DNA from: Candidatus Desulfopertinax cowenii | Lineage (GTDB): Bacteria > Bacillota > Desulfotomaculia > Desulfotomaculales > Desulforudaceae | Assembly (NCBI GenBank): GCA_001899445.1 | Contig: MPOA01000001.1 | Coordinates: 212,564 to 276,563, forward strand | Direction of reading: 5' to 3' | DNA length: 64,000 nt | In this document: piece by piece, positions 1 through 64,000 of the stretch | Position numbering within the stretch: the first letter of the stretch is position 1 | Layout: each line of letters begins with the position of its first letter | Program-made: the position numbers and the translations under genes | Notes under the pieces: generated by a model | What the model was told of the DNA's origin: nothing | What the model saw: the letters and a program-made list of their open reading frames with translations, nothing else | The model's database searches: none

Positions 1-969
1 GCCCGGCTTCTTGCTCCGGCCGGCGTAGGCCAAAATGTCCTCGTTGGGCACCAGCTCCAGGGTCAGCGGCCGGTCACCCTTTTTGATCTTTTCCGGGGCT
101 GCGGTCGCCGGCCGGTAATCGGCCACGGCCGCAGCCATGATCAACACTTCGCTTTCGGGCAGGTGACGGCTGACCGCCGTGAACATCTGGGCCGCCGTCG
201 TCACCGAGACCAGGCTGACACCGTCCGGAGCCCGGAGAGCGGTGGGGCCGCTAACCAGGATCACACGGGCCCCACGGTCCCGGGCCGCCCGCGCTACCGC
301 GTAGCCCATCCGGCCAGAACTGTGGTTGGTCAGGTAACGCACCGGATCCAGGGGTTCTCGGGTCGGCCCGGCGGTCACCAATACCCCGATCCCCTTCAAG
401 TCGTCCGCCCCCCGCAAAAGCCCGGCGGCCCGGTCCAAGATCGCCTCGACCGCGGCCAGGCGTCCCGGGCCTTCCTCCCCACAGGCCACGCGGCCGGCTT
501 CCGGACCACAGAAATGGTATCCAGCCGCCCGAAGCGCGGCGACATTCCGCTGTACCACGGGATTGGCGTACATGGCCGGGTTCATGGCCGGACAAAACAG
601 CACCGGGCTCCGAAAAGCCAGAACCAGCGTGGTTAGTAAGTCGTCGGCCAGGCCGGCGGCCACTTTACCGATCAGGTTCGCCGTCGCCGGAGCCACAATC
701 AGCAGGTCCGCCTGGCGGCCCAGGTCGAGGTGGACCATGGCTCCGGACCGTTCGGCAAACATTTCCGTATGCACCCGGTTGCCGGAAATTGCCTCCAGAG
801 TCAGGGGCGAGACGAACTCGCGGGCCGCCCGGGTCATCACCACGTGCACCCCTGCTCCGTGTCTGACCAGTTGGCCCGCGATATCTGCCGCCTTGTAGGC
901 CGCGATACTTCCCGTTACGCCCAGGATTACTTTCTTACCGCCCAGCAATAACTTTGTCCCCCGTTTCAC
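1..969 (-). CDS. coaBC: CoaBC (Dfp), phosphopantothenoylcysteine decarboxylase / phosphopantothenate-cysteine ligase, 3' end outside the window
   Basis: Bifunctional coenzyme A biosynthesis enzyme: the C-terminal CoaB half joins cysteine to 4'-phosphopantothenate and the N-terminal flavoprotein CoaC half decarboxylates the product. Translating the minus strand from a GTG at 969 gives the CoaC start with GVTGSIAAYKAADI, then the PAMNPAMY-type active-site loop about 120 residues in, then the CoaB start VTAGPTREPLDPVRYLTNHSSG. The reading frame is still open at position 1, so the ligase domain is incomplete here. The GTG is preceded by a weak GGGTAAGG ribosome site. It follows rpoZ with a short gap in the conserved yicC-remA-gmk-rpoZ-coaBC order of Firmicutes. 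Confidence 0.93.
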   Translation of the reverse strand, partial: MKRGTKLLLGGKKVILGVTGSIAAYKAADIAGQLVRHGAGVHVVMTRAAREFVSPLTLEAISGNRVHTEMFAERSGAMVHLDLGRQADLLIVAPATANLIGKVAAGLADDLLTTLVLAFRSPVLFCPAMNPAMYANPVVQRNVAALRAAGYHFCGPEAGRVACGEEGPGRLAAVEAILDRAAGLLRGADDLKGIGVLVTAGPTREPLDPVRYLTNHSSGRMGYAVARAARDRGARVILVSGPTALRAPDGVSLVSVTTAAQMFTAVSRHLPESEVLIMAAAVADYRPATAAPEKIKKGDRPLTLELVPNEDILAYAGRSKKPG

Positions 970-1023
970 GCCGACCTTACCCCGAACGCCCGCGCCGCCG
1001 CAACAGAAGTTCGTGCGGACCTG

Positions 1024-1233
1024 TTATTTTGGCCCCCGTTTAACCGGTCGAAACTTAATCTTGCCCGCGCAAATCTCTTCCAGGGCTTGGGTAACCGGCT
1101 TGGCACTCGACCCGACCACTCCTTGCTGGTTCTGCTCGGTGAGGATGCGGGCCCGCTTAGCCGAAATCACCACCAGAGTGTAACGGCTGTCCGCCTTTTT
1201 CATCAACTCATCCAAAGATGGCCGGTTCAACAA
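1024..1233 (-). CDS. rpoZ: RNA polymerase omega subunit
   Basis: Small RNA polymerase subunit (about 69 residues from the chosen start) that helps assemble the beta' subunit. The conserved core is visible: NRPSLDELMKKADSRYTLVV followed by SAKRARIL. The frame is open further upstream, but the extension is unlike the family. I chose the TTG at 1233 because a GAGGAG site lies about ten bases upstream; the adjacent TTG at 1230 is possible. The length matches the short omega of Firmicutes. It lies between gmk and coaBC on the same strand, as usual. Confidence 0.9.
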   Translation of the reverse strand: MLNRPSLDELMKKADSRYTLVVISAKRARILTEQNQQGVVGSSAKPVTQALEEICAGKIKFRPVKRGPK

Positions 1234-1282
1234 TGGGTAACCACTCCTCACTGTACAATAAAAAAGTTCGCGCCAACCCGAA

Positions 1283-1876
1283 TCAAACGACGCAGTCGGG
1301 CTTTGTAAAGTAAATTGGCCGACATTTTTCGGCCACAATTATCGCCTTAATCTTGGCCACAGCCGCCTCAAGGTGGTCGTTAACCACCACGTAGTCGTAC
1401 TTGGGAACGGCCTCCAGTTCGGTCCGGGCCCACTCCAGCCGATTCACAATCTGCTCCTCTGAATCGGTACCCCGCCGGCGTAGCCGCCGTTCCAGTTCCG
1501 CAACGGAAGGCGGGCAGATAAAAATAAGCACCGCTTCGGGCGCCTTTTCCTTGACCTGCAGCGCCCCCTGGACATCAATTTCCAGGATGACGTCTCGCCC
1601 GTCCGCGAGCAGCCGGGTAACCGGACCGCGTGGCGTACCGTAATAGTCCTGGTATACCTGCGCCCACTCCAGAAGCTCATCCCGGGCGATCATCTCCTGG
1701 AACCGCTCCGGGCTGACAAAAAAATAATGAACGCCGTCCTCCTCCCCGGCACGTGGCGGTCGGGTAGTAGCCGAGACTGAAAGGACAATACTGTCAATTT
1801 GCCGGCACAACGCCTGACACAGGGTACCCTTGCCGACGCCGGAAGGACCCGAAATCACCAATAGGAGTCCCCGCAC
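1283..1876 (-). CDS. gmk: Guanylate kinase
   Basis: Phosphorylates GMP (and dGMP) to GDP with ATP; 197 residues, normal for the family. The N-terminal P-loop GPSGVGKGT is at residues 10-18, followed by the GMP-binding region with SVSATTRPPRAGEEDGVHY and the lid segment FEIDVQGA-like LEIDVQGALQVK. It starts with GTG at 1876 and lies 15 bases after remA, with which it is probably co-transcribed. Nothing unusual is seen. Confidence 0.97.
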   Translation of the reverse strand: MRGLLLVISGPSGVGKGTLCQALCRQIDSIVLSVSATTRPPRAGEEDGVHYFFVSPERFQEMIARDELLEWAQVYQDYYGTPRGPVTRLLADGRDVILEIDVQGALQVKEKAPEAVLIFICPPSVAELERRLRRRGTDSEEQIVNRLEWARTELEAVPKYDYVVVNDHLEAAVAKIKAIIVAEKCRPIYFTKPDCVV

Positions 1877-1891
1877 TCCGCCAGTACCCCC

Positions 1892-2188
1892 CTAAACCTT
1901 GCCGTCATCGCCATGCTGCTGCTGGGGGTGGGACTGTTCCAGCTTGCTGACCAGCCTGTGGGCCACGGTTTCAGGTTGTACCGCCGAAAGAATCACGTGG
2001 TCACTGTCGGTGATGATCACCGCCCGCGTTCTGCGGCCGTAAGTGGCATCAATCAGCATACCGCGGTCCCGGGCCTCGGTGATCATCCGTTTGATCGGGG
2101 CCGACTCCGGACTGACGATGGCCACAATACGGTTGGCGGACACAATGTTTCCGAACCCAATGTTGATCAGTTTGATATCCAAGAGCAT
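1892..2188 (-). CDS. remA: RemA-like extracellular matrix regulator (DUF370)
   Basis: A 98-residue DUF370 protein. In Bacillus subtilis RemA is a ring-forming DNA-binding activator of biofilm matrix and osmoprotection genes; the same role here is family knowledge, not shown. The conserved core is complete: [29 protein letters not shown] followed by an acidic [11 protein letters not shown] stretch. The last 20 residues are a charged, Gln/His-rich tail (HPQQQHGDD) longer than in B. subtilis. It sits between yicC and gmk, the standard Firmicutes arrangement. Confidence 0.93.
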
Positions 2189-2203
2189 TAACCCCCCTTT
2201 ATG

Positions 2204-3082
2204 CTATTCAATGTTTTGAATCTGTTCACGTATCTTTTCCAGTTCACCCTTGAAGTCCACCACCCGACCGGTGATAATCTCGTTCTGCGCCTTAGAGCCG
2301 ACAGTATTAATCTCCCGATAAATCTCCTGAATCAGGAAATCAAGGGTGCGACCTACTGCTCCTTCGGCATCCAGCAAGTGTTCAAACTGGGCCAGATGGC
2401 TGTTTAACCGCACCAGCTCTTCCGAAATGTCCGACCGTTCCGCGAAGAAAGCAACTTCCTGGGCCAGGCGCGCCGGGTCGACCAACGGACCCCCGGTCAA
2501 TTCTTCGATCCGCCGATTCAGCCGCTCCTGGTAGATCCTGACCATCTCAGGAACCCGAACGGAAATGTCCTGCACAAGAGCTTCCAAACGGGACACCTTT
2601 TCCGCCACGTCGCTCCGCAGGGCCGCACCCTCAGTTTCCCGCATGGCGACCAAGCCCCGGCAGGCCTGCCGCAACGCATCTTCCACCGCCGGCCACCATT
2701 CTTCGGGGTCACCGCCGGGATCTTCCATAACAAGCAGCCCCGGCTGCGAAACGAGGTGCTCAATACGAATGTCGCCAGAAAGGCCCAGATAATCCCGTAC
2801 TTCTTCCATTGCCTTATAATAAGCCACGGCCAGGTTCTTGTCAACTTTTACCGTGTTGGCGCGTCCCTTGCCCTCCTCAACCGTGCAGTAGACCTCAACC
2901 CGGCCCCTGAGCACGTATTCCTGCACACATTTCCGCATCCGGTCCTCCAGCACCATCATGTGCCTGGGAAGCCTCACCATTACCTCGCGGTAACGGTGGT
3001 TCACCGCGCGGATTTCCACCGCGAATCTTTTCTCCAGGTATTGCGCTTCACCGTGACCGTAGCCGGTCATGCTCCGCAGCAA
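2204..3082 (-). CDS. yicC: YicC family endoribonuclease-like protein
   Basis: YicC family protein of about 292 residues. Escherichia coli YicC is a toroidal endoribonuclease involved in RNA turnover. The N-terminal signature RSMTGYGHG and the C-terminal signature TVGSKAQNEII with a terminal Lys-Glu-rich helix are both present. The frame is open to 3124, but the TTG at 3082 gives the standard start LRSMTGYG and has a GGGTGGTG site five bases upstream, so I prefer it. It is the first gene of the yicC-remA-gmk-rpoZ-coaBC run. Confidence 0.93.
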   Translation of the reverse strand: MLRSMTGYGHGEAQYLEKRFAVEIRAVNHRYREVMVRLPRHMMVLEDRMRKCVQEYVLRGRVEVYCTVEEGKGRANTVKVDKNLAVAYYKAMEEVRDYLGLSGDIRIEHLVSQPGLLVMEDPGGDPEEWWPAVEDALRQACRGLVAMRETEGAALRSDVAEKVSRLEALVQDISVRVPEMVRIYQERLNRRIEELTGGPLVDPARLAQEVAFFAERSDISEELVRLNSHLAQFEHLLDAEGAVGRTLDFLIQEIYREINTVGSKAQNEIITGRVVDFKGELEKIREQIQNIE

Positions 3083-3171
3083 ATCTACACCACCCGAGTA
3101 CATTCTTGGCTGAACACAGCACAAATATTTTCTCCCTAATAAAAAGAAATCCCTGCCCCAATAATAAAGAA

Positions 3172-3210
3172 AAGTACGGATTTATCAGCATATTCCGTAC
3201 TTATAACGGA
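3172..3210 (-). terminator. Probable terminator after the SPOCS gene
   Basis: AAGTACGGA (3172-3180) and TCCGTACTT (3194-3202) form a 9-bp stem with a 13-base loop. On the minus strand the stem is followed by a T-rich run (TTTCTTTATTATT), which fits a factor-independent terminator for the gene ending at 3239. The stem is A/T-containing and the loop long, so it is of moderate quality. Confidence 0.5.
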
Positions 3211-3238
3211 TTGTGCCAGCATGAATGACCTAATAAAT

Positions 3239-3853
3239 CTATTCCTCATCCACACCCGTTTCCCCGTCGGTAACCACCTGGACGCCGTCCAGGGAAAGTA
3301 CATCAACCTTTCCCCGCACCTGTCGGCGCACGTAGGCCCGCAGTTCCTCTAGGTCGTCGAAAAAATGGGCGTACCGCTGCGTCCTCCTAGACTCTGTGGC
3401 GCCCCCGGACATCCCGGACGTCTCCGGAATCGACGGATCATCGGCCTGTGGCTCGCCGGCAACCGGGGCGGATTTGTATTCCCGCACCCGGACCACGGCC
3501 TGCACTTCCAGGGTGACGGTCAATTCTTCTCCGGCCGCTTCACAAGCGGTACCCGTGACCTGAACGTCAACTTTCACCCCCGACGCGTCCGCCGCGGCAA
3601 GCCCCGGAATCTGCAGCCATTCCCTAAAGGCCTCTGTCCGGTAACGGACGTAGTGATGCGCCACGTTCCGGTGGTTCTCAGCGATCGTGATTTCCAGGTC
3701 GTAGGTTCCAAAGACCAACAGTTCGCCCCTGGCGGTCACGGTACTGTCGCAATGCACCCAGAGAAACTCGCAGTCGGTGATCACCTGGTTGGCCAGCAGG
3801 CCTATGGGCAATTCGTAATGATAAGACCGGACCAATTTGGTAACATTGTCCAT
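3239..3853 (-). CDS. SPOCS-domain (DUF3794-like) protein
   Basis: A 204-residue protein with one DUF3794/SPOCS-like beta domain in residues 1-130. SPOCS domains occur in the SpoIVA-associated SafA/SpoVID type of spore coat proteins and in Clostridia surface proteins. The domain shows the alternating beta pattern TVTARGELLVFGTYDLEITI and a second half with VKVDVQVTGT and LEVQAVVRV. A Pro/Glu/Ser-rich linker (residues 133-160) leads to a short C-terminal segment with FFDDLEELRAYVRRQVRGK. It lies 55 bases after the second SPOCS gene, suggesting an operon with it and the collagen-like gene. The exact role is unknown. Confidence 0.7.
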   Translation of the reverse strand: MDNVTKLVRSYHYELPIGLLANQVITDCEFLWVHCDSTVTARGELLVFGTYDLEITIAENHRNVAHHYVRYRTEAFREWLQIPGLAAADASGVKVDVQVTGTACEAAGEELTVTLEVQAVVRVREYKSAPVAGEPQADDPSIPETSGMSGGATESRRTQRYAHFFDDLEELRAYVRRQVRGKVDVLSLDGVQVVTDGETGVDEE

Positions 3854-3907
3854 TTTACCAACCTCCGCCGATGTGTCGCAAAAAAAAAGGGAGGGGCACC
3901 CGGAGGC

Positions 3908-4474
3908 TCACTCTTCTTCACGGTAAGGTGGTTTCTTGTCGGGAGGAAACTTCTGCTCCACATAGATCTGTTCGTGCCGGGTAACCTTGATGACCACGTC
4001 AACGATGAATTTCTGCTTGCCCTCCCATATAAGACCTTTATGCTCTTTGGTGGAGATAAACACCGTGCAATCTTTGACCAAGGCCTCGATGATCTGCACG
4101 TCATCACCGGCCCGGGCACCCTTGATATTCACAAAGCCGGCGAACTGGATGACTTCCTCATGGAATACCACGAGGCCATCCTGCTGTTCAATCATTTCCG
4201 GAGGCGGCCAATGCCTGGCCTCACCTTCGGTCTCCTCTTCTGTGCGCCAATTGTGCGGCTTTTCAAACGGGGTTTTGTAAATCAGATTCTTCTGTACCTC
4301 GCCGTTAAACAAGACTTTGTCGGTGCAGACCTCAGTATGGAAAATATCCACGTCAAACTGCTCGTCAACCATCTTCTTGAGCGGCCATTTCAGCTTGAAC
4401 TGCTTCTCGATCAGGATCTGGGTTTTACCCTCCCCGATCACCACGTCCGCTTTGATCAAAGTCGGATGAGACAT
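3908..4474 (-). CDS. SPOCS-domain (DUF3794) protein
   Basis: A 188-residue DUF3794/SPOCS protein. It resembles the repeat unit of Clostridia proteins with IEKQFKLKWPLKKMVD, then the conserved strand pair KVLFNGEVQKNLIYKT and a second strand pair VVFHEEVIQFAGFVNIKGA. No signal peptide or membrane segment is seen. A GGAGGG site precedes the ATG at 4474. It shares its domain with the gene ending at 3239, so the two are probably related by duplication. A spore-coat or envelope role is inferred from the domain and from the collagen-like neighbour. Confidence 0.75.
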   Translation of the reverse strand: MSHPTLIKADVVIGEGKTQILIEKQFKLKWPLKKMVDEQFDVDIFHTEVCTDKVLFNGEVQKNLIYKTPFEKPHNWRTEEETEGEARHWPPPEMIEQQDGLVVFHEEVIQFAGFVNIKGARAGDDVQIIEALVKDCTVFISTKEHKGLIWEGKQKFIVDVVIKVTRHEQIYVEQKFPPDKKPPYREEE

Positions 4475-4528
4475 ACCTGAAAACCCTCCTCTCCCGTATC
4501 TGACTCACTAGTCAACAATCGCCCAGCT

Positions 4529-5428
4529 TCATCGCGCCACAACCGAGACATAATCCAGGTCAAACTGACCCCGGGCAAAAATTTGAAAACTGATCCGCGC
4601 CTGCACTGCCGCTCCGGGACAGGCACTGCTGACTGCCAGGTATTGGCGGTACCCGTAACCCCCAGAAAGCGCCACCGCCAGATCCAGTCCGGATCCCACT
4701 GTTTTCCGGTTCCGGTCCAGCCAGATAACCGCCGCTCGCAGCCTGGAACCAGCCACGGCCACCCGTCCACAGAAACGCAGTTCCAAAAAGGTTCCCGGAG
4801 CCACCGTCAAATCCTGATAGACCTCGGCTGGTCGTTCCGGGTCCTGGCCTAGCCGGAGTACCCATTCCCCGATGCTCGCCCGGCTAACTGGAACAAAGTT
4901 GCGTCCTTCCCAAAAGCTTGGTCTTCCGTTAACCCATTCGTCAAAGCCCGGATTGCGGATCAGCTCTCCCCGGTAATAAGGCTCAATCAGCATCAAAACC
5001 TGAGTGGCCGAACCCGGGGACCCCGGAGGACCGGGAGGGCCTGGTGGCCCCGGAGGACCGGGAGGGCCTGGAGGACCTGGTAGCCCGGGAGGTCCGGCCG
5101 GTCCCCGGGGCCCGGCGGGCCCGGGAGGTCCGCCGGGATTCGGCGGCCCGGGACTACCGGCCTCCGTCTTCCGGACCGCGGTTGGAGCACGGGCTGTGTT
5201 GTCCAGCGGCCTGCCCCCTTTCCCGGGATCCGGTGCCGCCTCGTGCGGAACGTATTCCGAGGGCTTAGATCCTGAACAGTCTTCTTTGCCGTGGGGCAAC
5301 AGTCCAGGAGACAAGCAAACTTCCGTCCCCCCGACCTCCAAAGACGGCCCCGGTTTAAGACCTCTTCCCCGGCCCTGGTATATCACATCCCAGCTTCCCC
5401 CACTCCTCGGCACACAACGGTAACCCAA
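4529..5428 (-). CDS. Collagen-like Gly-X-Y repeat protein with C-terminal beta-sandwich-like domain
   Basis: About 299 residues. Residues 100-141 are 14 uninterrupted Gly-X-Y triplets, mostly GPP, with GPA, GPR, GLP, GSP and GSA at the edges. The C-terminal 150 residues start [18 protein letters not shown] and look like the NPGFE.W..G.P..W beginning of carbohydrate-binding-like jelly-roll domains. Bacterial collagens of this layout occur on exosporium filaments (BclA), but BclA has a different C-terminal domain. No signal peptide is visible. The start is uncertain: TTG at 5428 lacks a good ribosome site and internal GTG codons are possible. The two SPOCS genes follow 54 bases downstream, so a spore-surface role is a reasonable guess. 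Confidence 0.75.
5006..5131 (-). repeat. Collagen triplet tandem repeat (9-base unit)
   Basis: G/C-rich tandem repeat encoding the 14 Gly-X-Y triplets of the collagen-like gene. On the plus strand it reads as near-identical nonamers such as GGAGGACCG and GGAGGGCCT. Such arrays can change length by slippage, so the triplet number may vary between strains. Confidence 0.85.
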
Positions 5429-5511
5429 ATCCCGAGCCCTCTTTCCCCTCGGAATCCATGCCCTTACAATAGTCTATTTAATATCCAGCAAATGGTGACT
5501 GTTAGGAACGG

Positions 5512-5539
5512 AAAAAGCCACCCCCTTTAGGGGGGTGGC
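5512..5539 (-). terminator. Strong rho-independent terminator after the aspartate aminotransferase gene
   Basis: GCCACCCCC (5517-5525) and GGGGGTGGC (5531-5539) form a 9-bp stem with a five-base loop. Read on the minus strand it is followed by TTTTTCC. It lies about 30 bases after the stop codon at 5567, and separates the amino acid genes from the collagen/SPOCS group. Confidence 0.85.
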
Positions 5540-5566
5540 CCTAGTTCTCGTAAACTTTTAGAATCT

Positions 5567-6760
5567 TTACTCCAGGGAATTCAAAAAAGTGGTTAACCGG
5601 TTCAGGCCCTCGCGGATCGTCTCCAGGTCCGTTGCGTACGAAAGGCGGATGTGGTTATCGTTCCCGAAGCCGATCCCGGGCACGACGGCCACTTGAACCT
5701 CGTCCAGCAGCAGGGCGGCCAGTTCGGTGGCGTTGTTTATCTTTCGCCCGCTGAATGACCGGCCCCAGAAAACCCGCATGTCCGGAAACAAGTAAAAAGC
5801 TCCCCCGGGCCGGGGGCAGGAAACACCGGGGATCGATTCCAGTCTCTCCAGCATATAACGGCGACGCACCGCAAATTCGGCCACCATTCTTCGTGTGGGC
5901 TCCTGGCTGCCGTTCAGCGCCGCCACAGCCGCGGCCTGGGAAACGGAACATGGGTTGGAGGTGCTATGCCCCTGCAACCCGGTCATCGCCCGGGCAATCG
6001 GCTCCGGGGCGGCCGCGTAACCAATACGCCAACCGGTCATGGCGTAGGCCTTGGAAACACCGTTGATCACCACCGTTCTCTCCTTGATTTCCGGTCCGAG
6101 GGCAGCGATACTCACGTGCACGTGATTATCATAGACCAGGTACTCGTAAATCTCGTCGGAGATCACCGTGAGGCCCGCATTGAGAACCACCGGAACCAGG
6201 GCCTCTAGCTCGGCCCGGCTGTATACGGCCCCCGTAGGGTTGGACGGACTGTTCAGCACCAGGATCCTGCTCCGGGGAGTCAACGCGGCGGATAACTCTG
6301 CAGGGGTCAGCTTGAACTCGTTCTCCGGACGCATTTCCACCAGGCGGACCGTGGCCCCGGCTAGTTTGATCTGTTCCAGGTAACTCACCCAGAAGGGGGA
6401 AGGCAGGATCACCTCGTCGCCCGGCTGGCAGAGTACCTGGAAAGCATTATACAGCGAGTGTTTGGCCCCCACCGAGACGACGATCTGCCCCGGAGTGTAG
6501 CGCAGGCCGTTGTCCCGCTCCAGCTTGTTGATAATGGCCTCCTTGAGGGCCGGCGTTCCGTCGACCGCCGTGTACCGGGTCATTCCACGTTCAATGGCCT
6601 GCCGGGCGGACTCCCGGATGTGTTCCGGAGTGTCGAAGTCGGGCTCACCGGCGCCGAAGTTGATCACCTCGATTCCTGACGCCAGCATCTCCTTGGCGCG
6701 CGTGTCAATGGTCAGGGTTGGTGACGGGCTGATATTTCTAGCGCGTTCCGTGAGTTGCAC
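5567..6760 (-). CDS. aspC: Aspartate aminotransferase (class I, subgroup 1b-like)
   Basis: PLP enzyme that interconverts aspartate/2-oxoglutarate and oxaloacetate/glutamate; 397 residues from the chosen start. The fold-type I signatures are present: GAGEPDFDTPEHI near the N terminus, NSPSNPTGAVY in the middle, and the PLP lysine in GVSKAYAMTGWRIGY. Start: the GTG at 6760 is preceded by AAGGAGG ten bases upstream; the frame is open to 6799 without a better site. It lies 44 bases after dapL, so amino-donor supply for lysine/aspartate synthesis is likely. A related prephenate transaminase activity cannot be excluded from sequence alone. Confidence 0.9.
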   Translation of the reverse strand: MQLTERARNISPSPTLTIDTRAKEMLASGIEVINFGAGEPDFDTPEHIRESARQAIERGMTRYTAVDGTPALKEAIINKLERDNGLRYTPGQIVVSVGAKHSLYNAFQVLCQPGDEVILPSPFWVSYLEQIKLAGATVRLVEMRPENEFKLTPAELSAALTPRSRILVLNSPSNPTGAVYSRAELEALVPVVLNAGLTVISDEIYEYLVYDNHVHVSIAALGPEIKERTVVINGVSKAYAMTGWRIGYAAAPEPIARAMTGLQGHSTSNPCSVSQAAAVAALNGSQEPTRRMVAEFAVRRRYMLERLESIPGVSCPRPGGAFYLFPDMRVFWGRSFSGRKINNATELAALLLDEVQVAVVPGIGFGNDNHIRLSYATDLETIREGLNRLTTFLNSLE

Positions 6761-6804
6761 GCTCAAGATTCCTCCTTGGGCAGAAATGTCGTGTACCACC
6801 GGCG

Positions 6805-7983
6805 CTAAAAGCTGACCCGGTCCAAGCAGGTGCGGATCCGCTCCATGGCCTCGACCAGCCGGGGTGCCGGCAGAGTCAGGGAGATCCGGAAGTACCCCTC
6901 GCCCTGGGCACCGTATCCGGTGCCGGGGGTAACCACCACACCCGCCTTCTCCAGGATCAGTTCCGCAAAGGACACCGCGGTGTGCCCCGGCGGCACGGGC
7001 GCCCAGATGTAAAAAGTGGCCCGCGGCTTTTCCAGCCGCCAGCCCAGTCCGTTTAAGGTGTCCACCACCAGGTCGCGCCGCTCCCGGTACAGATCGCAGA
7101 GCTTGGCTACTCCGTCCTGCGGTCCGTTAAGCGCGGCGATGGCCGCGTACTGCACCGCCTGGAAAATGCCGGAATCAAGATTCGACTTCAGCCGGCTTAA
7201 GGCCTGCACGGCGTCCACATTGCCCGCCGCCCAGCCGGCCCGCCAACCGGTCATGTTATAGGTCTTGGACACGGAGTGGAATTCGATACCCACCTCCTTG
7301 GCGCCCGGCACTTCCAGGAAACTGGGCGGTCGATAGCCGTCAAAGGCGATCTCGGTGTAGGCAGCATCGTGACACACCAGAATTCCGTACTCCCGGGCGA
7401 AGGCCACCACCTCGGCGAAGAATTCCTTCGAAGCGACCGCCCCGGTGGGGTTATTGGGGTAATTGATGAACATCACCTTGGCCTTCCGGGCCACGACCGC
7501 TGGTATCGCTGCCAGGTCGGGCAGGAAACCGTTTTCGGCGGTCAGCGGGAGATAGTAAGGTTCCCCGCCGGCCAGGATGGTGCCCTGGCCGTATACCGGG
7601 TAGCCCGGGTCCGGCACGAGCACAACGTCGCCCGGGTCCACGTAGCACCACGGGAGATGGGCAATGCCCTCCTTCGAGCCGATCAGGGAAACCACTTCCC
7701 GTTGGGGATCCAGCGTCACCCCGAACCGGCGTGCGTACCAGTCGGCCACTGCCTGCCGGTAGGCAAGCAGGCCGGCGGTGGACGGGTACTGGTGGTTCGC
7801 CGGGTCGTATAATTGTCTCACCGCTTCCTCGATAATATGCCCTGGAGTCGGTAGGTCGGGGTCGCCGATCCCCAGGCTGATCACGTCCACGCCCTGGGCC
7901 CTCTTGTCCGCGATCGCCTGTTCAATGCGGGCGAAAAGGTAAGGCGGCAAGTTCTGGATACGTTGAGCCTCCACAAAAGACAC
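6805..7983 (-). CDS. dapL: LL-diaminopimelate aminotransferase (DapL)
   Basis: Converts tetrahydrodipicolinate directly to LL-diaminopimelate with glutamate, bypassing the succinylase/acetylase route. The 392-residue sequence has the DapL-type N terminus ([18 protein letters not shown]), the [12 protein letters not shown] motif, NYPNNPTGA, and the PLP lysine in [16 protein letters not shown]. Its neighbour dapF acts on the next intermediate, which supports the assignment over a general aminotransferase. The gene lies 88 bases after dapF. No lysine riboswitch was recognised in that gap. Confidence 0.92.
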
Positions 7984-8071
7984 AGGATAGTCCTCCTTCT
8001 ATTTTAACTTTGGATAAACTTAGCTCCAACACAATTCAATTACAAAACTCTTTAGATCCAACCTAATTAAG

Positions 8072-8905
8072 TCAGATGAACAGCTTACCTTCAAACACCT
8101 CTTCCACCGGGCCGGACATGTAAACCGGTCCCGAATCTTCGGGCCACTCGATGAGCAGTACGCCGCCGGGCAACCGGACGTTCACGGTGCGCCCGGTCCG
8201 GCCGGTGAGCACCCCGGCCACCACCACGGCGCAGGCCCCGGTGCCACAAGCCAGCGTCGGCCCAGCGCCCCGTTCCCAGACCCGCACGTCTACTTCCCCG
8301 GGGCTGCGCACCGCCACGAACTCCACGTTGGTCCGGGCCGGAAAGGCCGGGTGCCGCTCCAGGAGCGGGCCGTATTTCCGGAATTCTTGCTCAGTTAGAT
8401 CGGGCTCGAAAATCACGCAGTGGGGGTTGCCCATGGAAACGGCCGTAATCTCGAAGCCGCGGCCCCCCGCGTCCAGCCGCTCCCCGACAGCCGGTCCCGC
8501 CGGACCCGCCATGGGGATTTCCGCCCGGTCCAGCCGGGGTCGGCCCATGTCTACCCGCACTATTTCCTTCCCCGCCTCCAGGCGAAGCTCGGGCCGGATG
8601 GGGCCGGCCAGGGTTTCGATTTCTAGCCGGGTTTCGGTCACCAGGCCGTGGCGATAGGCGTATAGGGCAACGCACCGGATGGCGTTGCCGCATATCTCGG
8701 GTTCGCTACCGTCCGGGTTGAAGATCCGCATGCGGAATTGAGCGGACTCCGACGGCAGGATCAATACCAGCCCGTCCGCGCCCACCCCGAACCGGCGGTC
8801 GCAGATCCGCCGCGCCAGCGGTGCCGGGTCGGCCGGCAGGGCCTGGGCGAATCCGTTCACCACTACGAAGTCGTTACCCAACCCGTGCATCTTGGTAAAA
8901 TACAT
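8072..8905 (-). CDS. dapF: Diaminopimelate epimerase
   Basis: Isomerises LL- to meso-diaminopimelate for peptidoglycan and lysine synthesis, with a two-cysteine, cofactor-independent mechanism. Both catalytic cysteines are in canonical motifs: PEICGNAIRC (first half) and LACGTGACAVV (second half). The N terminus MYFTKMHGLGNDFVVV is typical, and 277 residues is the normal length. It lies directly upstream of dapL in transcription order, so the two form the end of the pathway to meso-DAP. Confidence 0.97.
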   Translation of the reverse strand: MYFTKMHGLGNDFVVVNGFAQALPADPAPLARRICDRRFGVGADGLVLILPSESAQFRMRIFNPDGSEPEICGNAIRCVALYAYRHGLVTETRLEIETLAGPIRPELRLEAGKEIVRVDMGRPRLDRAEIPMAGPAGPAVGERLDAGGRGFEITAVSMGNPHCVIFEPDLTEQEFRKYGPLLERHPAFPARTNVEFVAVRSPGEVDVRVWERGAGPTLACGTGACAVVVAGVLTGRTGRTVNVRLPGGVLLIEWPEDSGPVYMSGPVEEVFEGKLFI

Positions 8906-8976
8906 GCCCGTTCTCCCGTCCTAAGAATATTTTAGGCAATTTTCATCCTCACGCCAGCGCCAGGGTGAAGAAGGCA

Positions 8977-10086
8977 CTATACCCCCTTGATAATCTCCAG
9001 CACCAGCTCCGTACTCTTCACCAGATCCTCGATCACAATAAACTCCTCGGTGGTGTGCACCTTCTGCATGCCGCAGGAGAGGTTCGCCGTCGGCACGCCC
9101 AGGGCGTTCAGGATGTTAGCGTCACTTCCCCCGCCAGACTGTCCCAGGCGCGGCTCCAGGCCAACCCGGGCCGCGGCGCGCACGGCGATCTGCACCACCG
9201 GGTCCTCCGGCGCCAGCCGAAAGGACGGATACAGCTGTTCCACCTCGAATTCCACCCGGCCGCCCGCGCTTTCCACCCCTTCGGTGAACAGGCGGCGGAT
9301 CTCGGCGGTCAGCGCCGCCCGCTTCCCGTCGTCCAGGCTGCGCGTTTCCCCCTCAACCGTCACTCGTTCCGGGACGATATTGGTGGCCACTCCGCCCTGG
9401 ATCACCCCGATGTTGGCGGTGGTTTCCTCGTCAATCCGACCCAGGCGCAATCCTGCGATCCCCCGCGCCGCGGCTTGGATGGCGTTGATGCCGGCCTCCG
9501 GGTTGATCCCGGCGTGGGCGGCCTGGCCCCAGACGGTGGCCACGATCCGGTCCTGGGATGGCGCCCGGATGATGATCTTTCCGGGCGGGCCGTCACTATC
9601 GAGGACAAAGCCGTAACCGGCGGTGATCAGCCCCGCCTCGAGGTGCTTGGCGCCGATCAGCCCCTGCTCCTCGGCCACCGTGAAAACCAGTTCCACGGGC
9701 GGGGTGGAAAGATCCCGCTCCCGGATCACCCGCAAGGCCTCGATCACCGCCGCGATCCCGGCCTTGTCGTCGGCGCCCAGAACGGTCCGGCCGCCGCCGT
9801 AAACCACGCCTTCCCGGACCTGGGGCTTCACCCGCCGGCCCGGCTCCACGGTGTCCAGATGGACACAGAAAAGGATCGCCGGCCCCGCCCCGGTTCCGGG
9901 CCAGCGGGCGTAAAGATTCCCCGCCTGTCCGTTGATCCGCCGGGCGGCCTGATCCTCAAAGACGTGTAAGCTTAATTCGGCCAGTACGTTCTGCACAAAA
10001 TCCGCCACTTCCCTCTCCCGGAATGAGGGGCTGTCTATCTGCACCAACTGCAGAAAAGTAGCCAGGAGCCGTTTTCGGTTAACCAA
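8977..10086 (-). CDS. M20 family metallopeptidase (peptidase T-like)
   Basis: A di-zinc M20 peptidase of 369 residues. Metal and catalytic motifs are present: FCVHLDTVEPG (His and Asp), LGADDKAGIA (bridging Asp), EEQGLIGA (general base Glu) and a late GGGSDANILN. The sequence is closest to the PepT/PepT-2 group, which cleave small peptides, but the substrate is not evident. The TTG at 10086 is preferred: GGGAGG lies eight bases upstream. It overlaps the kor gamma subunit by 8 bases, so it is translationally coupled to it even though the link in function is unclear. Confidence 0.88.
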   Translation of the reverse strand: MVNRKRLLATFLQLVQIDSPSFREREVADFVQNVLAELSLHVFEDQAARRINGQAGNLYARWPGTGAGPAILFCVHLDTVEPGRRVKPQVREGVVYGGGRTVLGADDKAGIAAVIEALRVIRERDLSTPPVELVFTVAEEQGLIGAKHLEAGLITAGYGFVLDSDGPPGKIIIRAPSQDRIVATVWGQAAHAGINPEAGINAIQAAARGIAGLRLGRIDEETTANIGVIQGGVATNIVPERVTVEGETRSLDDGKRAALTAEIRRLFTEGVESAGGRVEFEVEQLYPSFRLAPEDPVVQIAVRAAARVGLEPRLGQSGGGSDANILNALGVPTANLSCGMQKVHTTEEFIVIEDLVKSTELVLEIIKGV

Positions 10087-10648
10087 CGGCCGATCCTCCC
10101 TCGCGGCACGATACACCGAAAGCGGCACCCCGTTCCAGGGCCGCCCGGTTGGCCGGAATTAATCTGTGCCGATGCGGGGGCAACACATCCTCCAGGGCTT
10201 CCACCGCCGCGGAAACACTGATCACCCCGGAAAGCCCGAGGTAAGCCCCCAGGACCACGTTGGCGGCCACCTGGACGTTCCCCAGTTCTTCAGCGATTCG
10301 GTTAGCGTCTACGCCCACCATCAGAACGTCGCGCCGCCCGTGGCTGTCCTTAGCAAGCGAGCTATTGTACAGGATCACTCCCCGCGGCACCACCGTGCCG
10401 GCGTACTTGTCAAACGAGGGCTGGTTCATGGCGATCAGCACCCCGGGTTCGGTCACCAACGGCGAGCCGATTTCGGTGTCGGACAGGGTGACACCGCAGT
10501 TGGCGGTGCCGCCGCGCATCTCCGGGCCGTAAGAGGGAATCCAGGCCACGTGCAGGCCCGCGCGCATTCCCGCGTAGGCCAGGAGCTGACCGGTCGAAAT
10601 GATCCCCTGGCCGCCAAAACCGGCAATCAGGATCTCCACCAGCATCAT
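10079..10648 (-). CDS. korC: 2-oxoacid:ferredoxin oxidoreductase, gamma subunit
   Basis: Gamma subunit of an anaerobic CoA-dependent 2-oxoacid oxidoreductase; 189 residues, single POR_gamma domain beginning [22 protein letters not shown] and containing [13 protein letters not shown]. Order delta-alpha-beta-gamma (korDABC) and four separate subunits match the 2-oxoglutarate/2-oxoisovalerate type. It overlaps korB by four bases (ATGA), implying coupled translation. Which 2-oxoacid is used (2-oxoglutarate, branched-chain) cannot be decided from the sequence. Confidence 0.93.
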
Positions 10649-11397
10649 CCCGCATCCTCTTCGGCCGGAGCCCGGAGTTCACCCAGCGGGTAAACGGGAA
10701 GCATTTCTTTCTCCAACCATTTTAAGGCCTCCAGGGAATTCAAGCCCCAGTTGGTGGGACAAATGGACAGCACCTCCACGAGGCTGAACCCCAGGCCGCG
10801 CAGCTGGATCTCGAAGGCCTTCCTGATCGCCCGGCCGGCCTGCCGCACGTGGCGGGGGCTATGTACTGAAACCCGGGAAACGTAAACCGCTCCCTCCACC
10901 GTACTGAGCATCTCCGCCACCCGGAGCGGGAAACCGGCCGTTTCCCGCTCGCGCCCCAGCGGGGTGGTGGTGGTTTTCTGTCCCAACAGCGTGGTGGGCG
11001 CCATCTGCCCCCCGGTCATCCCGTAAACGGCGTTATTTACATAAATGGCGGTGATCTTCTCCCCCCGGGCCGCGGCGTGCACCGTCTCGGCGGTGCCGAT
11101 GGCCGCCAGGTCCCCGTCGCCCTGGTAGGTGAACACCAGCCGGTCGGGCAGAACCCGTTTCACGCCCGTGGCCACCGCCAGGGCGCGGCCGTGGGCCGCC
11201 TGGATCATGTCGCAGTTAAAGTAATCGTAGGCGAATACCGCGCAGCCCACCGGGCAAATCCCCACCGTTTTGGTCCGCATCCCCAACTGGTCAATGGCTT
11301 CGGCCACCAGCCGGTGGATGATGCCGTGGGTACAGCCCGGACAATAATGGAAAGCCTTGTCGGTCAGCGCTTGCGGCCGCTGAAACGCCTTCGGCAT
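10645..11397 (-). CDS. korB: 2-oxoacid:ferredoxin oxidoreductase, beta (thiamine diphosphate) subunit
   Basis: TPP-binding catalytic subunit, 250 residues. The CPGCTHG motif near residue 19 and the TPP/Mg motif GDGDLAAIG ... [11 protein letters not shown] are complete. No iron-sulfur cysteine motif other than that of the family is seen, so the clusters come from the delta subunit. It lies six bases after the alpha subunit gene. Confidence 0.94.
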
Positions 11398-11403
11398 CCG
11401 GGA

Positions 11404-12456
11404 TCACCCCATAATTCGACTGACTTCATCCAAAATTTCGCGTACCGTGGGCACCGTTCCCCCCGGGCGTCCGTAAAAGTGTACCGGTCTCTTCCCGTTC
11501 ACGCTCAGCCGCACGTCCTCTAGCATCTGCCCCAGGTTCATCTCCACCACCAGGAATTGCTGGGCCTGGGCTGCGGCCCGCCGGACACTTTCATCCGGGA
11601 ACGGCCAGAGGGTAATGGGCCGGATGAGCCCCGCCCGGATACCCCGGGCGCGGGCGCGATCGACCGCCGCCTTGGCCACCCGGGCCACCGTGCCGAACGC
11701 CATCAGGACCAGTTCAGCGTCCTCGGTCCGGTACTCCTCACTGCGTTGTTCCCGGCGCCGAATCTCGGCGAAAACTGCAGCCTGGTCCAGGTTGAACCGC
11801 TCGTTGTCCTCGGGGACGATGTGCAGTGAATTGATGACGTTGCGCTGGGGCCGGTCGCCCTGCCCGGTGGTCGCCCAGGGCTTCTCCGGGGCCGTCCGGA
11901 TTTCCCCGGATTCCAGTTCCACCGGTTCCATCATCTGGCCCAGGACGCCGTCACCCACCACCATCACTGGATTACGGTATTTGTCCGCCAGGTCGAAGGC
12001 CAGTTCCATCAACGCAATGATTTCCGGAACCGAAGCCGGCGCCAGGACGATCAGGCGATAATCGCCGTGGCCGCCCCCCTTGACCGCCTGCCAGTAATCA
12101 CCCTGCGCGGGGGCGATGTTGCCCAGCCCCGGTCCGCCCCGCATGACGTTGACCACCACGCACGGCAGGCGGGCACCCGCGATATACGATAGGCCCTCCT
12201 GCATCAGGCTGATCCCCGGGCTGGACGTAGAGGTCAGCACCCGCGCCCCGGCCGCTGCCGCCCCGTACACCATATTGATCGCAGAAACCTCGCTCTCGGC
12301 CTGGACGAAGACCCCGCCGATCTCAGGCAGGCGCCGGGCTAGAAAGTGCGTCAGCTCCGACTGCGGGGTAATCGGGTAAGCAAAAGTGCACCGGCACCCG
12401 GCCCGGATGGCGCCCTCCCCGAATGCTTCGTTCCCCTTCATCAGTACCTTAGGCAT
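11404..12456 (-). CDS. korA: 2-oxoacid:ferredoxin oxidoreductase, alpha subunit
   Basis: Alpha subunit (pyrimidine-binding and transketolase C-terminal domains), about 350 residues. It begins MPKVLMKGNEAFGEGAIRAG and holds FAYPITPQSELTHFL and STSSPGISLMQEG. The ATG at 12456 gives the family start; the open frame extends to 12513 but into the delta gene. It overlaps the ferredoxin-like delta gene by 8 bases. The complex oxidises a 2-oxoacid with CoA and reduces ferredoxin, or runs in the CO2-fixing direction. Confidence 0.93.
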   Translation of the reverse strand: MPKVLMKGNEAFGEGAIRAGCRCTFAYPITPQSELTHFLARRLPEIGGVFVQAESEVSAINMVYGAAAAGARVLTSTSSPGISLMQEGLSYIAGARLPCVVVNVMRGGPGLGNIAPAQGDYWQAVKGGGHGDYRLIVLAPASVPEIIALMELAFDLADKYRNPVMVVGDGVLGQMMEPVELESGEIRTAPEKPWATTGQGDRPQRNVINSLHIVPEDNERFNLDQAAVFAEIRRREQRSEEYRTEDAELVLMAFGTVARVAKAAVDRARARGIRAGLIRPITLWPFPDESVRRAAAQAQQFLVVEMNLGQMLEDVRLSVNGKRPVHFYGRPGGTVPTVREILDEVSRIMG

Positions 12457-12700
12457 GCTGCGCCTCGGTCCTTTCCGCCGGCTTCCGCTCGTCCGGGGCG
12501 TGCTCCACCTCAATCACCACGTCCGGGCACATCCAGGCACAGATCCCACAACCGGTGCACCGCTCCATATTGGTGACGGTCGCCGGGTGGAAACCCAGAA
12601 CGTTGAAGTGGTCCGCCAGAACAATGATTTTCTTGGGACAAAACTCCACGCAGAAACCGCAGCCTTTGCAGCGTTCCTCCCGGAAAGTTACCCTTGCCAT
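12449..12700 (-). CDS. korD: 2-oxoacid:ferredoxin oxidoreductase, delta (2[4Fe-4S]) subunit
   Basis: An 83-residue ferredoxin-type subunit with two CxxCxxCxxxCP motifs: CKGCGFCVEFCP at residues 11-22 and CTGCGICAWMCP at 48-59. It passes electrons from the TPP site to soluble ferredoxin. It is first of the korDABC genes and 32 bases after the P-loop ATPase gene. The C-terminal tail (EHAPDERKPAERTE) is charged and likely disordered. Confidence 0.94.
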   Translation of the reverse strand: MARVTFREERCKGCGFCVEFCPKKIIVLADHFNVLGFHPATVTNMERCTGCGICAWMCPDVVIEVEHAPDERKPAERTEAQHA

Positions 12701-12732
12701 CTTTTCCCATCTCCCGCATGCCCAGAGTCACT

Positions 12733-13437
12733 CTAACCCCATTTCTCCCACGGCGGGCGCATGAAAAGCCGCAGCGGGAATACGGGCGTGCCGGCATCCA
12801 GTTCTTGCACCGTCTCGGCGATGCCGGATCGCACCCCGGTAAAGGCCACGGGAATCCCTCGCTCACGGGCCACAACGTCCAGAATCCGGCGCCCCTCAAT
12901 CACGGTGGCCGGTTCGGTCTCCAGGCCTATGTTAGTATTGCTTACCAGGTAATCAACGCCCACCCGGACGGCACGTTCGATTCGGTCAATCATCCGGTGG
13001 ATGTCGGCAGCGGTGGTGAAATGAGGGCGGCAAGTATTCACCACGAAATAAATCGCGTACTGGCCTGCCGGCAGGTAAGGCCGGAAGCTACCCAGGACCA
13101 CGGCCCCGATGTCGTCGCCCCCGACGTCGAAAACGCCGCGCTGGTCGTCCCGAGACAGCACCCCGAGGATCGCCGGCGTTAACGCGGGCACGTCGGCCTG
13201 CAGTAGTTCGTCCGGGGGACATACCACCTCGACATCGCGGCCGGCGAGTTCCGTCTTGACCAGACGCACCCGGTAATGCGGGTTAATGATATCCAGGTCC
13301 ACCAGGGTAACCAGACCTTGCTCCGCCAAAACCAACGCGGTATTAATGGCTAGCTCGGTTTTTCCGCTGCCCAGGGGGCCAACAAAAACGTTAACCCTTT
13401 TGTTTGGGTAAAAAAATCCGCCCACGGTGGTTAGCAT
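12733..13437 (-). CDS. P-loop ATP-binding protein of unknown role (in the kor operon)
   Basis: A 234-residue P-loop protein. The Walker A motif GPLGSGKTE is at residues 20-28, followed by LVDLDIINPHYRVR (a Walker B-like or switch region) and VFDVGGDDIGAVVLG, then the strand YLVSNTNIG. It is related to MinD/CobQ-type SIMIBI ATPases, but lacks the deviant KGGxGK motif. It sits between the MraY-like gene (3 bases) and korD (32 bases), on the same strand. A role in maturing or regulating the oxidoreductase is only suggested by the position. I do not recognise a named family. Confidence 0.6.
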   Translation of the reverse strand: MLTTVGGFFYPNKRVNVFVGPLGSGKTELAINTALVLAEQGLVTLVDLDIINPHYRVRLVKTELAGRDVEVVCPPDELLQADVPALTPAILGVLSRDDQRGVFDVGGDDIGAVVLGSFRPYLPAGQYAIYFVVNTCRPHFTTAADIHRMIDRIERAVRVGVDYLVSNTNIGLETEPATVIEGRRILDVVARERGIPVAFTGVRSGIAETVQELDAGTPVFPLRLFMRPPWEKWG

Positions 13438-13440
13438 TCG

Positions 13441-14289
13441 CTATGGATCGGGGGAATCCCTTCTCGTCCGGCCCAGGCGGTCCACAAAATCCAGCAGGCG
13501 GTTCTTGGCGATCACTTCGGTCAGGGAGTACCGTTCGGTAAACAGGTGAAATCCCACCAGGAAAATCAGCACCCCGACTTTGGCGGGTAGAGGCAGGATC
13601 CAGACGGCCGCCAGACCCAGCACCACGCCCAGAACGTTGGCGCCGGCGTCCCCCATCATGGCGCGCGCCCGCAGGTCGGCGGGCAGGTAGGCAAGCAGGG
13701 CACCCCCGACGGCCGCCGGGAACACGAGCAGGGGACTGCCCCAGCTGACCGCAAACAACACCCCCCCCGCCGCCAGGAAGCCCTTGCCGGCTCGTCCGGG
13801 CCGCAGGTCGAGCAGGTTGAGAGCGTTGGCCGAGAGCGCAATGATTAGGGTATTGAGCAGGATCTCCGGTCCCCGAGCGGTGGCCAGGCTAGCGAAAAAG
13901 GCGATGGCCAGCCCGCCGATCGCCTTCAAGGCCCCGGTGGTTATTTCCCCCCGCAGTAGCCGGACCAGGTGGCCCCGCAAACCACTGGCTTTCCGCGAAC
14001 CGTAAACGTCGTCCACGAGCCCCAGCACAGCCATACCACCCGTGGCCAGTAGAAAAGCGGGAACCAGGTCCAGGTAGGCCGCGCCGGGGCGCAGGGCGAA
14101 GGCCCCCATAAACAACAGGAACGGCACGAGAAAAAACGCGAGGCCCACACTGACCGGAATCACTTCCCCCCGATAGTTCGGCCGGACGTGTCCCGCTGCG
14201 ATAATGATCCTACTCACGGGGGGCAACGTCAAGACGGCCAACATCAGCCCCAACGCCAGGAACACAAAGGTTTCCAAGTCCGACTTCAC
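13441..14289 (-). CDS. MraY-like glycosyltransferase family 4 membrane protein
   Basis: A polyprenyl-phosphate sugar-1-phosphate transferase-like membrane protein of about 282 residues with roughly eight to ten hydrophobic segments. The MraY/WecA signatures are recognisable but altered: LVDDVYGSRK for the first Asp motif, ALNLLDLRPGRAGK for the second, and a late MMGDAGAN. Start: GTG at 14289 overlaps the GT2 stop by four bases. With the GT2 and SteA/SteB-like neighbours it probably acts in cell-envelope glycan or wall assembly. True MraY is usually in the dcw cluster, so I do not call it mraY. Confidence 0.8.
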   Translation of the reverse strand: MKSDLETFVFLALGLMLAVLTLPPVSRIIIAAGHVRPNYRGEVIPVSVGLAFFLVPFLLFMGAFALRPGAAYLDLVPAFLLATGGMAVLGLVDDVYGSRKASGLRGHLVRLLRGEITTGALKAIGGLAIAFFASLATARGPEILLNTLIIALSANALNLLDLRPGRAGKGFLAAGGVLFAVSWGSPLLVFPAAVGGALLAYLPADLRARAMMGDAGANVLGVVLGLAAVWILPLPAKVGVLIFLVGFHLFTERYSLTEVIAKNRLLDFVDRLGRTRRDSPDP

Positions 14290-14978
14290 CTTGCCATCCG
14301 CTTTCCATATCTCTGTCGGCAACGCCACAACGTCACCACGATATCCCGGAATTGACGGCCCCGGTGCAAAAAGCCCGCCAAATCCCGGCCGGTCTCCCGG
14401 TGTCGCATCTGGACCGGAACCTCAAGGATCCGGTAACCGCGCAGAGCCGCTTCGATGGTCATTCCGACCTCAACGCCGTACCCCGAGGCCAGGGGCAGGA
14501 GCTGGACCAGTAATTCCCACCGCGCCGCCCGCTGTCCAGATAGCGGACTCTGCATTTCCAGCCCGGTGAAATAACGGATCCCCGCCCGGGCCAGCCCCTT
14601 GACCAAGCCAAATCCGCCCCGGCGCCGCGCGGCCGGAAAACGGGCGATGGTCAAATCCGCCCGGTCGTCCAGCACGGGTCGGATCAACCTTCGGGCCTCC
14701 GCCGCACTCTCGCCCAGATCAGCATCAAGCAGAACAATCACCGCCCCGCCAGCCTTCTCGATCCCGGCGTTCAGCGCAGCGCCCTTGCCCCGATTTGTGG
14801 GCAGGCGCAGCACCACGGCCCCGGCCTCCCGGGCCCGAGCAGCGGTATCGTCCCGGGAGCAGTCATCGACCACGATTACTTCGGAAACCTCGGGCAAGCT
14901 GCGGACGGCTTCAACCGTCCGGGTGATCCGCCGGCCCTCATTAAAGGCCGGGATAACCACACTTACCACTTCGGGCAC
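14286..14978 (-). CDS. Glycosyltransferase family 2
   Basis: A 230-residue GT-A fold transferase. It has the nucleotide-sugar signature VSVVIPAFNEGRRI near the N terminus, then VIVVDDCSRDDT and the DxD-like LLDADLG. A family-typical C-terminal GYRILEVPVQMRHRETGRD follows. It lacks membrane segments, so it is cytosolic or peripheral. It sits between SteB-like (18-base gap) and the MraY-like gene (4-base overlap), suggesting use of a lipid-linked acceptor. The acceptor and sugar are unknown. Confidence 0.85.
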   Translation of the reverse strand: MPEVVSVVIPAFNEGRRITRTVEAVRSLPEVSEVIVVDDCSRDDTAARAREAGAVVLRLPTNRGKGAALNAGIEKAGGAVIVLLDADLGESAAEARRLIRPVLDDRADLTIARFPAARRRGGFGLVKGLARAGIRYFTGLEMQSPLSGQRAARWELLVQLLPLASGYGVEVGMTIEAALRGYRILEVPVQMRHRETGRDLAGFLHRGRQFRDIVVTLWRCRQRYGKRMAR

Positions 14979-14996
14979 CCCGTACCGGCCCCCTTA

Positions 14997-15863
14997 TCAA
15001 TCCGGGAGCGGAACCAGCCGCTGCGCCGTGTCTTTGACTCCGTAATGCCCGTCCCGCCCGGCCAGGACCTGTACCAGGGCGAACTGCCCGGGAATGGTGT
15101 CGATATTATCCACCGTGGCGGCCAGCTTGACCTGGTAGTCCTTGATACAGGACACTGGCGCCGCGCGCTCCTCCACGCCGCAGACCCGCAGCCCATAGCC
15201 CTGGAAACGCTCGATCATCGGAAAACCCAGGACGCGCACCGGCGGCGAATTGGAGTCGTCGCCGCCGCCCACCAGTACCACCGCGTCCAGCGGCCGGCCG
15301 TATTCACCGGTGACCGAGATCAGTTTCTCGTCCACCAGGTACTCCACCACCGGCGAAGGACCCTCCACAATGGCTCGGGCCAACGCCCCGGCCAACAGGC
15401 CCGGCAGTTTTTCTCCGGAGGTCTCGGGCCAGGAACCCAGGGACAGCAAGTTCGCCTCGTGCCCTTTCGGGTTCAGGCCGTTCGGCACCGTGGTCACCGA
15501 AACTATCTCGGCGCCCGCAGTCTCCAGCAGACCCCGCAGATTGTGTTCCAATGGATAAGCGCTGATTTCCACCAGGGCAATCTGCTGCCCTTCTAACCGC
15601 CCGGACACCAGATAGGGGAAAATATCCTTCTGGAATTGGGCGTGCAGGTCGATTTCGCTTTCCAGCAGGGCCATCTCGGCGCGTACCGCCCGGTTTTCCT
15701 CCCGGAGTTTGTGCAAGTGATTCTCCAACCGCTCGGCAATCTGCTCCTGCTGGCTGGCCAGGGTATCCACCCCAAGAATGGAACTGCCCACCAGGATACC
15801 GATTCCCAGCGCCAAAAACACCGCCACCAGCGAAGCGATATGGTAACGAATGTCTATAATCAT
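14997..15863 (-). CDS. SteB-like / copper transporter family (PF11382) membrane protein
   Basis: A 288-residue protein of the MctB/SteB family. One N-terminal transmembrane helix (residues 7-28, IASLVAVFLALGIGILVGSS) is followed by a coiled-coil with heptad-like LASQQEQIAERLENHLHKL and a large extracytoplasmic domain. In Corynebacterium SteB partners SteA at the division ring; in Mycobacterium MctB is linked to copper. The adjacent SteA-like gene (10-base gap) favours the cell-division meaning here. No copper-binding motif is clear in the sequence. Confidence 0.78.
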   Translation of the reverse strand: MIIDIRYHIASLVAVFLALGIGILVGSSILGVDTLASQQEQIAERLENHLHKLREENRAVRAEMALLESEIDLHAQFQKDIFPYLVSGRLEGQQIALVEISAYPLEHNLRGLLETAGAEIVSVTTVPNGLNPKGHEANLLSLGSWPETSGEKLPGLLAGALARAIVEGPSPVVEYLVDEKLISVTGEYGRPLDAVVLVGGGDDSNSPPVRVLGFPMIERFQGYGLRVCGVEERAAPVSCIKDYQVKLAATVDNIDTIPGQFALVQVLAGRDGHYGVKDTAQRLVPLPD

Positions 15864-15873
15864 TACTCTTCCC

Positions 15874-17001
15874 TCAAATCCCTAAAATTACCCGCAACTG
15901 GATATACAAAAGCCACAGGATCTCCCGGGTGGCGGGAGCCAAGCTCAACACGGCCGCCAGCGGCAGAGAAGCGGCCAGCACAATGACCGCTACGTGCCTC
16001 GGCTGCAGCGACCGGCGGTAAAGCTGGGACACCCCGCGGGCGTCAATGAGACGGGCGCCCACTTTCAGCCGGACTAGGAAGGTGCTGCCCATCCCTTTGC
16101 GTCCCTTTTCCAGGAAGTCGAACAGGTTGGAGTGGGTACCCACGGCCACGATCAGATCGGCGCCCTTTTCGTACGCCAGTAGCATAGCCACGTCTTCGGA
16201 GGTGCCCGGAACCGCGAAAGTTTTGGCCGGCAGCCCCAACCGCTTGACCCGCTCCAATCCCGGTGCCTTACCGCTCGGGTAGGCATGGACAATGATTTCG
16301 CGGGCGGCAAGCAGGGCCCGGTCCGTCACGCTGTCCATATCACCGATTAAGATATCCGGGCGGAGCCCAAACTCGATCAGTGCATCGGCACCCCCGTCCA
16401 CCCCGATCAGCACGGGACGCATCTCGTTGATGTACGAACGGATAGCCCGCAGGTCTTCCCGGTAGTTGTCGCCCCGCACCACCACCAGGACGTGTCGCCC
16501 CTTCAGCTTGGTGCTGATTTCCGGAACCTTGATCTGGCTTCCGGACAGCAGGCCGACCTCGCGACGCGCGTAAATGAGGGTATTTTCCACAAACCGGGCC
16601 AAAACAGCATCCATCTGGGCCCTGGTCACTTCGAGCGCCGCTTTGGTGATTTCCGGCGTTAATACCTGGCCTTGGGCCACCATCCGGCCTTCGTGATAGA
16701 CTTTGTCCCCCAGAATCTCCAGCAGGGCGCCCTCGGACACCCGGTCCATGAATTCGGGGCCGACCTTATCCAAGAGCCGGATACCGGCACCGACGATGAG
16801 GGACGGTCCAAGATTGGGATATTCACTGCTGATCGAGGAACTACAGTTGATAACGGCCTTTACGCGGGAGGCAACCAAAGCTTTCGCCGCGAGTTTATCG
16901 ATCCCCTCGTGATCGATAACCGCAATGTCGTGGGGTCGCAAACGCTTAACCAGGTTTTTGGTACGGCGGTCAACCCGAGCCCGCCCCCTGATCACGGTCA
17001 T
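15874..17001 (-). CDS. SteA-like putative cytokinetic ring protein
   Basis: A 375-residue protein of the SteA family, which contains a thiamin pyrophosphokinase-like fold (VLIGVDGGADALIEFGLRPDILIGDMDS) and a C-terminal transmembrane helix (VAVIVLAASLPLAAVLSLA). The ATG at 17001 is preferred over 17025 because GGCAGG lies nine bases upstream and the predicted promoter would leave only a few leader bases for the upstream ATG. It heads the SteA-SteB-GT2-MraY-like-ATPase-kor run. SteA acts with SteB in septation in Actinobacteria; in Firmicutes the function is little known. Confidence 0.8.
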   Translation of the reverse strand: MTVIRGRARVDRRTKNLVKRLRPHDIAVIDHEGIDKLAAKALVASRVKAVINCSSSISSEYPNLGPSLIVGAGIRLLDKVGPEFMDRVSEGALLEILGDKVYHEGRMVAQGQVLTPEITKAALEVTRAQMDAVLARFVENTLIYARREVGLLSGSQIKVPEISTKLKGRHVLVVVRGDNYREDLRAIRSYINEMRPVLIGVDGGADALIEFGLRPDILIGDMDSVTDRALLAAREIIVHAYPSGKAPGLERVKRLGLPAKTFAVPGTSEDVAMLLAYEKGADLIVAVGTHSNLFDFLEKGRKGMGSTFLVRLKVGARLIDARGVSQLYRRSLQPRHVAVIVLAASLPLAAVLSLAPATREILWLLYIQLRVILGI

Positions 17002-17037
17002 ATACCAAAACCTGCCTGAAACCATTCATTGTCAATG

Positions 17038-17067
17038 AGTATAGTATGTCCTCCCGTTCTGAATCAA
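17038..17067 (-). promoter_or_regulatory. Probable sigma-A promoter for the steA-like operon
   Basis: On the minus strand TTGATT (17067-17062), an 18-base spacer and TATACT (17043-17038). It lies about 35 bases before the ATG at 17001, and gives a short leader containing its GGCAGG site. Confidence 0.5.
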
Positions 17068-17094
17068 GTCGCGCCGGAATGGTGAGTTACCCTA

Positions 17095-18279
17095 CTAATC
17101 CGACGACGCGGCACCGTGCTTCGGAGCGGGGCTGAAATACCTCTGGTGCATCCACCTTGACCAGCCGGGAGCCTTGTTGAACAGGTATATTCCCGCCAGA
17201 GCCGTGGATAGGATGTACATCCCACTGAAAGCCCGCAGTTGGGGCGGTGCCAGGGTCGCAATAATTGCCGAGAACTCTCCCCTTTGCCCCAAGGACAGCC
17301 CCGCGCGCAAGGCCACCCTCGGGCTTAAACCATAGCGCCGGCCCCCGTAGAAGCCCACCAGCAGTTTTGCCACGATCGACCAAAGGACCAGCGTAACCAG
17401 CAGGACGGCCATGGGTACTCCCTCCCCGAAGGAAATGGTCGTGCCGAACCAGAAGAAAAAGAAGGGCAGGGTGATATTTCTCACCGGCAAGATCAAATGT
17501 TCCAGCTCTTTGGAACGTCCCGTCTCCGACAGCATTACCCCTGCCAGGAAGGCGCCGAGCACCTCGGACAGACCGAGGGCCACAGCCAACCCGGCATAGC
17601 CGAAGGCGATAGCTACGGCAAACAGCGGCATCAGGTCGGTCTCCAAATACTTTTCCATAAAGGTACCCAGTCTTCTGAACCCGTAGTAACCGACCAGGAT
17701 GGCCCCCACGGTCAGGGCCAGAATCTTGAAGAGCAAAAGACCTAGACTTTGGACAGTGACCTCCGTCCCGGAGTACATACCGGCCAGGAAAGAAACCAGG
17801 ATCGGTGCCACCAGGTCCTCGAAAATCAACAGGGCTAGAATGAACTCGGCCTCGGGACTGGCCAGCCGCTTCTTTTCTTCCAGCATTTTGATGGTGATCG
17901 AAGAACTGCTGGCGTAGGCTAACGCTCCGATCAGGAAGGCCGCGGTCACGTGAAGGCCAAAAGCCAGGGCGATCAGAAAACCCACACCCAAATTCAAAAC
18001 AAGATCCAGCAGGCCCGTTGGCCAGATCCTTTTGGAAATCTCCAGCATGCGTTTCAGGGGAAACTCCAGGCCCAGCAGGAAAAACAACAGCACAATGCCG
18101 ATTTCCGCCGCTTGGTACAGAGTCTTTCCCTGGCCGCTTAACAGCCCGCCGATGACGATGCCCAGAATGATGAACAAAAGTACCGCCGGCAGCCTGGCCT
18201 TGTGGGAAATGATCCCAAGACCAAAAAAGAGGAACAGCATTAAGCCGCCCATTAACAAAAAAGGCCAGTGTTCAGGCAT
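17095..18279 (-). CDS. KefB/CPA2-type K+(Na+)/H+ antiporter membrane subunit
   Basis: A 394-residue cation/proton antiporter with about 12 hydrophobic segments, no C-terminal RCK domain. CPA2 hallmarks include LFFLLGLEFPLKRML, the ASSSSITIKML segment and FLAGVMLSETGRSKELE. It follows the KhtT-like gene by three bases: in Bacillus the KhtT-KhtU pair is a K+/H+ antiporter controlled by KhtT. Substrate is therefore probably K+. Nothing looks truncated. Confidence 0.9.
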   Translation of the reverse strand: MPEHWPFLLMGGLMLFLFFGLGIISHKARLPAVLLFIILGIVIGGLLSGQGKTLYQAAEIGIVLLFFLLGLEFPLKRMLEISKRIWPTGLLDLVLNLGVGFLIALAFGLHVTAAFLIGALAYASSSSITIKMLEEKKRLASPEAEFILALLIFEDLVAPILVSFLAGMYSGTEVTVQSLGLLLFKILALTVGAILVGYYGFRRLGTFMEKYLETDLMPLFAVAIAFGYAGLAVALGLSEVLGAFLAGVMLSETGRSKELEHLILPVRNITLPFFFFWFGTTISFGEGVPMAVLLVTLVLWSIVAKLLVGFYGGRRYGLSPRVALRAGLSLGQRGEFSAIIATLAPPQLRAFSGMYILSTALAGIYLFNKAPGWSRWMHQRYFSPAPKHGAASSD

Positions 18280-18282
18280 CGG

Positions 18283-18774
18283 CTAACGTCCCTGTCCTTG
18301 ACAAAGCTTTTCCAGCGCCTTGATCTGCTCCCGCTTACCGACTACCATCAACACGTCTCCCGGCCGCAACAACTCGTTCACGTCTGGGCTGCCGATCATT
18401 TCCTCCCCCCGCTGAATGCCGATAACAGTCGCCCCGGTGACGGTTCTGATCCGCATGTCCTTGATTTTCCGGTTCGCCAACTCGGACCCCGGAGCTACCC
18501 GGATCCACTCAATGAGGATGCTTTTGAGCAGAGTCTCCACCCGTTCGTCGCTTACCGGTTGGTAATCGGCACCCAAAAGAATCGCCCCGACCTTCCGTGC
18601 CTCCTCATCGTTGAGCTCGAGAGTCAAAAGCGGCTCGTCATCTTCCGTGTCGGCCATGAAATACATTTCACGACGCCCGGTGTGGTGGATCAAGATCACA
18701 CACAGCCGCCCGTCCGCCAAGTGGATCGTGTATTTCCGGCCCACCCCCGGCAAATCAGCGCATTTGATCTGCAA
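18283..18774 (-). CDS. KhtT-like TrkA-C domain regulatory subunit of the K+/H+ antiporter
   Basis: About 163 residues from a TTG start that has an AAGGGGGGA site seven bases upstream. The N-terminal KhtT-type domain has CADLPGVGRKYTIHLADG and VILIHHTGRREMY. The C-terminal RCK_C/TrkA-C domain (residues 85-160) has the pattern ELANRKIKDMRIRTVTGATVIGIQRG and ELLRPGDVLMVVGKREQI. In Bacillus such domains bind nucleotides such as c-di-AMP. It is three bases before the KefB-type gene. Confidence 0.88.
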   Translation of the reverse strand: MQIKCADLPGVGRKYTIHLADGRLCVILIHHTGRREMYFMADTEDDEPLLTLELNDEEARKVGAILLGADYQPVSDERVETLLKSILIEWIRVAPGSELANRKIKDMRIRTVTGATVIGIQRGEEMIGSPDVNELLRPGDVLMVVGKREQIKALEKLCQGQGR

Positions 18775-18957
18775 GACCGTTCCCCCCTTAATTGAGAACC
18801 TATTTGGCCATTCCCCACCCTTTTCCTGCCGTAGAACGTCAAAAGCGAACCCCATTATTCCGGCAATTTTTATGTTGTGGTATTGTATTGGTGTAAACAG
18901 TGTGGTTAAATATATTGAATCCAGAGTTTTATTCCAAGTTTACTGGGGGATTGCATA

Positions 18958-19737
18958 ATGAAGCTGGACGAAACTGTCATCTCCAGGGCAGTTATCGAGC
19001 GCTACACCACCAAACTACTGTCCTGCCTCGACGTGGACGTGGAAATCGTCGGCGGCGGACCGTCCGGTCTGACAGCCGCCTACTACCTCGCGCGGGCGGG
19101 GTTGAAGACCACCGTTTATGAGCGCAAGCTCAGCGTAGGCGGCGGCATGTGGGGCGGAGCCGCCATGATGAACGAAATCGTCTTCCAGGAACCGGCCCGG
19201 CCCATCTTCGAAGAATTCGGCGTTCGGATCAGCCGGTACGGCGACGATTACTACACCGCCTCGTCGGTGGAGTGCGTGGCCGCCCTCACCCTGCGGGCCT
19301 GCCAGGCGGGGGCGAACATCCTGAACCTCATTAGCGTCGAGGACGTGGTGCTACACAACAACCGGGTCTCGGGGCTGGTTCTCAACTGGAGCGCGGTTGA
19401 TATCGCCGGGCTGCACGTAGATCCCATTGCCACCAGGTCCCGGTTCGTGGTGGACGCCACCGGGCACGACGCGGCGGTGGTCAATGTGCTCACCCGAAAA
19501 GCCGGCGTTCAGATCCACAACGCGTCGGGCCAGGTGCAGGGTGAAAAGCCCATGTGGGCCGAAATCGGCGAAATGCAGATCGTGGACAACACCACCGAGG
19601 TATACCCCGGGCTTTACGTGACCGGGATGGCCGCCAACGCCGTTCACGGCGGCTACCGCATGGGGGCCATCTTCGGAGGCATGGTGCTCTCCGGGCGGCA
19701 GGTTGCGCAGATGATTATCGACCGACTGAAGGAATAA
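18958..19737 (+). CDS. thi4: Thi4 family thiazole synthase, sulfide-dependent (His) type
   Basis: Makes the adenosine diphospho-thiazole precursor of thiamin from NAD, glycine and a sulfur source. A 259-residue flavin-type Rossmann protein: the dinucleotide motif VGGGPSGLTAAYYLARAG is at 31-48, then ERKLSVGGGMWGGAAMMNE, NWSAVDIAGLHVDPIATRS and a late GMAANAVHGGYRMGAIFGG. In yeast Thi4 the sulfur comes from a suicide cysteine; in the Methanocaldococcus enzyme a histidine occupies that site and free sulfide is used. Here His153 is at that position, so the enzyme should be catalytic with sulfide or iron-sulfide, fitting an anaerobe. A GGGGG site precedes the ATG. No TPP riboswitch is seen upstream. 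Confidence 0.92.
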   Translation: MKLDETVISRAVIERYTTKLLSCLDVDVEIVGGGPSGLTAAYYLARAGLKTTVYERKLSVGGGMWGGAAMMNEIVFQEPARPIFEEFGVRISRYGDDYYTASSVECVAALTLRACQAGANILNLISVEDVVLHNNRVSGLVLNWSAVDIAGLHVDPIATRSRFVVDATGHDAAVVNVLTRKAGVQIHNASGQVQGEKPMWAEIGEMQIVDNTTEVYPGLYVTGMAANAVHGGYRMGAIFGGMVLSGRQVAQMIIDRLKE

Positions 19738-19775
19738 CCTGAGCACGCCCGCCGTCTGGCGGCCGCCTGGAGCCG

Positions 19776-19804
19776 TTGACAACCACATGTACCTGTGCTA
19801 TCAT
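19776..19804 (+). promoter_or_regulatory. Sigma-A promoter of the tRNA-Leu gene
   Basis: TTGACA (19776-19781), a 17-base spacer and TATCAT (19799-19804). This near-consensus promoter is 24 bases upstream of the mature tRNA 5' end. Confidence 0.85.
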
Positions 19805-19828
19805 ACTTTACGTGGCAAATCACACTGT

Positions 19829-19915
19829 GCGGCAGTGGCGGAAAGGCAGACGCGCTAGATTCAGGATCTAGTGGGGTAACACCCCGTGGAGGTTCAAATC
19901 CTCTCTGCCGCACCA
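19829..19915 (+). tRNA. tRNA-Leu (anticodon CAG)
   Basis: Class II tRNA of 87 bases with encoded CCA. The acceptor stem GCGGCAG (19829-19835) pairs with CTGCCGC (19905-19911), with discriminator A at 19912. The anticodon stem CTAGA/TCTAG encloses the loop TTCAGGA, so the anticodon is CAG (19862-19864), reading CUG leucine codons. The variable arm is GTGGGGTAACACCCCG-like, as expected for tRNA-Leu, and the T-loop GTTCAAATC is normal. Confidence 0.97.
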
Positions 19916-19930
19916 CCAGCGCAATCAAAG

Positions 19931-19956
19931 GCTGCCCCGAGACGGGCAGTCTTTAT
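19931..19956 (+). terminator. Terminator after tRNA-Leu
   Basis: CTGCCC (19932-19937) and GGGCAG (19944-19949) enclose a six-base loop, followed by TCTTTATG. It is a modest hairpin with a short U-rich tail, 16 bases after the tRNA end. Confidence 0.6.
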
Positions 19957-20033
19957 GTATTTCTTGCGTTTTTGTTGTTACTTCGTAATTCATCCCTATC
20001 CCGGAAATAATAAGTCCGGGAGGTGAATCTGTA

Positions 20034-20546
20034 TTGGCACAAGACAATGACTCTCTTCTCGCCAGGCAGGTCCGGAAACTGCTGGATAATGACCCGCGCT
20101 TTGCCGCCTACGATTTGACGGCCGAGGTGCGTAACGGCGAAGTTATCGTCACCGGCGTCGTGGACACGTTGTCCGAAAAGAATGACCTGGTCCGCTCTTT
20201 AAAGGATTTGCCCGGGATCCGGGCGGTGGAAAACGCCGTCAGTACCAGCACCGACGGCCAGATCACGGACCCGGAGGTCTTGGAAGAGGTAATGGATGAG
20301 TTCGCCCAGACCCCCGGCCTGGATGTCAGTCGGGTCGGAGCCAAGGTTGACGGGGGTGTCGTCCGTCTAGTCGGACGAACTGAGAACCCGGACGAGATTG
20401 AAGCGGCGCGCCGCGCGGCGGCCAAAGCCCGGGGGGTTCGCGAGGTGATCAGCGAGGTAAAAGTAACCGAGCCCGGCGCTGATGTGACGCTTGAACAAAT
20501 CTTTCATTCCCAGGTCCGTAACGATCAAGACGGTCCCGCACGTTAA
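20034..20546 (+). CDS. Protein with two BON domains
   Basis: A 170-residue protein with two BON-domain-like units (about residues 6-75 and 83-150), each with the alpha-beta pattern ending in V...V.V. There is no signal peptide or membrane segment, whereas most BON proteins are periplasmic, so the location is uncertain. Start is a TTG at 20034 with GGGAGGTGA seven bases upstream. BON domains are thought to bind phospholipids or other ligands; the function here is unknown. It stands between the tRNA and the agr locus, with its own terminator. Confidence 0.75.
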   Translation: MAQDNDSLLARQVRKLLDNDPRFAAYDLTAEVRNGEVIVTGVVDTLSEKNDLVRSLKDLPGIRAVENAVSTSTDGQITDPEVLEEVMDEFAQTPGLDVSRVGAKVDGGVVRLVGRTENPDEIEAARRAAAKARGVREVISEVKVTEPGADVTLEQIFHSQVRNDQDGPAR

Positions 20547-20570
20547 GAAATACGGGCAATAGGAGCTTGT

Positions 20571-20596
20571 GGGCAGGCAACAGGCCTGCCCTTTAT
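20571..20596 (+). terminator. Rho-independent terminator after the BON gene
   Basis: GGGCAGGC (20571-20578) and GCCTGCCC (20584-20591) form an eight-bp stem with a five-base loop, followed by TTTAT. It closes the BON gene unit before the agr locus. Confidence 0.75.
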
Positions 20597-20682
20597 GTGA
20601 TCCTATTTACTGGTTTAAATCCTACCTCTTTGCCGCTTACCCTTGGGTTGATGCGTAAACGGATCGTGAGCCACGTCTATGC

Positions 20683-20694
20683 CATTTCGAAATG
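20683..20694. other. 12-base perfect palindrome upstream of agrB
   Basis: CATTTCGAAATG lies about 115 bases before the agrB start, in the non-coding 20597-20807 stretch that also has A/T-rich runs. It could be an operator for a dimeric regulator, but a 12-base palindrome may also occur by chance and no second copy is seen nearby. Confidence 0.25.
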
Positions 20695-20807
20695 AGTGAA
20701 TATTTTTCGGTAGTTTATACCAATAAAAGCAGGTTTTTGTATCGTGCACGTCAAAATAAGTGTAAGTTAGTAATCACTTCTCCAAAACGGGAATACGGGT
20801 TTTAATA

Positions 20808-21389
20808 ATGAGTCGTCTCAGGGCTGTTGCCGTCAATCTGGCCCGAGAAAGCGGCCGGAGCGCCGACGTGATTGAATACGGCCTGAAGGTCGGGCTTTAC
20901 AACCTCGCCGGGATTATTGGCGTGATCGTAGTTGGCTATGCTCTCGGAGTTTTTTCCGCCGCCCTGACCGCCTACGTTGCCTCGGGAAGCTTGCGATTGG
21001 CCAGCGGCGGTGGACATGCCGCCACACCGCTACGCTGCATCGTGCTTACCAGCCTTCAGTTCGGTGCGATCGGCCTGGTAGCCCACTACGGCGGTCCACT
21101 TTGCGCAGGACTTCCGCTGGTGATTGGGTCGGCAATCGTTTTGGCCTGGGTTCTCTATGCAATACTCAGGTTTGCGCCCCGGGACGTGCCCAATAAGCCG
21201 ATCAACAAGGAACGAGGCCGCAGGCTCAAAAAGTGGGCCGTGATTATCTGGTGTGTCTGGACGGTACTGATAGTATGGGCGCTGGCAGGTGTTTCCGCTG
21301 GTTTAATCCTTTCGGCGCTTCTGGGCTTGGGCTTTCAAGGCCTGTCCCTGGTACCCAAGAGCCGCAAAAACCAAGGTGTAAGGAGGTGA
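20808..21389 (+). CDS. agrB: AgrB-like membrane protease/processing protein
   Basis: Accessory gene regulator B: a membrane cysteine peptidase that trims and cyclises the AgrD pre-peptide. The active-site signature LRLASGGGHAATPLRCIVL holds His70 and Cys77, the same seven-residue spacing as His77/Cys84 in Staphylococcus AgrB. Four to five hydrophobic segments surround it, and the length of 193 residues is normal. Directly downstream (6 bases between the stop and the GTG, or 3 more to the ATG) is an AgrD-like peptide gene, preceded by an AGGAGG site. No agrA gene is in the window. Confidence 0.93.
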   Translation: MSRLRAVAVNLARESGRSADVIEYGLKVGLYNLAGIIGVIVVGYALGVFSAALTAYVASGSLRLASGGGHAATPLRCIVLTSLQFGAIGLVAHYGGPLCAGLPLVIGSAIVLAWVLYAILRFAPRDVPNKPINKERGRRLKKWAVIIWCVWTVLIVWALAGVSAGLILSALLGLGFQGLSLVPKSRKNQGVRR

Positions 21390-21395
21390 ACTGTG

Positions 21396-21515
21396 ATGAA
21401 GAAAGGACTTTACATCGCCATGGCTACACTGATTACCTGGGTGGCTACAATCAACGTCGCTTTTGCATGTTTTTGGACTTGGTACGAACCAGAGGTTCCA
21501 GATGAACTGCGATGA
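21396..21515 (+). CDS. agrD: AgrD-like cyclic lactone autoinducer peptide precursor
   Basis: A 39-residue peptide, too short for ordinary gene finders. It has a basic, amphipathic N-terminal leader (MKKGLYIAMATLITWV), then ACFWTWYEPEVPDELR at the C terminus. By alignment with Staphylococcus AgrD (Cys-x4 ring, then DEVEVPKEL), the predicted signal ring is Cys25 to Trp29 (C-F-W-T-W), a five-residue thiolactone, with AgrB cutting before the YEPEVPDEL tail. An AGGAGG site lies nine bases before the ATG; the in-frame GTG at 21393 is an alternative. Its stop overlaps the next start (ATGA at 21512-21515). Confidence 0.9.
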   Translation: MKKGLYIAMATLITWVATINVAFACFWTWYEPEVPDELR

Positions 21516-21940
21516 TCGGCCTGTTCGTCTACGGTTGGTTCGAGAGCTTAGCCTTGGTTCTACTATGTCTGGCCTTACTCGGAGCAGCCTGGAAAGGGTT
21601 TAGGGTGATCCTAGCCTGTACCGCACTGTTTGTCAGTGTAGCTGCTTTACGTACTCTGCCCTTGGCGATGGGAATTCACACCATAATGGCCATCATCATT
21701 CTGGCGCTGGTCGTGGCATGGTTATTCGCCCAGCCTTTAGGAAGATGCCTCGTTGCCGCTAGTGTCTCCATGCTGCTCTTAGTCCTGTTGGAGATTCCAA
21801 TACGGCTCGTTCTCATCAGCATTATTGGAGAGAATGTCGCTCCGATTCTATGGTTGCTGACTGCACTACCACTGGTTGTACTCTTGATCGTCGCGGCTCT
21901 GCTGATACGTTCAAGAAACTTTGTGCTTTTCCGTCATTAG
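21512..21940 (+). CDS. Integral membrane protein of the agr locus, unknown function
   Basis: A 142-residue, very hydrophobic protein with about five transmembrane segments. It starts at the ATG of the ATGA overlap with agrD, so translation is coupled to the pre-peptide. No domain is recognised. It may be an integral partner of AgrB or of the histidine kinase that follows, for example a separate sensor module. The tight coupling supports a real gene, although composition alone would not identify it. Confidence 0.6.
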   Translation: MIGLFVYGWFESLALVLLCLALLGAAWKGFRVILACTALFVSVAALRTLPLAMGIHTIMAIIILALVVAWLFAQPLGRCLVAASVSMLLLVLLEIPIRLVLISIIGENVAPILWLLTALPLVVLLIVAALLIRSRNFVLFRH

Positions 21941-21959
21941 CGTTTGCTTAAAAACCTGA

Positions 21960-21983
21960 CCGGGGCACGCATGCGTGCCCCGG
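21960..21983. other. 24-base perfect palindrome between the agr genes and the kinase
   Basis: The self-complementary sequence CCGGGGCACGCA followed by its reverse complement TGCGTGCCCCGG spans 21960-21983. It could form a strong 12-bp stem without a loop base or a stable hairpin with a tight loop, but lacks a T-run, so it is not a classic terminator. It sits 25 bases before the kinase GTG start at 22008. Confidence 0.5.
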
Positions 21984-22007
21984 TTCACTAGTGTGGGGGA
22001 TATCTTC

Positions 22008-23678
22008 GTGAAGTTTGGGCTAAGCGACATCCTGGAAAAGTATGTAACCGAGACTACCGAGTTATCGTGGACCGCCCATTGTCTGCTGCTTCTGGCGTGT
22101 TTTCTGCCCCTGTTCACTTCGTTTACAGATAAGGTAGCAATCGTGCATCCTCCTGAATTCGGCGAGAAAATAGCGTTCGCCGTGTACACGGCGGGATGGG
22201 CGGTTCCGCTGTTGGGCATTCTGGTCTTTCTTGTATTGAGTCGCACCCGTCTCTTAGCGGGCACTTTTACCACCTTGGAACATACGATCCTGCTCGGTGT
22301 AATCAGCGTGTGCGTTTTGGCCTTAATAATAAGGGACGGTGAGCTGCTGCTGGCCCTGGTCCCCGTATTTCTAATCGCCTTGGATTACGGCAAGAAGGCG
22401 GGAATTGCGGCGGCGGTCCTGTTATGCCTGCTGATGGCGGTACAGGTACAACTCTCCAGTAGTCTGGAGTATTCCGAGATGTTCTTCGCCTCCGTGATCA
22501 TCTTGATGACCTTGGCCTACCTGATCGGCGGTATGTCGGAAATGAACAAAAACCTAATCAGAGAGCTTGACCGGGAGCGGGTGGCCCTGAAAAACCTCGT
22601 CGACGGGCTCCCCCTGGGCATCTGCGTGATCAATAGTAAGGGCGAAATCAATTATCGCAACCCACTGATTGGGGAGACTGAAGCCAGGCTCTGTGCAACG
22701 CTGATGAATCCACAACGGGAGGAATGCCATAACCTGCCTCAAGTAGGTACAGGGTTCACCGGCGTGAACGTGGAGTTTGAGGATCAACACTATCGTATCG
22801 GCCAAAGTACCTGTTCTTTGGGAAGCGGGGAAGAGACAATTCTGATGGTCGAGAACGTTTCCGAAACTCGTAGACTAGAGGAAGAAATACGCCGGGCTTC
22901 CTACCTGGCGTCCATCGGCGAAATGGCAGCGGGCGTCGCCCACGAGATACGTAACCCCCTCGCCGTGATCAGAGGATACGTTCAGTTAATCGCCGAAAAG
23001 AACGGGGAAAGGCGGTTGGAAGAAGTAAAGCCCCGCCTCCGGACCGTGCTGGACGAAATCGACCACCTGAGCGTGGTTATCCAGGAGTTTCTTGATCTGG
23101 CCAAGCCTCGGGAAATCACTAGGGTTCCGCTAAACCTGAACCGGGTGGTGGACAATATCCATCAGTTCCTCGAAAACGAGGCCCGGCGCCAGGAAATCAA
23201 TCTCACGGTTAAACTCGATCCCGCCCTGCCGGAAATAACAGGGGACCCGGCAGGCCTGAAGCAGGTGATCTTCAACCTGGTCAGTAACGCTTTTCAGGCC
23301 GCGGGACCGGGTGGCAAGGTCCGGCTGTGGACCCGCCACGCGGACAAATGGGTCTACCTGGTTGTCGGCGACAATGGTCCCGGCGTTCCGGAGCACCTGC
23401 GGGAAAAAATCTTTGCCCCCTTCTTCTCAACCAAGAACACGGGTACGGGAATCGGCCTGGCTATTTCCCGGCGGATCATCCTGGACCACGGGGGCACCAT
23501 CACTTGTCGTTCAAAATCGGGGAACACCCAATTTCTAGTGCAACTCCCGCTAAGCTTCGGGAAATTGAATCCGGCCCACGGCAGGAACGCAGCATTGACA
23601 TTGAATGACAACGACAACCCCTTGTTCGGAAATGTTAACCCGGCTATAATGGGTTCCAAAGCTGGTTTTCCGGACTGA
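22008..23678 (+). CDS. Membrane sensor histidine kinase of the agr locus
   Basis: About 556 residues from the GTG at 22008, preceded by a GGGGGAT site; the frame is open to 21975 but that start lies within the palindrome. Residues 20-190 hold about five or six transmembrane helices, then a short PAS-like domain (NLVDGLPLGICVINSKGEINYRN), a HisKA with VAHEIRNPLAVIRG (His312), and an intact HATPase with N-box VSNAFQAA, G1 DNGPGVPE and G2 GTGIGLAIS. It is not of the AgrC type by HATPase (AgrC is HPK10), but the membrane sensor and position suggest it reads the peptide. No response regulator follows, which suggests a phosphorelay partner elsewhere, for example Spo0F. Confidence 0.88.
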   Translation: MKFGLSDILEKYVTETTELSWTAHCLLLLACFLPLFTSFTDKVAIVHPPEFGEKIAFAVYTAGWAVPLLGILVFLVLSRTRLLAGTFTTLEHTILLGVISVCVLALIIRDGELLLALVPVFLIALDYGKKAGIAAAVLLCLLMAVQVQLSSSLEYSEMFFASVIILMTLAYLIGGMSEMNKNLIRELDRERVALKNLVDGLPLGICVINSKGEINYRNPLIGETEARLCATLMNPQREECHNLPQVGTGFTGVNVEFEDQHYRIGQSTCSLGSGEETILMVENVSETRRLEEEIRRASYLASIGEMAAGVAHEIRNPLAVIRGYVQLIAEKNGERRLEEVKPRLRTVLDEIDHLSVVIQEFLDLAKPREITRVPLNLNRVVDNIHQFLENEARRQEINLTVKLDPALPEITGDPAGLKQVIFNLVSNAFQAAGPGGKVRLWTRHADKWVYLVVGDNGPGVPEHLREKIFAPFFSTKNTGTGIGLAISRRIILDHGGTITCRSKSGNTQFLVQLPLSFGKLNPAHGRNAALTLNDNDNPLFGNVNPAIMGSKAGFPD

Positions 23679-23695
23679 GGAGTTGATTTCGCGGC

Positions 23696-23860
23696 GTGGA
23701 ACTTATTTTTCTACTGGCGATTCTGACCCTGGCCATTCACCAATTCTGGATCGGCCACAAGAAAGATAATGCTGGCAACGTCAAGGCCGGGCGGGTACAC
23801 ATGTTTGTGTCCATCGGCCTGATCATCATCGGCCTTTGGATGTTGAACGCTTTGGATTAA
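23696..23860 (+). CDS. Small two-helix membrane protein (54 residues)
   Basis: Short open frame from GTG at 23696 to TAA at 23860. The translation has two hydrophobic helices (MELIFLLAILTLAIHQFWIG and MFVSIGLIIIGLWML) joined by HKKDNAGNVKAGR. An in-frame TGA just upstream makes the GTG the only reasonable start, and a GAGGAG lies about 13 bases upstream. It follows the kinase stop by 17 bases. The clean layout suggests a real small protein of unknown function. Confidence 0.55.
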   Translation: MELIFLLAILTLAIHQFWIGHKKDNAGNVKAGRVHMFVSIGLIIIGLWMLNALD

Positions 23861-24012
23861 TTTCCTGTCGATCCCCAAGATTCCCCCTTACGTCTTTCCA
23901 CGCCCGGATCGAACGGTCCCGCGGGGTTCCGGCATGCTTTTCAACCCACCGTCAACCTGGCCCAATAGTTCCAAATCCTGGATAGTTATTCCGGGGAAAC
24001 GGGGTTACGGAA

Positions 24013-24252
24013 ATGCCAACGGAAGTGTCGGCGATACTGCTCGGTTTGTTCTTTATCCTGCTCGGTGTGCTCCAAATCCGGCACCCGGCCCGGATCATCG
24101 AGTCGCGGCGGGGACTTTGGAAACGCCAGCGCGCAGAATTTGTCTCCCCCGAACGGTTCGGCTGCTTCAATCTGTCGATCAGTCTGCTGATGTTGGTCAC
24201 TGGTGTTCTTCTAGTCTGGTGGGGTTTGACCAGCGGTCGGGCTCAGGCGTGA
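24013..24252 (+). CDS. Small membrane protein of unknown function
   Basis: A 79-residue protein with an N-terminal helix (LLGLFFILLGVLQI), a basic middle (RIIESRRGLWKRQRAEF) and a second helix (LSISLLMLVTGVLLVWW). The ATG is preceded by GGGGTTACGGA. No family is recognised. It is convergent with and overlaps by ten bases the DUF5677 gene on the other strand, so only one may be highly expressed at a time. Confidence 0.5.
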   Translation: MPTEVSAILLGLFFILLGVLQIRHPARIIESRRGLWKRQRAEFVSPERFGCFNLSISLLMLVTGVLLVWWGLTSGRAQA

Positions 24253-24980
24253 TGGGACAGGCCGGCGAGTCCCTGCCGGGTGCGTTCCAGGGTATCGCTG
24301 AAGGGCAGCTGAAAGTGGCGGTTTACCTCGTTCATGATCAGGCGAAAGCACTCGATGGCCAGGATCACCGATTGGGTAGCATAATCAAGTCCGGTTTCGC
24401 TGGAAACGCCGATAGTACGATTATCCCTGGTCACCAGGAAGTGGGACACTCCCGCCACGTTACCGTGCGCGATATCGCTGGTGATTTTGTAAAGGGTTTC
24501 ATGCAACCCGTCCAGGTTCAACCTGCGCGCCATCTGCGCAATAGACTCTCCACTCCAGGTATCGCCTTTGGGATAGTTGTGCTTAACCCGCTCGTACTCG
24601 CGGATCAGGTTGTGCACCGTTTCAGCACCTTCCAACTTTAGTGACTCAGGGTGGTTTTCTTCCAGATATTGCAGATATTTGAAGTTCCGAAAATGGGCGT
24701 ATTCCAGGAAAAGCTGGGACAGCCGGTCGGGATCGGTGCTAATGTACAAGAGGTTCACCGTGTCCTCGTACAGCGTCCGCACCAGGATCAGGGCATCCTC
24801 GCCGAACCCCCGGTCGGCCAGCACCTTGACCGCCCGGAAAGTGCGCCAGGCGCGCGTAAAAAATAGCTGCAGCACCCGGTCGTAGCCGGGAGCATCCTCG
24901 ATCAGGGTCCGGCTGAGGTTTTCAGCGGCCTGATCCAGTTCCTGGTATAGTTTCTTCGTCCGTTTCTTTATTTCGTGCAT
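24243..24980 (-). CDS. DUF5677-like protein
   Basis: A 245-residue, mostly helical soluble protein of the DUF5677 type, with ALILVRTLYEDTVNLLYI and FRLIMNEVNRHFQLPF helices. Members have been placed near HEPN/defence-like proteins, but no RxxxxH catalytic motif of HEPN RNases is clear here. It begins with an ATG at 24980, six bases inside the divergent DUF554 open frame. Function unknown. Confidence 0.65.
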   Translation of the reverse strand: MHEIKKRTKKLYQELDQAAENLSRTLIEDAPGYDRVLQLFFTRAWRTFRAVKVLADRGFGEDALILVRTLYEDTVNLLYISTDPDRLSQLFLEYAHFRNFKYLQYLEENHPESLKLEGAETVHNLIREYERVKHNYPKGDTWSGESIAQMARRLNLDGLHETLYKITSDIAHGNVAGVSHFLVTRDNRTIGVSSETGLDYATQSVILAIECFRLIMNEVNRHFQLPFSDTLERTRQGLAGLSHHA

Positions 24981-25124
24981 TCTCCAGAGCCTCCCACGAA
25001 CATATTCTGTCCACTATCACTTGCTACAATCGAGAAATCGGTATTCGGAAAGAAAATCACAGAGGATTTGCCCATCGAATGGCAAATACATTTGTATGAT
25101 CACGCCAAGGGAGGAAAACGAAAC

Positions 25125-25814
25125 TTGATCGGCACCATCGTCAATGCCGCCGCCATTTGCGCTGGTGCCCTAATCGGCGTGGCCCTGAAGAAAGGGATTC
25201 CCGACCAGGTTAAAAGCACGGTTATGCAAGGGCTGGGACTGGCCGTGGTCCTCGTGGGGTTTCAGATGGCCTTTCAAACCCGAAACCCCATGATCGTTAT
25301 CGCCAGTATGGTTCTGGGCGGCCTGCTGGGGGAAATTCTGAAATTGGAAGACCGGATAAATCGCCTAGGCCAACGCCTCGAGAAGCGGGTCGGCAGTCAA
25401 AACGGTGGTGAAGTCGGCCGGGCCTTCGTCACGACTAGCATCCTGTTCTGCGTGGGGGCAATGGCGGTAACGGGTGCCATCGAAGACGGCCTAGTCGGGC
25501 AGCCGAACACCCTGTTCGCCAAGTCTATGCTAGACGGGATCTCGTCCATCATTTTTGCGTCCACCATGGGCATCGGCGTGATTTTCTCCGCCGTGCCAGT
25601 GTTCATCTACCAGGGCAGCATCACCCTGGGTGCCGCTTGGGCAACAGCCTTCATCAGTCCCTGGGCAATCGCCGAACTTACGGCCACCGGTGGCTTGGTG
25701 ATCCTGGGGATCGGCCTGAACATCCTGGATCTCACCAAGATCAGGGTAGCCAACCTGCTTCCGGCCATCTTTATCGCGGCCGGAATCGTATCGATCCTGG
25801 AAGCTTTCTGGTAA
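25125..25814 (+). CDS. DUF554 family membrane protein
   Basis: A 229-residue multi-helix membrane protein of the DUF554 (YdfK/YqgA) family. The start is the TTG at 25125 with GGGAGG about 11 bases upstream, giving MIGTIVNAAAICAGALIGV, the conserved family N terminus. A conserved central ITVGAL-like loop appears as TSILFCVGAMAVTGAIEDG, then DGISSIIFASTMGIGV. About seven hydrophobic segments. Its biochemical role is not known. Confidence 0.85.
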   Translation: MIGTIVNAAAICAGALIGVALKKGIPDQVKSTVMQGLGLAVVLVGFQMAFQTRNPMIVIASMVLGGLLGEILKLEDRINRLGQRLEKRVGSQNGGEVGRAFVTTSILFCVGAMAVTGAIEDGLVGQPNTLFAKSMLDGISSIIFASTMGIGVIFSAVPVFIYQGSITLGAAWATAFISPWAIAELTATGGLVILGIGLNILDLTKIRVANLLPAIFIAAGIVSILEAFW

Positions 25815-25816
25815 GG

Positions 25817-25845
25817 GGAAAGCACCCTATCGAGGGGTGCTTTCC
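25817..25845. terminator. Bidirectional terminator between DUF554 and the SASP gene
   Basis: GGAAAGCACCC (25817-25827) and GGGTGCTTTCC (25835-25845) form an 11-bp stem with a seven-base loop. It serves as the end of both converging genes; it overlaps the last codons of the SASP gene on the minus strand. Confidence 0.7.
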
Positions 25846-26015
25846 GGTACGGGAGAGTTTGCAGCCGCTCTTTCTGCCCTCATCAGCGCCAACTTCACAA
25901 AGTTGCCGCACTCTCTGGCCGTCAGGTCTCCGTAGTCGCGGCCCTTGATTTTGTGGGCCACGCCCATCTCCTGCGCCAGTTCGTACTTTAGAGCATCACT
26001 GAGCAATTTGGCCAT
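25827..26015 (-). CDS. Small acid-soluble spore protein, alpha/beta-type-like
   Basis: A 62-residue protein with the alpha/beta SASP motifs LLSDALKYELAQEMGV and YGDLTARECGNFVKLALMRAERA. The first resembles the DNA-binding segment KYEIAQEFGV; the second the C-terminal GxxTxxxxGxxxxxL helix. SASPs coat and protect spore DNA. The ATG at 26015 is preceded by GGGGAGG. A sigma-G-type promoter lies just upstream (26038-26068), which fits forespore expression. It stands alone with a terminator and is A/T-flanked. Confidence 0.8.
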   Translation of the reverse strand: MAKLLSDALKYELAQEMGVAHKIKGRDYGDLTARECGNFVKLALMRAERAAANSPVPESTPR

Positions 26016-26037
26016 CAATAACTCCTCCCCTTAAAAA

Positions 26038-26068
26038 TAGTTTGTCAGAACGACCATCGGAGTATTCA
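26038..26068 (-). promoter_or_regulatory. Probable sigma-G promoter of the SASP gene
   Basis: On the minus strand TGAATA (26068-26063), an 18-base spacer and CAAACTA (26044-26038). The Bacillus sigma-G consensus is TGAATA and CATACTA with 17-18 bases between, so only one base of the -10 differs. It lies 23 bases before the SASP start. Confidence 0.7.
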
Positions 26069-26132
26069 TACGTTATTTAGCGAGAACACCACATTTAAAC
26101 TTTGAATCATAAAATTATCAAAAGAACCGGCC

Positions 26133-26864
26133 TTACGGGTTACAGGTGCGGCAAGGTTCGTACCTGGCGTCAAAGGCGGCGTCCCTGTTCTTCAGCCGGA
26201 CTAAATTCGCAGGCGCAATCTTCGCGGCACCCGGACAGTCCGGCCGATGAAAACGCCGGGTGTTGGCGTTGCCGACGTAGTATTCTTCCTCATCCACCGC
26301 CAGTCCCCAAAGTCCCCGCGCGTTTTCCCGGGCCTCCTGCTGAAATTCCCGGAAGAAATCAACGTACTTTACGTTGGGGGGTACGGTCATTAGCAGAGCG
26401 TAACCGTCCACCAGCAATTGGGCGTTGAACATTTTCCGGCGCAGTTCGTCGCCACCTTCCAGGGGTAAGACCGGACGTTCAAGCCACAGGTAACCCAGCA
26501 GCCGGCCGTAACGGTCCCGCTGTTCCACATCGGTTTCCAGGAAAACCTCCCGTCCTTCTAGCCGTTCCACGGCGTAAGCGGTCGCCTCTGGTCCAAACGG
26601 CTCAGGTGGTTCTGAAGTCTCGGGCGTATCCACCCCGATCAGCCGCAGGCGTTCCTCGGAACGGTCGGGCATCTTGATCACCATGGCGTCTCCGTCGATT
26701 ACCCGGACCACCAAAACCCCAACCAGCCCGTCTAGCGGCTGCTCGTCCCGGTCCCCCGGCAACCCCGCGCAAGCCCCCCACAGCCCGCAGATAACCACCA
26801 GAATTACCGCCAACCGGAACACGGGCCTTAAATGGAGCGTGCCCCGCTCCAGGTTCCAGGGCAC
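26133..26864 (-). CDS. Staphylococcal-nuclease-like lipoprotein with C-terminal Ada-type metal-binding-like domain
   Basis: A 243-residue exported nuclease. The N terminus has a hydrophobic stretch and a lipobox-like LWGAC, so membrane anchoring is probable. The SNase domain (residues 45-195) has IDGDAMVIKM, the catalytic LIGVDTPET and a YGRLLGYLWL strand. The last 45 residues (GNANTRRFHRPDC and YEPCRTCNP) carry His and Cys typical of the Ada metal-binding/YtxH-tail type seen in Firmicutes nucleases, perhaps targeting DNA. It lies one base after recA's stop on the same strand, an unusual proximity. Confidence 0.8.
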   Translation of the reverse strand: MPWNLERGTLHLRPVFRLAVILVVICGLWGACAGLPGDRDEQPLDGLVGVLVVRVIDGDAMVIKMPDRSEERLRLIGVDTPETSEPPEPFGPEATAYAVERLEGREVFLETDVEQRDRYGRLLGYLWLERPVLPLEGGDELRRKMFNAQLLVDGYALLMTVPPNVKYVDFFREFQQEARENARGLWGLAVDEEEYYVGNANTRRFHRPDCPGAAKIAPANLVRLKNRDAAFDARYEPCRTCNP

Positions 26865-26865
26865 G

Positions 26866-27912
26866 TTACTCCGTTCCCTTCTCGCCTTTTGTGCCGGCAG
26901 GAACGGCCGCTTCTGGTTTTACGCCCGGCACCCCGAGCAGTTCCTTGACTTTTTGGGCAATCTCCGCCGTCAGTTCGGGCCGCTCCTTCAGGTACTCCCG
27001 CGCGTTCTCCCGGCCTTGACCCAGGCGCTCCTGGCCGTAGGAATACCAGGCGCCGCTCTTCGTCACCACTTGCAGGTTGGTAGCCACATCCAGGAGGCTG
27101 CCCAGCCGAGAGATACCCTCGCCGTACAACAGGTCGAACTCGGCCTGTTTGAAGGGCGGGGCGACCTTGTTCTTTACCACTTTGACGCGCACCCGGCTGC
27201 CCACGATCTCGGCCCCCTGCTTCAACGTCTCGACCCGGCGCACCTCGAGGCGGACCGAAGCATAAAACTTGAGCGCCCGTCCGCCCGGGGTGGTTTCCGG
27301 GTTGCCGAACATAACGCCCACCTTCTCCCGGATCTGGTTGATAAAAATGGCGGTCGTCCGCGACTTGCCAATTACGGCGGTCAGCTTGCGCAAGGCCTGG
27401 GACATCAGCCGGGCCTGCAGACCCACGTGGATGTCGCCCATCTCCCCCTCCAGTTCGGCACGCGGCACCAGCGCGGCCACACTGTCGATCACCACCACGT
27501 CCACCGCTCCACTCCGGACTAACGCCTCGGCGATCTCCAGGGCCTGCTCACCGGTGTCGGGCTGGGAAATCAGCAGGCTATCGATATCCACGCCCACCTT
27601 TTCCGCGTAAACCGGGTCCAGCGCGTGCTCGGCGTCGATAAACGCCGCAGTGCCGCCCATCTTCTGGGCCTCGGCGATCACGTGCAGGGCCACCGTCGTC
27701 TTCCCCGAAGCCTCGGGACCAAACACCTCGATTACCCGCCCGCGGGGCATCCCGCCCACTCCCAGGGCCAGGTCCAGCGCCAGGGCGCCGGTGGGAATCA
27801 CCTCTACGTTCAATTTACCGGCGGCTTCGCCAAGTTTCATTATCGAACCTTTGCCAAACTGGCGTTCGATCTGGGCCAAGGCCAGTTCGAGGGCTTTCTG
27901 CCTGTCCGTCAC
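26866..27912 (-). CDS. recA: RecA recombinase
   Basis: Strand-exchange and SOS coprotease, 348 residues from GTG at 27912 (GAGGGGAAACC upstream). Walker [10 protein letters not shown], Walker B region [10 protein letters not shown], and the L2 loop [27 protein letters not shown]-type segment are intact, as is the N-terminal [21 protein letters not shown]. The open frame extends to 28014 but into non-coding A/T-rich DNA. I looked for a LexA box of the GAAC-N4-GTTC type in 27913-28081 and found none. cinA lies upstream, as in many Firmicutes. Confidence 0.98.
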
Positions 27913-28081
27913 GGTTTCCCCTCCCCATCGGTTCCTTTTTCCCCATTGTAAGCCAAAAAAGAATATTTGGAAATAACAACAAACGATAATGTACAAAACA
28001 ATAACAAAAGGCACCCCTTCAGGAGTACCCCACCGGAAACAATTTGCTCGGTATTAACAGGTTGGCGTCCTTATCCTACGG

Positions 28082-29353
28082 TTACCGCTGCCCAGTGGCG
28101 GTTTTGGAGGCCGCACCGTCCACGCCCAGGAAGTTCTTCAAGATTTTGAAGGTGGCGTTAACCGAGCCTATCCGTACCGCCTTGCGCACCCCGGGCAGTA
28201 GCAGGCGGTGACACTGCATTTCGCGGTCGCTGGCCAGGGCAACGTAAACCAACCCTACCGGCTTGACCGGAGTGCCGCCGTCCGGACCGGCGATCCCGGT
28301 AATGGCCAGCCCGAGATCCGAACCCGTTACCCGCCGGATTCCTCGGGCCATCGCCTCCGCGGTCTGTTCACTGACCGCCCCGTACTTCTCCAGCGTTTCC
28401 GCCGGTACGCCCACCAACTGCGTTTTAAGCTCGTTGCTGTAGACCACTACGCCGCCCAGAAAGTAGCGGGAACTCCCCGGCACTTCGGTGAACCGGGCGG
28501 CCACCATCCCCGCCGTGCACGATTCGGCCACCGAAATGGTCAAACCCCGCCGAAACAACAGGTCGCCAACCACTTTCTCCGGCACCTCGTCCTCAACGGC
28601 GAAGATGTATTCGCCCACCAACTCGGCAACCTGGCCGGCCAATTCCTCAACCATGCGGTCGGCTCGGACCGGGTCCGGCGCGTGCGCGCTGACCCGCAGC
28701 TGCACCTCCCCGGGCCTGGTCAGATAACCCAACCCCGGGTTGTCCGGAACGCCGAGTTCCTTAAGTTTTTCTTGAACTGCGTATTCGGGGATGCCGGTGA
28801 GCCTGAGCACCTTGGTCCGCAGCACATCGCCGCGCCCGGGAATCTGAAGCAGATAAGGCCGCACCGAGGTTTCAAACATAGCCCGGAGTTCCCGCGGCGG
28901 GCCGGGAAGGATCACGACAATCTTTCCCCGGGTTTCGATCAGCGCCCCCGGCGCCGTACCCTTATGGTTGGGCAGCACCTGGGCACCTTCCGGAAAGCGG
29001 GCCTGCCGGATACAGATGGCCGGCATTTCGGTTCCCCGCCGGGCGAAAAATTGGCGTAACTGGTCCAGGGATTCCTCGTGGGTCACCATGGGCAGTTCGA
29101 GCACCGCGGCCACCACGTCCTTGGTAATGTCGTCGGTAGTGGGGCCCAAGCCTCCGGTGGTGATCACCAGGTCGGATCGCTCCAGGGCTCCCCGGATCAC
29201 CTGTTCCATGAGGTCCCAGTCGTCACCAACGGTGGTCTGCAGAATCACTTCAATGCCCAATTTGGCCAGTTCGTAGCCCAGATAAACGGCGTGCGAATTG
29301 GAAACGTGACCAAGCAGCAGTTCGTTGCCGGTAAAAACCAACTCAGCCTGCAT
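28082..29353 (-). CDS. cinA: CinA-like protein with nicotinamide mononucleotide deamidase domain
   Basis: About 423 residues from the ATG at 29353 with a GGTGG site upstream. The N-terminal MoCF/CinA domain (AELVFTGNELLLGHVSNSHAVYL, TTGGLGPTTDDITKDVV) and the C-terminal CinA/PncC domain (SVAESCTAGMVAARFTEVPGSS, GLAITGIAGPDGGTPVKPVGLVYVAL) are both complete. The C-terminal half hydrolyses NMN in pyridine nucleotide recycling; the N-terminal half cleaves ADP-ribose in some species. It is next to recA, the classic Firmicutes arrangement. Confidence 0.95.
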   Translation of the reverse strand: MQAELVFTGNELLLGHVSNSHAVYLGYELAKLGIEVILQTTVGDDWDLMEQVIRGALERSDLVITTGGLGPTTDDITKDVVAAVLELPMVTHEESLDQLRQFFARRGTEMPAICIRQARFPEGAQVLPNHKGTAPGALIETRGKIVVILPGPPRELRAMFETSVRPYLLQIPGRGDVLRTKVLRLTGIPEYAVQEKLKELGVPDNPGLGYLTRPGEVQLRVSAHAPDPVRADRMVEELAGQVAELVGEYIFAVEDEVPEKVVGDLLFRRGLTISVAESCTAGMVAARFTEVPGSSRYFLGGVVVYSNELKTQLVGVPAETLEKYGAVSEQTAEAMARGIRRVTGSDLGLAITGIAGPDGGTPVKPVGLVYVALASDREMQCHRLLLPGVRKAVRIGSVNATFKILKNFLGVDGAASKTATGQR

Positions 29354-29531
29354 AGCAACCACCTATTGAAAAGCATAACCCAAGTTTGTGAATGTGGCAA
29401 CATGCCTTCCTAAAAATGTGGGTTTGGCCAGCCGATCCCAAACATAAAACCAGCAACTGGATACCGCCAAACCAAACCGTATTTATGAAGTCGAAAACTT
29501 GCGGTGAGTACCAACAACAACAAACCGGATC

Positions 29532-31007
29532 TTAAGCGGCCGGAGTGGTCAAAAAACCCCTAAACTCCTCACCCGATATCTTTTCCCGTTGCAGCAGGTG
29601 CTCCATAATCACCCGGAGCGCAGCCTGCTGTTCCTCCAAGTTCTTGCGCACCCAAGCCTCCTGGCGTTTCAGAATCTCGCCCATCGCCTTGTGTTTTGTT
29701 TCCGGGGGCAGGCTCTCCAGACTCACGAAACCCAGTTCGGACATGCCGCCCCGGATCAACTGCTCGGCGATCTGCAGCGCCTGTTCGATATCGCTCCCGG
29801 CACCTGTGCTCCGAGAGCCCAGCAGCATCTCCTCCGCTACCGCCCCCGCCAGGAGCACGGCGATCTGGTTCTCCAGGTAGTCCTGGGTGTGCAGGTAGCG
29901 GTCGTCCTCCGACGTTTGGCGCATGTAACCCAGGGCGCTGCCCCGCGGGGTGATCGTCAGGGTGGACACCGAGCCAGGGCGTACCAGTTCGCTAACCAGC
30001 GCGTGTCCCGTTTCATGTATGGCCACGCGCTTCATTTCCTCCACCGACGGCCGGCGGTCCAGCTTCCCGCCCATAATCACCTTGTCGATGGCCTCCTGGA
30101 AGTGCGCCTTACTGATCTGGTCGGCACCCTCGCGCATGGCCAAAATGGCGGCCTCGTTCGCCAGGCTTTCCAGGTGGGCCCCGGAAAACCCGAAGGTATC
30201 CCCGGCCAGTTCGGCCAGGTTAACGTCCTTGCTCAGCGGCTTGTTCCGCGTGTGCAGGCGCAGGATCTCCAATCGCCCCTCCTTGTCGGGAAGTTCGACC
30301 CGCACCTGGCGGTCAAAGCGCCCGGGGCGCAGGAGGGCCGGGTCCAGCATGTCCGCCCGGTTGGTGGCGGCCACCACCAGCACCTGGACCTCGTCATCCA
30401 CGTCGATGCCGTCCATTTCAACCAGCAACTGGTTCAGGGTCTGGTCGTACTCCAGGTGGCTGGAGGTCTTGCCCCGCTTGCCCCCCAGCACGTCAATCTC
30501 GTCGATGAACACCAGGGCATAATTCTTCTTGTGTTTCTGGGCCGCTTCCCGGGCGGCCTTAAACAGCTTCCGCACCCGTTGTGCGCCGACGCCGGCGTAC
30601 ATCTCAATAAATTCACTGCCGTTGGCCGAAATGAACACTGCATCGGTATAGTTGGCGGCCGCCCGGGCCAGCAGCGTCTTCCCCGTGCCCGGTGGTCCAG
30701 TGAGCAGAATCCCTTTCAGCGGCCTAATGCCCAGGCGGCGGATTTCCTGTCGGTTCTTGATGAAGTCCAGGGCCTCCCGCAGTTCCTCCACGGCCGAAGC
30801 CTGTCCCCCCACGTCGCAAAAGGAAACCTGCACCTGGGTCTCGGAAGGCACCTTGTTAAAAGTCTTCACCATTCCCCGGGAACGCATCAGGTAGTACAGT
30901 AACCCGCCGAGCATGCCCAGGAACAACAGGGGTCCGACGTTGTAACCGATAACCAACAGAAAGATGAGCACGGCCGCCCCGAGACCGATGCTAACCTCTT
31001 TGTACAT
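29532..31007 (-). CDS. Compact FtsH-like AAA+ zinc metalloprotease
   Basis: A 491-residue AAA+ protease of the FtsH type. The N terminus has two close hydrophobic segments (residues 7-22 and 26-41) with a turn of a few residues, where normal FtsH has a ~70-residue external domain. Then Walker A GPPGTGKT at 104-111, Walker B FIDEID at 168, the second-region ATNRADMLDPALLRPGRFD, and the zinc motif HETGH at 331-335 with a later TGAGSDIEQAL. All catalytic parts are intact. The classical ftsH of the genome is likely elsewhere. The unnamed 190-residue gene overlaps it by 17 bases and is likely a partner. Confidence 0.85.
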   Translation of the reverse strand: MYKEVSIGLGAAVLIFLLVIGYNVGPLLFLGMLGGLLYYLMRSRGMVKTFNKVPSETQVQVSFCDVGGQASAVEELREALDFIKNRQEIRRLGIRPLKGILLTGPPGTGKTLLARAAANYTDAVFISANGSEFIEMYAGVGAQRVRKLFKAAREAAQKHKKNYALVFIDEIDVLGGKRGKTSSHLEYDQTLNQLLVEMDGIDVDDEVQVLVVAATNRADMLDPALLRPGRFDRQVRVELPDKEGRLEILRLHTRNKPLSKDVNLAELAGDTFGFSGAHLESLANEAAILAMREGADQISKAHFQEAIDKVIMGGKLDRRPSVEEMKRVAIHETGHALVSELVRPGSVSTLTITPRGSALGYMRQTSEDDRYLHTQDYLENQIAVLLAGAVAEEMLLGSRSTGAGSDIEQALQIAEQLIRGGMSELGFVSLESLPPETKHKAMGEILKRQEAWVRKNLEEQQAALRVIMEHLLQREKISGEEFRGFLTTPAA

Positions 31008-31563
31008 ACAATCCACTCCCGTTTCCGGATGGCACATGTTCCGTGACCGGTTTACGGGGAATTACGGCCATCAGTTGGTGATCGACACCATCCAAGTGGA
31101 CGTAAACGTTGTTACTATCCACGAATACCCGGGCCTCGGCCCCCGCCTCCCGGGCGTTTTCCTCGATCACCGCCGCCATTTCGCTGAAGTTTCCCTGCAT
31201 GATCGCCTGGTGGATGGCAAACTGGCTGCGGTAGTAAGCCTCGGACAACCTGGTGTCCCGGTTATCCTTGATAACCAACTGGTACGGCCGTCCGGACATG
31301 AACTGTGCTACCCGGCGGTCCAGGGTCTGGTAGGTCTCCATCAGGTTTTCGGTCCGTTTCAGCTGGACCACGACCCGTAGGACCGGCAAACTGTCGTCGA
31401 CTTCGTACGACTCGACGAGCCCGTCCTCCTCAAGCGCCTGGATCAGTGGCTGGTGATAACCGTAAGTCTTGTACGCCCAGTCACCCCCAATCAGGAGGAC
31501 CAGGCCAACAACCAGGGTCACGAGCACGATTTTAAAGTTAAGGCCGTACCACTCCCACCGCAT
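30991..31563 (-). CDS. Membrane-anchored protein of unknown function, partner of the compact FtsH-like gene
   Basis: A 190-residue protein with one N-terminal transmembrane helix (residues 11-27) and a soluble domain of about 160 residues with a strand-helix pattern. No family is recognised. The last 17 bases overlap the start of the compact FtsH-like protease, so the two are translationally coupled. An adaptor or substrate-selecting role is inferred only from this arrangement. The two genes sit between rimO and cinA, where pgsA or ymfM-type genes are usually found in Bacillus. Confidence 0.5.
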   Translation of the reverse strand: MRWEWYGLNFKIVLVTLVVGLVLLIGGDWAYKTYGYHQPLIQALEEDGLVESYEVDDSLPVLRVVVQLKRTENLMETYQTLDRRVAQFMSGRPYQLVIKDNRDTRLSEAYYRSQFAIHQAIMQGNFSEMAAVIEENAREAGAEARVFVDSNNVYVHLDGVDHQLMAVIPRKPVTEHVPSGNGSGLYVQRG

Positions 31564-31670
31564 CTAATCGCTCCCCTCGTGCGCTGTCCAATGCATCTAT
31601 GAATTATAACACAATCCCCATTTTCTTTCCTTATGAAAACCCTGCCAGGCCACGGCGCCGTCTGCAGAAA

Positions 31671-31694
31671 AGAAAAACCCCGATTCGGGGTTCC
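31671..31694 (-). terminator. Terminator after rimO
   Basis: AACCCCG (31676-31682) and CGGGGTT (31686-31692) form a seven-bp stem with a three-base loop, and on the minus strand it continues TTTTTCTTTTC. It lies just downstream of the rimO stop at 31703. Confidence 0.8.
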
Positions 31695-31702
31695 AAAACG
31701 GT

Positions 31703-33079
31703 TTACAGGGTCTCGCCCCACAGGTCATAAGGTCCGGCCCTGATTATCCGCGCCCGCACGAAACTGCCGGGTTCCGGTTCGACCGCCGCCCGCAGAAACA
31801 CCTGGCCGTCGATCTCGGGCGCGTCGCTCTCAGTTCGCCCGAAAAACAGCTCTCCTTTACGGCCCTCCACGAGCACCGTCACCTCGGAACCAACCCGCGC
31901 CCGGTTGAGGGAAAGCGAGATCTCCCGCTGCAACGTCGCAGCCCGCTCCAGCCGCTCTTGTTTAACTTCCTCCGGCACCTGGCCGGACATGCGGGATGCC
32001 GGGGTGCCTTCCTCCCGAGAATAAGCGAAAAACCCGGCCCGGTCCAACCGCACCTCGCGGAGAAAGCGGAGCAGTTCCTCGAAATCCGCCTCGGTCTCGC
32101 CGGGAAAACCGACCATAAAGGTAGAACGGATGGCCAGCCCGGGAACGTTCCGCCTCAGGAAATCGACCAGCTTCCTCAGGTCGTCCTGCAGCGTCTTCCG
32201 GCCCATCCGCCGCAACACCCGGTCGCTGGCATGCTGCATGGGTATATCCAGGTAGCGGCACACCCGGGGTTCTCTGGCCAGCAGCTCCGCCAGCTCAAAA
32301 GTGATGCCCGACGGGTAACAATACAACAGGCGCAGCCATCCCAGGCCCTCCAGCCGGGCCAGACAGCCGGCCAGACGCGCCAAACTTTCACCGCCTTCCA
32401 GGTCGGTTCCGTAACGGGTGGTATCCTGAGCGACCAGGATCAATTCCCGGACGCCTCCGGCTACCAAACGCTGCGCTTCGCGGACCAACACGTCCGGTTC
32501 CCGGCTGCGGTGGGAGCCGCGCAGGTCCGGGATCACACAGTAAGCGCAGCGGTTGTCGCAACCCTCGGCGATTTTCAGGTAAGCGGTAAAGGGCGACCCG
32601 CTCAACACCCGCGGCTGCACCTGCCGGCCCAAAAAACCGGGCGGGCCGACCTCCTGAACGCGTTCGCCCGCGATCGCCCGTCGCACAATATCCGCGATGT
32701 TACCTACGCCGCCGGTGCCCACCACCCCGTCAAGTTCGGGGATTTCCCCCAGCAACTCGCCGGGATGCCTCTGGGCCAGGCAACCAGCCGCCAGCAGCAC
32801 CCGGCACCGGCCGTGCTCCTTATACTCGGCCAGTTCCAAAATTGTTTCGATTGATTCTTCTTTGGCCTCGAGGATAAAAGCGCAGGTGTTGACGATGATG
32901 ACGTCGGCTTCTTGCTCCGCGGTGAGTTGATAGCCGTTCTGTTCCAGGAAACCCAGCATTACCTCGCTGTCCACGCGGTTTTTATCACAACCCAGATTTA
33001 CCACCGCAACCCGGATTTCCTCAGCCTGTCCCGCCTGTTCTCCCGCGTTGCGAACCTTGGCCTTCGGCGGTAAACTCAT
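31703..33079 (-). CDS. rimO: RimO, ribosomal protein S12 methylthiotransferase
   Basis: Radical-SAM enzyme that adds a methylthio group to Asp88 of ribosomal protein S12. N-terminal UPF0004 cysteines are present (NLGCDKNRVD, VNTCAF, AGCLAQR), then the radical SAM motif CDNRCAYCVIP, and a TRAM domain at the C terminus. The 458-residue length includes a start extension that overlaps rodZ by 59 bases; the ATG at 33079 lacks a clear ribosome site and an internal start near the VAVVNLGCDKN segment is possible. Order rodZ-rimO is as in other Clostridia. Confidence 0.93.
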   Translation of the reverse strand: MSLPPKAKVRNAGEQAGQAEEIRVAVVNLGCDKNRVDSEVMLGFLEQNGYQLTAEQEADVIIVNTCAFILEAKEESIETILELAEYKEHGRCRVLLAAGCLAQRHPGELLGEIPELDGVVGTGGVGNIADIVRRAIAGERVQEVGPPGFLGRQVQPRVLSGSPFTAYLKIAEGCDNRCAYCVIPDLRGSHRSREPDVLVREAQRLVAGGVRELILVAQDTTRYGTDLEGGESLARLAGCLARLEGLGWLRLLYCYPSGITFELAELLAREPRVCRYLDIPMQHASDRVLRRMGRKTLQDDLRKLVDFLRRNVPGLAIRSTFMVGFPGETEADFEELLRFLREVRLDRAGFFAYSREEGTPASRMSGQVPEEVKQERLERAATLQREISLSLNRARVGSEVTVLVEGRKGELFFGRTESDAPEIDGQVFLRAAVEPEPGSFVRARIIRAGPYDLWGETL

Positions 33080-33761
33080 AATTGATGGGCATGCCTCCCT
33101 GTCCCAGGGTACCCAGGTTTTCGCCGTTCAGCTGCACCTCCACCACCCCCGGGTTGCCGAGCCTCAGGGTGATCCGTTCCCGGCCCTGAAAGCTCACGGA
33201 CTCTCCGGCCCGGACGATGCCCTGGAAAGACTCTTCGCCGTCAACCACCACCCGCATCCAGCAGGTGTTCCGGGTAACCTGCAGCACCAGGTCCAAACCC
33301 TCGGGGGCTGCTGGCTCTTCGGCGGGCGGCACCCCCCGCTCATCCTCGAAACCCGCCCGGGGCGGCACAGTGGGTGCCGGATCCCCGCCCCGCAGGGAAC
33401 CGTATAACGAGTTGAAAGCCACCAGGAGAATGATCACCCCCGCGGCCAGCAAAAAACTGCGGTAGCCGGACCTTTTCCCGTCGTTTATCGGCGTGGTCAG
33501 CCGGTTTTCGGCCGCCGGTTCCCTGGTTTCCCGGGGATAGCGCTTGTCGAACTCGACCATCAGAGTGTCGGCGTCCAGCCCCAAAAACCGGGAATAGGTG
33601 CGCAGGAAGGCCTTGGCGTACACCCGTCCGGGCAGGACCTTATAGTCTTCAGTCTCCAGGGCGAGCAGGTACTTTTTGCGGATCATGGTCTCCTCTTCCA
33701 CCGCATCCAGGGAAAGCCCCTTAGCCTCCCGTGCTTCTCTCAGAGTTTCCCCCAGGGACAC
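33021..33761 (-). CDS. RodZ-like helix-turn-helix membrane protein (DUF4115)
   Basis: About 246 residues from the GTG at 33761, which has GGGGGTGGGTCC upstream. The N-terminal HTH_25 domain (LGETLREAREAKGLSLDAVEEETMIRKKYLLALE) is followed by a Pro/Glu-rich linker, a single transmembrane helix (SFLLAAGVIILLVAFNSLYG) and an extracytoplasmic DUF4115 domain (VTRNTCWMRVVVDGEESFQG). RodZ/YmfM proteins link MreB to cell-shape control. It lies between ftsK and rimO. Confidence 0.88.
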   Translation of the reverse strand: MSLGETLREAREAKGLSLDAVEEETMIRKKYLLALETEDYKVLPGRVYAKAFLRTYSRFLGLDADTLMVEFDKRYPRETREPAAENRLTTPINDGKRSGYRSFLLAAGVIILLVAFNSLYGSLRGGDPAPTVPPRAGFEDERGVPPAEEPAAPEGLDLVLQVTRNTCWMRVVVDGEESFQGIVRAGESVSFQGRERITLRLGNPGVVEVQLNGENLGTLGQGGMPINYEFTAEGQGSQRGRTGGTG

Positions 33762-33882
33762 GGACCCACCCCCTTCGCCGGTTCGCAAACACGGCCGACA
33801 GTAACCGGAATCTGCTCTTTCAGTGCTATTGTTTACGGCCCGACGCAAATTGAATCATCACCGTAGACAATAACATATGTCT

Positions 33883-36072
33883 TTATTTTCTGTCAATTAT
33901 TTCCCCCTGGGCAAAGTACTGCTGGTACTGCTGCACAGTCATTAACACCTGGCGTGGTTTACTCCCCTCGAACCCGCCAACAATGCCTCTTTTCTCCATG
34001 GTGTCAATCAGGCGCGCCGCCCGCGCGTAGCCGATGTGCAGGCGCCGCTGCAACAGCGAAATGGAGGCATGTCCGGTAAGCACAACGATCTCCACCGCCC
34101 GCGGGAACAATTCGTCCTCGATATCGGCCTCCTCTTCCTCGTACGAACCGTTGAAGATTTCCTCTTCGTACTCAGGTATAGCCTGCTTTTTCAGGAAGTT
34201 TACCACTGCCTCCACGTCCTTGTCCGACAGGTAGGCGCTCTGCACCCTGATCGGCTTGGCGTTGCCCGCAGCCAGGTACAACATATCGCCCCGGCCCAGC
34301 AGCTTTTCGGCCCCGCCAATGTCCAAAATCGTCCGGGAATCGATCTGGGACGAAACCGCGAAGGCGATCCGGGACAGAATATTCGCCTTGATCAACCCGG
34401 TGATCACGTCCACCGAGGGCCGCTGAGTGGCGATCACCAGGTGAATTCCTGCCGCCCGGGCCATTTGGGCCAGCCGGACGATGGAGTCCTCCACGTCGCT
34501 GGGCGCCACCATCATCAGGTCCGAAAGCTCGTCGATGATCACCACGATCAGCGGCAGGTGGACCCGTTCTTCCCCGGAATCATCCTGCCAGACCAGACTG
34601 TTGTACCGTCCGATATCTCTGACCCCGGCCACCGCGAACAGTTCATAACGCCGTTCCATCTCCCGCACCAGCCACTTCAGGGAGATGGCCGCCTTCTTGG
34701 GACTGGTCACCACCGGCGACAGCAGGTGCGGAATACCGTTGTAGTTGGTCAGCTCCACCATCTTGGGATCGATCAGTAACAGTTTCACTTCCTCCGGCCC
34801 GCTTTTGAACAGGAGGCTGTTAATTATGGTGTTCAAACATACGCTTTTGCCCGAACCGGTGGCCCCGGCAATTAACAGGTGCGGCATCAGCGCCAGATCG
34901 GCGATTACCGGACTGCCGGCGATGTCCTTGCCGAGGGCCAGCGTAAGCCGGGAAGCGGACTCCTTGAACTCCTTGGACTCCAGGAGATCCCGCAGCGGCA
35001 CCAAAGCGATTTCCTTGTTGGGCACCTCAATCCCCACCGCCGCCTTTCCGGGAATCGGAGCCTCGATCCGCACCCCCGGCGCAGCCATAGCCAGGGCGAT
35101 ATCGTCGGCCAGGCTGACGATTCGGCTGACTTTGACCCCCGCCGCCGGTTGAATTTCGTACCTGGTGATGGAGGGGCCCCGTGAAACCTGCAGCACCTTG
35201 GCCTTAACCCCGAAACTGTCCAGGGTTTCCTCCAGGACGCGGACGTTCGCCGAAAGGTCCTCGGTCTTGCGGGTGAAACCCTTCACCCGGGGCCGGGAAA
35301 GAATGTCCACCGGCGGGGCACGGTACGACGAAGGCTCAGGCGACCCAACCTGCTGACGCATGGTGGCCGGCGCCTCCCGGGATGAACCGCCCCGTTTCCC
35401 CGGGGGCCGCTCTTGAGGCTCGCTTCGCAGCCCGGGCGTCTCCAGATCCACGCGCTCCGCGGCATGATCCACGATTACCGGTTCGGCTCGGACCGACGGT
35501 CGTTCCTCCACAAAAATATAGTTCTGCAGCCGGTCCCAGCCCCCGCGGAGTCCGCCGGCCAAGCTAAGCCCCAGGCGTTTGCCCACCGCCGACACCGGAA
35601 GCTCGGTGAACAGGGTGACCGCGGCCAGGCCGGTCGCCAACAGAACAATACCACTCCCGATCATGCCAAAGCACTGGAACAGTATCCAGCTCAGAACGCC
35701 GCCCAGCACCCCGCCCCCGTCGCCGTCCAGGCCGGCGCCGACCACGGTGCGGAAGCTGCCCTCGGGAGAAACCAGTACCAGGTGCAGGGTGGTCACGAAC
35801 ACCAGCAGGCCCACCAGGCTCCCGTAGATCTTTCCGGGATATTTCGCCGGATTCCGTTCCTTTAAGAGCTTGAAACCCCAGTAACCGGCGAGCAGGGGTA
35901 GCAGAAACGCCCCCTCCCCGGTCAGAATCCGGCAGCCGCGGCCCACCAGGTTGCCCACCACCCCCACCGAAGAGCTGTAAAGGCTGAGCAGGGTCAACAC
36001 GGCTACGGCCGCCAGCGCCAGGCCCAGGATTTCATACCGGATTTCCCGTTTCAATTGGCCGTAAAGTCCCAC
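33883..36072 (-). CDS. FtsK/SpoIIIE DNA translocase
   Basis: 729 residues: a membrane N-terminal part (about four helices in residues 15-160), a low-complexity Arg/Pro linker (200-260), an alpha/beta ATPase (Walker [10 protein letters not shown]; FtsK motif [29 protein letters not shown]) and the C-terminal winged-helix gamma domain ([22 protein letters not shown] to [10 protein letters not shown]). It pumps DNA across the septum in sporulation and division. The gene could be called spoIIIE or ftsK; sequence alone cannot decide. It is the first gene of the rodZ-rimO group, with a GGGACTTTACGG start region. Confidence 0.94.
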
Positions 36073-36125
36073 GATTTAACACCCCGTACCGGAAACTTCG
36101 GCGAATACTTGAAAAATCCTTTTCG

Positions 36126-36154
36126 TTGTCTGGGATCGGGTTCCCTGGTATAAT
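36126..36154 (+). promoter_or_regulatory. Sigma-A promoter of the bifunctional nuclease gene
   Basis: TTGTCT (36126-36131), a 17-base spacer and a consensus TATAAT (36149-36154), divergent from ftsK. It gives a leader of about 100 bases before the GTG at 36263. Confidence 0.7.
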
Positions 36155-36262
36155 ACTGTTAAGACCATCAACGTGGAGAAAATACCGTATACCAGACCGC
36201 TACCGACCAATATACGTGCCCATAGCCCGCGGCCAGTGTTCAATTACTGGGGAGGTGAAACT

Positions 36263-36739
36263 GTGATCCCGGTCAAGGTAAAGGAAATCGCGTTCGACCT
36301 CTCGATGAACCCCGTGCTCCTGCTGGTCGACGAGGCTGAAATCAAGGTACTGCCCATCTGGATCGGTCACTTCGAGGCCCACGCCATCGCCGTTGCCCTG
36401 GAGGGCGGCGCCGCTCCCCGTCCGCTCACCCACGATCTATTAAAGACCCTGTGTGACGAGTTCGGCGGAGCGGTTACCAGGGTAGTGATCAACGACGTGC
36501 GTGACGGGACTTACTACGCGCAACTGTACATCCTGAAAAAGGACCGTGAGTCCGTTGTGGACGCTCGCCCGAGTGACGCGATCGCTCTGGCCCTTAGGAG
36601 CGTGGCCCCCATCTTTATCAGTGAAAAGGTGGCCGATTACGCGCTCCCAATGGAAGAGCTGTTCAGCGAAGAACGCCAGGAAGCGTTGCGGCAAATCCTG
36701 GAGGAGCACCAAAAAACCAGCAAGAAGTCTCTGCACTGA
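36263..36739 (+). CDS. Bifunctional nuclease (BFN) family protein
   Basis: A 158-residue BFN-domain protein (PF02577). The sequence after the GTG at 36263 (GGGGAGGTGAAACT upstream) has the family pattern VKVKEIAFDLSMNPVLLLVDE, LPIWIGHFEAHAIAVALEG and the helix DARPSDAIALALRS. Plant and bacterial relatives show DNase and RNase activity; the role here is not known. The open frame extends to 36173, but those residues are not family-like. Confidence 0.88.
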   Translation: MIPVKVKEIAFDLSMNPVLLLVDEAEIKVLPIWIGHFEAHAIAVALEGGAAPRPLTHDLLKTLCDEFGGAVTRVVINDVRDGTYYAQLYILKKDRESVVDARPSDAIALALRSVAPIFISEKVADYALPMEELFSEERQEALRQILEEHQKTSKKSLH

Positions 36740-36742
36740 CGC

Positions 36743-36770
36743 GGGACGGCCTACCGCAGGGCCGTCCCGG
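36743..36770. terminator. Bidirectional terminator between the BFN gene and uppP
   Basis: GGGACGGCC (36743-36751) and GGCCGTCCC (36760-36768) form a nine-bp stem with an eight-base loop. It is followed by CTCATTTTC on the plus side. The two converging genes share it. Confidence 0.7.
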
Positions 36771-36771
36771 C

Positions 36772-37557
36772 TCATTTTCGGAACAGAACGGTGCCGATGA
36801 CGGTCAACCCCAGAACGATCCGGTAAACCACAAAAATGTTAAAATTCCGGGTAGACACCCAGCCGATCAGGAACTTGATGGCCAGGAATCCGACAATGGC
36901 GGAAGTGATCATGCCGAGGGCGAAGGACAGATTCAGATCGGCCGGGTCCATTTTGGCCAATTGCATGAGACCGGCGCCCAGGATGATCGGGGTAGACAGC
37001 AGGAAGGAAAACCGGGCCGCCGAGGCCCGGTCCAGGCCCCGCGCCCGGGCAGCCGCCATGGTGATCCCCGAACGAGAAACACCGGGAATCAGGGCCAACG
37101 CCTGGGACAGCCCGATCACCATGGCATCGCTGAAACGCACTTCTAGCAGTTTTCTGACCTGCCCACCGTAGTGGTCGGCCAGGTAGAGCACCAGACCCAT
37201 CAGGATCAACAGTACGCCGATCAACAAGGGCGCCCGCAGGGTGGTTTCCACGATGTCCTCCAGAAAGTAACCGAAAATGACCCCGGGAATGGTGGCGGCC
37301 ACCAAGAACCAGAACAGCTTCCCCTCGCGGGTGCCGGCGCTGCGGAAGCCCGCCTGCACCAGCCGCAGCCAGTCCCGCCAGAAATAGGCGACCACGGCGG
37401 CGAGCGTCCCCAAGTGCAGCGCGACGTCGAAAACCAGCCCGGGGGTGTTAAACCCGAAAAACCAGGGGACCAGCACCAGGTGCGCCGAACTGGAAATCGG
37501 CAGGAACTCAGTTAGTCCCTGGACAATCCCCATAATAATGCCCTCAAAAAGATTCAT
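36772..37557 (-). CDS. uppP: Undecaprenyl-diphosphate phosphatase (BacA)
   Basis: Recycles undecaprenyl diphosphate to the monophosphate carrier in peptidoglycan synthesis; often linked to bacitracin resistance. 261 residues, about eight membrane helices. The two catalytic loops are present: GLTEFLPISSSAHLVL and LALIPGVSRSGITMAAA. The ATG at 37557 follows GGGATGGGAGCGG; the frame is open for seven codons more. Single gene between two converging/diverging neighbours. Confidence 0.95.
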   Translation of the reverse strand: MNLFEGIIMGIVQGLTEFLPISSSAHLVLVPWFFGFNTPGLVFDVALHLGTLAAVVAYFWRDWLRLVQAGFRSAGTREGKLFWFLVAATIPGVIFGYFLEDIVETTLRAPLLIGVLLILMGLVLYLADHYGGQVRKLLEVRFSDAMVIGLSQALALIPGVSRSGITMAAARARGLDRASAARFSFLLSTPIILGAGLMQLAKMDPADLNLSFALGMITSAIVGFLAIKFLIGWVSTRNFNIFVVYRIVLGLTVIGTVLFRK

Positions 37558-37621
37558 CCGCTCCCATCCCTTCCCCACAGGATAAACTGCGCAACATTAT
37601 AACACAGTTCGGCCATCAATC

Positions 37622-38629
37622 CTACCGGCGCAAGCCCTCTTCCAGTATGTTTACGTTGTAACGCATCAGGCGCAGGTAACTGTCACGGCCGGGAACACTC
37701 TCCCCGCCCAGGGGATCCAGAATCAGCACCCTCCCCCCATACTCGTTAGCGATCACCTCGGCCGCCTTGGTGCTGAACTGGGGCTCAGCGAAGATGGCTC
37801 CCGCCCCGTGCGCACGCGCCAACTCCACTACCGTGGCGATCCAGCCCGGGGAAGGTTCCTTGCCCGGAGCCTCCTCCACGGTGGCCACCTCCACCAACCC
37901 GTAACGGTCGGCAAAATAGCCCCAGGCCGAGTGGTAAGTCACAAAATGCCGGTTCTCGAAACGCTCGACTCGGGCGGCAAGTTCTTCGTGCAACACCGTT
38001 AGTTCGGCCTGGAAGGACTCCAGGTTGGCGGCAAAGTAGGCGGCGTCCGCCGGCGCGGCAGTGCACAAGGCCTGGCAGATCCGCGGCGTGATCTCGTCCC
38101 GCACCAGCACCGGATCAAGCCAGACGTGCGGGTCCCCGTATTCGTGCCCGTGGCCGTGGCCAGGCTCCGGATCGTGTTCGCGTACTTGCCGTTGCTTGCC
38201 ATGAACGTGAAGGTGTTCGTATCCGGTTTGGGTTTCCCCGGCGCAGCGGTGAACTGTCTGCCGCAGGACCATGCCATCGGTCACCTTCACCCTGACCGCA
38301 TCATTGTCGACCAAACCGGTCAGTTTCTCCACCCAGTCGTCCAGCCCCGCACCGACCTGAACAATCACGTCGGCACCCGAAACCTGCTCCATTTGCCGGG
38401 GGGTGGGTTCAAAGGTGTGGGGACTGGTACCTGCGGGCAGCAAGGTAATCACCTCCGCCCGCTCGCCCCCGATATTCCGCGCTATGTCAGCCAGCGGGAA
38501 GATGGTGGCGACCACCACGGTTTTTCCGTCCGGATCTTTCTCCGGAGCCGCGGCGGGTATACCGCAACCCGCTGCGGCACCCAGGAAAACCAATAACCCC
38601 GCAAGGACGTACTTGACCATACCCCGCAT
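37622..38629 (-). CDS. Zinc (or manganese) ABC transporter substrate-binding lipoprotein, ZnuA-like
   Basis: A 335-residue metal-binding lipoprotein with a signal peptide and a lipobox AAAGC (Cys at about 22). Metal ligands of the ZnuA family are present: TSPHTFEPTPRQ, a His-rich loop (HDPEPGHGHGHEYGDPHVWLDP), TYHSAWGYFADRYGL and FAEPQFS. No permease or ATPase gene lies next to it, so the transporter partners must be elsewhere. Usually such genes sit in an operon with znuBC. Confidence 0.85.
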   Translation of the reverse strand: MRGMVKYVLAGLLVFLGAAAGCGIPAAAPEKDPDGKTVVVATIFPLADIARNIGGERAEVITLLPAGTSPHTFEPTPRQMEQVSGADVIVQVGAGLDDWVEKLTGLVDNDAVRVKVTDGMVLRQTVHRCAGETQTGYEHLHVHGKQRQVREHDPEPGHGHGHEYGDPHVWLDPVLVRDEITPRICQALCTAAPADAAYFAANLESFQAELTVLHEELAARVERFENRHFVTYHSAWGYFADRYGLVEVATVEEAPGKEPSPGWIATVVELARAHGAGAIFAEPQFSTKAAEVIANEYGGRVLILDPLGGESVPGRDSYLRLMRYNVNILEEGLRR

Positions 38630-38692
38630 AACGATCTTTCCTCCCGGTGGTTATTCGGAATGTTCCTGCGCGCGGCAACTTTTTGCCCAGCC

Positions 38693-39073
38693 CTAAGATC
38701 TCTGGCCCCGGCCGGAGCTTCCTTCCCGGAACCGGGCCAACTCCTCCAGTTCCTCATGGGTCAGATCGTCCACCCCGGCCAGGGACTCCAGGTGGTGCCG
38801 CAGTTCGTGCCAGACCGTTTCGCGCAGCTCGGCCTCCCACGCCTCCCAGAGCTCGTCGCCCAGGAGCGCCGCGAAAGAACCATAGTAAAACACCACGTAG
38901 CTGCCCAGCATGTCATCCTCGATGTACTCGCCCATGATCAAGAATTCCTTGTCCCGCTTCTCATCCGGTAACACGGCGAAGCCGCCGTTCAGATCGCGGC
39001 AGAGACGCGGGGGAATCTCATCAACCAGTCGTTCAGCCAGTTCGGTGAATTCGTCCAGGGAAAGCCGTGCCAC
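38693..39073 (-). CDS. Zincin-like metallopeptidase family protein
   Basis: A 126-residue protein of the PF06262 zincin-like group. The HExxH motif is HELRHH in the ETVWHELRHHLES helix, with an acidic region around DDMLGSYVVFYYGSF. Start is GTG at 39073 with GGAGGTGGTGTTT upstream; the longer frame to 39124 is not family-like. No signal peptide. The proteolytic activity is not proven for the family. Confidence 0.8.
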   Translation of the reverse strand: MARLSLDEFTELAERLVDEIPPRLCRDLNGGFAVLPDEKRDKEFLIMGEYIEDDMLGSYVVFYYGSFAALLGDELWEAWEAELRETVWHELRHHLESLAGVDDLTHEELEELARFREGSSGRGQRS

Positions 39074-39120
39074 AAACACCACCTCCGTGAACCACCCGGC
39101 GGGGAAGATGTGGGATCCGA

Positions 39121-39336
39121 TCAAGCATCGAAGGTGACCCGGGTTCCCGGCGCCAGTTCGGGGCGCAGGTAATGATTCGGATCGGTGCTCAACAACCGGT
39201 CAATTATGCCACGCCCCAGTCCCGTTTCCCGAACCAGGACCGGCACGCCGTTCACCAGTACCTGGCGGAACCGGGGCGTTTCCGCCCCCGGGTTGCCCAG
39301 GACCAGTTCCAGTTGGGCCGCCGTATAAAGAATCAC
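39121..39336 (-). CDS. YlzJ-like protein
   Basis: A 71-residue YlzJ-like protein (PF14035): [14 protein letters not shown] at the start, and [15 protein letters not shown] in the middle. The GTG at 39336 lies just after a GGAGG and overlaps the tepA stop by four bases. The ylzJ-tepA pair is conserved near ftsK/spoIIIE in Bacillus (order tepA-ylzJ-spoIIIE). Function unknown. Confidence 0.85.
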
Positions 39337-40118
39337 TGGAGGGGCGCCTCCTTTCCGGCCCGTTCCTCTTCGATAAATCGCCGCAAGCACTGCAGCGCCG
39401 GGCCGATACCGCCCACCTCGTCGATCAGACCGCATTCCACGGCCTCCCGGCCAATCAGTACGGTCCCGATGTCCCGGGCCAGTTCGCCGGTCCGGAACAT
39501 CAGTTCCCGGAAGCGCTCGTCGCTGATGTTCGAGTGTTTCACCACGAAGCGCACCACCCGGTCCTGCATTTTTTCCAGGTACTCAAAGGTCTGCGGGACC
39601 GTGAGAATTTGCCCGGTGATGCGGATCGGGTGGATGGTCATGCTGGCCGTCTCCGCGATATAGGAGCGCCGGGTGGCCACCGCGATGGGCACCCCGATGC
39701 TGTGCCCGCCGCCCAGCACCAGCGAAACCGTAGGTTTCGAAATTGAACTGATCATTTCGGCGATGGCCAGCCCGGCCTCCACGTCCCCGCCCACCGTGTT
39801 TAAAATGATCACAATGCCCTCGATGTCCGGGTGCTGTTCAAAGGCGATCAACTGCGGCAGGATATGCTCGTACTTGGTGGTCTTGTTCTGGTTGGGCAGG
39901 ACCACGTGCCCCTCGATCTGTCCCACGATGACCAGGGCGTGAATATTGCTCTTTACTTCCGGAATGGTAGTGGTACCGAACTCACGTAGTATCCGCGCCT
40001 GGCGGCGCTGCTCCCGAGCCGCCGGCGCATTTTCGGATTCGTCCGGGTCGGGTTCGGGCGCGTTGTTCATCCCGGGCGTGATCGGAAAATGAAAACCACC
40101 GTAGCTGCCGTAATCCAT
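39333..40118 (-). CDS. tepA: ClpP-class serine protease-like protein, TepA family
   Basis: A 261-residue ClpP-fold protein with the nucleophile Ser140 in [11 protein letters not shown] and His163 in SMTIHPIRI, so the Ser and His of the catalytic triad are present. In Bacillus TepA degrades spore proteins or helps protein export. An N-terminal Pro/Glu/Asn-rich region (residues 14-45) precedes the fold. ATG at 40118 follows an AGGAGG 12 bases upstream. Confidence 0.88.
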
Positions 40119-40181
40119 TGAATTGATATTCCTCCTAATGTAAACTTAAAATATTAAAAATTAAAACGAGGTAAGTCCATA

Positions 40182-40757
40182 ATGCGCCACCTGAATCTCC
40201 GCCGCGGGTTCCTGGCGGCCACCGTAATCTTTGTGCTGAGTATCGCCGCCGGGTGGGCGTTTGCCCAGGAGGCGGAACCGCTCCTGCGTCCCGGCCTGGA
40301 AAACCTGCTGGACGCCGCCGAGAAATCGGCCCGGATCAACCCCGAGTTCCGCTCGCTCGCCCTGACCAGTTTCATTTTTCTCAAGAACCTGTCGGTTGCC
40401 GCCATCCTGGTCCTGGTGGGACACGTGGTGTTCGCCCTACCCACCATTTTCATTCTGGGCATCAACGGCACCCTGATCGGCCTCCTGGCCCGAGTTTTCA
40501 TTGAGTCCGGCATCCCGCCGCTGGCCTTTGTCGCCGGAATCGCCCCGCACGGGGTGATCGAACTCCCGGCCCTGCTACTCGCCGCGGGTTTCGCCTTCGC
40601 CTTGATGGCCAGGCGGATCGGGGGCAAGCCCGCGCCGGGAGTGGGCAACCGCTTCGGGTTCCTGCTCCGGGTGATCGCCCCCCCGCTGCTTCTGGCCGCA
40701 GTACTCGAGGTTTACCTGACCCCGCTGGTCCTGGCCCAGTTTCTGCCCGAAGCTTAA
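40182..40757 (+). CDS. spoIIM: Stage II sporulation protein M
   Basis: A 191-residue membrane protein with about five hydrophobic segments and the SpoIIM/DUF95 features FIFLKNLSVAAILVLVG, GINGTLIGLLARV and IAPHGVIELPALLLAAGF. It is part of the SpoIIDMP engulfment machinery. The ATG has CGAGGTAAGT upstream. The gene is divergent from tepA. It points to a true spore former. Confidence 0.92.
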   Translation: MRHLNLRRGFLAATVIFVLSIAAGWAFAQEAEPLLRPGLENLLDAAEKSARINPEFRSLALTSFIFLKNLSVAAILVLVGHVVFALPTIFILGINGTLIGLLARVFIESGIPPLAFVAGIAPHGVIELPALLLAAGFAFALMARRIGGKPAPGVGNRFGFLLRVIAPPLLLAAVLEVYLTPLVLAQFLPEA

Positions 40758-40837
40758 GTTTACGGCTTTCCCCAAACGTGGCGTGCCTCCCGCGGCTAGT
40801 ACCCCGCTCGACGGCGGCACGCCCAATTTCGGCTCTA

Positions 40838-41095
40838 CTAGTTGAGGACCTCACCAAGATGGATGGCTTGGGCGTGCACCCCTTCGATGTTCCGCAATTC
40901 GGACGCGAACTTTTCGGTGTCCGCCGCTTCGGCCTGCATGGTCACCGTGATGATCCCCCGGGAACGGGTGGGGTCGGGAATACCGTTCCGGCTGAGGATC
41001 GCGGAACCGTACCTGGTCAGAACTTCTTGCACCTGCGGCGCGTGCACCGCCCGCTGATCCACCAGTATCCCGACCACGTAGATGCCCTCGGCCAA
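40838..41095 (-). CDS. TM1266-type regulator (iron-only hydrogenase system regulator-like)
   Basis: About 85 residues (TTG at 41095 with GGAGGGGTGGCGAAAA upstream). Pattern YVVGILVDQRAVHAPQVQEVLTRYG, then SRNGIPDPTRSRGIITVTMQA, matches the TM1266/NikR-C-like ferredoxin-fold family that is often encoded with hydrogenase maturation genes (hydEFG). No hydrogenase genes are in the window, so its partner genes must be elsewhere. Ligand is unknown. Confidence 0.75.
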   Translation of the reverse strand: MAEGIYVVGILVDQRAVHAPQVQEVLTRYGSAILSRNGIPDPTRSRGIITVTMQAEAADTEKFASELRNIEGVHAQAIHLGEVLN

Positions 41096-41254
41096 TTTTC
41101 GCCACCCCTCCACAATCTGTTTTTGGGTTTCAGTATGCAGTATGTGCCGCCACCGCCCGAATTACACTTCAGGACTGCAGCATCTGCCGGACTTTCAAAA
41201 GCGCGGCGATCGGCTGCCGGCAGGAGGCTTTACTGAAGCCCGGCCCCCTGAATG

Positions 41255-41656
41255 CTACCCGGCGATCACCTTCACGTATAGCCGGCGGGTACGTGGCCCG
41301 TCAAACTCGCACAAGAAGATCCCCTGCCAGGTGCCCAGCACCAGCTGTCCGGCCTGAATGGGAATGATCCCGGTCGGACCAACCAGTGCCGACTTGATGT
41401 GGGCGTCCGAGTTGCCCTCCAGGTGGTGGTAATCCCCCCGCTCGGGCACCACCCGGGAAAGATGGGCCAGAATGTCCCGGCTCACGGTGGGATCGGCCGC
41501 CTCGTTGATGCACACGGCGGCCGTGGTGTGCGGCACGTACAAGCAGCAAAGTCCCTCGGTCACGCCGCTTTCGGTCACCGCGGCGCGCACCTTCCCGGTC
41601 ACGTCCACGAACTCATTACGCCGGCTGGTCCGCACCTCGATGGTCTGAAAGCTCAC
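41255..41656 (-). CDS. yjbQ: YjbQ family (UPF0047) protein
   Basis: A 133-residue YjbQ protein with TGKVRAAVTESGVTEGLCCLYVPHTTAAVCINEAADP and HHLEGNSDAHIKSALVGP motifs and conserved His residues. In Escherichia coli YjbQ has weak thiamine-phosphate synthase activity, and the true role is unsettled. Start ATG at 41656 overlaps no neighbour. It may be linked to thi4 in thiamin metabolism, but is 22 kb away. Confidence 0.92.
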   Translation of the reverse strand: MSFQTIEVRTSRRNEFVDVTGKVRAAVTESGVTEGLCCLYVPHTTAAVCINEAADPTVSRDILAHLSRVVPERGDYHHLEGNSDAHIKSALVGPTGIIPIQAGQLVLGTWQGIFLCEFDGPRTRRLYVKVIAG

Positions 41657-41706
41657 CTCGTACCCCTCCCAACATCAAGTGCTCGCTGCCGTTATCGCCG
41701 GGGGCC

Positions 41707-42408
41707 CTATCCCGGACTACCGGCGATTTCCGGCACCAACCTGTCCGGTACCCGCTTGATACGAGAACCGGTCTGCTCCCTCGGCGTGAGCAAGGGCAGA
41801 ATCGCCCGCAGGTCGCCGTCCCGGACGGAAAAGTCGGCCCATGTCTCCACCTCCGGAGGGGCGTTGAAGGCAATGCCCAGCGCAACTTCCGGGAACACCA
41901 GGGCGTCGCCCATGCTGTCCCCGATCGCGGCCACTTGCGACGGCTCCACCCCCAGCACATCGCAAATTCTAGGCACGTATCTCGGTTTTCCGTCCCAGGT
42001 CACGTGAATCGTTACCCGACCGTCCAGCACCCCGTTGCGGAAACCAAGGCTGTTACTCACCCAGACCTCGAATCCCAGCGCTGCGGCCACCCGGGAGGCC
42101 AGCACGTCCAGGCCGGACGAAAGCAGGGCCAGCCGGTAACCGTCCCGTTTGAGGGTGGCCACCACCTCCCGGGCGCCCGGGCGCAAGGGGATCTCGCTGA
42201 CAATCGCCTCCAGCCGCTCCCGGGACACCCCTTTCCAGAGCGCTGCGTCCCGCAACGCGAACTCCAGGTAACCAATCCGCCCGGCCATGAAGGCCTCCAG
42301 GGAGACCAGACCGCCGTTCTCCCAGGTGCCGAGACGTTCGTGAATGTGCTGCCATACGCTGCCCACCGTGGTGAGTGTCCCGTCCAGATCGAAGATTACC
42401 GCTTTCAG
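41707..42408 (-). CDS. HAD-superfamily phosphatase (phosphoserine phosphatase-like)
   Basis: About 233 residues of HAD fold: motif I VIFDLDGTLTT, motif II LLSSGLD, the Lys in GKPRY and motif IV AIGDSMGDALVF. It is closest to the phosphoserine-phosphatase type cap (C1), with the substrate undecided. The start is a CTG at 42408 after AGGAGGAGCCA; the open frame goes to 42522 but those residues do not look like protein of this family. A single gene, divergent from RDD. Confidence 0.8.
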   Translation of the reverse strand: MKAVIFDLDGTLTTVGSVWQHIHERLGTWENGGLVSLEAFMAGRIGYLEFALRDAALWKGVSRERLEAIVSEIPLRPGAREVVATLKRDGYRLALLSSGLDVLASRVAAALGFEVWVSNSLGFRNGVLDGRVTIHVTWDGKPRYVPRICDVLGVEPSQVAAIGDSMGDALVFPEVALGIAFNAPPEVETWADFSVRDGDLRAILPLLTPREQTGSRIKRVPDRLVPEIAGSPG

Positions 42409-42626
42409 TGGCTCCTCCTGTCTTATACCGACCAACCCCCCGTAAAAACTTGGTTTCTTGTTTGTAATATTGTTCCCAAACACATTCCACAACCCGCCTG
42501 GATGTCCTGCCGGGGGAAACATAACCTCCGGGGAAGAAACTGGGCAAGATTCGACAATTCAACCTGCAGGACAGCGGGTATCCGCCGCCGAATCAGGTCT
42601 TTACCGCGATACCAGCAAAAGGGGTT

Positions 42627-43079
42627 ATGCCGACGATGGCGGACAGGTACGGTTGGGAACAGCAAAAGACCGTAAAGTACGCTGGCTTTTGGGTCCGGGC
42701 GGTGGCTACTATTCTCGACGGATTTATCCTGGGGATCCCCATTGCTATCATGGTATCCCTGCTGTTTGGCTGGGAATGGGTGGCCGAGGATCCCAGCCGG
42801 GCTAACCTGGCGCACTTCCTGCTCTGGGCTGTGGTTACGGTAGCGTTTTGGGTGAACTGGGACGGCCGCACCCCCGGTAAAAAGTTAATGGCGATCAAAA
42901 TCGTAACGTACCCCGACCGCAGCAACCTGAACCACAGCAAGGCCCTGCTCAGATACGTGATCGGCTACACCCTTAGCACCTTAATCTTTGGGCTGGGCTT
43001 TGTAATGGTAGCTTTTCGGGAAGACAAGCGCGGGCTCCACGATCTCATCGCCGGCACCTGCGTAATTCACGAACAATAA
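42627..43079 (+). CDS. RDD family membrane protein
   Basis: A 150-residue membrane protein with RDD domain: GFWVRAVATILDGFILGIP (the R and D's), then DGRTPGKKLMAIKIV and FREDKRGLHDLIAGT. Three to four membrane helices. An AAAAGGGG site precedes the ATG. The family is thought to take part in transport or stress roles. The 217 bases to the divergent HAD gene must hold its promoter. Confidence 0.85.
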   Translation: MPTMADRYGWEQQKTVKYAGFWVRAVATILDGFILGIPIAIMVSLLFGWEWVAEDPSRANLAHFLLWAVVTVAFWVNWDGRTPGKKLMAIKIVTYPDRSNLNHSKALLRYVIGYTLSTLIFGLGFVMVAFREDKRGLHDLIAGTCVIHEQ

Positions 43080-43090
43080 CCCAAGGATGG

Positions 43091-44626
43091 CTACTGCCAG
43101 TATTTACGGTCCAACGACCGGTACTGGATCGCCTCCCCGAGGTGGTGGCTGTCAATCGTGTCGGCACCTTCCAGATCGGCGATGGTGCGCGCCACCTTCA
43201 GGATGCGGTCGTGAGCCCGGGCACTCAGTTCCAGGGCCCGGAACGCCTGCCGGAAAAGCTCCCTGGCTTCGCGAGTCAGGCGGCAGTATTCGCGGATCTC
43301 CCACCCGTTCATCCGGGCGTTGCATCCCGTAGCACTTTCGGCAAAGCGGAGGCGCTGGCGGCGCCGGGCCGTCTCCACCCGGTCCTTGATTCCCGGCGAC
43401 TCGGAATCACCAGCGTTTTTACCCAATTCCTGAAAATCGGGCCGCGGCACCTCGATCTGGATGTCCATGCGGTCCAGGAGGGGGCCGGAAACCCGGCTGA
43501 TATAGCGCTGAATCTGGTGGGGTGTGCAGGTGCACTCCTTCCGCATATCCCCGAAAAAGCCGCACGGGCAGGGGTTCATCGCGGCCACCAGCATAATGCG
43601 GGCCGGGAAAGAACACGTACCGGCCACCCGGGAAACGGTCACCACCCCGTCTTCCAGAGGCTGCCGCAGCGCTTCCAGGGCGTCACGCCGGAACTCCGGA
43701 AACTCATCGAGGAAAAGCACTCCCTGGTGGGCGAGGCTAATTTCGCCGGGACGCGGCATACGCCCGCCGCCTACCAGGGCCACCATGGAAGTAGTATGGT
43801 GCGGCGCTCGAAAAGGACGGCGGGTAACCAGTATTTGCCCTGGTTCCAGCATTCCGGCCAGGCTGTACAGCTTGGTCACCTCCAGGGCCTCGGCGAAATC
43901 CAGGTCCGGTAAAATCCCCGGGAGGCAGCGGGCCAGCATAGTCTTGCCCGCCCCGGGGCTGCCCAGCATCAGCACATTGTGCCCCCCGGCGGCCGCCACC
44001 TCCAGCGCCCGCTTTACGATGGCCTGCCCCTTGACCTCACTGAAGTCGCGGTCCGTCTCCCCCCTCGCCCTGGCCAGCAGGGCCTCCACCTCCACCCGGC
44101 AGGGCTCGATTTGCTCCTCCCCGGCGAGAAACCGGACCACCTGCCCGATGTCCCTTAAGGGATACACCTCGGCTTCGCCCACCAAAGCCGCCTCCCCCGC
44201 GTTCACCTCGGGCACAATCACCCGGTGAAAACCCGCCTCCACGGCCGCTAACACGGCGGGCAACACCCCGTGTACCCCGCGGACGCTGCCGTCCAGGGAT
44301 AGTTCCCCCAGAAAAACGAAGCCGGCTCCTAAATCGGCCGACACCTGCTCACTTCCAACCAGCACGCCCAGCGCAATCGGCAGGTCGTAGGCTGGTCCTT
44401 CTTTCCTGATGTCGGCGGGGGCGAGATTTACCGTGATTTTCCGGGCCGGAAACTCAAAACCGGCGTTCCGGATCGCCGCCCGCACCCGGTCCTTGCTTTC
44501 CCGCACCGCCCCGCCGGGCAGGCCCACAATCTCCCAACCTGGTAAACCGCCGGCCACATCGACCTCTACTTTGACTATGTACCCTTCCATCCCGGAAAGC
44601 GCCACGGAATGCACGGTGGACAGCAT
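43091..44626 (-). CDS. YifB/ComM family Mg chelatase-like AAA ATPase
   Basis: A 511-residue protein: N-terminal Lon-like domain (VHSVALSGMEGYIVKVEVDVAGGLPGWEIVGLPG), central Mg-chelatase/AAA+ with P-loop GSPGAGKTML, Walker B VLFLDEFPEF, and a C-terminal Cys-containing helix (NPCPCGFFGDMRKECTCT). ComM promotes branch migration in natural transformation. Start ATG at 44626 follows GGAGGCGAGCA. It commonly lies next to yraN and rnhB in Firmicutes; here it is 18 kb away from them. Confidence 0.93.
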   Translation of the reverse strand: MLSTVHSVALSGMEGYIVKVEVDVAGGLPGWEIVGLPGGAVRESKDRVRAAIRNAGFEFPARKITVNLAPADIRKEGPAYDLPIALGVLVGSEQVSADLGAGFVFLGELSLDGSVRGVHGVLPAVLAAVEAGFHRVIVPEVNAGEAALVGEAEVYPLRDIGQVVRFLAGEEQIEPCRVEVEALLARARGETDRDFSEVKGQAIVKRALEVAAAGGHNVLMLGSPGAGKTMLARCLPGILPDLDFAEALEVTKLYSLAGMLEPGQILVTRRPFRAPHHTTSMVALVGGGRMPRPGEISLAHQGVLFLDEFPEFRRDALEALRQPLEDGVVTVSRVAGTCSFPARIMLVAAMNPCPCGFFGDMRKECTCTPHQIQRYISRVSGPLLDRMDIQIEVPRPDFQELGKNAGDSESPGIKDRVETARRRQRLRFAESATGCNARMNGWEIREYCRLTREARELFRQAFRALELSARAHDRILKVARTIADLEGADTIDSHHLGEAIQYRSLDRKYWQ

Positions 44627-44730
44627 TGCTCGCCTCCATTTAACTGCAATTCCATGCATGATTCTTTCCTGGAATAATAATCCCTGCTTATTAGAGCTAG
44701 TGACCTTGGTGAAGGCTTCTATCCCCTCTC

Positions 44731-45096
44731 TTACGGGAGGAGATTTCCCGGTGGCAGAGCTAAACCAAGGCTCAATTTTAAAGCCTGGTCCACTTCACCC
44801 ATTTTTTCGGGTGAAAGATCACCGATTTTTCGCCTCAATCGAGACTTGTCAATAGTAAGCACCTGAGCAGCGTTCGCTACGCTGTCTTCATTCAACCCCC
44901 CTTCGCCGGCCTTCAGTGGAACAAGAAAGGGGTACGACCTCCGGACAGCGGTGGTAACTACAATCACTATGGTGGTAGGACTATACTTGTTGCCTATATT
45001 GTTTTGAACAACAACAGCAGGCCGAAGGCCTGCTTGTTCGCTTCCCCGGGCCGGATTGAAATTTACTAAAAAGACATCGCCGCGCTTAATTTCCAT
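44731..45096 (-). CDS. mazF: MazF/PemK-type endoribonuclease toxin
   Basis: A 121-residue toxin of the MazF family with EIKRGDVFLVNFNPARGSEQAGLRPAVVVQN at the start and the SPTTIVIVVTTAV strand. MazF toxins cut single-stranded mRNA. Start ATG at 45096 (the long frame upstream is not homologous). It overlaps the antitoxin gene by 11 bases, so the pair is coupled. Confidence 0.92.
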   Translation of the reverse strand: MEIKRGDVFLVNFNPARGSEQAGLRPAVVVQNNIGNKYSPTTIVIVVTTAVRRSYPFLVPLKAGEGGLNEDSVANAAQVLTIDKSRLRRKIGDLSPEKMGEVDQALKLSLGLALPPGNLLP

Positions 45097-45322
45097 TCCG
45101 CAGCACCTCAACCTGCGCCGGAAGAAAAAGCTCGGCGTCCGCCTGGTGGATCTCCGCCAACACCGAATAACCTTCCCGCATCTGTTTTTCAATTTCCCGC
45201 CGCTTCGCCGACTGCAGAAGCTCCGCCACAGCGCCGCTTCGAGTGGTGCTCCATTTACGGGCAAGCTGATCCAATGTCGCCAGCAAAGAATCAGGCAAAC
45301 TTATCGTTATTCTCGTAGACAT
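45086..45322 (-). CDS. RHH (CopG-like) antitoxin of the mazF pair
   Basis: A 78-residue antitoxin. The N-terminal ribbon-helix-helix (TRITISLPDSLLATLDQLARKW) binds the promoter DNA; the C-terminal half should bind and block MazF. The upstream gene in the pair, with ATG at 45322 that follows a GGGAGGTGG site. RHH antitoxins of this layout (ndoAI/MazE of Bacillus type) are common in Firmicutes. Confidence 0.88.
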   Translation of the reverse strand: MSTRITISLPDSLLATLDQLARKWSTTRSGAVAELLQSAKRREIEKQMREGYSVLAEIHQADAELFLPAQVEVLRNGN

Positions 45323-45520
45323 TGACACCACCTCCCGGCATAAGGGTATCATACCAGAAGGCATACTGTCAATCATACCTTTTCGCATCATAATTATCAC
45401 TCTGCGCGGCAACCTTCCCGGCTGTGGCGCGCCGGATCAGAGCGCCGCGCTCCTGGGAGACGACAAGAGCTGAATCATCTCCCGATCCGGGGTCCCCGAT
45501 CAGGCTCCTGGCATCTTCCT

Positions 45521-46153
45521 TCAGCTTGGCCCGGAGGCGCTGTGGAGTGGATACTCAACCATCGTGGTAAGAATCCCGCCCCAGTCGTCCACGTGACCGT
45601 CGAAACCTGCGGAAACAGCCACTAGGTCGCAGTCCGAGTGATCGGCGAAGAACCTGGCGAGCTGCTCGGTGCCGCTCAAGTGATGGTAGACCACCTGGGG
45701 CGTACGGGCGAAGATTTTATCCGTACCGTCGCCATAGTGCAGGTCGATGTCGATGATCAGGACCCTGCCGGTTTTCCCGGCTCGCCGCAGTTTTTCCACC
45801 GCCACGGCTACATTGTTGAACCAGCAGAAGCCCCAGCAGGAGGCGGGGCCGGCGTGGTGACCGGGCGGCCGGATTAGGGCAAAGGCCGGTTCGCCTTTCA
45901 CGGCCCGGTTTGCCGCTTCAATCGCCCCGCCCACGGCCAAGGCGGCAATTTTGTACAACAGGGCCTCCCTTTTCACCCGTTCTACCAGGTCGGGGTGGTG
46001 CACCAACAGCAAGTCAGCCTCGGTGGCGGGCCGGGGGGTGACGAATTCAAAGCTGACCCGTAACGCCGTGATGATGCCGTCCAATCGGCCCACCGCCGCA
46101 GCGGGGTCAGCAGCGTAGACTTCCCGGTACCATTCGTGAAAAACCACTTTCAA
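45521..46153 (-). pseudogene. Histone-deacetylase-like (acetoin utilisation/APAH family) protein, C-terminally truncated
   Basis: 210 residues of HDAC fold from a TTG at 46153. The catalytic parts are present: RPPGHHAG, then IIDIDLHYGDGTDKIF and VSAGFDGHVDDWGGILTT. The protein then ends after about ten unrelated residues (MVEYPLHSASGPS), while normal relatives continue for about 100 residues with the GGYN-type catalytic Tyr region. After the stop, another frame (from about 45545 leftward) reads open as RLRAKLKEDARSLIGDP, so a frameshift or deletion is likely. It may be a pseudogene or a shortened form; it is next to the toxin-antitoxin pair. Confidence 0.65.
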
Positions 46154-46378
46154 AGCGCAACATTCCCTTAGTTTTTTTGGCGCCGTTTGCTGGGCCGAAC
46201 CGCCGACCTGCGCAACGCTGGGATGTGCGCCCGAGGCCATTACTACGGGGGAAGCCCGGCTTCCAGAACACCCTGTTCGGTGGTCATCGGCTAGCAACAA
46301 AAATTGGTAATCTATCAGTCGGACAGAGCTCCCGGTTGTACCGTGATGGCTACCGGCAGGCTCCCCGCGTGGTCCCGG

Positions 46379-47413
46379 CTATGGAAAACGCCTGGCGGGC
46401 AGGTCCAGTTTTAGCGCCAATTCCACCAATTGGGGGTCGAATTGGGTGCCCGCGAATAGGCGCAATTGTTCCCGCACCTCAGCGGTTGTTTTCGGCGGGG
46501 CATAGGGGCGGTCCGACAGCATTGCGTCCACGGCGTCGGCCACCGCGATAATTCGGGCACCGAGCGGTACAGCCGGACCTTTGAAGCCTTGTGGATAGCC
46601 CGTACCGTCGAACCTTTCGTGGTGGTGGAGAATCAGCGGCACAATCTCCTGCAGGAACCGCACCGGGGAGATGATCTCCGCGCCGATGATCGGATGCTGT
46701 TTGATGATGTTGAACTCCTCGACGGTGAGGGACGCCTTCTTCCTGAGGATCTGCTCCGGCACGCCGATCTTGCCGATATCATGCAGGATCGCCGCCTGCT
46801 GCAGCAGTTCCATCTCCCTGACCGAGAGTCCCAGTTCCGCCCCCAGGAGCATGGCGAACATCACGACCCGCTTCTGGTGGGACTTGGTATACGAATCCTT
46901 GGCGTCCACAGCCGCCACCAGGGAACTGACTGTTTCCATAAAATGTCTTTGGATGTTCCTGCAGGCCCGCTCGATTTCCTCCACCAGAGCCTTGTTGGCC
47001 TGCTGGAGTTCCGCGAGCTTGCTTTTCATGAACCTGGAGTCGGCGCGGCGGGCCAGTCCTTTCTCAACCACTTCGATCACCGACTTGCGGTCGAAGGGCT
47101 TAATCAGGTAATCCAGGGCCCCGTGGCGCAGGGCCTTGGTCGCCGTATCCACGGAGGCGTAGGCGGTGATCATCACCACCTCCGTGTCCGGCACCCGCTT
47201 CTTCACTTTCGCCAGCAGGTCGAGGCCGTTTATGTTCGGCATCCGGATATCCAGGATCACCAGGTCAAACTCGCCGCGGGAAAGGTGATCCAGGGCCTGT
47301 TCCCCGCTGTGCGCGGTGGAAACGTCATAGTCATCCTGCAGAATCATCCTCAGGGCCTCCCTGGGGCCCAGTTCGTCGTCGACGACCAGTATTCTACCGC
47401 GTTCCCCCAACAC
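46379..47413 (-). CDS. Response regulator with HD-GYP cyclic-di-GMP phosphodiesterase domain
   Basis: About 344 residues from a GTG at 47413 (GGAGGCGAAG upstream). The receiver (residues 7-115) has VVDDE and the phosphorylation Asp55 in ILDIRMPN, with TAY and Lys in IKPFD. A helical linker leads to the HD-GYP domain: HDIGKIGVPE (residues 211-220), HHHERFDGTGYPQG (GYP at 272-274), ARIIAVADAVDAM. All metal ligands look intact, so it should degrade c-di-GMP when phosphorylated. Its start overlaps the upstream kinase stop by 20 bases. Output is enzymatic, with no DNA-binding domain. Confidence 0.92.
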   Translation of the reverse strand: MLGERGRILVVDDELGPREALRMILQDDYDVSTAHSGEQALDHLSRGEFDLVILDIRMPNINGLDLLAKVKKRVPDTEVVMITAYASVDTATKALRHGALDYLIKPFDRKSVIEVVEKGLARRADSRFMKSKLAELQQANKALVEEIERACRNIQRHFMETVSSLVAAVDAKDSYTKSHQKRVVMFAMLLGAELGLSVREMELLQQAAILHDIGKIGVPEQILRKKASLTVEEFNIIKQHPIIGAEIISPVRFLQEIVPLILHHHERFDGTGYPQGFKGPAVPLGARIIAVADAVDAMLSDRPYAPPKTTAEVREQLRLFAGTQFDPQLVELALKLDLPARRFP

Positions 47414-49406
47414 CTTCGCCTCCTTTGTCGGAGAAAATGGGCAGGCAAACCTCAAATTTCAGGCGTTTATCCTTGGTTAAAACCGCCTCTACGCGTCCCC
47501 CATGATCCTCAATGATCTTGCGGCTTACCGGAAGCTTGAGTGAAATATAGGAGTCCTGCCGCGCGCAGAGTGGATCAAACACCCTCTTCACCTCCTCGCT
47601 CCCTACCTTTGTTTTGGAGTCCCAGAAACCGATGGATACCCCCCCGCACCCGAACAGCGCCTGATCGTAAGCCGTCTGAACGTGCAGGGTCCCCTCCACT
47701 TCCATGGACTGGAAATAGTTTAACAGGTACGAAAAAGCTCTGGCTAGGAGAGTTTTGTCCGCCCGGATGTGCAGGCGCTCCCCGAAGTAAGAGGTATCCA
47801 CGGTTGTTTTTGCCCCTTTGCCCTGTTCCCGCAACAAGGACAACCCCATATCCAAGAGTTCGTGAACTTCGGCCACGGTGTACTTGTAGGTGAGAGGCGT
47901 GGAGAAAGCAATGAGCTGCTCCACCAACTCGTTCAGCCTTTTAACCTCCTGCCGGACGGTTTGGGTAAAGAAGTCGCGGAAAGAACTGTCGTGATACTTT
48001 TCCGGCAAGAGTTCCGAAAAGGTCTGAATGGCCACCATGGGGTTCTTCACTTCGTGGGCCAACTGCCCGACGAATCTGTTCAGCACGTCAAGCTGGTCTG
48101 CCCGGCACTTTTCCTGTTCAAGCTTTTTCCGCGCGGAAATATCATCAAAAATCATCACGCTCCCCAGGACCCGTTCCCCATTCACTAGCTGGTAGGTGCT
48201 GACCTCCAGGGGAACACGGCCACGCGCCAGTTCGATCTCCTCCTTATCGCAAGCCTGTCCCGTTGCCAGCGCACCGTACAACAAGTCTCCCAGCGGGCTG
48301 GGCAGATGGCGCAGATCCTTGCCCACTATTTTCTCCGGCCGCAATCCCAGGATCTCCCCGGCGCGGGCGTTAAAGGTGACCACGTTGTCATTCCCGTTGA
48401 TCGCCACCACCCCGCTGTTCATCCGCTGCAGGATGTTTTCGATGAACAGTTTCTGGTAGCGCAACTGGTGGTGCAGCTGGATGTCCCGCAAGGCCATACC
48501 GGTATTGGCGGATAAAATGTAAAGCGTCTCCAGTTCCTCTTCGTAAAAGGGTGCCCCGGTAATCTTGGGCCCCAGGTTGAGCGCGCCCATCAGCTGCCCG
48601 TGGACCGACAGCGGGATGCTGACCACAGCCTGCAGGAGCTGCATCTCCTGGAGGGCCTCGCCGGAAACAGCGCCGTTGGGACCGGGTATTTCCTCCGCCC
48701 GGAACATGCGCCCTTCCGCAATCAACCAGGAGATCAGCCCCCGGGACGGCTTGAAAACCAGCCCGGAACAGAAATCGGGGTCCAGTCCCCTTTGAGCGGA
48801 GACCAAGTAGTGACCGTAACGTTCGTTGAGCAACAAGATAGACAGCTTTCCTACGGGCACCAGTTCCGCTACGGCATCGAGGAAAAGCTCCAGGAGTTTG
48901 TCCTGATTTAAGTTGTTGGTCAACACCCTGGACAAGTCGCAGAGCACGCGTTCTTTCAGCGGGGTGGACGGGGAAGGAACACCGCCGGGCGGTACCGAGC
49001 ACCCCGGGGGCTCGGCCTTCTTCTCGGTCTTCTTTTTTAAGGACTGCAATTCAAATACCAGCTCCACCCGCTCCCAGGACCGGTCCAGCAAGCTGCGTAC
49101 CTGCCAGGAGGTAAACGGCAGGTGCAGAAAATCGTAAAAATACTTAGACATGGAATGGCTGAGGCTTGGATCGGCGGCGACCCCGAGATAAGTCAAATCA
49201 GGACGCCACCGGTACGCTTCCTCCATCCACGGCAGGACACCCGGCGTACCAATATCCACCACGACCACGCCCGAGACAATGCTCCGCAGCAGCTGCAAAC
49301 CCTTGGGGCCCATCTCGCCCTCCAGAACACTATACGTGTCCGGGATAAAATCCTTAATGGACCCGAGCGCACTTTCCTGATTGCAAATCAGGAGCACCAA
49401 TTTCAA
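47394..49406 (-). CDS. GAF-PAS histidine kinase with eroded ATP-binding domain
   Basis: 670 residues: an N-terminal receiver-like segment (residues 1-115), a GAF domain (about 155-305), a PAS domain (about 325-435) and a HisKA with QLAHEVKNPMVAIQTFSELL. In the HATPase the N-box (LLNYFQSM) keeps its Asn, but the G1 box is WDSKTKVG instead of DxGxG and the G2 box is SYISLKLPVS instead of GTGLGLAIS, so ATP binding is probably lost. It is a paralogue of the upstream kinase: the HisKA, GAF and PAS parts align (LLPEKY occurs in both). It overlaps the upstream kinase by four bases and may be a sensor partner or scaffold. Confidence 0.85.
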   Translation of the reverse strand: MKLVLLICNQESALGSIKDFIPDTYSVLEGEMGPKGLQLLRSIVSGVVVVDIGTPGVLPWMEEAYRWRPDLTYLGVAADPSLSHSMSKYFYDFLHLPFTSWQVRSLLDRSWERVELVFELQSLKKKTEKKAEPPGCSVPPGGVPSPSTPLKERVLCDLSRVLTNNLNQDKLLELFLDAVAELVPVGKLSILLLNERYGHYLVSAQRGLDPDFCSGLVFKPSRGLISWLIAEGRMFRAEEIPGPNGAVSGEALQEMQLLQAVVSIPLSVHGQLMGALNLGPKITGAPFYEEELETLYILSANTGMALRDIQLHHQLRYQKLFIENILQRMNSGVVAINGNDNVVTFNARAGEILGLRPEKIVGKDLRHLPSPLGDLLYGALATGQACDKEEIELARGRVPLEVSTYQLVNGERVLGSVMIFDDISARKKLEQEKCRADQLDVLNRFVGQLAHEVKNPMVAIQTFSELLPEKYHDSSFRDFFTQTVRQEVKRLNELVEQLIAFSTPLTYKYTVAEVHELLDMGLSLLREQGKGAKTTVDTSYFGERLHIRADKTLLARAFSYLLNYFQSMEVEGTLHVQTAYDQALFGCGGVSIGFWDSKTKVGSEEVKRVFDPLCARQDSYISLKLPVSRKIIEDHGGRVEAVLTKDKRLKFEVCLPIFSDKGGEGVGGTR

Positions 49407-51946
49407 AGCGGATCTCTCCCCCAGTCAAATTCCACTTCCCGCCCGCGGAATAGATCGCGGGACCCAGGCCACTTTTCTATCCCCGGCGGGAGGCAAATCT
49501 CAAATGCCGCTCCCTCGCCGTCACCGCTGCGGATCTGGATGGTTCCCCCGTGATCCCCAATGATCTTGTGGCTGATGCTCAGCCCGATCCCCACCCCGTC
49601 GGCCTTGGTGGTGAAAAACGGATCGAAGACTTTGTCTTTCTGATGGGCGGAAATTCCCACTCCCGTGTCCTCGATAAGGATCTTTACCTTCCCTCCCGGA
49701 GCAACAGCGCCGGCACTCTCGTCATCCGCAGCCGGAACGGACAGCACACTCACCCTCAGTTCCCCGCCCTCCGGCATGGCCTGGATACTATTCAGGCAGA
49801 TATTGAAAACCGCCTGCTTCAACTGGTTTCTATCCGCCCATACCGCGGGGACCACCGGGTCATAATGCCTGAAGACTCGAATCTTATGGGCGTCAATCTG
49901 GGGGGATAGCAGGAGAAGTATCTCGTCCATCAGGCTCGTCATATCAACCGTTTCGCAGCTCAGCGGAGAGTTCTTGGAGAAATTCAGCAGTTCGGCGAGC
50001 AGCCTGTTGATGCGCTCTATTTCCTGGGAGACTATCCGGGAAAAACTGTAGCGGAACTCGTGGTTATCATATTTTTCCGGCAGCAGTTCGGCAAACGTCT
50101 TGATCGAGACCAGGGGGTTTTTTATCTCGTGCGCCAATCCGGCCGCCACCTCCCCCAGAAACGCGAGCCGCTGGATCCAGCTTTTCTCCTGTTCCAGCTC
50201 CTTGATGCGGGTCACATCACTCAGCACCAAGATGGCGCCGCGTTCACCCGTCTCCGGCAATTCCATTACCGCCGTGCTGCAACACACAAAGCGGGTAAAG
50301 CCGTCCGCCGGCATCTCCACTTCCACGTCACTGCTTCCCCGTCCGCGCTCCATAACCTGGCCCAGCAGCGTGCACAGCTCGCGGCTGAGAACCTCTTCTA
50401 TTTTCTGGCCTATGACGGCGCTGGCAGACTGCCCGGTAAGCTTCTCCGCAGCGCCGTTAAAGGTAGTGATTCTCCCCTGGGCATCCACGGCGATCAAACC
50501 GTTGCCCATGTTTTCCAAGATGTTCTCCAAATACCGCTTGATCGTCAGCACTTCTTGATAAAGCTGCGCGTTTCTTAAACAGACTGTGACTTGGAACGCC
50601 AAAGCAGTTAACAGTTTTACGTCCTCTCTCGAATAAGGTTCCCCAGACAACTTGGGGCCCAAGCAGAAGAAACCTACCATTTCTCCTTCCATCATCATTG
50701 GGACCGCAGCCTCGGCCTGCAATCTCTGCATCTCAGTTATCAGAGATTCCCCTTCTTTTCGGTGCGTAATCACCCTTAAATCTGTTTGTAACAACACCTC
50801 ACCGTGATTCACCAGATACTTGACAAACGAATCATCATCGGTCAAAATCTGTTTATCTTGTGTTTCGATTGCAAAATTTTTATTGCCTGCAGCAGCAACC
50901 GCAACAAAACGGTTGCCTTTTTTTAGCAGAAAAACACCGCCATCCAGGTACATGTTGTTAACAATAGTACCAATCACAAATTGGAGCAGATCCCTCAAAT
51001 CCAAGAAGGAGATCATTGCTCTGCTACTTTTCAGCAAGGTTGCGTAATAATCATATGCCCCACGGTAGACGTATTTGTCAATTAACGTTTGTACAACTCC
51101 CTTTAACGACTGGAACAATGAAGCTACCAGTAATGCTACAGCACCAACCACAACGTAGAGGGGAAAATCTGCAAGCGGAATGCCTAGCCCCTCAATAAAA
51201 TAGAAAGACAGTATAACTATTCCTGACAAAACTGCCAATGCTACTACAAATGCAAGCCCTTTACGAAGGGCAAAATGAACATCCATAAGACGATATTTAA
51301 CAATGGCATAACCTATAGAAGCAACCATGATAATACTGAAAACAGGTCCAAAGTTGCGCAAATCTAGGATCGTAACGTCGAGCAAAGGGAAAAACAGGTT
51401 AGCAATACTCCCCAACAAAGTCGAAATCGTGATACCACCGACAAAATATCGTAGTTGCAAACGTAACAGGCCTCGAGCAGAACGCATCATCCTAAATAGC
51501 TTAATAATGCCGTAAGTCATTATGCCAACAAAGAACAATACATAGAGAGAAAAGAGAGAGCCATATGCCAAGTGTTTGTTATGTAAGGGCATTTCCATAT
51601 CCGCGATAATAAAGGGTGTAAAGCTCAAACCTGCCATAGCCACGCTAAGTAATAGCGTTGTGTGTAGTATCACTTTGACTTGTTTGGAAAAAACTGAAGT
51701 GCCAGCCGAAAAAGTGAATGCCAGGGCAAACACAAACCACGGAATAACCACCGCCGCAGCGTGGGAAAACCGGATCCAAAACAGTATCTGTTCGTAGTCG
51801 TGATGTACTACTACCATCAATACTGCGAAGCTCCACAGACTGAGACTAATTGTCAACCCCAAAAAGAAGCGGTTTACAACAGTCACTGGGTTCTTTGCAA
51901 ACACTAATAGTCCCAAAACAAGGTTTGTTATGGAAGTCAAAGCCAA
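49403..51946 (-). CDS. 7TM-GAF-PAS sensor histidine kinase
   Basis: 847 residues: about eight membrane helices in the first 290 residues (LTSITNLVLGLLVFAKNP at the start), a GAF domain (about 310-465), PAS (about 475-590), HisKA (GLAHEIKNPLVSIKTFAELLPEKY) and an intact HATPase (CLNSIQAMPEGG, IEDTGVGISAHQ, GVGIGLSISHKIIGDHGG). The N-terminal region resembles the 7TM type of sensor. The TTG at 51946 is a poor start; a CTG at 51970 with an AGAGGAG site nine bases upstream would give a more complete first helix. It follows the ketosynthase-like gene by 20 bases or less and is more A/T-rich than its neighbours. Confidence 0.88.
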   Translation of the reverse strand: MALTSITNLVLGLLVFAKNPVTVVNRFFLGLTISLSLWSFAVLMVVVHHDYEQILFWIRFSHAAAVVIPWFVFALAFTFSAGTSVFSKQVKVILHTTLLLSVAMAGLSFTPFIIADMEMPLHNKHLAYGSLFSLYVLFFVGIMTYGIIKLFRMMRSARGLLRLQLRYFVGGITISTLLGSIANLFFPLLDVTILDLRNFGPVFSIIMVASIGYAIVKYRLMDVHFALRKGLAFVVALAVLSGIVILSFYFIEGLGIPLADFPLYVVVGAVALLVASLFQSLKGVVQTLIDKYVYRGAYDYYATLLKSSRAMISFLDLRDLLQFVIGTIVNNMYLDGGVFLLKKGNRFVAVAAAGNKNFAIETQDKQILTDDDSFVKYLVNHGEVLLQTDLRVITHRKEGESLITEMQRLQAEAAVPMMMEGEMVGFFCLGPKLSGEPYSREDVKLLTALAFQVTVCLRNAQLYQEVLTIKRYLENILENMGNGLIAVDAQGRITTFNGAAEKLTGQSASAVIGQKIEEVLSRELCTLLGQVMERGRGSSDVEVEMPADGFTRFVCCSTAVMELPETGERGAILVLSDVTRIKELEQEKSWIQRLAFLGEVAAGLAHEIKNPLVSIKTFAELLPEKYDNHEFRYSFSRIVSQEIERINRLLAELLNFSKNSPLSCETVDMTSLMDEILLLLSPQIDAHKIRVFRHYDPVVPAVWADRNQLKQAVFNICLNSIQAMPEGGELRVSVLSVPAADDESAGAVAPGGKVKILIEDTGVGISAHQKDKVFDPFFTTKADGVGIGLSISHKIIGDHGGTIQIRSGDGEGAAFEICLPPGIEKWPGSRDLFRGREVEFDWGRDPL

Positions 51947-51966
51947 TAGCCAGATGCTCGGGTCCT

Positions 51967-53220
51967 TCAGGTGAGACCACTCCTCTTGGCAGGCGTGTAA
52001 ATAGGCCGAGTAATAATCATTGCCGCATTGCTGCCGCCGAATCCATGCAAGTTCACCATTACAGTATCCACCCGTGCAGTTCGTCCCCGACAGGGAACGT
52101 AATCCAGGTCACAACGCGGATCGGGATACTCGTAGTTGATCGTTGGGGGAACAAAACCATCCTGAATGGCCAGCACACCAGTTATGAGCTGTAACGGACC
52201 CGCAGCCGCTAACGGATTACCGATCATGGACTTTATTGAGCTCACGGGAACATTGTAAGCGTAGTCGCCGCACAGTTCCTTAATTGCTTCTGTTTCCGCC
52301 CTATCAACCATCGGGTCCCCCGGCGCGTGCGCACAAATGTAGTCAACATTAAACGGGTTCAAACCAGACCGCTGCAGGGCTTGAAACATGGAAGAGTACA
52401 TTGATAAGCGCAGGTCTCTCAATGACGAAGCGTTAGACACTCCCCAGCCGGCGATACGGGCATAAACCCTGGCCCCCCGCCGGCGGGCGCTCTCCGCCTC
52501 TTCCAGTACGAGTACGCCTGCTCCTTCAGCCAGAACTCCTCCCTCTCTGTGCAAATCAAATGGACGGCTGGCTTTCTCCGGCATATCATTGAAGCCGTTG
52601 GGTAATACTCCGGAAGCACAAAAACTAGCAAAAAGCAAGGGTGTCAAGGGAGCATCAACTCCGCCGGCAATCATGATTTCCGCTTCCCCGTTCAACAGGC
52701 ACTCAGTGGCATAAATTACGCTGTACAATCCTGACGGGCATCCGGTAGAAATAGTGGATACGTTACCCCGACAGTTTATTGCCTTCGCAATCTGACCAGC
52801 GGAAGCGTGTGGAAAGCACGACACAATTGCCGTTGGTGTCATCTCCTTTTTTTCTATGAACAATAGGTGCTCCCTCTGCACAATTCCTATGTCTGAGGTG
52901 CTTATCCCCACAGAAACGCCACACGACCGGCAAGCCAGATCATCGAGTGTCAAACCAGCATCATCCAGAGCTAACCAGGCAGCTGCCAAAGCCAATTCGC
53001 TACTCCTGGAATCGCGGTGGCCATTAAGAAGAGGGTTCTGCATCAACTTCAACGAATCCATCGGGACCTCGCCTGCAATCTGGCAGCGATATTCGGTCGG
53101 GTCAAATGCGGTGATCCGGCGAATTCCCGACTCTCCCTTTTTCAGGGCTTCCCAAAACTGTGTTTTCCCCACCCCGTTTGGGGCCACCGGACCCAAGCCG
53201 GTAATGACCACCTCAGGCAA
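51967..53220 (-). CDS. Beta-ketoacyl synthase (KAS II/FabF-like) with Cys-His-Asn active site
   Basis: 417 residues with the thiolase-like fold of KAS II: VVITGLGPVAPNGVG, then nucleophile Cys161 in STGCPSG, His298 in ICAHAPGDP, Lys330 in SSIKSMIGN and then Asn335 where FabF has the second His. So the triad is Cys-His-Asn, as in KAS III. The flanking GAAG is GPLAAAG-like and shortened. Start TTG at 53220 after GGTGGGCAGGTC; it overlaps the methyltransferase stop by 8 bases. No ACP or other fatty-acid gene is near. It probably condenses or hydrolyses some acyl-ACP or acyl-CoA in the signal operon. Region is A/T-rich for the window. Confidence 0.88.
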   Translation of the reverse strand: MPEVVITGLGPVAPNGVGKTQFWEALKKGESGIRRITAFDPTEYRCQIAGEVPMDSLKLMQNPLLNGHRDSRSSELALAAAWLALDDAGLTLDDLACRSCGVSVGISTSDIGIVQREHLLFIEKKEMTPTAIVSCFPHASAGQIAKAINCRGNVSTISTGCPSGLYSVIYATECLLNGEAEIMIAGGVDAPLTPLLFASFCASGVLPNGFNDMPEKASRPFDLHREGGVLAEGAGVLVLEEAESARRRGARVYARIAGWGVSNASSLRDLRLSMYSSMFQALQRSGLNPFNVDYICAHAPGDPMVDRAETEAIKELCGDYAYNVPVSSIKSMIGNPLAAAGPLQLITGVLAIQDGFVPPTINYEYPDPRCDLDYVPCRGRTARVDTVMVNLHGFGGSNAAMIITRPIYTPAKRSGLT

Positions 53221-53995
53221 GACCTGCCCACCTCTCCCTTTGGAAAATAGAAGCAACGTCCTCCTGGGAAGAATCTTTTGTCCCGGTTAAAAACAAGCAC
53301 TGTGCTCCGTAAACCTTTTCCACGTGACCGACTGTAAAACCGGCGTCACCTACCAAAGACTGTAATTCCTGGTCCTGGAAAAAGTGGAACGACTGTTGCT
53401 GCTGGATATAGCCGTTGATTATTAAAGACACGATTACAGCTGGGGCCAACGCCGTGATTTGACCGGCCAAGGCCACGGGCCAGAAGAAAGGGTTCCTTTT
53501 CCGCAACTCGCGAACGTGTTCGCTGAAGATGCGGCTCATTTTCGGCTGATAGGACGGAGTTACCAAAAGGAGCCTGCCGCCTTCTTTTAGTACCCGATAG
53601 ATCTCCCGCAACAAAAACCCCGGCCGATCCACCGCGTAGAGCACATTCACACATACCACCGCGTCAAACTCCCCGGCGGCGAACGGGAGAGGGTAGTTTA
53701 AATCCCCTTCCCGCAGGGTAACTCCCCGGTTTTCTTTAAGTTTCACCTGCGCCCGACTCAACATGGCCGGCGAAAAGTCAATCCCTACCGCCTGGATTTC
53801 CGATCGGGAGCGAGCAATACGGGCCAGCAGGTTCCCCGTGCCGCAACCGGCGTCTAAAATTTTCCAATTAACCGCCGGGTTAAGATTGTTGGCCACCAGG
53901 TCCAGCAATCTTCGATAGGGCAGGAATCTTAACAGTATTGAGTCGTAAACCCGCGCGTAAATCCGCCATAGCAACGGTTCAAACTTTTTGCCCAC
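53213..53995 (-). CDS. SAM-dependent class I methyltransferase
   Basis: 260 residues. SAM motifs: ILDAGCGTGNLLARIA (motif I), VGIDFSPAMLSRA (motif II) and the FDAVVCVNVLYAVD segment (motif IV). A hydrophobic stretch (FWPVALAGQITALAPAVIVSLIINGYI) near residue 170 may bind a membrane or a lipidic substrate. Start GTG at 53995 after GGAAGGGGG. It lies 19 bases after the SelA-like chimera and overlaps the ketosynthase gene. Substrate unknown; a small molecule or acyl substrate is inferred from the neighbour. Confidence 0.82.
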   Translation of the reverse strand: MGKKFEPLLWRIYARVYDSILLRFLPYRRLLDLVANNLNPAVNWKILDAGCGTGNLLARIARSRSEIQAVGIDFSPAMLSRAQVKLKENRGVTLREGDLNYPLPFAAGEFDAVVCVNVLYAVDRPGFLLREIYRVLKEGGRLLLVTPSYQPKMSRIFSEHVRELRKRNPFFWPVALAGQITALAPAVIVSLIINGYIQQQQSFHFFQDQELQSLVGDAGFTVGHVEKVYGAQCLFLTGTKDSSQEDVASIFQRERWAGLA

Positions 53996-54014
53996 GGCAA
54001 CCCCCTTCCGGAAG

Positions 54015-56606
54015 TTACATCAGGTACTCCTGGTTGAACAGGCTGACAAAAATATCCACCAGCCGGGGGTCGAACTGGGTGCCCCCGCGCCTTTTCAGTT
54101 CCGCAAGCGCCTCTTCGTGGGACAGAGGCCGACGGTAAGGTCTGGGGCTGGTCATCGCTTGGTAAGCGTCAGCAATGGCCAGAATACGGGCGTAAAGATG
54201 GATGTCTTTCCCCTTCAAGCCTTGGGGGTAACCGCTCCCGTCCCACCATTCGTGATGTTGCAGGACATAATCCGCGAGGATGGCCGTTTCGGGCGAAAAA
54301 CGGACAATGCGGCTGCCAACCTCGGAATGCCGCTTGATTTCCTCCCACTCCTTGCTGCTCAGGGTCCCGTCTTTCAAGATAATCGCCTCATCAATGCCGA
54401 CCTTGCCGACGTCGTACACTTTGGATAATAGCAACAGGCTCTTGATTCCTTCGGGAGACAGACCCAGAGTTCGCCCCAGCAGCTGCACGATGCGTTGCAA
54501 CCGCACGGCGTGACCTTCGTCCACCACGCCCTTCTTCGCGAGCAGGTTCAGGAAGAAATCAACTACCTTACCCTCAGACAACCCGCTACGCCGCAGCTTG
54601 CTTTCGTACATGTTGTCGCCGGCCCGCTTGTATACCGCCTGAATACCCTGGGACGGTTCCGTACCCGTGGCGAAACCCACGGAAAGACTCAGGGGGAGGC
54701 CTGATTTTGTCCGGTTATACTCTTCCACCGCCTTTTCTATCCGTTCGCAAACTTCGCGGGCCGTCTGTTCATCAGTCTTTGGCAAAACAACCGCAAATTC
54801 GTCGCCTCCAATCCGGGCCACCACATCCGAAATGCAGAAAGGTTTCTTGATTGTGGCGGCCGCAATCCTGAGCAACTCATCCCCCTTGTCGTGCCCAAGG
54901 GTATCGTTGATCAGTTTCAGCTCGTCCACATTGCAAACCACGAAGCTCATCGGGTAGTGGCGGTCCGTATCCAGCCGGCGCATTTCCTCTTCAAAGTAGG
55001 CCCGGTTGTAAAGGCCGGTCAACGGGTCGTGCATACTGCTGTGCTTCAGTTCTTCCTCGGTACGCTTGCGCCCCGTTACGTCATTCGCGCTAAACGTCAC
55101 CCGTCCGACCTTCCCCTGGTCGGTGAAACCGGGTGCCAGCTTTATGTCCAGCCATCTATCCTCCCCAGCGGGGCCTTCAATCCTGATTTCAATGCTGGTC
55201 TCTTCGCCGGTGTTCAGGACGGAGTTCAAACTCTCTCGAATAGCCACGGCCGCTTTAGGTCCGATCACGTCCTCTATTTTCCGGCCTAGCAAATGTTCGT
55301 TCTCCGTTCTCCATAACCCCACGCCCGCTTTGTTGGCAAAAACGAAAGCGCCTCGGTAATCAAGGACCCAGATCGGGTTGGCAACGGTGTCGAGCACCTG
55401 CATTTCCCGCTCCCGGCCACCACTCAGGGAGGCGATCAGCGAACCGAGCAGCGCTTCGTCGTCCTCTTCCGGGACCGACCTCAGATCCAGCAGGATTCCT
55501 TCCTTGCTTATCCGGGCCACCACTGGCGGATCGCCTTTGGCTAACAACGCGGCCAGTTGCCTGCCGGAAAGCCGGGCACAACTTATTTCCACCCGGAAGC
55601 TGGGTAACGTGCCCAGGCCGGGATTTCTGTCCGCGAGCAACGTTTCCCCGGCCGTCACCTGGACCCGGTAAAGCCCTCCCAGGCTTGCGTTCAGTTCGCC
55701 GGCCAATCTCTCGGCGCGCTGCCCGATGCCGGCAACCGGGGCCGCAATGGCGCGCAGCAAAGGAATGGTCTGCAGCGCTGTTTCCTGGTCCAGGTACTGT
55801 TCAAGAGTAGCCTCGAAAGCCGCCACAGCCATTTTGTCGGCCCGCACGGCCGCGGCCAAAGGTGCTCTCCGGAGCTTGGAAAGGTAACGGTGCCGGCCAA
55901 CAACAACGCCTACCGGGGGCCCGCCCAGGAACCTGTCACCGCGGAAAACGACTACGTCAAAACCGGCCGCGACAAAGTCTTGGATCCGCAGTCTTCCGGC
56001 CAACCCGAAAGGTGTCAGATCAACCAGTGTCGCGTGGCCCAGCATCTTCACGATGGAAATATCCCGTTCCCGCCCCAGCCCCGCCAGCTCAGCGTCCGCA
56101 CGCGCCCCGGCGAACGAATCATCCTCTCTGTCGCTGCTCAAGATGAACGCCACATCATCGCCCACCACGTCGCGGTAGTCTTTCGGGATAGCAGCTTTAT
56201 CTACCCTTTTCAGGCATACCCCACTGCAGCCCAGAACATTGAACAGGGAAGGAGAAAACTCGTCCGGAAACACCTCTTCCCCGCAGACGATGATCTGTTG
56301 ACTACGCCCTGCGTTCTGCACCACGGTATGCAACACCAGAAGGGACGCCGCTTGAACGTTATTCACGACCAACGCATCTTCGGCCCCGGTAAGGTTGCGA
56401 AGAAGGTCAATCACGTTTTCGCTGCCAGACGGGAGCATCTCGGAAACCAGCAGTTCTTCGGCCGTGCCCGACCACGCCGCCATCTCCACCGCTTTGACCG
56501 CCGCCTGGGCCAGAGGTGGTTGCAAACCGCCGTGCAGGATTATACCGGTGGCGTTGACCGGTGGACGCCAAAGGGGCTGTCCATTCATTTTTTCCCCGTT
56601 CATCAC
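54015..56606 (-). CDS. SelA-like pseudoenzyme fused to PAS, GGDEF and HD-GYP domains
   Basis: 863 residues. Residues 15-390 align with SelA, the PLP-dependent selenocysteine synthase: VNATGIILH, VVNNVQAASLLVLH, DLTPFGLAGR, FLGGPPVGVVVGR, VRADKMAVAAFEATL and AKGDPPVVARI-GILLDLRSVPEED. The PLP lysine site (FSGDKLLGG in SelA) is FRGDRFLGG here, so Arg225 replaces Lys; the N-terminal tRNA-binding part is missing. Then PAS (about 400-510), GGDEF (diguanylate cyclase motif intact at 600-604, no RxxD inhibitory site) and HD-GYP-like (HD replaced by YD at 731-732; GYP at 792-794 intact). It follows the 503-residue gene by a four-base overlap. The SelA part should be a ligand or protein sensor, not an enzyme. 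Confidence 0.85.
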   Translation of the reverse strand: MMNGEKMNGQPLWRPPVNATGIILHGGLQPPLAQAAVKAVEMAAWSGTAEELLVSEMLPSGSENVIDLLRNLTGAEDALVVNNVQAASLLVLHTVVQNAGRSQQIIVCGEEVFPDEFSPSLFNVLGCSGVCLKRVDKAAIPKDYRDVVGDDVAFILSSDREDDSFAGARADAELAGLGRERDISIVKMLGHATLVDLTPFGLAGRLRIQDFVAAGFDVVVFRGDRFLGGPPVGVVVGRHRYLSKLRRAPLAAAVRADKMAVAAFEATLEQYLDQETALQTIPLLRAIAAPVAGIGQRAERLAGELNASLGGLYRVQVTAGETLLADRNPGLGTLPSFRVEISCARLSGRQLAALLAKGDPPVVARISKEGILLDLRSVPEEDDEALLGSLIASLSGGREREMQVLDTVANPIWVLDYRGAFVFANKAGVGLWRTENEHLLGRKIEDVIGPKAAVAIRESLNSVLNTGEETSIEIRIEGPAGEDRWLDIKLAPGFTDQGKVGRVTFSANDVTGRKRTEEELKHSSMHDPLTGLYNRAYFEEEMRRLDTDRHYPMSFVVCNVDELKLINDTLGHDKGDELLRIAAATIKKPFCISDVVARIGGDEFAVVLPKTDEQTAREVCERIEKAVEEYNRTKSGLPLSLSVGFATGTEPSQGIQAVYKRAGDNMYESKLRRSGLSEGKVVDFFLNLLAKKGVVDEGHAVRLQRIVQLLGRTLGLSPEGIKSLLLLSKVYDVGKVGIDEAIILKDGTLSSKEWEEIKRHSEVGSRIVRFSPETAILADYVLQHHEWWDGSGYPQGLKGKDIHLYARILAIADAYQAMTSPRPYRRPLSHEEALAELKRRGGTQFDPRLVDIFVSLFNQEYLM

Positions 56607-58114
56607 CCAGCCTCCGGATCTTTCTTCTCCAACCGGTCAAAGAAAGTATCCCGGATAAACTTCTTTTCCTGTGGGGTCAGGATTCCGTCGTCACCCCACA
56701 GCCGATCGAGTTCGGCGGACTCAGCCGCAAGCATCTCCGCAAATCTGCCTTTTTCCACTGCCCCCTCCCGCTGTTCCGCCGGCAGATCGTCCAGGAGCTC
56801 CACCAACGCTTTTCCCAGGCGCTCGATGGCCTCCGCTGGGGGCATCCAGAACGGCTCAAGCTTCAACTGGGGATGTTTGCCACACTCCCGGGCCGCCAAT
56901 TCCTCCGCCCCCGGGGCTGTTTTCCGGTCCCGCCGCAGGAACTCTTCCAGTAGGGCCAGGGCGTGACCGCACAGGCTCACCCCCGCAGCCACCAGGGGAT
57001 GATCCGGATACTGCCGAAGTACTCCGTCGAGATCGTCCCTGGCCGCCTGCAGAAACTTGCGCAGCTCATCGTGCCCGGGGGCGGCCGCTTGTTTCCGGGC
57101 CTCTGTTAGGCGCGCTTGAAGCCCCAGCCACCGCTCCACCAGGTCCAGTACTTCCCTCAGGCGGGCCAAGACCTGCCAGGACCCCAAAATATGAAAGATA
57201 TCCAGCTGCGCGTCCATCTCCTGCATCCGGCGATAAAGCCGCGCAATTTCACTTTTCAGTTCATCCTCGTCGCGCAGCCGGTTGACCAGGCTGCGGATCT
57301 CGTCCGCGGCCGCGGTGTCCTTTTCGATGACGGGGCGGAGCAAACGCTGGAGCAATTCACCCTCTTTCTGCATTGTTTTCCAGAGTTTGGCGGCCAGCGG
57401 GGCAACCATGTACAGCTTTCGGTTGTGCCGTTGCCAACTCCGCGCCTCAGCGGATAGTGCTTCCAGTTCCTTTTCCCAGCCGGGATCCGCCTGTCCCCGG
57501 CCCGCCAGAAGGTCACCTACCGCCGCGATCCCCGGGGGCAGGTCGTCCAGCCCGGCCAACGCCTCCGGGGCACCGCTTCCGGGCGCTGCCAGCGCCGGCC
57601 GCAGCAACGCCGCGACCATCAGGAGATTCAGGGCCAACCTGCCAGCCTCACCAGGCTGACCCGCGCGCACCTCCCTGAAATCGGGGTGCCGATAGGCGTG
57701 GGCAAGCCACCGCGCAGCCGGACCGCCATCCCCTTCGATTATGTCGGCCAGTTCCACCGCTTTGATCAATACGGGCGGCGCCGGGGGAGCCCCGAACTTC
57801 TGCTTGTGGTAACAGGCCAACCAGTAAGCCGGCTCCAACCGCCGTTCCCTAAGGAGAGCACAGATCAATCCAGACAGCCGTACCCGTGCCGCCTGCGCTT
57901 CTATCCCGTCCGGCGCCTGTTCCAGCTCTTGTTCCAGAAAATCGAAGCTTCGTACCGCTTCCGACAGCTCCTCTATCAAGGTAGGGTCCGGAGGGCAGCC
58001 AGGGTTCCTGAGCCTCGCCTCTACGGTCGCCAGTTTCCGCCCCAATTGGTCAAAGCTGTTTTTAAGTTCCGCCAGGCGCCGTTGCAGTTCAGCCAACTGC
58101 TTACTGGGGTCCAT
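56603..58114 (-). CDS. Helical protein of unknown family, partner of the SelA-like chimera
   Basis: 503 residues, nearly all predicted helix, rich in Leu, Ala, Arg and Glu. Coiled-coil stretches include residues 1-50 (LAELQRRLAELKNSF) and 300-360. No known domain is recognised, and there is no signal peptide or membrane helix. The stop overlaps the start of the SelA-like chimera by four bases (ATGA), so it is coupled to it. It is the first gene of the seven-gene run, with 280 bases of non-coding DNA before the 3D-domain gene. Confidence 0.55.
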   Translation of the reverse strand: MDPSKQLAELQRRLAELKNSFDQLGRKLATVEARLRNPGCPPDPTLIEELSEAVRSFDFLEQELEQAPDGIEAQAARVRLSGLICALLRERRLEPAYWLACYHKQKFGAPPAPPVLIKAVELADIIEGDGGPAARWLAHAYRHPDFREVRAGQPGEAGRLALNLLMVAALLRPALAAPGSGAPEALAGLDDLPPGIAAVGDLLAGRGQADPGWEKELEALSAEARSWQRHNRKLYMVAPLAAKLWKTMQKEGELLQRLLRPVIEKDTAAADEIRSLVNRLRDEDELKSEIARLYRRMQEMDAQLDIFHILGSWQVLARLREVLDLVERWLGLQARLTEARKQAAAPGHDELRKFLQAARDDLDGVLRQYPDHPLVAAGVSLCGHALALLEEFLRRDRKTAPGAEELAARECGKHPQLKLEPFWMPPAEAIERLGKALVELLDDLPAEQREGAVEKGRFAEMLAAESAELDRLWGDDGILTPQEKKFIRDTFFDRLEKKDPEAG

Positions 58115-58394
58115 AGTTCTAGCACGCCCCGCTTATCCACGAGCATTTGACAGAAACCGCGGCCACGCAGAATAACGCCGGCCCGCTCCGTTTCGTAAGC
58201 AGTCGTTCACCAATTGTCCGCTTATTTCTTCATTCTTCGCCCGGGAAAATAATTCCTGCTTTAAATCTGGCGGGCATAGGAAATTTATTCGACCTTAAAT
58301 CAAGGCCAAATCAAGGCCGCAACCGGCACGCGGGGATAGGGAGGAGGTGATGCTTGAGGATCCAGTCGGCAATGGGGATCAGAACAGGCACCGT

Positions 58395-59069
58395 TCACTC
58401 TTCAATTTTTCCAACCACTTTGACGTCCACCCACCGCCGACCAAACGCCAGGGCGTCTTCTCGGGTCAACATGTATATGTCGATGCGCTTACCCTTGATG
58501 GCGCCGCCCGTGTCTTCTGCCCGGAAGTAGCCGTATCCCTCGATGTAAACCAGGTAGCCGTAAGGGATCACCCGGGGATCAACGGCGATGATGCCGACCC
58601 GCGGCCGGGTCATGGTGGCCGTGTATCCGTCGCCGTTTCCGCATTCCAGGGTGTACGCAGTGGCAAGCATACGTAGCGTCCGGTTTGTACCCCGGGTCGC
58701 AGGTTCCTTGGCCTGTTCCGCCGCACGTACCGACTGGTGGATTTCGACCGCCGGAGGTTCCACCGTCTTCATCTTTTCCATCTTCTCCATCTCAGCCTCA
58801 ATGGACCGGCTCCCGGTTTCCGGTACTTTAACCGGTACATACGCCGCCCCAACGGCTCCCGAGTCCCCAGGAACTTTACCGGAACCGAAAGATATCGCCC
58901 CAACAGCTAGGAGCAACAAAGCGGCCACAACACCAATGATCCGATATGGAACGGGAGACCGATTGGAGCCGGCAACATTCTCCCTCTCCGGGCTAATCAA
59001 CGGAATTTTACTGCGGACGTCATCCTTACGGGGCTTTACTGTATACCACTCGCCGGAGCTCAGGGCCAT
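58395..59069 (-). CDS. 3D-domain protein (putative cell-wall hydrolase or germination-related)
   Basis: About 224 residues with one membrane helix (IIGVVAALLLLAVGAISFGSG) and an external 3D domain: ATAYTLECGNGDGYTATMT, then VDPRVIPYGYLVYIEGYGYFRAEDTGGAIKGKRIDIYM, with the three conserved Asp. The 3D domain occurs with lytic transglycosylase-like (MltA/RPF-type) activity in YabE/YocH. No G5 domain is present, so the protein is short. The start ATG at 59069 is my choice; upstream ATG at 59138 is in frame. Confidence 0.85.
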   Translation of the reverse strand: MALSSGEWYTVKPRKDDVRSKIPLISPERENVAGSNRSPVPYRIIGVVAALLLLAVGAISFGSGKVPGDSGAVGAAYVPVKVPETGSRSIEAEMEKMEKMKTVEPPAVEIHQSVRAAEQAKEPATRGTNRTLRMLATAYTLECGNGDGYTATMTRPRVGIIAVDPRVIPYGYLVYIEGYGYFRAEDTGGAIKGKRIDIYMLTREDALAFGRRWVDVKVVGKIEE

Positions 59070-59171
59070 CACCTCCCGCCCATACTTTAATAGGAATTTA
59101 TTGTAAATTAGAAGGGTTGAATTTGTCACACTTACCATTCAAGTAAAATAGTGGAAATAAGGCTCCCTGCT

Positions 59172-59321
59172 TTAATAAGTCGGTTGGGAAAAATGGTTTG
59201 CAGCTAATTTCACCGCCTCTAAGCCTTTATCGACCTGGGTGCCAGCGGCATCCCCGACAATGGGATCAAAAATTCTCTTACCAAAATGGATTAAAAACGA
59301 AAAGGGAATTTTGCCCATCAT
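59172..59321 (-). CDS. Possible small protein (49 residues), low confidence
   Basis: Open frame from ATG 59321 to TAA 59172 on the minus strand. The translation begins MMGKIPFSFLIHFGKRIF and ends HFSQPTY, with Asp/Gly-rich GDAAG in the middle. No good ribosome site is seen, but the codons look non-random in an otherwise non-coding 300-base gap between the 3D gene and the kinase. No homologue is recognised. Confidence 0.25.
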   Translation of the reverse strand: MMGKIPFSFLIHFGKRIFDPIVGDAAGTQVDKGLEAVKLAANHFSQPTY

Positions 59322-59431
59322 GTCTAACTAGAATTGTTTAGATGATGAATAAAGGGGGTACCTGTTTTCCTGATACCTTCAGCCGGAATTGCATCGTTAC
59401 CGGGACTGGCAAGTGAAAAGGGGTAGGCGGG

Positions 59432-61513
59432 ATGCTGAACGGGGCCACAACTTTGGGATGGCGGGCGTTCCAGGGGTCTCTCGCGCGGATACTGCAGTTG
59501 ACCATCGTGGTGATCACCCCGCAGGGTGGATCGTTGGACGTGTACCACGCGCCAGGTGCGCCTCTGTCCGAGTTCGGCCGCTATCCGGCTCTGTCCGGTG
59601 CTTACAAGCAGTTTTTCCACGGTCTTTCCCAGTTGGACCGGCACACCGAGGAGATCCGCGTACTCACCGATCCTCTTGACTTGCCGGTAGCCATCGTCCC
59701 TCTGGACAACACCCTGTTTCTCGCGCTGGTTGGCGGCCTGGACAAACGGAATCCGGGGTGCAGGGCCGACTTTCAGGCCCGGCTCAAAGCCTACGGAGTA
59801 CGGGAAACCGATAGGGTGTGGGCGTTAATCCCCGTTCTTACCCCGGATGAACTTAAGAAAAAAGCCGCCAACGTTCAGCGGCTGTATACCCAGTTGCTGC
59901 GCTCCCGGGCAAAAACCACCGCCTCCGGATCACATTCGGCCCTCCCGGTAACGCTGGAAGCGATCAACACGCTGCTGGTTGATCTCCTCGATTCCGAACA
60001 CTTCGACCTGTACCTCGTCTTGGACCTGGTAGTCTGTACCCTCATCATTCTTTTTCAGGCCGAAGGAGCTTGGGTTTTCACCTATCATTATGATGCTCAA
60101 ACGACCACCGTTTACCGGGGCGGGCGTAAGCAGTTTCTGTTGGAACTCAAACGGGGTTGGGAAGCAGCGGTCAGCGGGCGACAGGATCCGGTAGCGGCCG
60201 TGGAACGGTGGAGTCGGATAATAGCGGATATCGCGCCGGAACTCCGGCTCCAGACCACGTCCTTCCAGCGGAACGACTGGGGAGCCCTTCTGGGGGTGAT
60301 CAACCCCGAGGATGAAGGGAACCTTGCGCCTGCGCTTGCCGCCTTTGCCGAACAGGTCGCCGTGGCGATGGAAGCAGCGGCACTTTGCGAATATGCGCAA
60401 CGGCGGATGGGCTCCCTTTTTAATTTCATTCGCCACGGAATCATCATTATGAACCACGACGGCAAAGCAATGGTGGCCAACCAGGCGGCAAAAAACGTTT
60501 TCGCCGCCACGGGAGCAGCTTTGCCGTTGGGTCAACCGCTTGAAGAGCACGGTTTTAGCCGGTCCGTGAAGCTGGCCGCTTGCCGCGTCGCCGCCACTGG
60601 TGAATCTTACTTCCGGCAGCAGGTAACCATCGGGCATGGTGATGCGGAACTTCACCTGATCTGGGACATCGCCCCCCTGAGGCGGGATGACGGGGTTATC
60701 GTCGGCGCGGTGCTGATCCTGGAGGATGTTACCGAAACCGTGCATCTCCACCGCCGCATGCAGGAATGGGAGAAACTGGCTACCGCCGGCCAGGTAGCCG
60801 TGGGCCTGACGCACGAAATCCGCAACCCACTGGCGGCCGCAGTCGGTGCTATTCAGCTTTTTGACCTGGTGCATGATGAAACGAAGCGCCAGGAGATACT
60901 GGCCAAGCTGCGGATCGAGCTAACCCGGATGAATAAGATTCTGACCAGTTTTTTACGCTTTGCCAAACCCGGCGCGAAGAAAAACCTGCAGTCAATAGAT
61001 TTTACCCAGGTGATCGAAGATCTTCGATTTTTGCTGCAGAGCGAAGCCAATCTGCACGATGTTGACCTGATAATCCAGGAAGCACCGCAGAACTTCCCCA
61101 AGGTACGGGTCGACACGGATAACCTGAAACAAGTGTTTATCAATATCGCCAAAAATGCCATTGAAGCGATGACGGAAAACGGGCGGCTCGAAATCTCCAT
61201 GGATTGGGATGCGGAACGAGTATGGGTCAGCTTCAAGGACAATGGCCCGGGAATCCCCAAGGAAAACCTACAGCGCGTTCTGCAACCGTTTTTCACGACG
61301 AAACCGGGAGGCACCGGCTTGGGCCTGTGGATCTCGTCTACCATCATCCAGCAAATGGGCGGCGAGCTGCGCATGGAAAGCGAATTGGGCCGGGGTACCA
61401 CGGTACACATTATTCTGCCGATCAAACCGGATCTGGACCAAGACGGAGTTTTCAAGGACAACGCCCAAACTGATGAGCAGATCTTAATCGCTAAAGGGGG
61501 AAGGTGCAAATGA
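59432..61513 (+). CDS. Soluble sensor histidine kinase with a novel N-terminal domain, PAS and GAF-like region
   Basis: 693 residues, no membrane helix. Residues 1-165 are an N-terminal domain (TIVVITPQGGSLDVYH ... VAIVPLDNTLFLALVGGLD) that resembles the general shape of a PocR-like ligand domain, but lacks its Cys residues. A GAF-like region (200-325), a PAS domain (330-440), HisKA with GLTHEIRNPLAAAVG and an intact HATPase (KNAIEAMTENG, FKDNGPGIP, GGTGLGLWIS) follow. It overlaps the Spo0F-like gene by ATGA, so its phosphate receiver is evident. Confidence 0.9.
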   Translation: MLNGATTLGWRAFQGSLARILQLTIVVITPQGGSLDVYHAPGAPLSEFGRYPALSGAYKQFFHGLSQLDRHTEEIRVLTDPLDLPVAIVPLDNTLFLALVGGLDKRNPGCRADFQARLKAYGVRETDRVWALIPVLTPDELKKKAANVQRLYTQLLRSRAKTTASGSHSALPVTLEAINTLLVDLLDSEHFDLYLVLDLVVCTLIILFQAEGAWVFTYHYDAQTTTVYRGGRKQFLLELKRGWEAAVSGRQDPVAAVERWSRIIADIAPELRLQTTSFQRNDWGALLGVINPEDEGNLAPALAAFAEQVAVAMEAAALCEYAQRRMGSLFNFIRHGIIIMNHDGKAMVANQAAKNVFAATGAALPLGQPLEEHGFSRSVKLAACRVAATGESYFRQQVTIGHGDAELHLIWDIAPLRRDDGVIVGAVLILEDVTETVHLHRRMQEWEKLATAGQVAVGLTHEIRNPLAAAVGAIQLFDLVHDETKRQEILAKLRIELTRMNKILTSFLRFAKPGAKKNLQSIDFTQVIEDLRFLLQSEANLHDVDLIIQEAPQNFPKVRVDTDNLKQVFINIAKNAIEAMTENGRLEISMDWDAERVWVSFKDNGPGIPKENLQRVLQPFFTTKPGGTGLGLWISSTIIQQMGGELRMESELGRGTTVHIILPIKPDLDQDGVFKDNAQTDEQILIAKGGRCK

Positions 61514-61881
61514 GCGCCGTGGACGTTGTGGTGATCGACGACAACGAAAGCGTACGTTGGCTCTTTCAGGAAATACTTTCCCTCGAGAGTATCGCCCACC
61601 GGATCACCGGTTCCGGCCCCGAGGGCATCCAGTTGGTGGCAGAACTCAACCCGCGCCTCGCCATCATCGACCTCAAGCTGGGAGCGATGAACGGCCTGGA
61701 GGTAGCCCGAAGAATCAGAGCGACGTCCGAAAATACCAAAATCCTGTTCGTCACCGGTTACGATAATCTCCTGGAAGACAAGGTTGACGAAGAACTGCCC
61801 GTCGTAGCCATAATCGAAAAGCCCTTTGACGTGCCCAGCCTGCTGAAGCTGGTGAAAACCGTTCTCGCCCGGGAGCAATAA
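61510..61881 (+). CDS. Single-domain response regulator, Spo0F-like
   Basis: 123 residues, a receiver only. Asp10, Asp11, Asp54, Thr82 and Lys104 are in the same numbered places as in Bacillus Spo0F (124 residues), giving VIDDNE, IIDLKLG, VTGY and EKPFD. The ATG at 61510 overlaps the kinase stop (ATGA) and follows a GGGGGAAGGTG site. It most likely takes phosphate from the kinase and passes it to a phosphotransferase (Spo0B type) in the sporulation relay. Confidence 0.88.
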   Translation: MSAVDVVVIDDNESVRWLFQEILSLESIAHRITGSGPEGIQLVAELNPRLAIIDLKLGAMNGLEVARRIRATSENTKILFVTGYDNLLEDKVDEELPVVAIIEKPFDVPSLLKLVKTVLAREQ

Positions 61882-61897
61882 CAACCCACCAAGAAGC

Positions 61898-62260
61898 CTA
61901 AAAGGCGTTGGGGATGTGCTCAAGGCGCCGGAGGTTGCCCTCCCGGTCAAAGAGCACGGCGACCACGTCGAAACGGACGGTTGTCTCCACCCGCCCCTGC
62001 AGGTAGACCTGGGCGATCTGGCGCAGGCGGCGCTGCTTGCGGTAATCGACGGTTTCCTGGGGCAGCCCGAACTCCGCCGAAGTGCGTGACCGAACCTCCA
62101 CAAACACCAGCACGCTCCCGTCCCGGGCCACCAGGTCGATTTCGCCCAGGCGGCAGCGGAAGTTTTGGGCCTCAATACGCAGGCCCCGTTTTTTGAGGTG
62201 GGCGACGGCCAGCGCTTCGCCCCTCTGCCCCAGCCACTGCCGATCCAAAGCCGGCATCAC
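61898..62260 (-). CDS. yraN: YraN (UPF0102) nuclease-like family protein
   Basis: 120 residues with the PD-(D/E)xK-like pattern LGEIDLVARDGSVLVFVEVRSRTSAEFG. The family is found next to rnhB and comM; it is thought to be a nuclease for DNA metabolism, role unproved. It follows rnhB by 16 bases on the same strand. Confidence 0.92.
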   Translation of the reverse strand: MMPALDRQWLGQRGEALAVAHLKKRGLRIEAQNFRCRLGEIDLVARDGSVLVFVEVRSRTSAEFGLPQETVDYRKQRRLRQIAQVYLQGRVETTVRFDVVAVLFDREGNLRRLEHIPNAF

Positions 62261-62276
62261 CTCACGATTTCAGCAC

Positions 62277-63104
62277 TTAAAACGAACCGTCCTCGTCTAA
62301 CTTTAGCTGGCGGGAGAGTTTCCGCAGGAAGCTAACCCGGTGTAAGGGGCAGGGACCGTACCGGGCCAGCGCCCGCCGGTGCTCGGGAGTGGCATATCCT
62401 TTGTGCCGGTCGAAGCCGTACTGCGGATACTGCCGGTGAACACGTTCCATCAGTCTGTCCCGGTAAACCTTGGCCAGGATCGAGGCCCCGGCCACCGAAG
62501 CGCTTATCCGATCCCCGCCGACCAGAGCGGTCTGTCCTCCCCGATAGGCGGGCACCGTATATGAACCGTCCACCAGTACCCACCCCGGAGGCGTACTTAA
62601 AACAGCCAAGGCGCGCCGCATGGCCAAAAGGCTCGCCTGCAGGATGTTGAGCCGTTCAATCTCCTCCACGTCGGCCATCCCGATACCCCAGGTGCGGGCC
62701 TCAAGCGCGACCCGCCGGGCGATCCGGTCGCGCACCACTCCGGTTAACAGCTTGGAGTCCTTCAGCTCGGGGATGACCGCCCGGTGGGGCAGAATCACCG
62801 CCGCGGCCACCACCGGCCCGGCCAGCGGCCCCCTCCCGGCCTCGTCCACTCCGGCCACCGGCCCGCAGCCCGCAGCTTCAAAGGCCCGTTCGTAGCTGTA
62901 CATCTCCCGCAACCGGCCAGCCTCTTCCCGCTCTCGCGCCAGCCGGCGCAGCAACTGTCGGTACAGCCGGCGGGCCCCGGCCCGGCCGTCCACCGCCAGC
63001 ATTTCTAACAGGGCCGGATCCGGTACGGCCGTCTCCTCCAGGCGCTTTCTGATTTCGCCCAGGTTCAGCGCCCTTAGATCGGGCCTGTGCTTACGGAGGG
63101 TCAT
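62277..63104 (-). CDS. rnhB: Ribonuclease HII
   Basis: About 275 residues from the ATG at 63104. The RNase HII motif GVDEAGRGPLAGPVVAAAV (two catalytic acids), ELKDSKLL, VLVDGSYTVPAYRGG and SVAGASILAKVYRDRLM are present. The N-terminal ~75 residues (LNLGEIRKRLEETAVP) are an extension common in Firmicutes RNase HII. Removes ribonucleotides from DNA. It overlaps the rbgA stop by 14 bases. Confidence 0.95.
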   Translation of the reverse strand: MTLRKHRPDLRALNLGEIRKRLEETAVPDPALLEMLAVDGRAGARRLYRQLLRRLAREREEAGRLREMYSYERAFEAAGCGPVAGVDEAGRGPLAGPVVAAAVILPHRAVIPELKDSKLLTGVVRDRIARRVALEARTWGIGMADVEEIERLNILQASLLAMRRALAVLSTPPGWVLVDGSYTVPAYRGGQTALVGGDRISASVAGASILAKVYRDRLMERVHRQYPQYGFDRHKGYATPEHRRALARYGPCPLHRVSFLRKLSRQLKLDEDGSF

Positions 63105-63936
63105 CAGATATCTCCGGAGCATCCAAAGTAAAACGGCCGAGCATGCCGTTCCGGAAGTCCTTGATCAGCATTGCGGCCGTCTTTTCGTGGTCCACTTTTC
63201 CGCCAGGGAGCAGGAGTCCCCGCTTCAAACCGATTACCTCCAGCAGGTCGGCGGCCTCTCCTGGAATCACCCGGAGGTTGTAACGTTTCCGCAACGCCCG
63301 CGGGTTGTGCCGCGTAATCCACGACACCAGCCACCCGGCTACTTCCTCCCGGTTCACGAACTCATCCGGAAACGCGCCGGTGGCGGCCAGCTTGTAACCA
63401 ACTTCGGGATCGTCCGTCCGCGGCCAGAGCGTCCCGGGGGTATCCAGCAGCTCGAGCCGGCGGCTGATCCGGATCCACTGCTTGCCCCGGGTGATTCCCG
63501 GTTTCTTGCCGGTCCGCGCCACCCGTTGCCCGGTCAGCCGGTTTATAAACGAGGACTTGCCCACGTTGGGGATTCCGACGGTGATTGCCCGGCAAGCCTG
63601 GATCCTGTCCCCGGTCGCTCCGTCCATCAACTGCCGCACAGCCTGAAAAACGTTCTCCACCCGCCCGCCCCGGGCAGCGTTGAACTTCAGGACCGGAGTT
63701 CCGCCGGCGTTCAACAGTTCGAGCCACCGGCGCGTCAGCGCCGGATCTGCAAGATCAGGCTTGGTGAGAACGAGTATGCGGGGTTTATGAGCAATCAAGT
63801 CGTTAAGCGCCGGGTTTCTGCTACTGCGCGGGATGCGGGCATCGGCCAGCTCAAACACGAGATTGCAGAGCCGCAGTTGTTCACGGATCAAACGCTTGGC
63901 TTTGGCCATATGACCGGGGTACCACTGCACCGACAT
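63091..63936 (-). CDS. rbgA: Ribosome biogenesis GTPase RbgA (YlqF)
   Basis: 281 residues, a circularly permuted GTPase for 50S ribosome assembly. Motif order G4-G1-G3 is visible: LVLTKPDLAD, then GIPNVGKSSFINRL, then LLDTPGTLWPR. The N-terminal WYPGHMAKAKRLI is the family signature. The gene is preceded by a GGGCAGGGTG site. In Bacillus it is upstream of rnhB, as here. Confidence 0.96.
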   Translation of the reverse strand: MSVQWYPGHMAKAKRLIREQLRLCNLVFELADARIPRSSRNPALNDLIAHKPRILVLTKPDLADPALTRRWLELLNAGGTPVLKFNAARGGRVENVFQAVRQLMDGATGDRIQACRAITVGIPNVGKSSFINRLTGQRVARTGKKPGITRGKQWIRISRRLELLDTPGTLWPRTDDPEVGYKLAATGAFPDEFVNREEVAGWLVSWITRHNPRALRKRYNLRVIPGEAADLLEVIGLKRGLLLPGGKVDHEKTAAMLIKDFRNGMLGRFTLDAPEISDDPP

Positions 63937-64000
63937 TCTTTTAACACCCTGCCCTTAAGCACCGGGAGATTTGAGCCCGGCCGCGGGCGTTACTGCGCCG

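Follow-up and report, generated by a model that had tools for sequence, protein, structure and literature searches.

A hypervariable ketosynthase, kinase and pseudo-kinase operon in Candidatus Desulfopertinax cowenii and its relatives, a possible chemical signalling locus

The Rpf/DSF system of Xanthomonas (RpfF-RpfC-RpfG) brings together an enzyme for an acyl-type signal (the crotonase RpfF), a membrane kinase (RpfC, of the hybrid type) and a REC-HD-GYP regulator. ComQXPA of Bacillus subtilis employs a peptide signal, ComX, and a DNA-binding regulator, ComA; the enzyme and the 5' half of the kinase gene at comQXP loci are reported to be poorly conserved and the kinase core and regulator conserved (PMC6334282). 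There are three further precedents: the phcBSRQ operon of Ralstonia, which encodes a methyltransferase, a kinase and a second kinase-like protein (PMC8578825); FasBCA of group A Streptococcus, for which a FasB-FasC mixed dimer was proposed, with the kinase domain of one partner dispensable and its His needed (PMC12675982); and the photopyrone synthase PpyS of Photorhabdus, which has a C-H-N triad and is a ketosynthase producing a quorum signal (PMC4578411).

The operon described here occupies positions 46379-58114 of the window, a stretch of 64,000 nucleotides from the genome of Candidatus Desulfopertinax cowenii (G000; 1.78 Mb, 6 contigs). All seven minus-strand open reading frames claimed by an earlier reading of the DNA letters (the sequence-only reading) are present, and its domain calls agree with the Pfam and NCBIfam results for the proteins. 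Regarding the spacing that it gave, both 4-base overlaps and the gaps of 19 and 20 bases are exact, but the overlaps of 8 and 20 bases require internal starts at about 53220 in the ketosynthase gene (KS) and about 47413 in gene 7, the longest frames giving overlaps of 44 and 62 bases instead. The start near 53220 is likely and agrees with the starts of the orthologues, and that of gene 7 is likely near 47413. A hidden signal peptide gene was considered and rejected, as there is almost no room for it (the two gaps in G000 measure 19 and 20 bases, and 71 bases precede the longest frame of the methyltransferase gene, MT, in G006). Carriage of the operon on plasmids was rejected as well, gene 5 not being covered to 80% by any plasmid record, and a full-text literature search, with most subscription journals outside its coverage, found no published description of the operon.

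The constant core consists of four genes, namely KS, the 7TM kinase, the pseudo-kinase and the REC-HD-GYP regulator, and is carried by eight genomes (G000, G001, G003, G004, G006, G007, G157 and Dethiobacter sp. SURF_39, locus L053). These four genes follow one another unbroken in G001, G004, G006, G007 and SURF_39, with MT directly ahead of them in G004, G006 and G007. In G157, from another family of the same phylum, five genes run from MT to the regulator, inside which the contig stops, and in G003 MT, KS and the start of the kinase gene lie on one contig and the end of the kinase gene, the pseudo-kinase and the regulator on another; an IS21-like element (a label that comes from reading the translation) interrupts the kinase gene. 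MT precedes KS in 6 of the 8 core-bearing genomes; gene 1 and the SelA-GGDEF-HD chimera (gene 2), intact or decayed, are found in 3 of the 8. Each core thus has MT, this cassette or both ahead of KS. SURF_39 has gene 1, chimera, KS, kinase, pseudo-kinase and regulator in this order and no MT, and G001, from the same genus as the source, has a frame-broken gene 1 and a chimera remnant devoid of SelA and PAS, followed by the four-gene core, again with no MT. The cassette of gene 1 and chimera is therefore intact in G000 and the Dethiobacter MAG and decayed in the congener, and only G000 holds all seven genes intact; a 3.1 kb contig labelled Spirochaetaceae (L052) shows chimera followed by KS. 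The possibility that the genes are never neighbours in relatives, raised with the sequence-only reading, is contradicted by this comparison of the fetched loci: the order is held in eight genomes, as expected of one conserved unit, and chance neighbourhood was rejected on account of its recurrence. The notion of seven genes as one fixed system did not stand, since MT and the cassette come and go.

The operon is rare. The pseudo-kinase was detected in 6/113 genomes of the class, all from the family of the source genome, in 6/120 relatives and in 4/398 genomes of the phylum (top 3 candidates per genome scored), and the KS profile found true orthologues, at 684-708 bits, in the same 4/398 phylum genomes, the next match scoring 385 bits. 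Both genes are absent from G002 and G005, which belong to the same family.

KS (51967..53256, minus strand; 429 aa) is a FabF-clade ketosynthase with the N and C ketoacyl-synt domains of Pfam. It retains the fold, the Cys, the first His and the Lys of FabF/KAS II, with C173, H310, N347 and K342 (429-aa numbering) invariant in 8/8 copies, but differs in that the second His is replaced by Asn in all eight, HGTST is replaced by HAPG and the NSFGFGG loop is lost. The third triad residue is His in 14/14 FabF sequences read (C-H-H); the C-H-N triad claimed from the sequence is real and present in 8/8 copies. KS also forms a fast-diverging clade apart from FabF (support 100/100) and scores below the TIGR03150 cut-off (346.6 vs 493.75 bits). 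PpyS has the same C-H-N triad, but it is reported to be FabH-derived, with its signal read by a LuxR solo, whereas KS is FabF-derived and paired with a kinase. A query of viral contigs with KS led nowhere. MT (53213..53995, minus strand; 260 aa) is a SAM-dependent methyltransferase (Methyltransf_11, 3.9e-23) whose resemblance to SAM-methyltransferases is general only; by eye, its C-terminal end contains a hydrophobic stretch.

The kinase encoded by gene 5 (49403..51946, minus strand; 847 aa) has the architecture HisKA_7TM-GAF-PAS-HisKA-HATPase with intact catalytic motifs, its sensor half (7TM-GAF) comprising about aa 1-457. Gene 6 (47394..49406, minus strand; 670 aa) matches GAF, PAS and HisKA and, below threshold, HATPase in Pfam; its phospho-accepting His is retained in 8/8 copies, all of which have lost the ATP-binding motifs (N, G1 and G2 boxes), in agreement with the degenerate kinase claimed earlier. 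Its residues 1-140 are modelled as a receiver fold (pLDDT 86; best match 1qkk, E 1.5e-6), which we regard as a pseudo-receiver because the acidic pair and the lysine found in the gene 7 receiver are missing, and no transmembrane domain is predicted. Gene 7 (46379..47455, minus strand; 358 aa) is a REC-HD_5 response regulator with an intact receiver Asp, and HDIGK and GYP are retained in the six alignable copies, as the sequence-only reading had it for an intact REC-HD-GYP output.

The set shares with Rpf/DSF a proposed acyl signal enzyme, a membrane kinase and a REC-HD-GYP output, but its enzyme is a ketosynthase, its 7TM kinase is of the plain type and the pseudo-kinase is a protein of its own, and a domain search found no crotonase among the seven proteins. 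With Phc it shares a methyltransferase and two kinase-like proteins in one operon; the Phc system is described without ketosynthase and HD-GYP, and PhcQ is a receiver without output domain. The pairing of two kinase-like proteins recalls FasBCA, where one of the two has a dispensable kinase domain but a needed His, although both Fas proteins have transmembrane segments and FasA binds DNA, whereas gene 6 has no such segment and carries a pseudo-receiver, GAF and PAS.

To describe the divergence of the locus, dS of orthologous gene pairs was determined by NG86 over 60-70 kb in three genome pairs, which have genomes in common and are not independent. For the congeneric G006 and G007 (47 pairs), the 42 genes outside the operon show a median dS of 0.097 and a maximum of 0.25, and 5/5 operon genes exceed all of them: MT is saturated (pS 0.85), followed by KS (1.59), the pseudo-kinase (0.59), the regulator (0.46) and the kinase (0.28 over 727 codons, N runs set aside). 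The comparison of G006 with G004 (26 pairs; 21 outside the operon, median 0.42, maximum 0.57) again places 5/5 operon genes above all 21 neighbours, with MT saturated, KS at 2.36, the kinase at 0.90, the pseudo-kinase at 0.76 and the regulator at 0.74. Between G004 and G007 (21 pairs; 16 outside, maximum 0.58), MT (0.65), KS (2.81) and the kinase (0.80) lie above all 16 neighbours, and the pseudo-kinase (0.42) and regulator (0.53) within the background. The locus is hypervariable: its silent sites have diverged much further than those of the surrounding genes, and KS is the gene strongly raised in 3/3 comparisons. Silent divergence peaks at MT-KS and, within gene 5, in the 7TM part, whose dS between G004 and G006 is 1.66 vs 0.64-0.81 for the other parts of the kinase. 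Fourfold sites form a mosaic in gene 6, with values close to background at its front and raised ones in its dead ATPase part, and gene 7 shows a mosaic too. The dN/dS of KS is low, about 0.15, and hence does not in itself indicate positive selection. Fast evolution of KS by relaxed constraint alone was rejected, since silent sites are raised too, and the raised silent divergence points instead to the exchange of old alleles.

The distances of KS were then compared with those of the other domains in 7 genomes (21 pairs), G007 being dropped owing to the runs of N in its locus; for the same reason its low 7TM identity was rejected as a sign of variability and the 7TM mean including it was not used. 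KS and 7TM distances correlate with r 0.81 (0.80 as a partial correlation that accounts for the other domains; the permutation p came out at 0.0 over 1,008 sampled relabellings) and those of KS and the gene 5 GAF with r 0.64. For the gene 5 PAS, the pseudo-receiver, GAF, PAS and dead ATPase of gene 6 and the gene 7 receiver r is 0.06-0.23, which places the break in correlation inside gene 5, between GAF and PAS. In the trees, the KS of G000 groups with that of G157 (99/98), from another family, and family monophyly is rejected (p-AU 0.0096). The gene 6 tree follows the family (98/97) and so does that of the gene 5 PAS-DHp-ATPase (90/91); the 7TM tree places G000 outside the family, yet monophyly is not rejected there (p-AU 0.49). 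KS and the 7TM-GAF half thus share a divergence history which the kinase core, the pseudo-kinase and the regulator do not, a shared history that linkage alone could produce because KS and the 7TM half adjoin. The pattern is like that of ComQXP/agr-like loci, with KS and the sensor half variable and the kinase core and regulator conserved, less clearly so in G004-G007. ComQXPA, where the signal enzyme also adjoins the sensor kinase, is set beside the operon by pattern and not by homology, for the operon has a ketosynthase, an HD-GYP output and no peptide gene.

The idea of a synthase paired with its sensor, for a putative signal, gains indirect support from the hypervariability together with this co-divergence. 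Our main reading, which rests on gene content and motifs and to which we assign a probability of roughly 0.45, is that of a chemical signalling operon that is complete in itself and can exchange its specificity, made up of KS and MT for the signal, the 7TM sensor, the pseudo-kinase and the HD-GYP output. From the observed gene set, order, motifs and variability we infer its chemistry, binding, dimerisation and phosphate flow as follows. KS would take acyl chains out of the fatty-acid pool to condense or transfer them, and in genomes with MT this enzyme would cap the product. The outcome would be a diffusible acyl signal, perhaps of different structure in different lineages; MT cannot be essential to such a signal because it is absent from G001 and SURF_39. 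The signal would be bound by the 7TM domain of gene 5, which could form a mixed dimer with gene 6, like the one proposed for FasB-FasC, and phosphorylate its conserved His, the GAF and PAS domains of gene 6 perhaps supplying a second input. The phosphate would then move to the gene 7 receiver, and the HD-GYP domain would degrade c-di-GMP and lower its level. Gene 1 and the chimera may act as an accessory modulator that is decaying in the source genus.

For the signalling reading we counted the gene order held by eight genomes, the joint presence or absence of KS and gene 6, the KS active site, intact but C-H-N, and the retained His of gene 6 beside its lost ATP motifs. We also counted the silent-site peak, the correlation of KS with 7TM, the grouping of the G000 KS with another family while gene 6 follows its own, the lack of space for a peptide gene and the comQXP, FasBC and PpyS precedents. 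Against it we counted the two genomes lacking MT, the low dN/dS of KS, the adjacency of KS and the 7TM half, the p-AU of the 7TM tree, the background-level values of genes 6 and 7 in G004-G007 and the insertion in the G003 kinase. The raised dead ATPase part of gene 6 is something a simple signalling model does not predict. The operon would belong to the synthase-kinase-regulator type of signalling system, with a minority chance of being a wholly new class. A new pherotype class in Gram-positive-type anaerobes, defined by an acyl signal from a C-H-N KS with an optional MT, different in structure between close lineages, a co-exchanged 7TM-GAF half, relay by an obligate pseudo-kinase to a c-di-GMP phosphodiesterase and cross-family swaps like those of comQXP, is a more daring proposal that we hold as tentative and doubtful.

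Control of lipids inside the cell is a somewhat unlikely alternative, in which KS and MT would produce a membrane lipid or alter one, the 7TM kinase would sense the state of the membrane or the acyl pool and HD-GYP would adjust c-di-GMP, with no signal between cells and with variability reflecting lipid adaptation to habitat. A FabF-type enzyme beside a membrane sensor, the hydrophobic stretch of MT and the confinement of the operon to few lineages fit this explanation, but these genomes show no such variability in their housekeeping FabF (dS 0.11, G006-G007), and lipid adaptation does not readily account for a history shared with KS by just the sensor half of gene 5. We consider it improbable that the locus is an ordinary sensory operon with a duplicated FabF, its divergence being due to a few horizontal replacements and MAG assembly mosaics and not to selection for specificity. 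The mosaic silent divergence of genes 6 and 7, the G003 insertion and the low dN/dS of KS would agree with such an origin; however, the genes flanking the operon on either side show no excess (dS 0.12, G006-G007) within contigs of 295 and 122 kb, KS is raised in every comparison, and KS and gene 6 are retained or lost together. An autoregulated secondary metabolite, protective or toxic, with the kinases and HD-GYP tuning production or response amid arms races, is very unlikely, for although antagonistic compounds are also expected to vary and KS scores highest in the PDB against the actinorhodin KS-alpha (1tqy, 275 bits), FabF follows close behind (266 bits) and the block has a single KS and at most one MT, with no carrier protein, exporter or immunity gene found inside its seven genes by ORF and domain search.

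Should the signalling reading be true, subsurface anaerobes would communicate chemically in a lineage-specific way, with an enzyme and not a peptide gene writing the signal. A genome signature, namely a silent-divergence peak at an enzyme and at the sensor half of the next kinase, would then find unknown signal-receptor pairs without prior chemistry, and the operon would offer a pseudo-kinase relay that is tractable, along with KS alleles whose products and sensors could be tested in pairs.

The two remaining genes form the accessory cassette. The protein of gene 1 (56603..58114, minus strand; 503 aa) is helical, matches no family above cut-off in Pfam and NCBIfam and nothing strong in PADLOC, and gave a structure model that is not usable (pLDDT 42). 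It travels with the chimera: a homologue of 46% identity precedes the chimera in L053. Gene 1 was found in 2/120 relatives and in 3/398 phylum genomes, the third being a weak match inside a 1932-residue AAA protein.

The chimera (54015..56606, minus strand; 863 aa) joins a SelA-like domain (SelA, 7.8e-59) to PAS_4, GGDEF and HD_5 in Pfam, as SelA-like-PAS-GGDEF-HD-GYP with three degenerate catalytic sites, and has a full-length orthologue of 51% identity in L053. Its SelA part is devoid of the N-terminal tRNA-binding region, the TIGR00474 match beginning at position 71 of 455. The catalytic, PLP-binding Lys of SelA, present in 30/30 SelA read (30 of 32 loci, by motif script), is Arg in G000, Cys in L052 and Lys in L053, so that the pseudoenzyme proposed from the sequence holds for the G000 copy and not for the Dethiobacter one. 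The HD motif is YD in 4/4 copies, against His in 37/38 comparison HD domains. The GGDEF motif is present, but the first Asp of its metal motif, a metal-binding residue by comparison with PleD, is Asn in G000 only, the orthologues retaining Asp; this Asp was found in 66/66 readable comparison loci (of 78, by motif script). The inhibitory RxxD site, present in 57/66 of these loci, is CISD in G000 and hence lost. The G000 chimera looks catalytically dead at three sites, judging from these motifs, and the earlier suggestion that it raises c-di-GMP is not supported, given the loss of the metal Asp, RxxD and HD His; an active cyclase in G000 was rejected on these losses against the controls, and a binding platform is more likely than an enzyme.

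The SelA part was matched in 134/150 relatives, among which an intact chimera was recognised only in G000. Two SelA matches among the relatives have open frames of 616 and 637 aa, and for two long frames outside G000 the tails inspected contain no GGDEF. A SelA-domain tree unites the three chimeras (support 99) with very long branches, and was accordingly set aside as evidence on the age or placement of their origin. G000 also possesses a normal SelA, a 483-residue frame with the Lys, and a tRNA-Sec match of 75 bits.

The model in which the ketosynthase, with the methyltransferase where present, would make an acyl signal that the 7TM kinase senses and the pseudo-kinase of gene 6 (window 47394-49406, minus strand) relays leaves one feature of gene 6 unexplained, namely that silent divergence between congeners peaks a second time in its dead ATPase part. 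Between the operon-bearing genomes G006 and G007, differences at fourfold sites amount to 48-60% in the dead ATPase part, as against 2-16% in the gene's front.

In G003, which also carries the operon core, the 7TM kinase gene is interrupted between its dimerisation and ATPase parts by an IS21-like element (L152 9600-11465 and L133 1-306), so that this genome may be able to make the proposed signal yet not sense it. Gene 1 and the chimera have decayed jointly in G001, a genome of the same genus (L132 7528-10021), where gene 1 carries frameshifts and the chimera is devoid of SelA and PAS. The chimera and the ketosynthase also stand together on L052 (whole contig), a 3.1 kb sequence with the label Spirochaetaceae; either the two genes have moved beyond the phylum by transfer or the contig was misbinned. 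One segment of a 1932-residue AAA protein of G430 (L186 8008-13803) is weakly similar to gene 1 (profile E 5.9e-13); an apparent CRISPR array lies near the AAA gene.

Upstream of the operon, past a 3D-domain gene, lies an additional, divergently oriented PAS histidine kinase (window 59432-61513, plus strand), and G001 retains this pair (56% identity). The histone-deacetylase-like gene downstream (window 45521-46300, minus strand) is probably shortened or decayed, because the Pfam match of its 259-residue product covers just positions 16-170 of the 298-position model. A PemK/MazF-type toxin gene and the small gene preceding it (window 44731-45412, minus strand), ribbon-helix-helix-like as judged by eye, likely constitute a type II toxin-antitoxin pair.

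Follow-up and report, generated by a model that had tools for sequence, protein, structure and literature searches.

Bacterial selenocysteine synthase, SelA (TIGR00474; structures 3w1h and 8uzw), is an oligomer of dimers (PMC4607533). Several relatives, namely H. pylori SelA, the DgaE/selA_rel proteins and MJ0158, lack the tRNA-binding domain; among these, H. pylori SelA retains Lys285 and Arg86/312/315 (PMC4607533). In the MocR/GabR regulators, a fold-type I PLP-enzyme domain sits inside a regulatory protein; GabR binds PLP, and the output is a DNA-binding domain. Degenerate GGDEF and HD-GYP proteins have exchanged catalytic residues yet preserve their fold and some of the nucleotide pocket. 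Metabolic enzymes serving as regulatory domains are already known, but the literature searched contained no paper in which SelA is joined with a GGDEF or other second-messenger protein.

The protein described here has the bacterial SelA fold. It differs from bacterial SelA in lacking the tRNA-binding N-terminus and the PLP lysine, and in being fused to a PAS-GGDEF-HD-GYP region. It resembles H. pylori SelA, DgaE/selA_rel and MJ0158 in having no tRNA-binding domain; unlike H. pylori SelA, it has lost the PLP lysine and is a fusion. The MocR/GabR regulators offer the nearest concept, whereas here a SelA-type domain devoid of the lysine precedes a GGDEF-HD-GYP output. Set against degenerate GGDEF and HD-GYP proteins, the fusion shows damage in both of its output domains and carries at its N-terminus a metabolic enzyme that is itself apparently dead. 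The reading we prefer, with a probability of roughly one half, is that a lineage-specific pseudoenzyme derived from SelA serves to dimerize or regulate a protein of the c-di-GMP type that is itself largely without catalysis.

The fusion gene and its neighbors

The window, meaning the whole 64,000-nucleotide stretch of DNA that was analyzed, contains the fusion as one open reading frame on the minus strand (863 amino acids, zero internal stops). The first-pass annotation had placed a SelA fold joined to GGDEF/HD-GYP at 54015-56606, and the single frame together with its Pfam domains shows this fusion to be real and correctly placed. The SelA match (PF03841, residues 17-378) has an E-value of 8e-59 and scores 200 bits against a cutoff of 22.8. 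Translation likely starts at the ATG at 56603-56601, which has GGAGG 7 nt before it; the GTG at 56606 is a possible alternative. The features are as follows.

54015..56606, minus strand: whole fusion gene, SelA-like/PAS/GGDEF/HD-GYP, one open reading frame of 863 codons
55422..56606, minus strand: putative SelA-derived pseudoenzyme domain, residues 1-395 (PF03841, TIGR00474, PDB alignment, AlphaFold2 with Foldseek, loss at conserved columns)
55932..55934, minus strand: codon AGG for Arg225, which by alignment replaces the PLP-binding lysine (A. aeolicus Lys285); DNA GGTGACAGGTTCCTGGGCGGG
55062..55391, minus strand: PAS domain, residues 406-515 (PAS_4, PF08448, E 7e-12)
54591..55034, minus strand: GGDEF domain, residues 525-672; motif intact, Asn559 for the metal Asp, Cys591 for the I-site Arg
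54060..54545, minus strand: HD-GYP domain, residues 688-849 (HD_5); Tyr731-Asp732 for His-Asp, Gly693, GYP motif intact
56603..58114, minus strand: upstream coiled-coil gene, its stop overlapping the fusion start by 4 nt; homolog only in the congener G001, disrupted there
53213..53995, minus strand: downstream SAM-dependent methyltransferase, 19 nt past the fusion
51967..53256, minus strand: beta-ketoacyl synthase, adjoining the output half in G001 too
49403..51946, minus strand: 7TM-GAF-PAS histidine kinase, last gene of this run, kept in G001

The coiled-coil, fusion, methyltransferase, beta-ketoacyl synthase and histidine kinase genes form a tightly packed run on the minus strand, 49403-58114. 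The only Rfam match within the window is a distant tRNA.

A SelA fold with an altered active site

The selA profile TIGR00474 matches residues 11-389 with 207 bits, against an equivalog cutoff of 268. Because the match begins only at model position 71, the tRNA-binding N-terminal part is absent, as had been proposed, and a score below the cutoff is what would be expected for a SelA without that part. The profile for DgaE/selA_rel, TIGR01437, gives only 26.9 bits against a subfamily cutoff of 385, so the fusion derives from the lineage of SelA proper. Identity to bacterial SelA is 32-40% over some 375 residues, with the RADK-EATL core and the C-terminal small domain kept; the translation contains both VRADKMAVAAFEATL and AKGDPPVVARI, the stretches first pointed to as SelA-like. 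By sequence, the nearest PDB chains are SelA 8uzw and A. aeolicus 3w1h (E 2e-47 for PDB SelA).

An AlphaFold2 model of the domain, built from a five-sequence alignment, has a mean pLDDT of 67 and a pTM of 0.69; a control model of a genuine SelA at the same alignment depth reached 78 and 0.78. When the predicted model was searched against the PDB with Foldseek, the top 22 chains were all SelA, followed by Cap15 and DgaE, and the best match was 8uzw_A (E 1.3e-29, TM 0.76/0.79). The structure search thus gives SelA, and not a different fold, as the best match. Extra stretches of low confidence in the fusion model, at 47-60, 322-339 and 358-363, include regions that hold invariant motifs in genuine SelA, which lends modest support to a predicted change in the active site.

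For the roles of individual residues in A. aeolicus SelA we follow PMC4607533, where Ser282 contacts the PLP phosphate and Arg86, Arg312 and Arg315 bind selenophosphate. In the alignment to this protein, Arg225 stands opposite Lys285, Ala252 replaces Arg312, Arg255 corresponds to a retained Arg315, and the loop containing Gly-Arg86 is either missing or altered. Active-site residues lost, in A. aeolicus numbering, are R86, R119, S282, K285 and R312, including two of the three selenophosphate arginines; S217, D284 and R315 remain. Met188 occupies the place of the invariant DLGSG Asp, and nothing is left of the SRGELVEIGGSFR loop and little of the GTTNKT motif. The replacement of the PLP lysine by Arg225, claimed at the outset, is thus borne out by the PDB alignment. 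That lysine is conserved across the genuine SelAs compared, and a K-to-R motif within a SelA occurs in no other of 398 genomes. One such motif, in genome G180, was rejected as a chance match in a 177-aa frame; that genome has no SelA match.

The losses extend well beyond the lysine. Among 25 SelAs, 156 alignment columns are at least 92% conserved, and the fusion retains 83 of them (53%). Genuine SelAs held out in turn mostly retain 97-100% (92-100% in 23 of the 25; 72-92% in three divergent ones). A preferential loss of polar invariant residues in the fusion was tested for and is not significant (p 0.10).

Judged by these residues, the domain is a pseudoenzyme that should neither make selenocysteine nor form a PLP Schiff base; covalent PLP chemistry and selenocysteine synthesis both appear very unlikely. 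This agrees with the original expectation for a SelA fold with arginine in place of lysine and no tRNA-binding part. The accompanying suggestion that PLP might still be held non-covalently fares worse: further PLP and selenophosphate ligands are lost, among them Ser282 and the DLGSG Asp, making PLP binding unlikely, and we regard even its non-covalent form as doubtful. That the domain is still a PLP enzyme through another lysine is hardly credible. Ten lysines are present, and Lys187 lies beside the former DLGSG Asp, but the alignment places none of the ten at a plausible PLP position; Lys258 is the RADK lysine shared with genuine SelAs, and the other PLP ligands are gone.

On contig C5, the host genome (1.78 Mb, six contigs) encodes another SelA, a 474-aa protein that has both FSGDKLLGG and the N-terminal part and scores 619 bits with the equivalog profile; its gene directly adjoins selB. 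Given this complete selA-selB pair, the fusion is not needed for Sec. The fusion is 37% identical to the genuine SelA of the cell, no closer than to other SelAs, and its branch in a tree is saturated, at a length of about 10, so its origin within SelA can be neither placed nor dated. A genuine SelA of that similarity in the same genome, from a family that assembles as an oligomer of dimers, could favor a scheme in which the SelA-like domain co-assembles with it and couples the status of selenocysteine synthesis to c-di-GMP-type signaling. We consider this highly improbable: the two loci show no genomic linkage, the fusion deviates at about half of the residues invariant in SelA, and residues in the region of dimer-dimer contact are altered or deleted, although some of these vary in the cell's genuine SelA too. 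Loss of the pentamer interface was set aside as a weak argument, two of four key positions differing in the cell's genuine SelA as well.

The output half and its counterpart in a congener

As reference for the output half we took its nearest GGDEF-HD-GYP relatives, encoded at 28 other loci. Within GGDEF, the metal Asp, the Asn and Asp that bind guanine, and the RxxD I-site are assigned the roles established for PleD. The motif itself is intact (RIGGDEF, 598-604), and Asn567, Asp568, His572 and Asp576 are also kept. The metal Asp, the first Asp of the DxD-type strand, is Asn559 in the fusion and Asp in 28 of 28 relatives and in G001, and the arginine of the inhibitory site (I-site) is Cys591. 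In the HD-GYP domain the dyad reads Tyr731-Asp732, position 731 being His in all 28 relatives, and Gly693 stands at the equivalent of PmGH D183, an Asp in 24 of the 28. The remaining metal histidines (His699, His760, His784, His785) and the GYP at 792-794 are kept. In PmGH, either H221A or D183A abolishes hydrolysis (PMC4159591).

With Asn559 in place of the metal Asp, the output half probably does not work as a diguanylate cyclase, although N559 may lower cyclase activity rather than abolish it, and Tyr731 could still serve as a metal ligand. All three enzymatic domains look degenerate, key residues being lost from SelA, GGDEF and HD-GYP alike. The first-pass annotation had cast the SelA fold as the input domain of a diguanylate cyclase; with the metal Asp, the HD His and a further catalytic Asp all replaced, the description as sensor of a cyclase should be weakened. 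Nor is the fusion the only possible source of c-di-GMP, since the genome encodes five other GGDEF proteins.

These residues also bear on a scheme in which non-covalent binding of a small ligand by the SelA fold, be it PLP, an amino acid or a phosphate compound, switches a cyclase or phosphodiesterase that is active. In its favor, the MocR/GabR regulators contain sensory domains with a PLP fold, the equivalents of Arg315, Ser217 and Asp284 are kept, neither the GGDEF nor the GYP motif is damaged, and PAS lies in between. The loss of R86, R119, S282, R312, the DLGSG Asp, the SRGELVEIGGSFR loop and most of GTTNKT, together with a catalytic residue missing from both output centers, makes such a switch distinctly unlikely.

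The syntenic locus of G001 (L053:4841-7022) has no end of the upstream gene, no SelA, no PAS and no GGDEF start. There the coiled-coil gene, broken by a stop and frame changes, runs at a clean junction into GGDEF at residue 534, and the GGDEF-HD-GYP frame has no N-terminus of its own. Because the GGDEF domain of G001 is itself truncated, deletion in G001 is likelier than insertion in the fusion species, though this is no proof of a SelA part in the ancestor. The SelA half, lacking in G001, is dispensable there. In the HD-GYP domain of G001, Tyr replaces the dyad His, and Ala stands at the PmGH D183 position instead of Asp. A YD-GYP variant of HD-GYP, with Tyr in the dyad, is present in two species of the genus (L053:6054-7022 and window 54060-54545). 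The methyltransferase of the gene run is absent from G001, where the ketosynthase and kinase still stand beside the output half.

Over 330 codons compared between the two species, the output half has a dN/dS of about 0.13-0.16, with dS near saturation; at that value, and with this caveat for dS, it appears to be under constraint despite the lost residues.

Possible roles and distribution

The main rival to our reading is decay: a SelA copy and a PAS-GGDEF-HD-GYP gene would have been joined by chance, and the product would be losing all its activities and have no present function. Key residues are gone from all three enzymatic domains; in G001, SelA, PAS and the beginning of GGDEF are missing at a clean junction, next to a broken upstream gene; the fusion is kept in no other genome searched; and the SelA branch is extremely long. 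Against decay, 863 codons are free of stops although the SelA half is extremely divergent, the gene has a plausible ribosome-binding site and is tightly coupled to its neighbors, and the dN/dS of the output half is well below 1 though the H-to-Y change is older than the split from G001. On balance we hold decay to be unlikely.

In the preferred reading, a SelA-derived module on a largely non-catalytic protein, residues 1-395 would go back to a complete bacterial SelA from which the tRNA-binding domain and the active site were lost while the fold persisted. Since SelA is built from dimers, the domain would most likely act as a dimerizing and allosteric module, its C-terminal helix leading into PAS and from there into GGDEF/HD-GYP. 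Each output domain has lost a metal ligand or catalytic residue, and the protein would for this reason more likely be a nucleotide-responsive, non-catalytic scaffold or receptor than a synthase or hydrolase of c-di-GMP. Nucleotide binding is plausible because Asn567 and Asp576 of the GTP pocket and the GGDEF and GYP motifs remain; a possible partner would be the histidine kinase of the same gene run. Dimerization, nucleotide binding and signaling by the fusion protein are what we infer from these features. The more specific idea that the non-catalytic SelA fold senses a ligand or binds a partner, reporting amino-acid, phosphate or selenium status to the GGDEF/HD-GYP protein, seems to us improbable. 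If the protein is functional, it shows that a SelA fold can persist solely in a structural or sensory capacity once most of its catalytic determinants have disappeared, and the c-di-GMP repertoire gains a new N-terminal module; generalization is limited by its occurrence in one species and by its damaged output domains.

Searches for other SelA-PAS-GGDEF fusions, as first suggested, were run over relatives, the class, the phylum and GTDB contigs, and found none. The class search, over 112 additional species from 18 families of one order, gave no ortholog and only ordinary SelAs. The matches listed from 383 other species of the phylum likewise included no fusion and only ordinary SelAs; an ortholog would rank first in this search, while an independent fusion of another SelA might escape the matches listed. 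A peptide-pattern scan of 84,980 species (GTDB contigs) returned no close relative. The fusion is real and unusual, and is so far confined to one species. Open frames of 850 aa in genomes G120 and G204 were rejected as fusions, being GC-rich read-through upstream of ordinary SelAs. Plasmid records yielded nothing but ordinary relatives of SelA, with identities of no more than 35% among the matches listed. Ordinary SelA genes are also carried by two IMG/VR contigs labeled viral (131 kb and 37 kb; L065:2477-3856 and L066).
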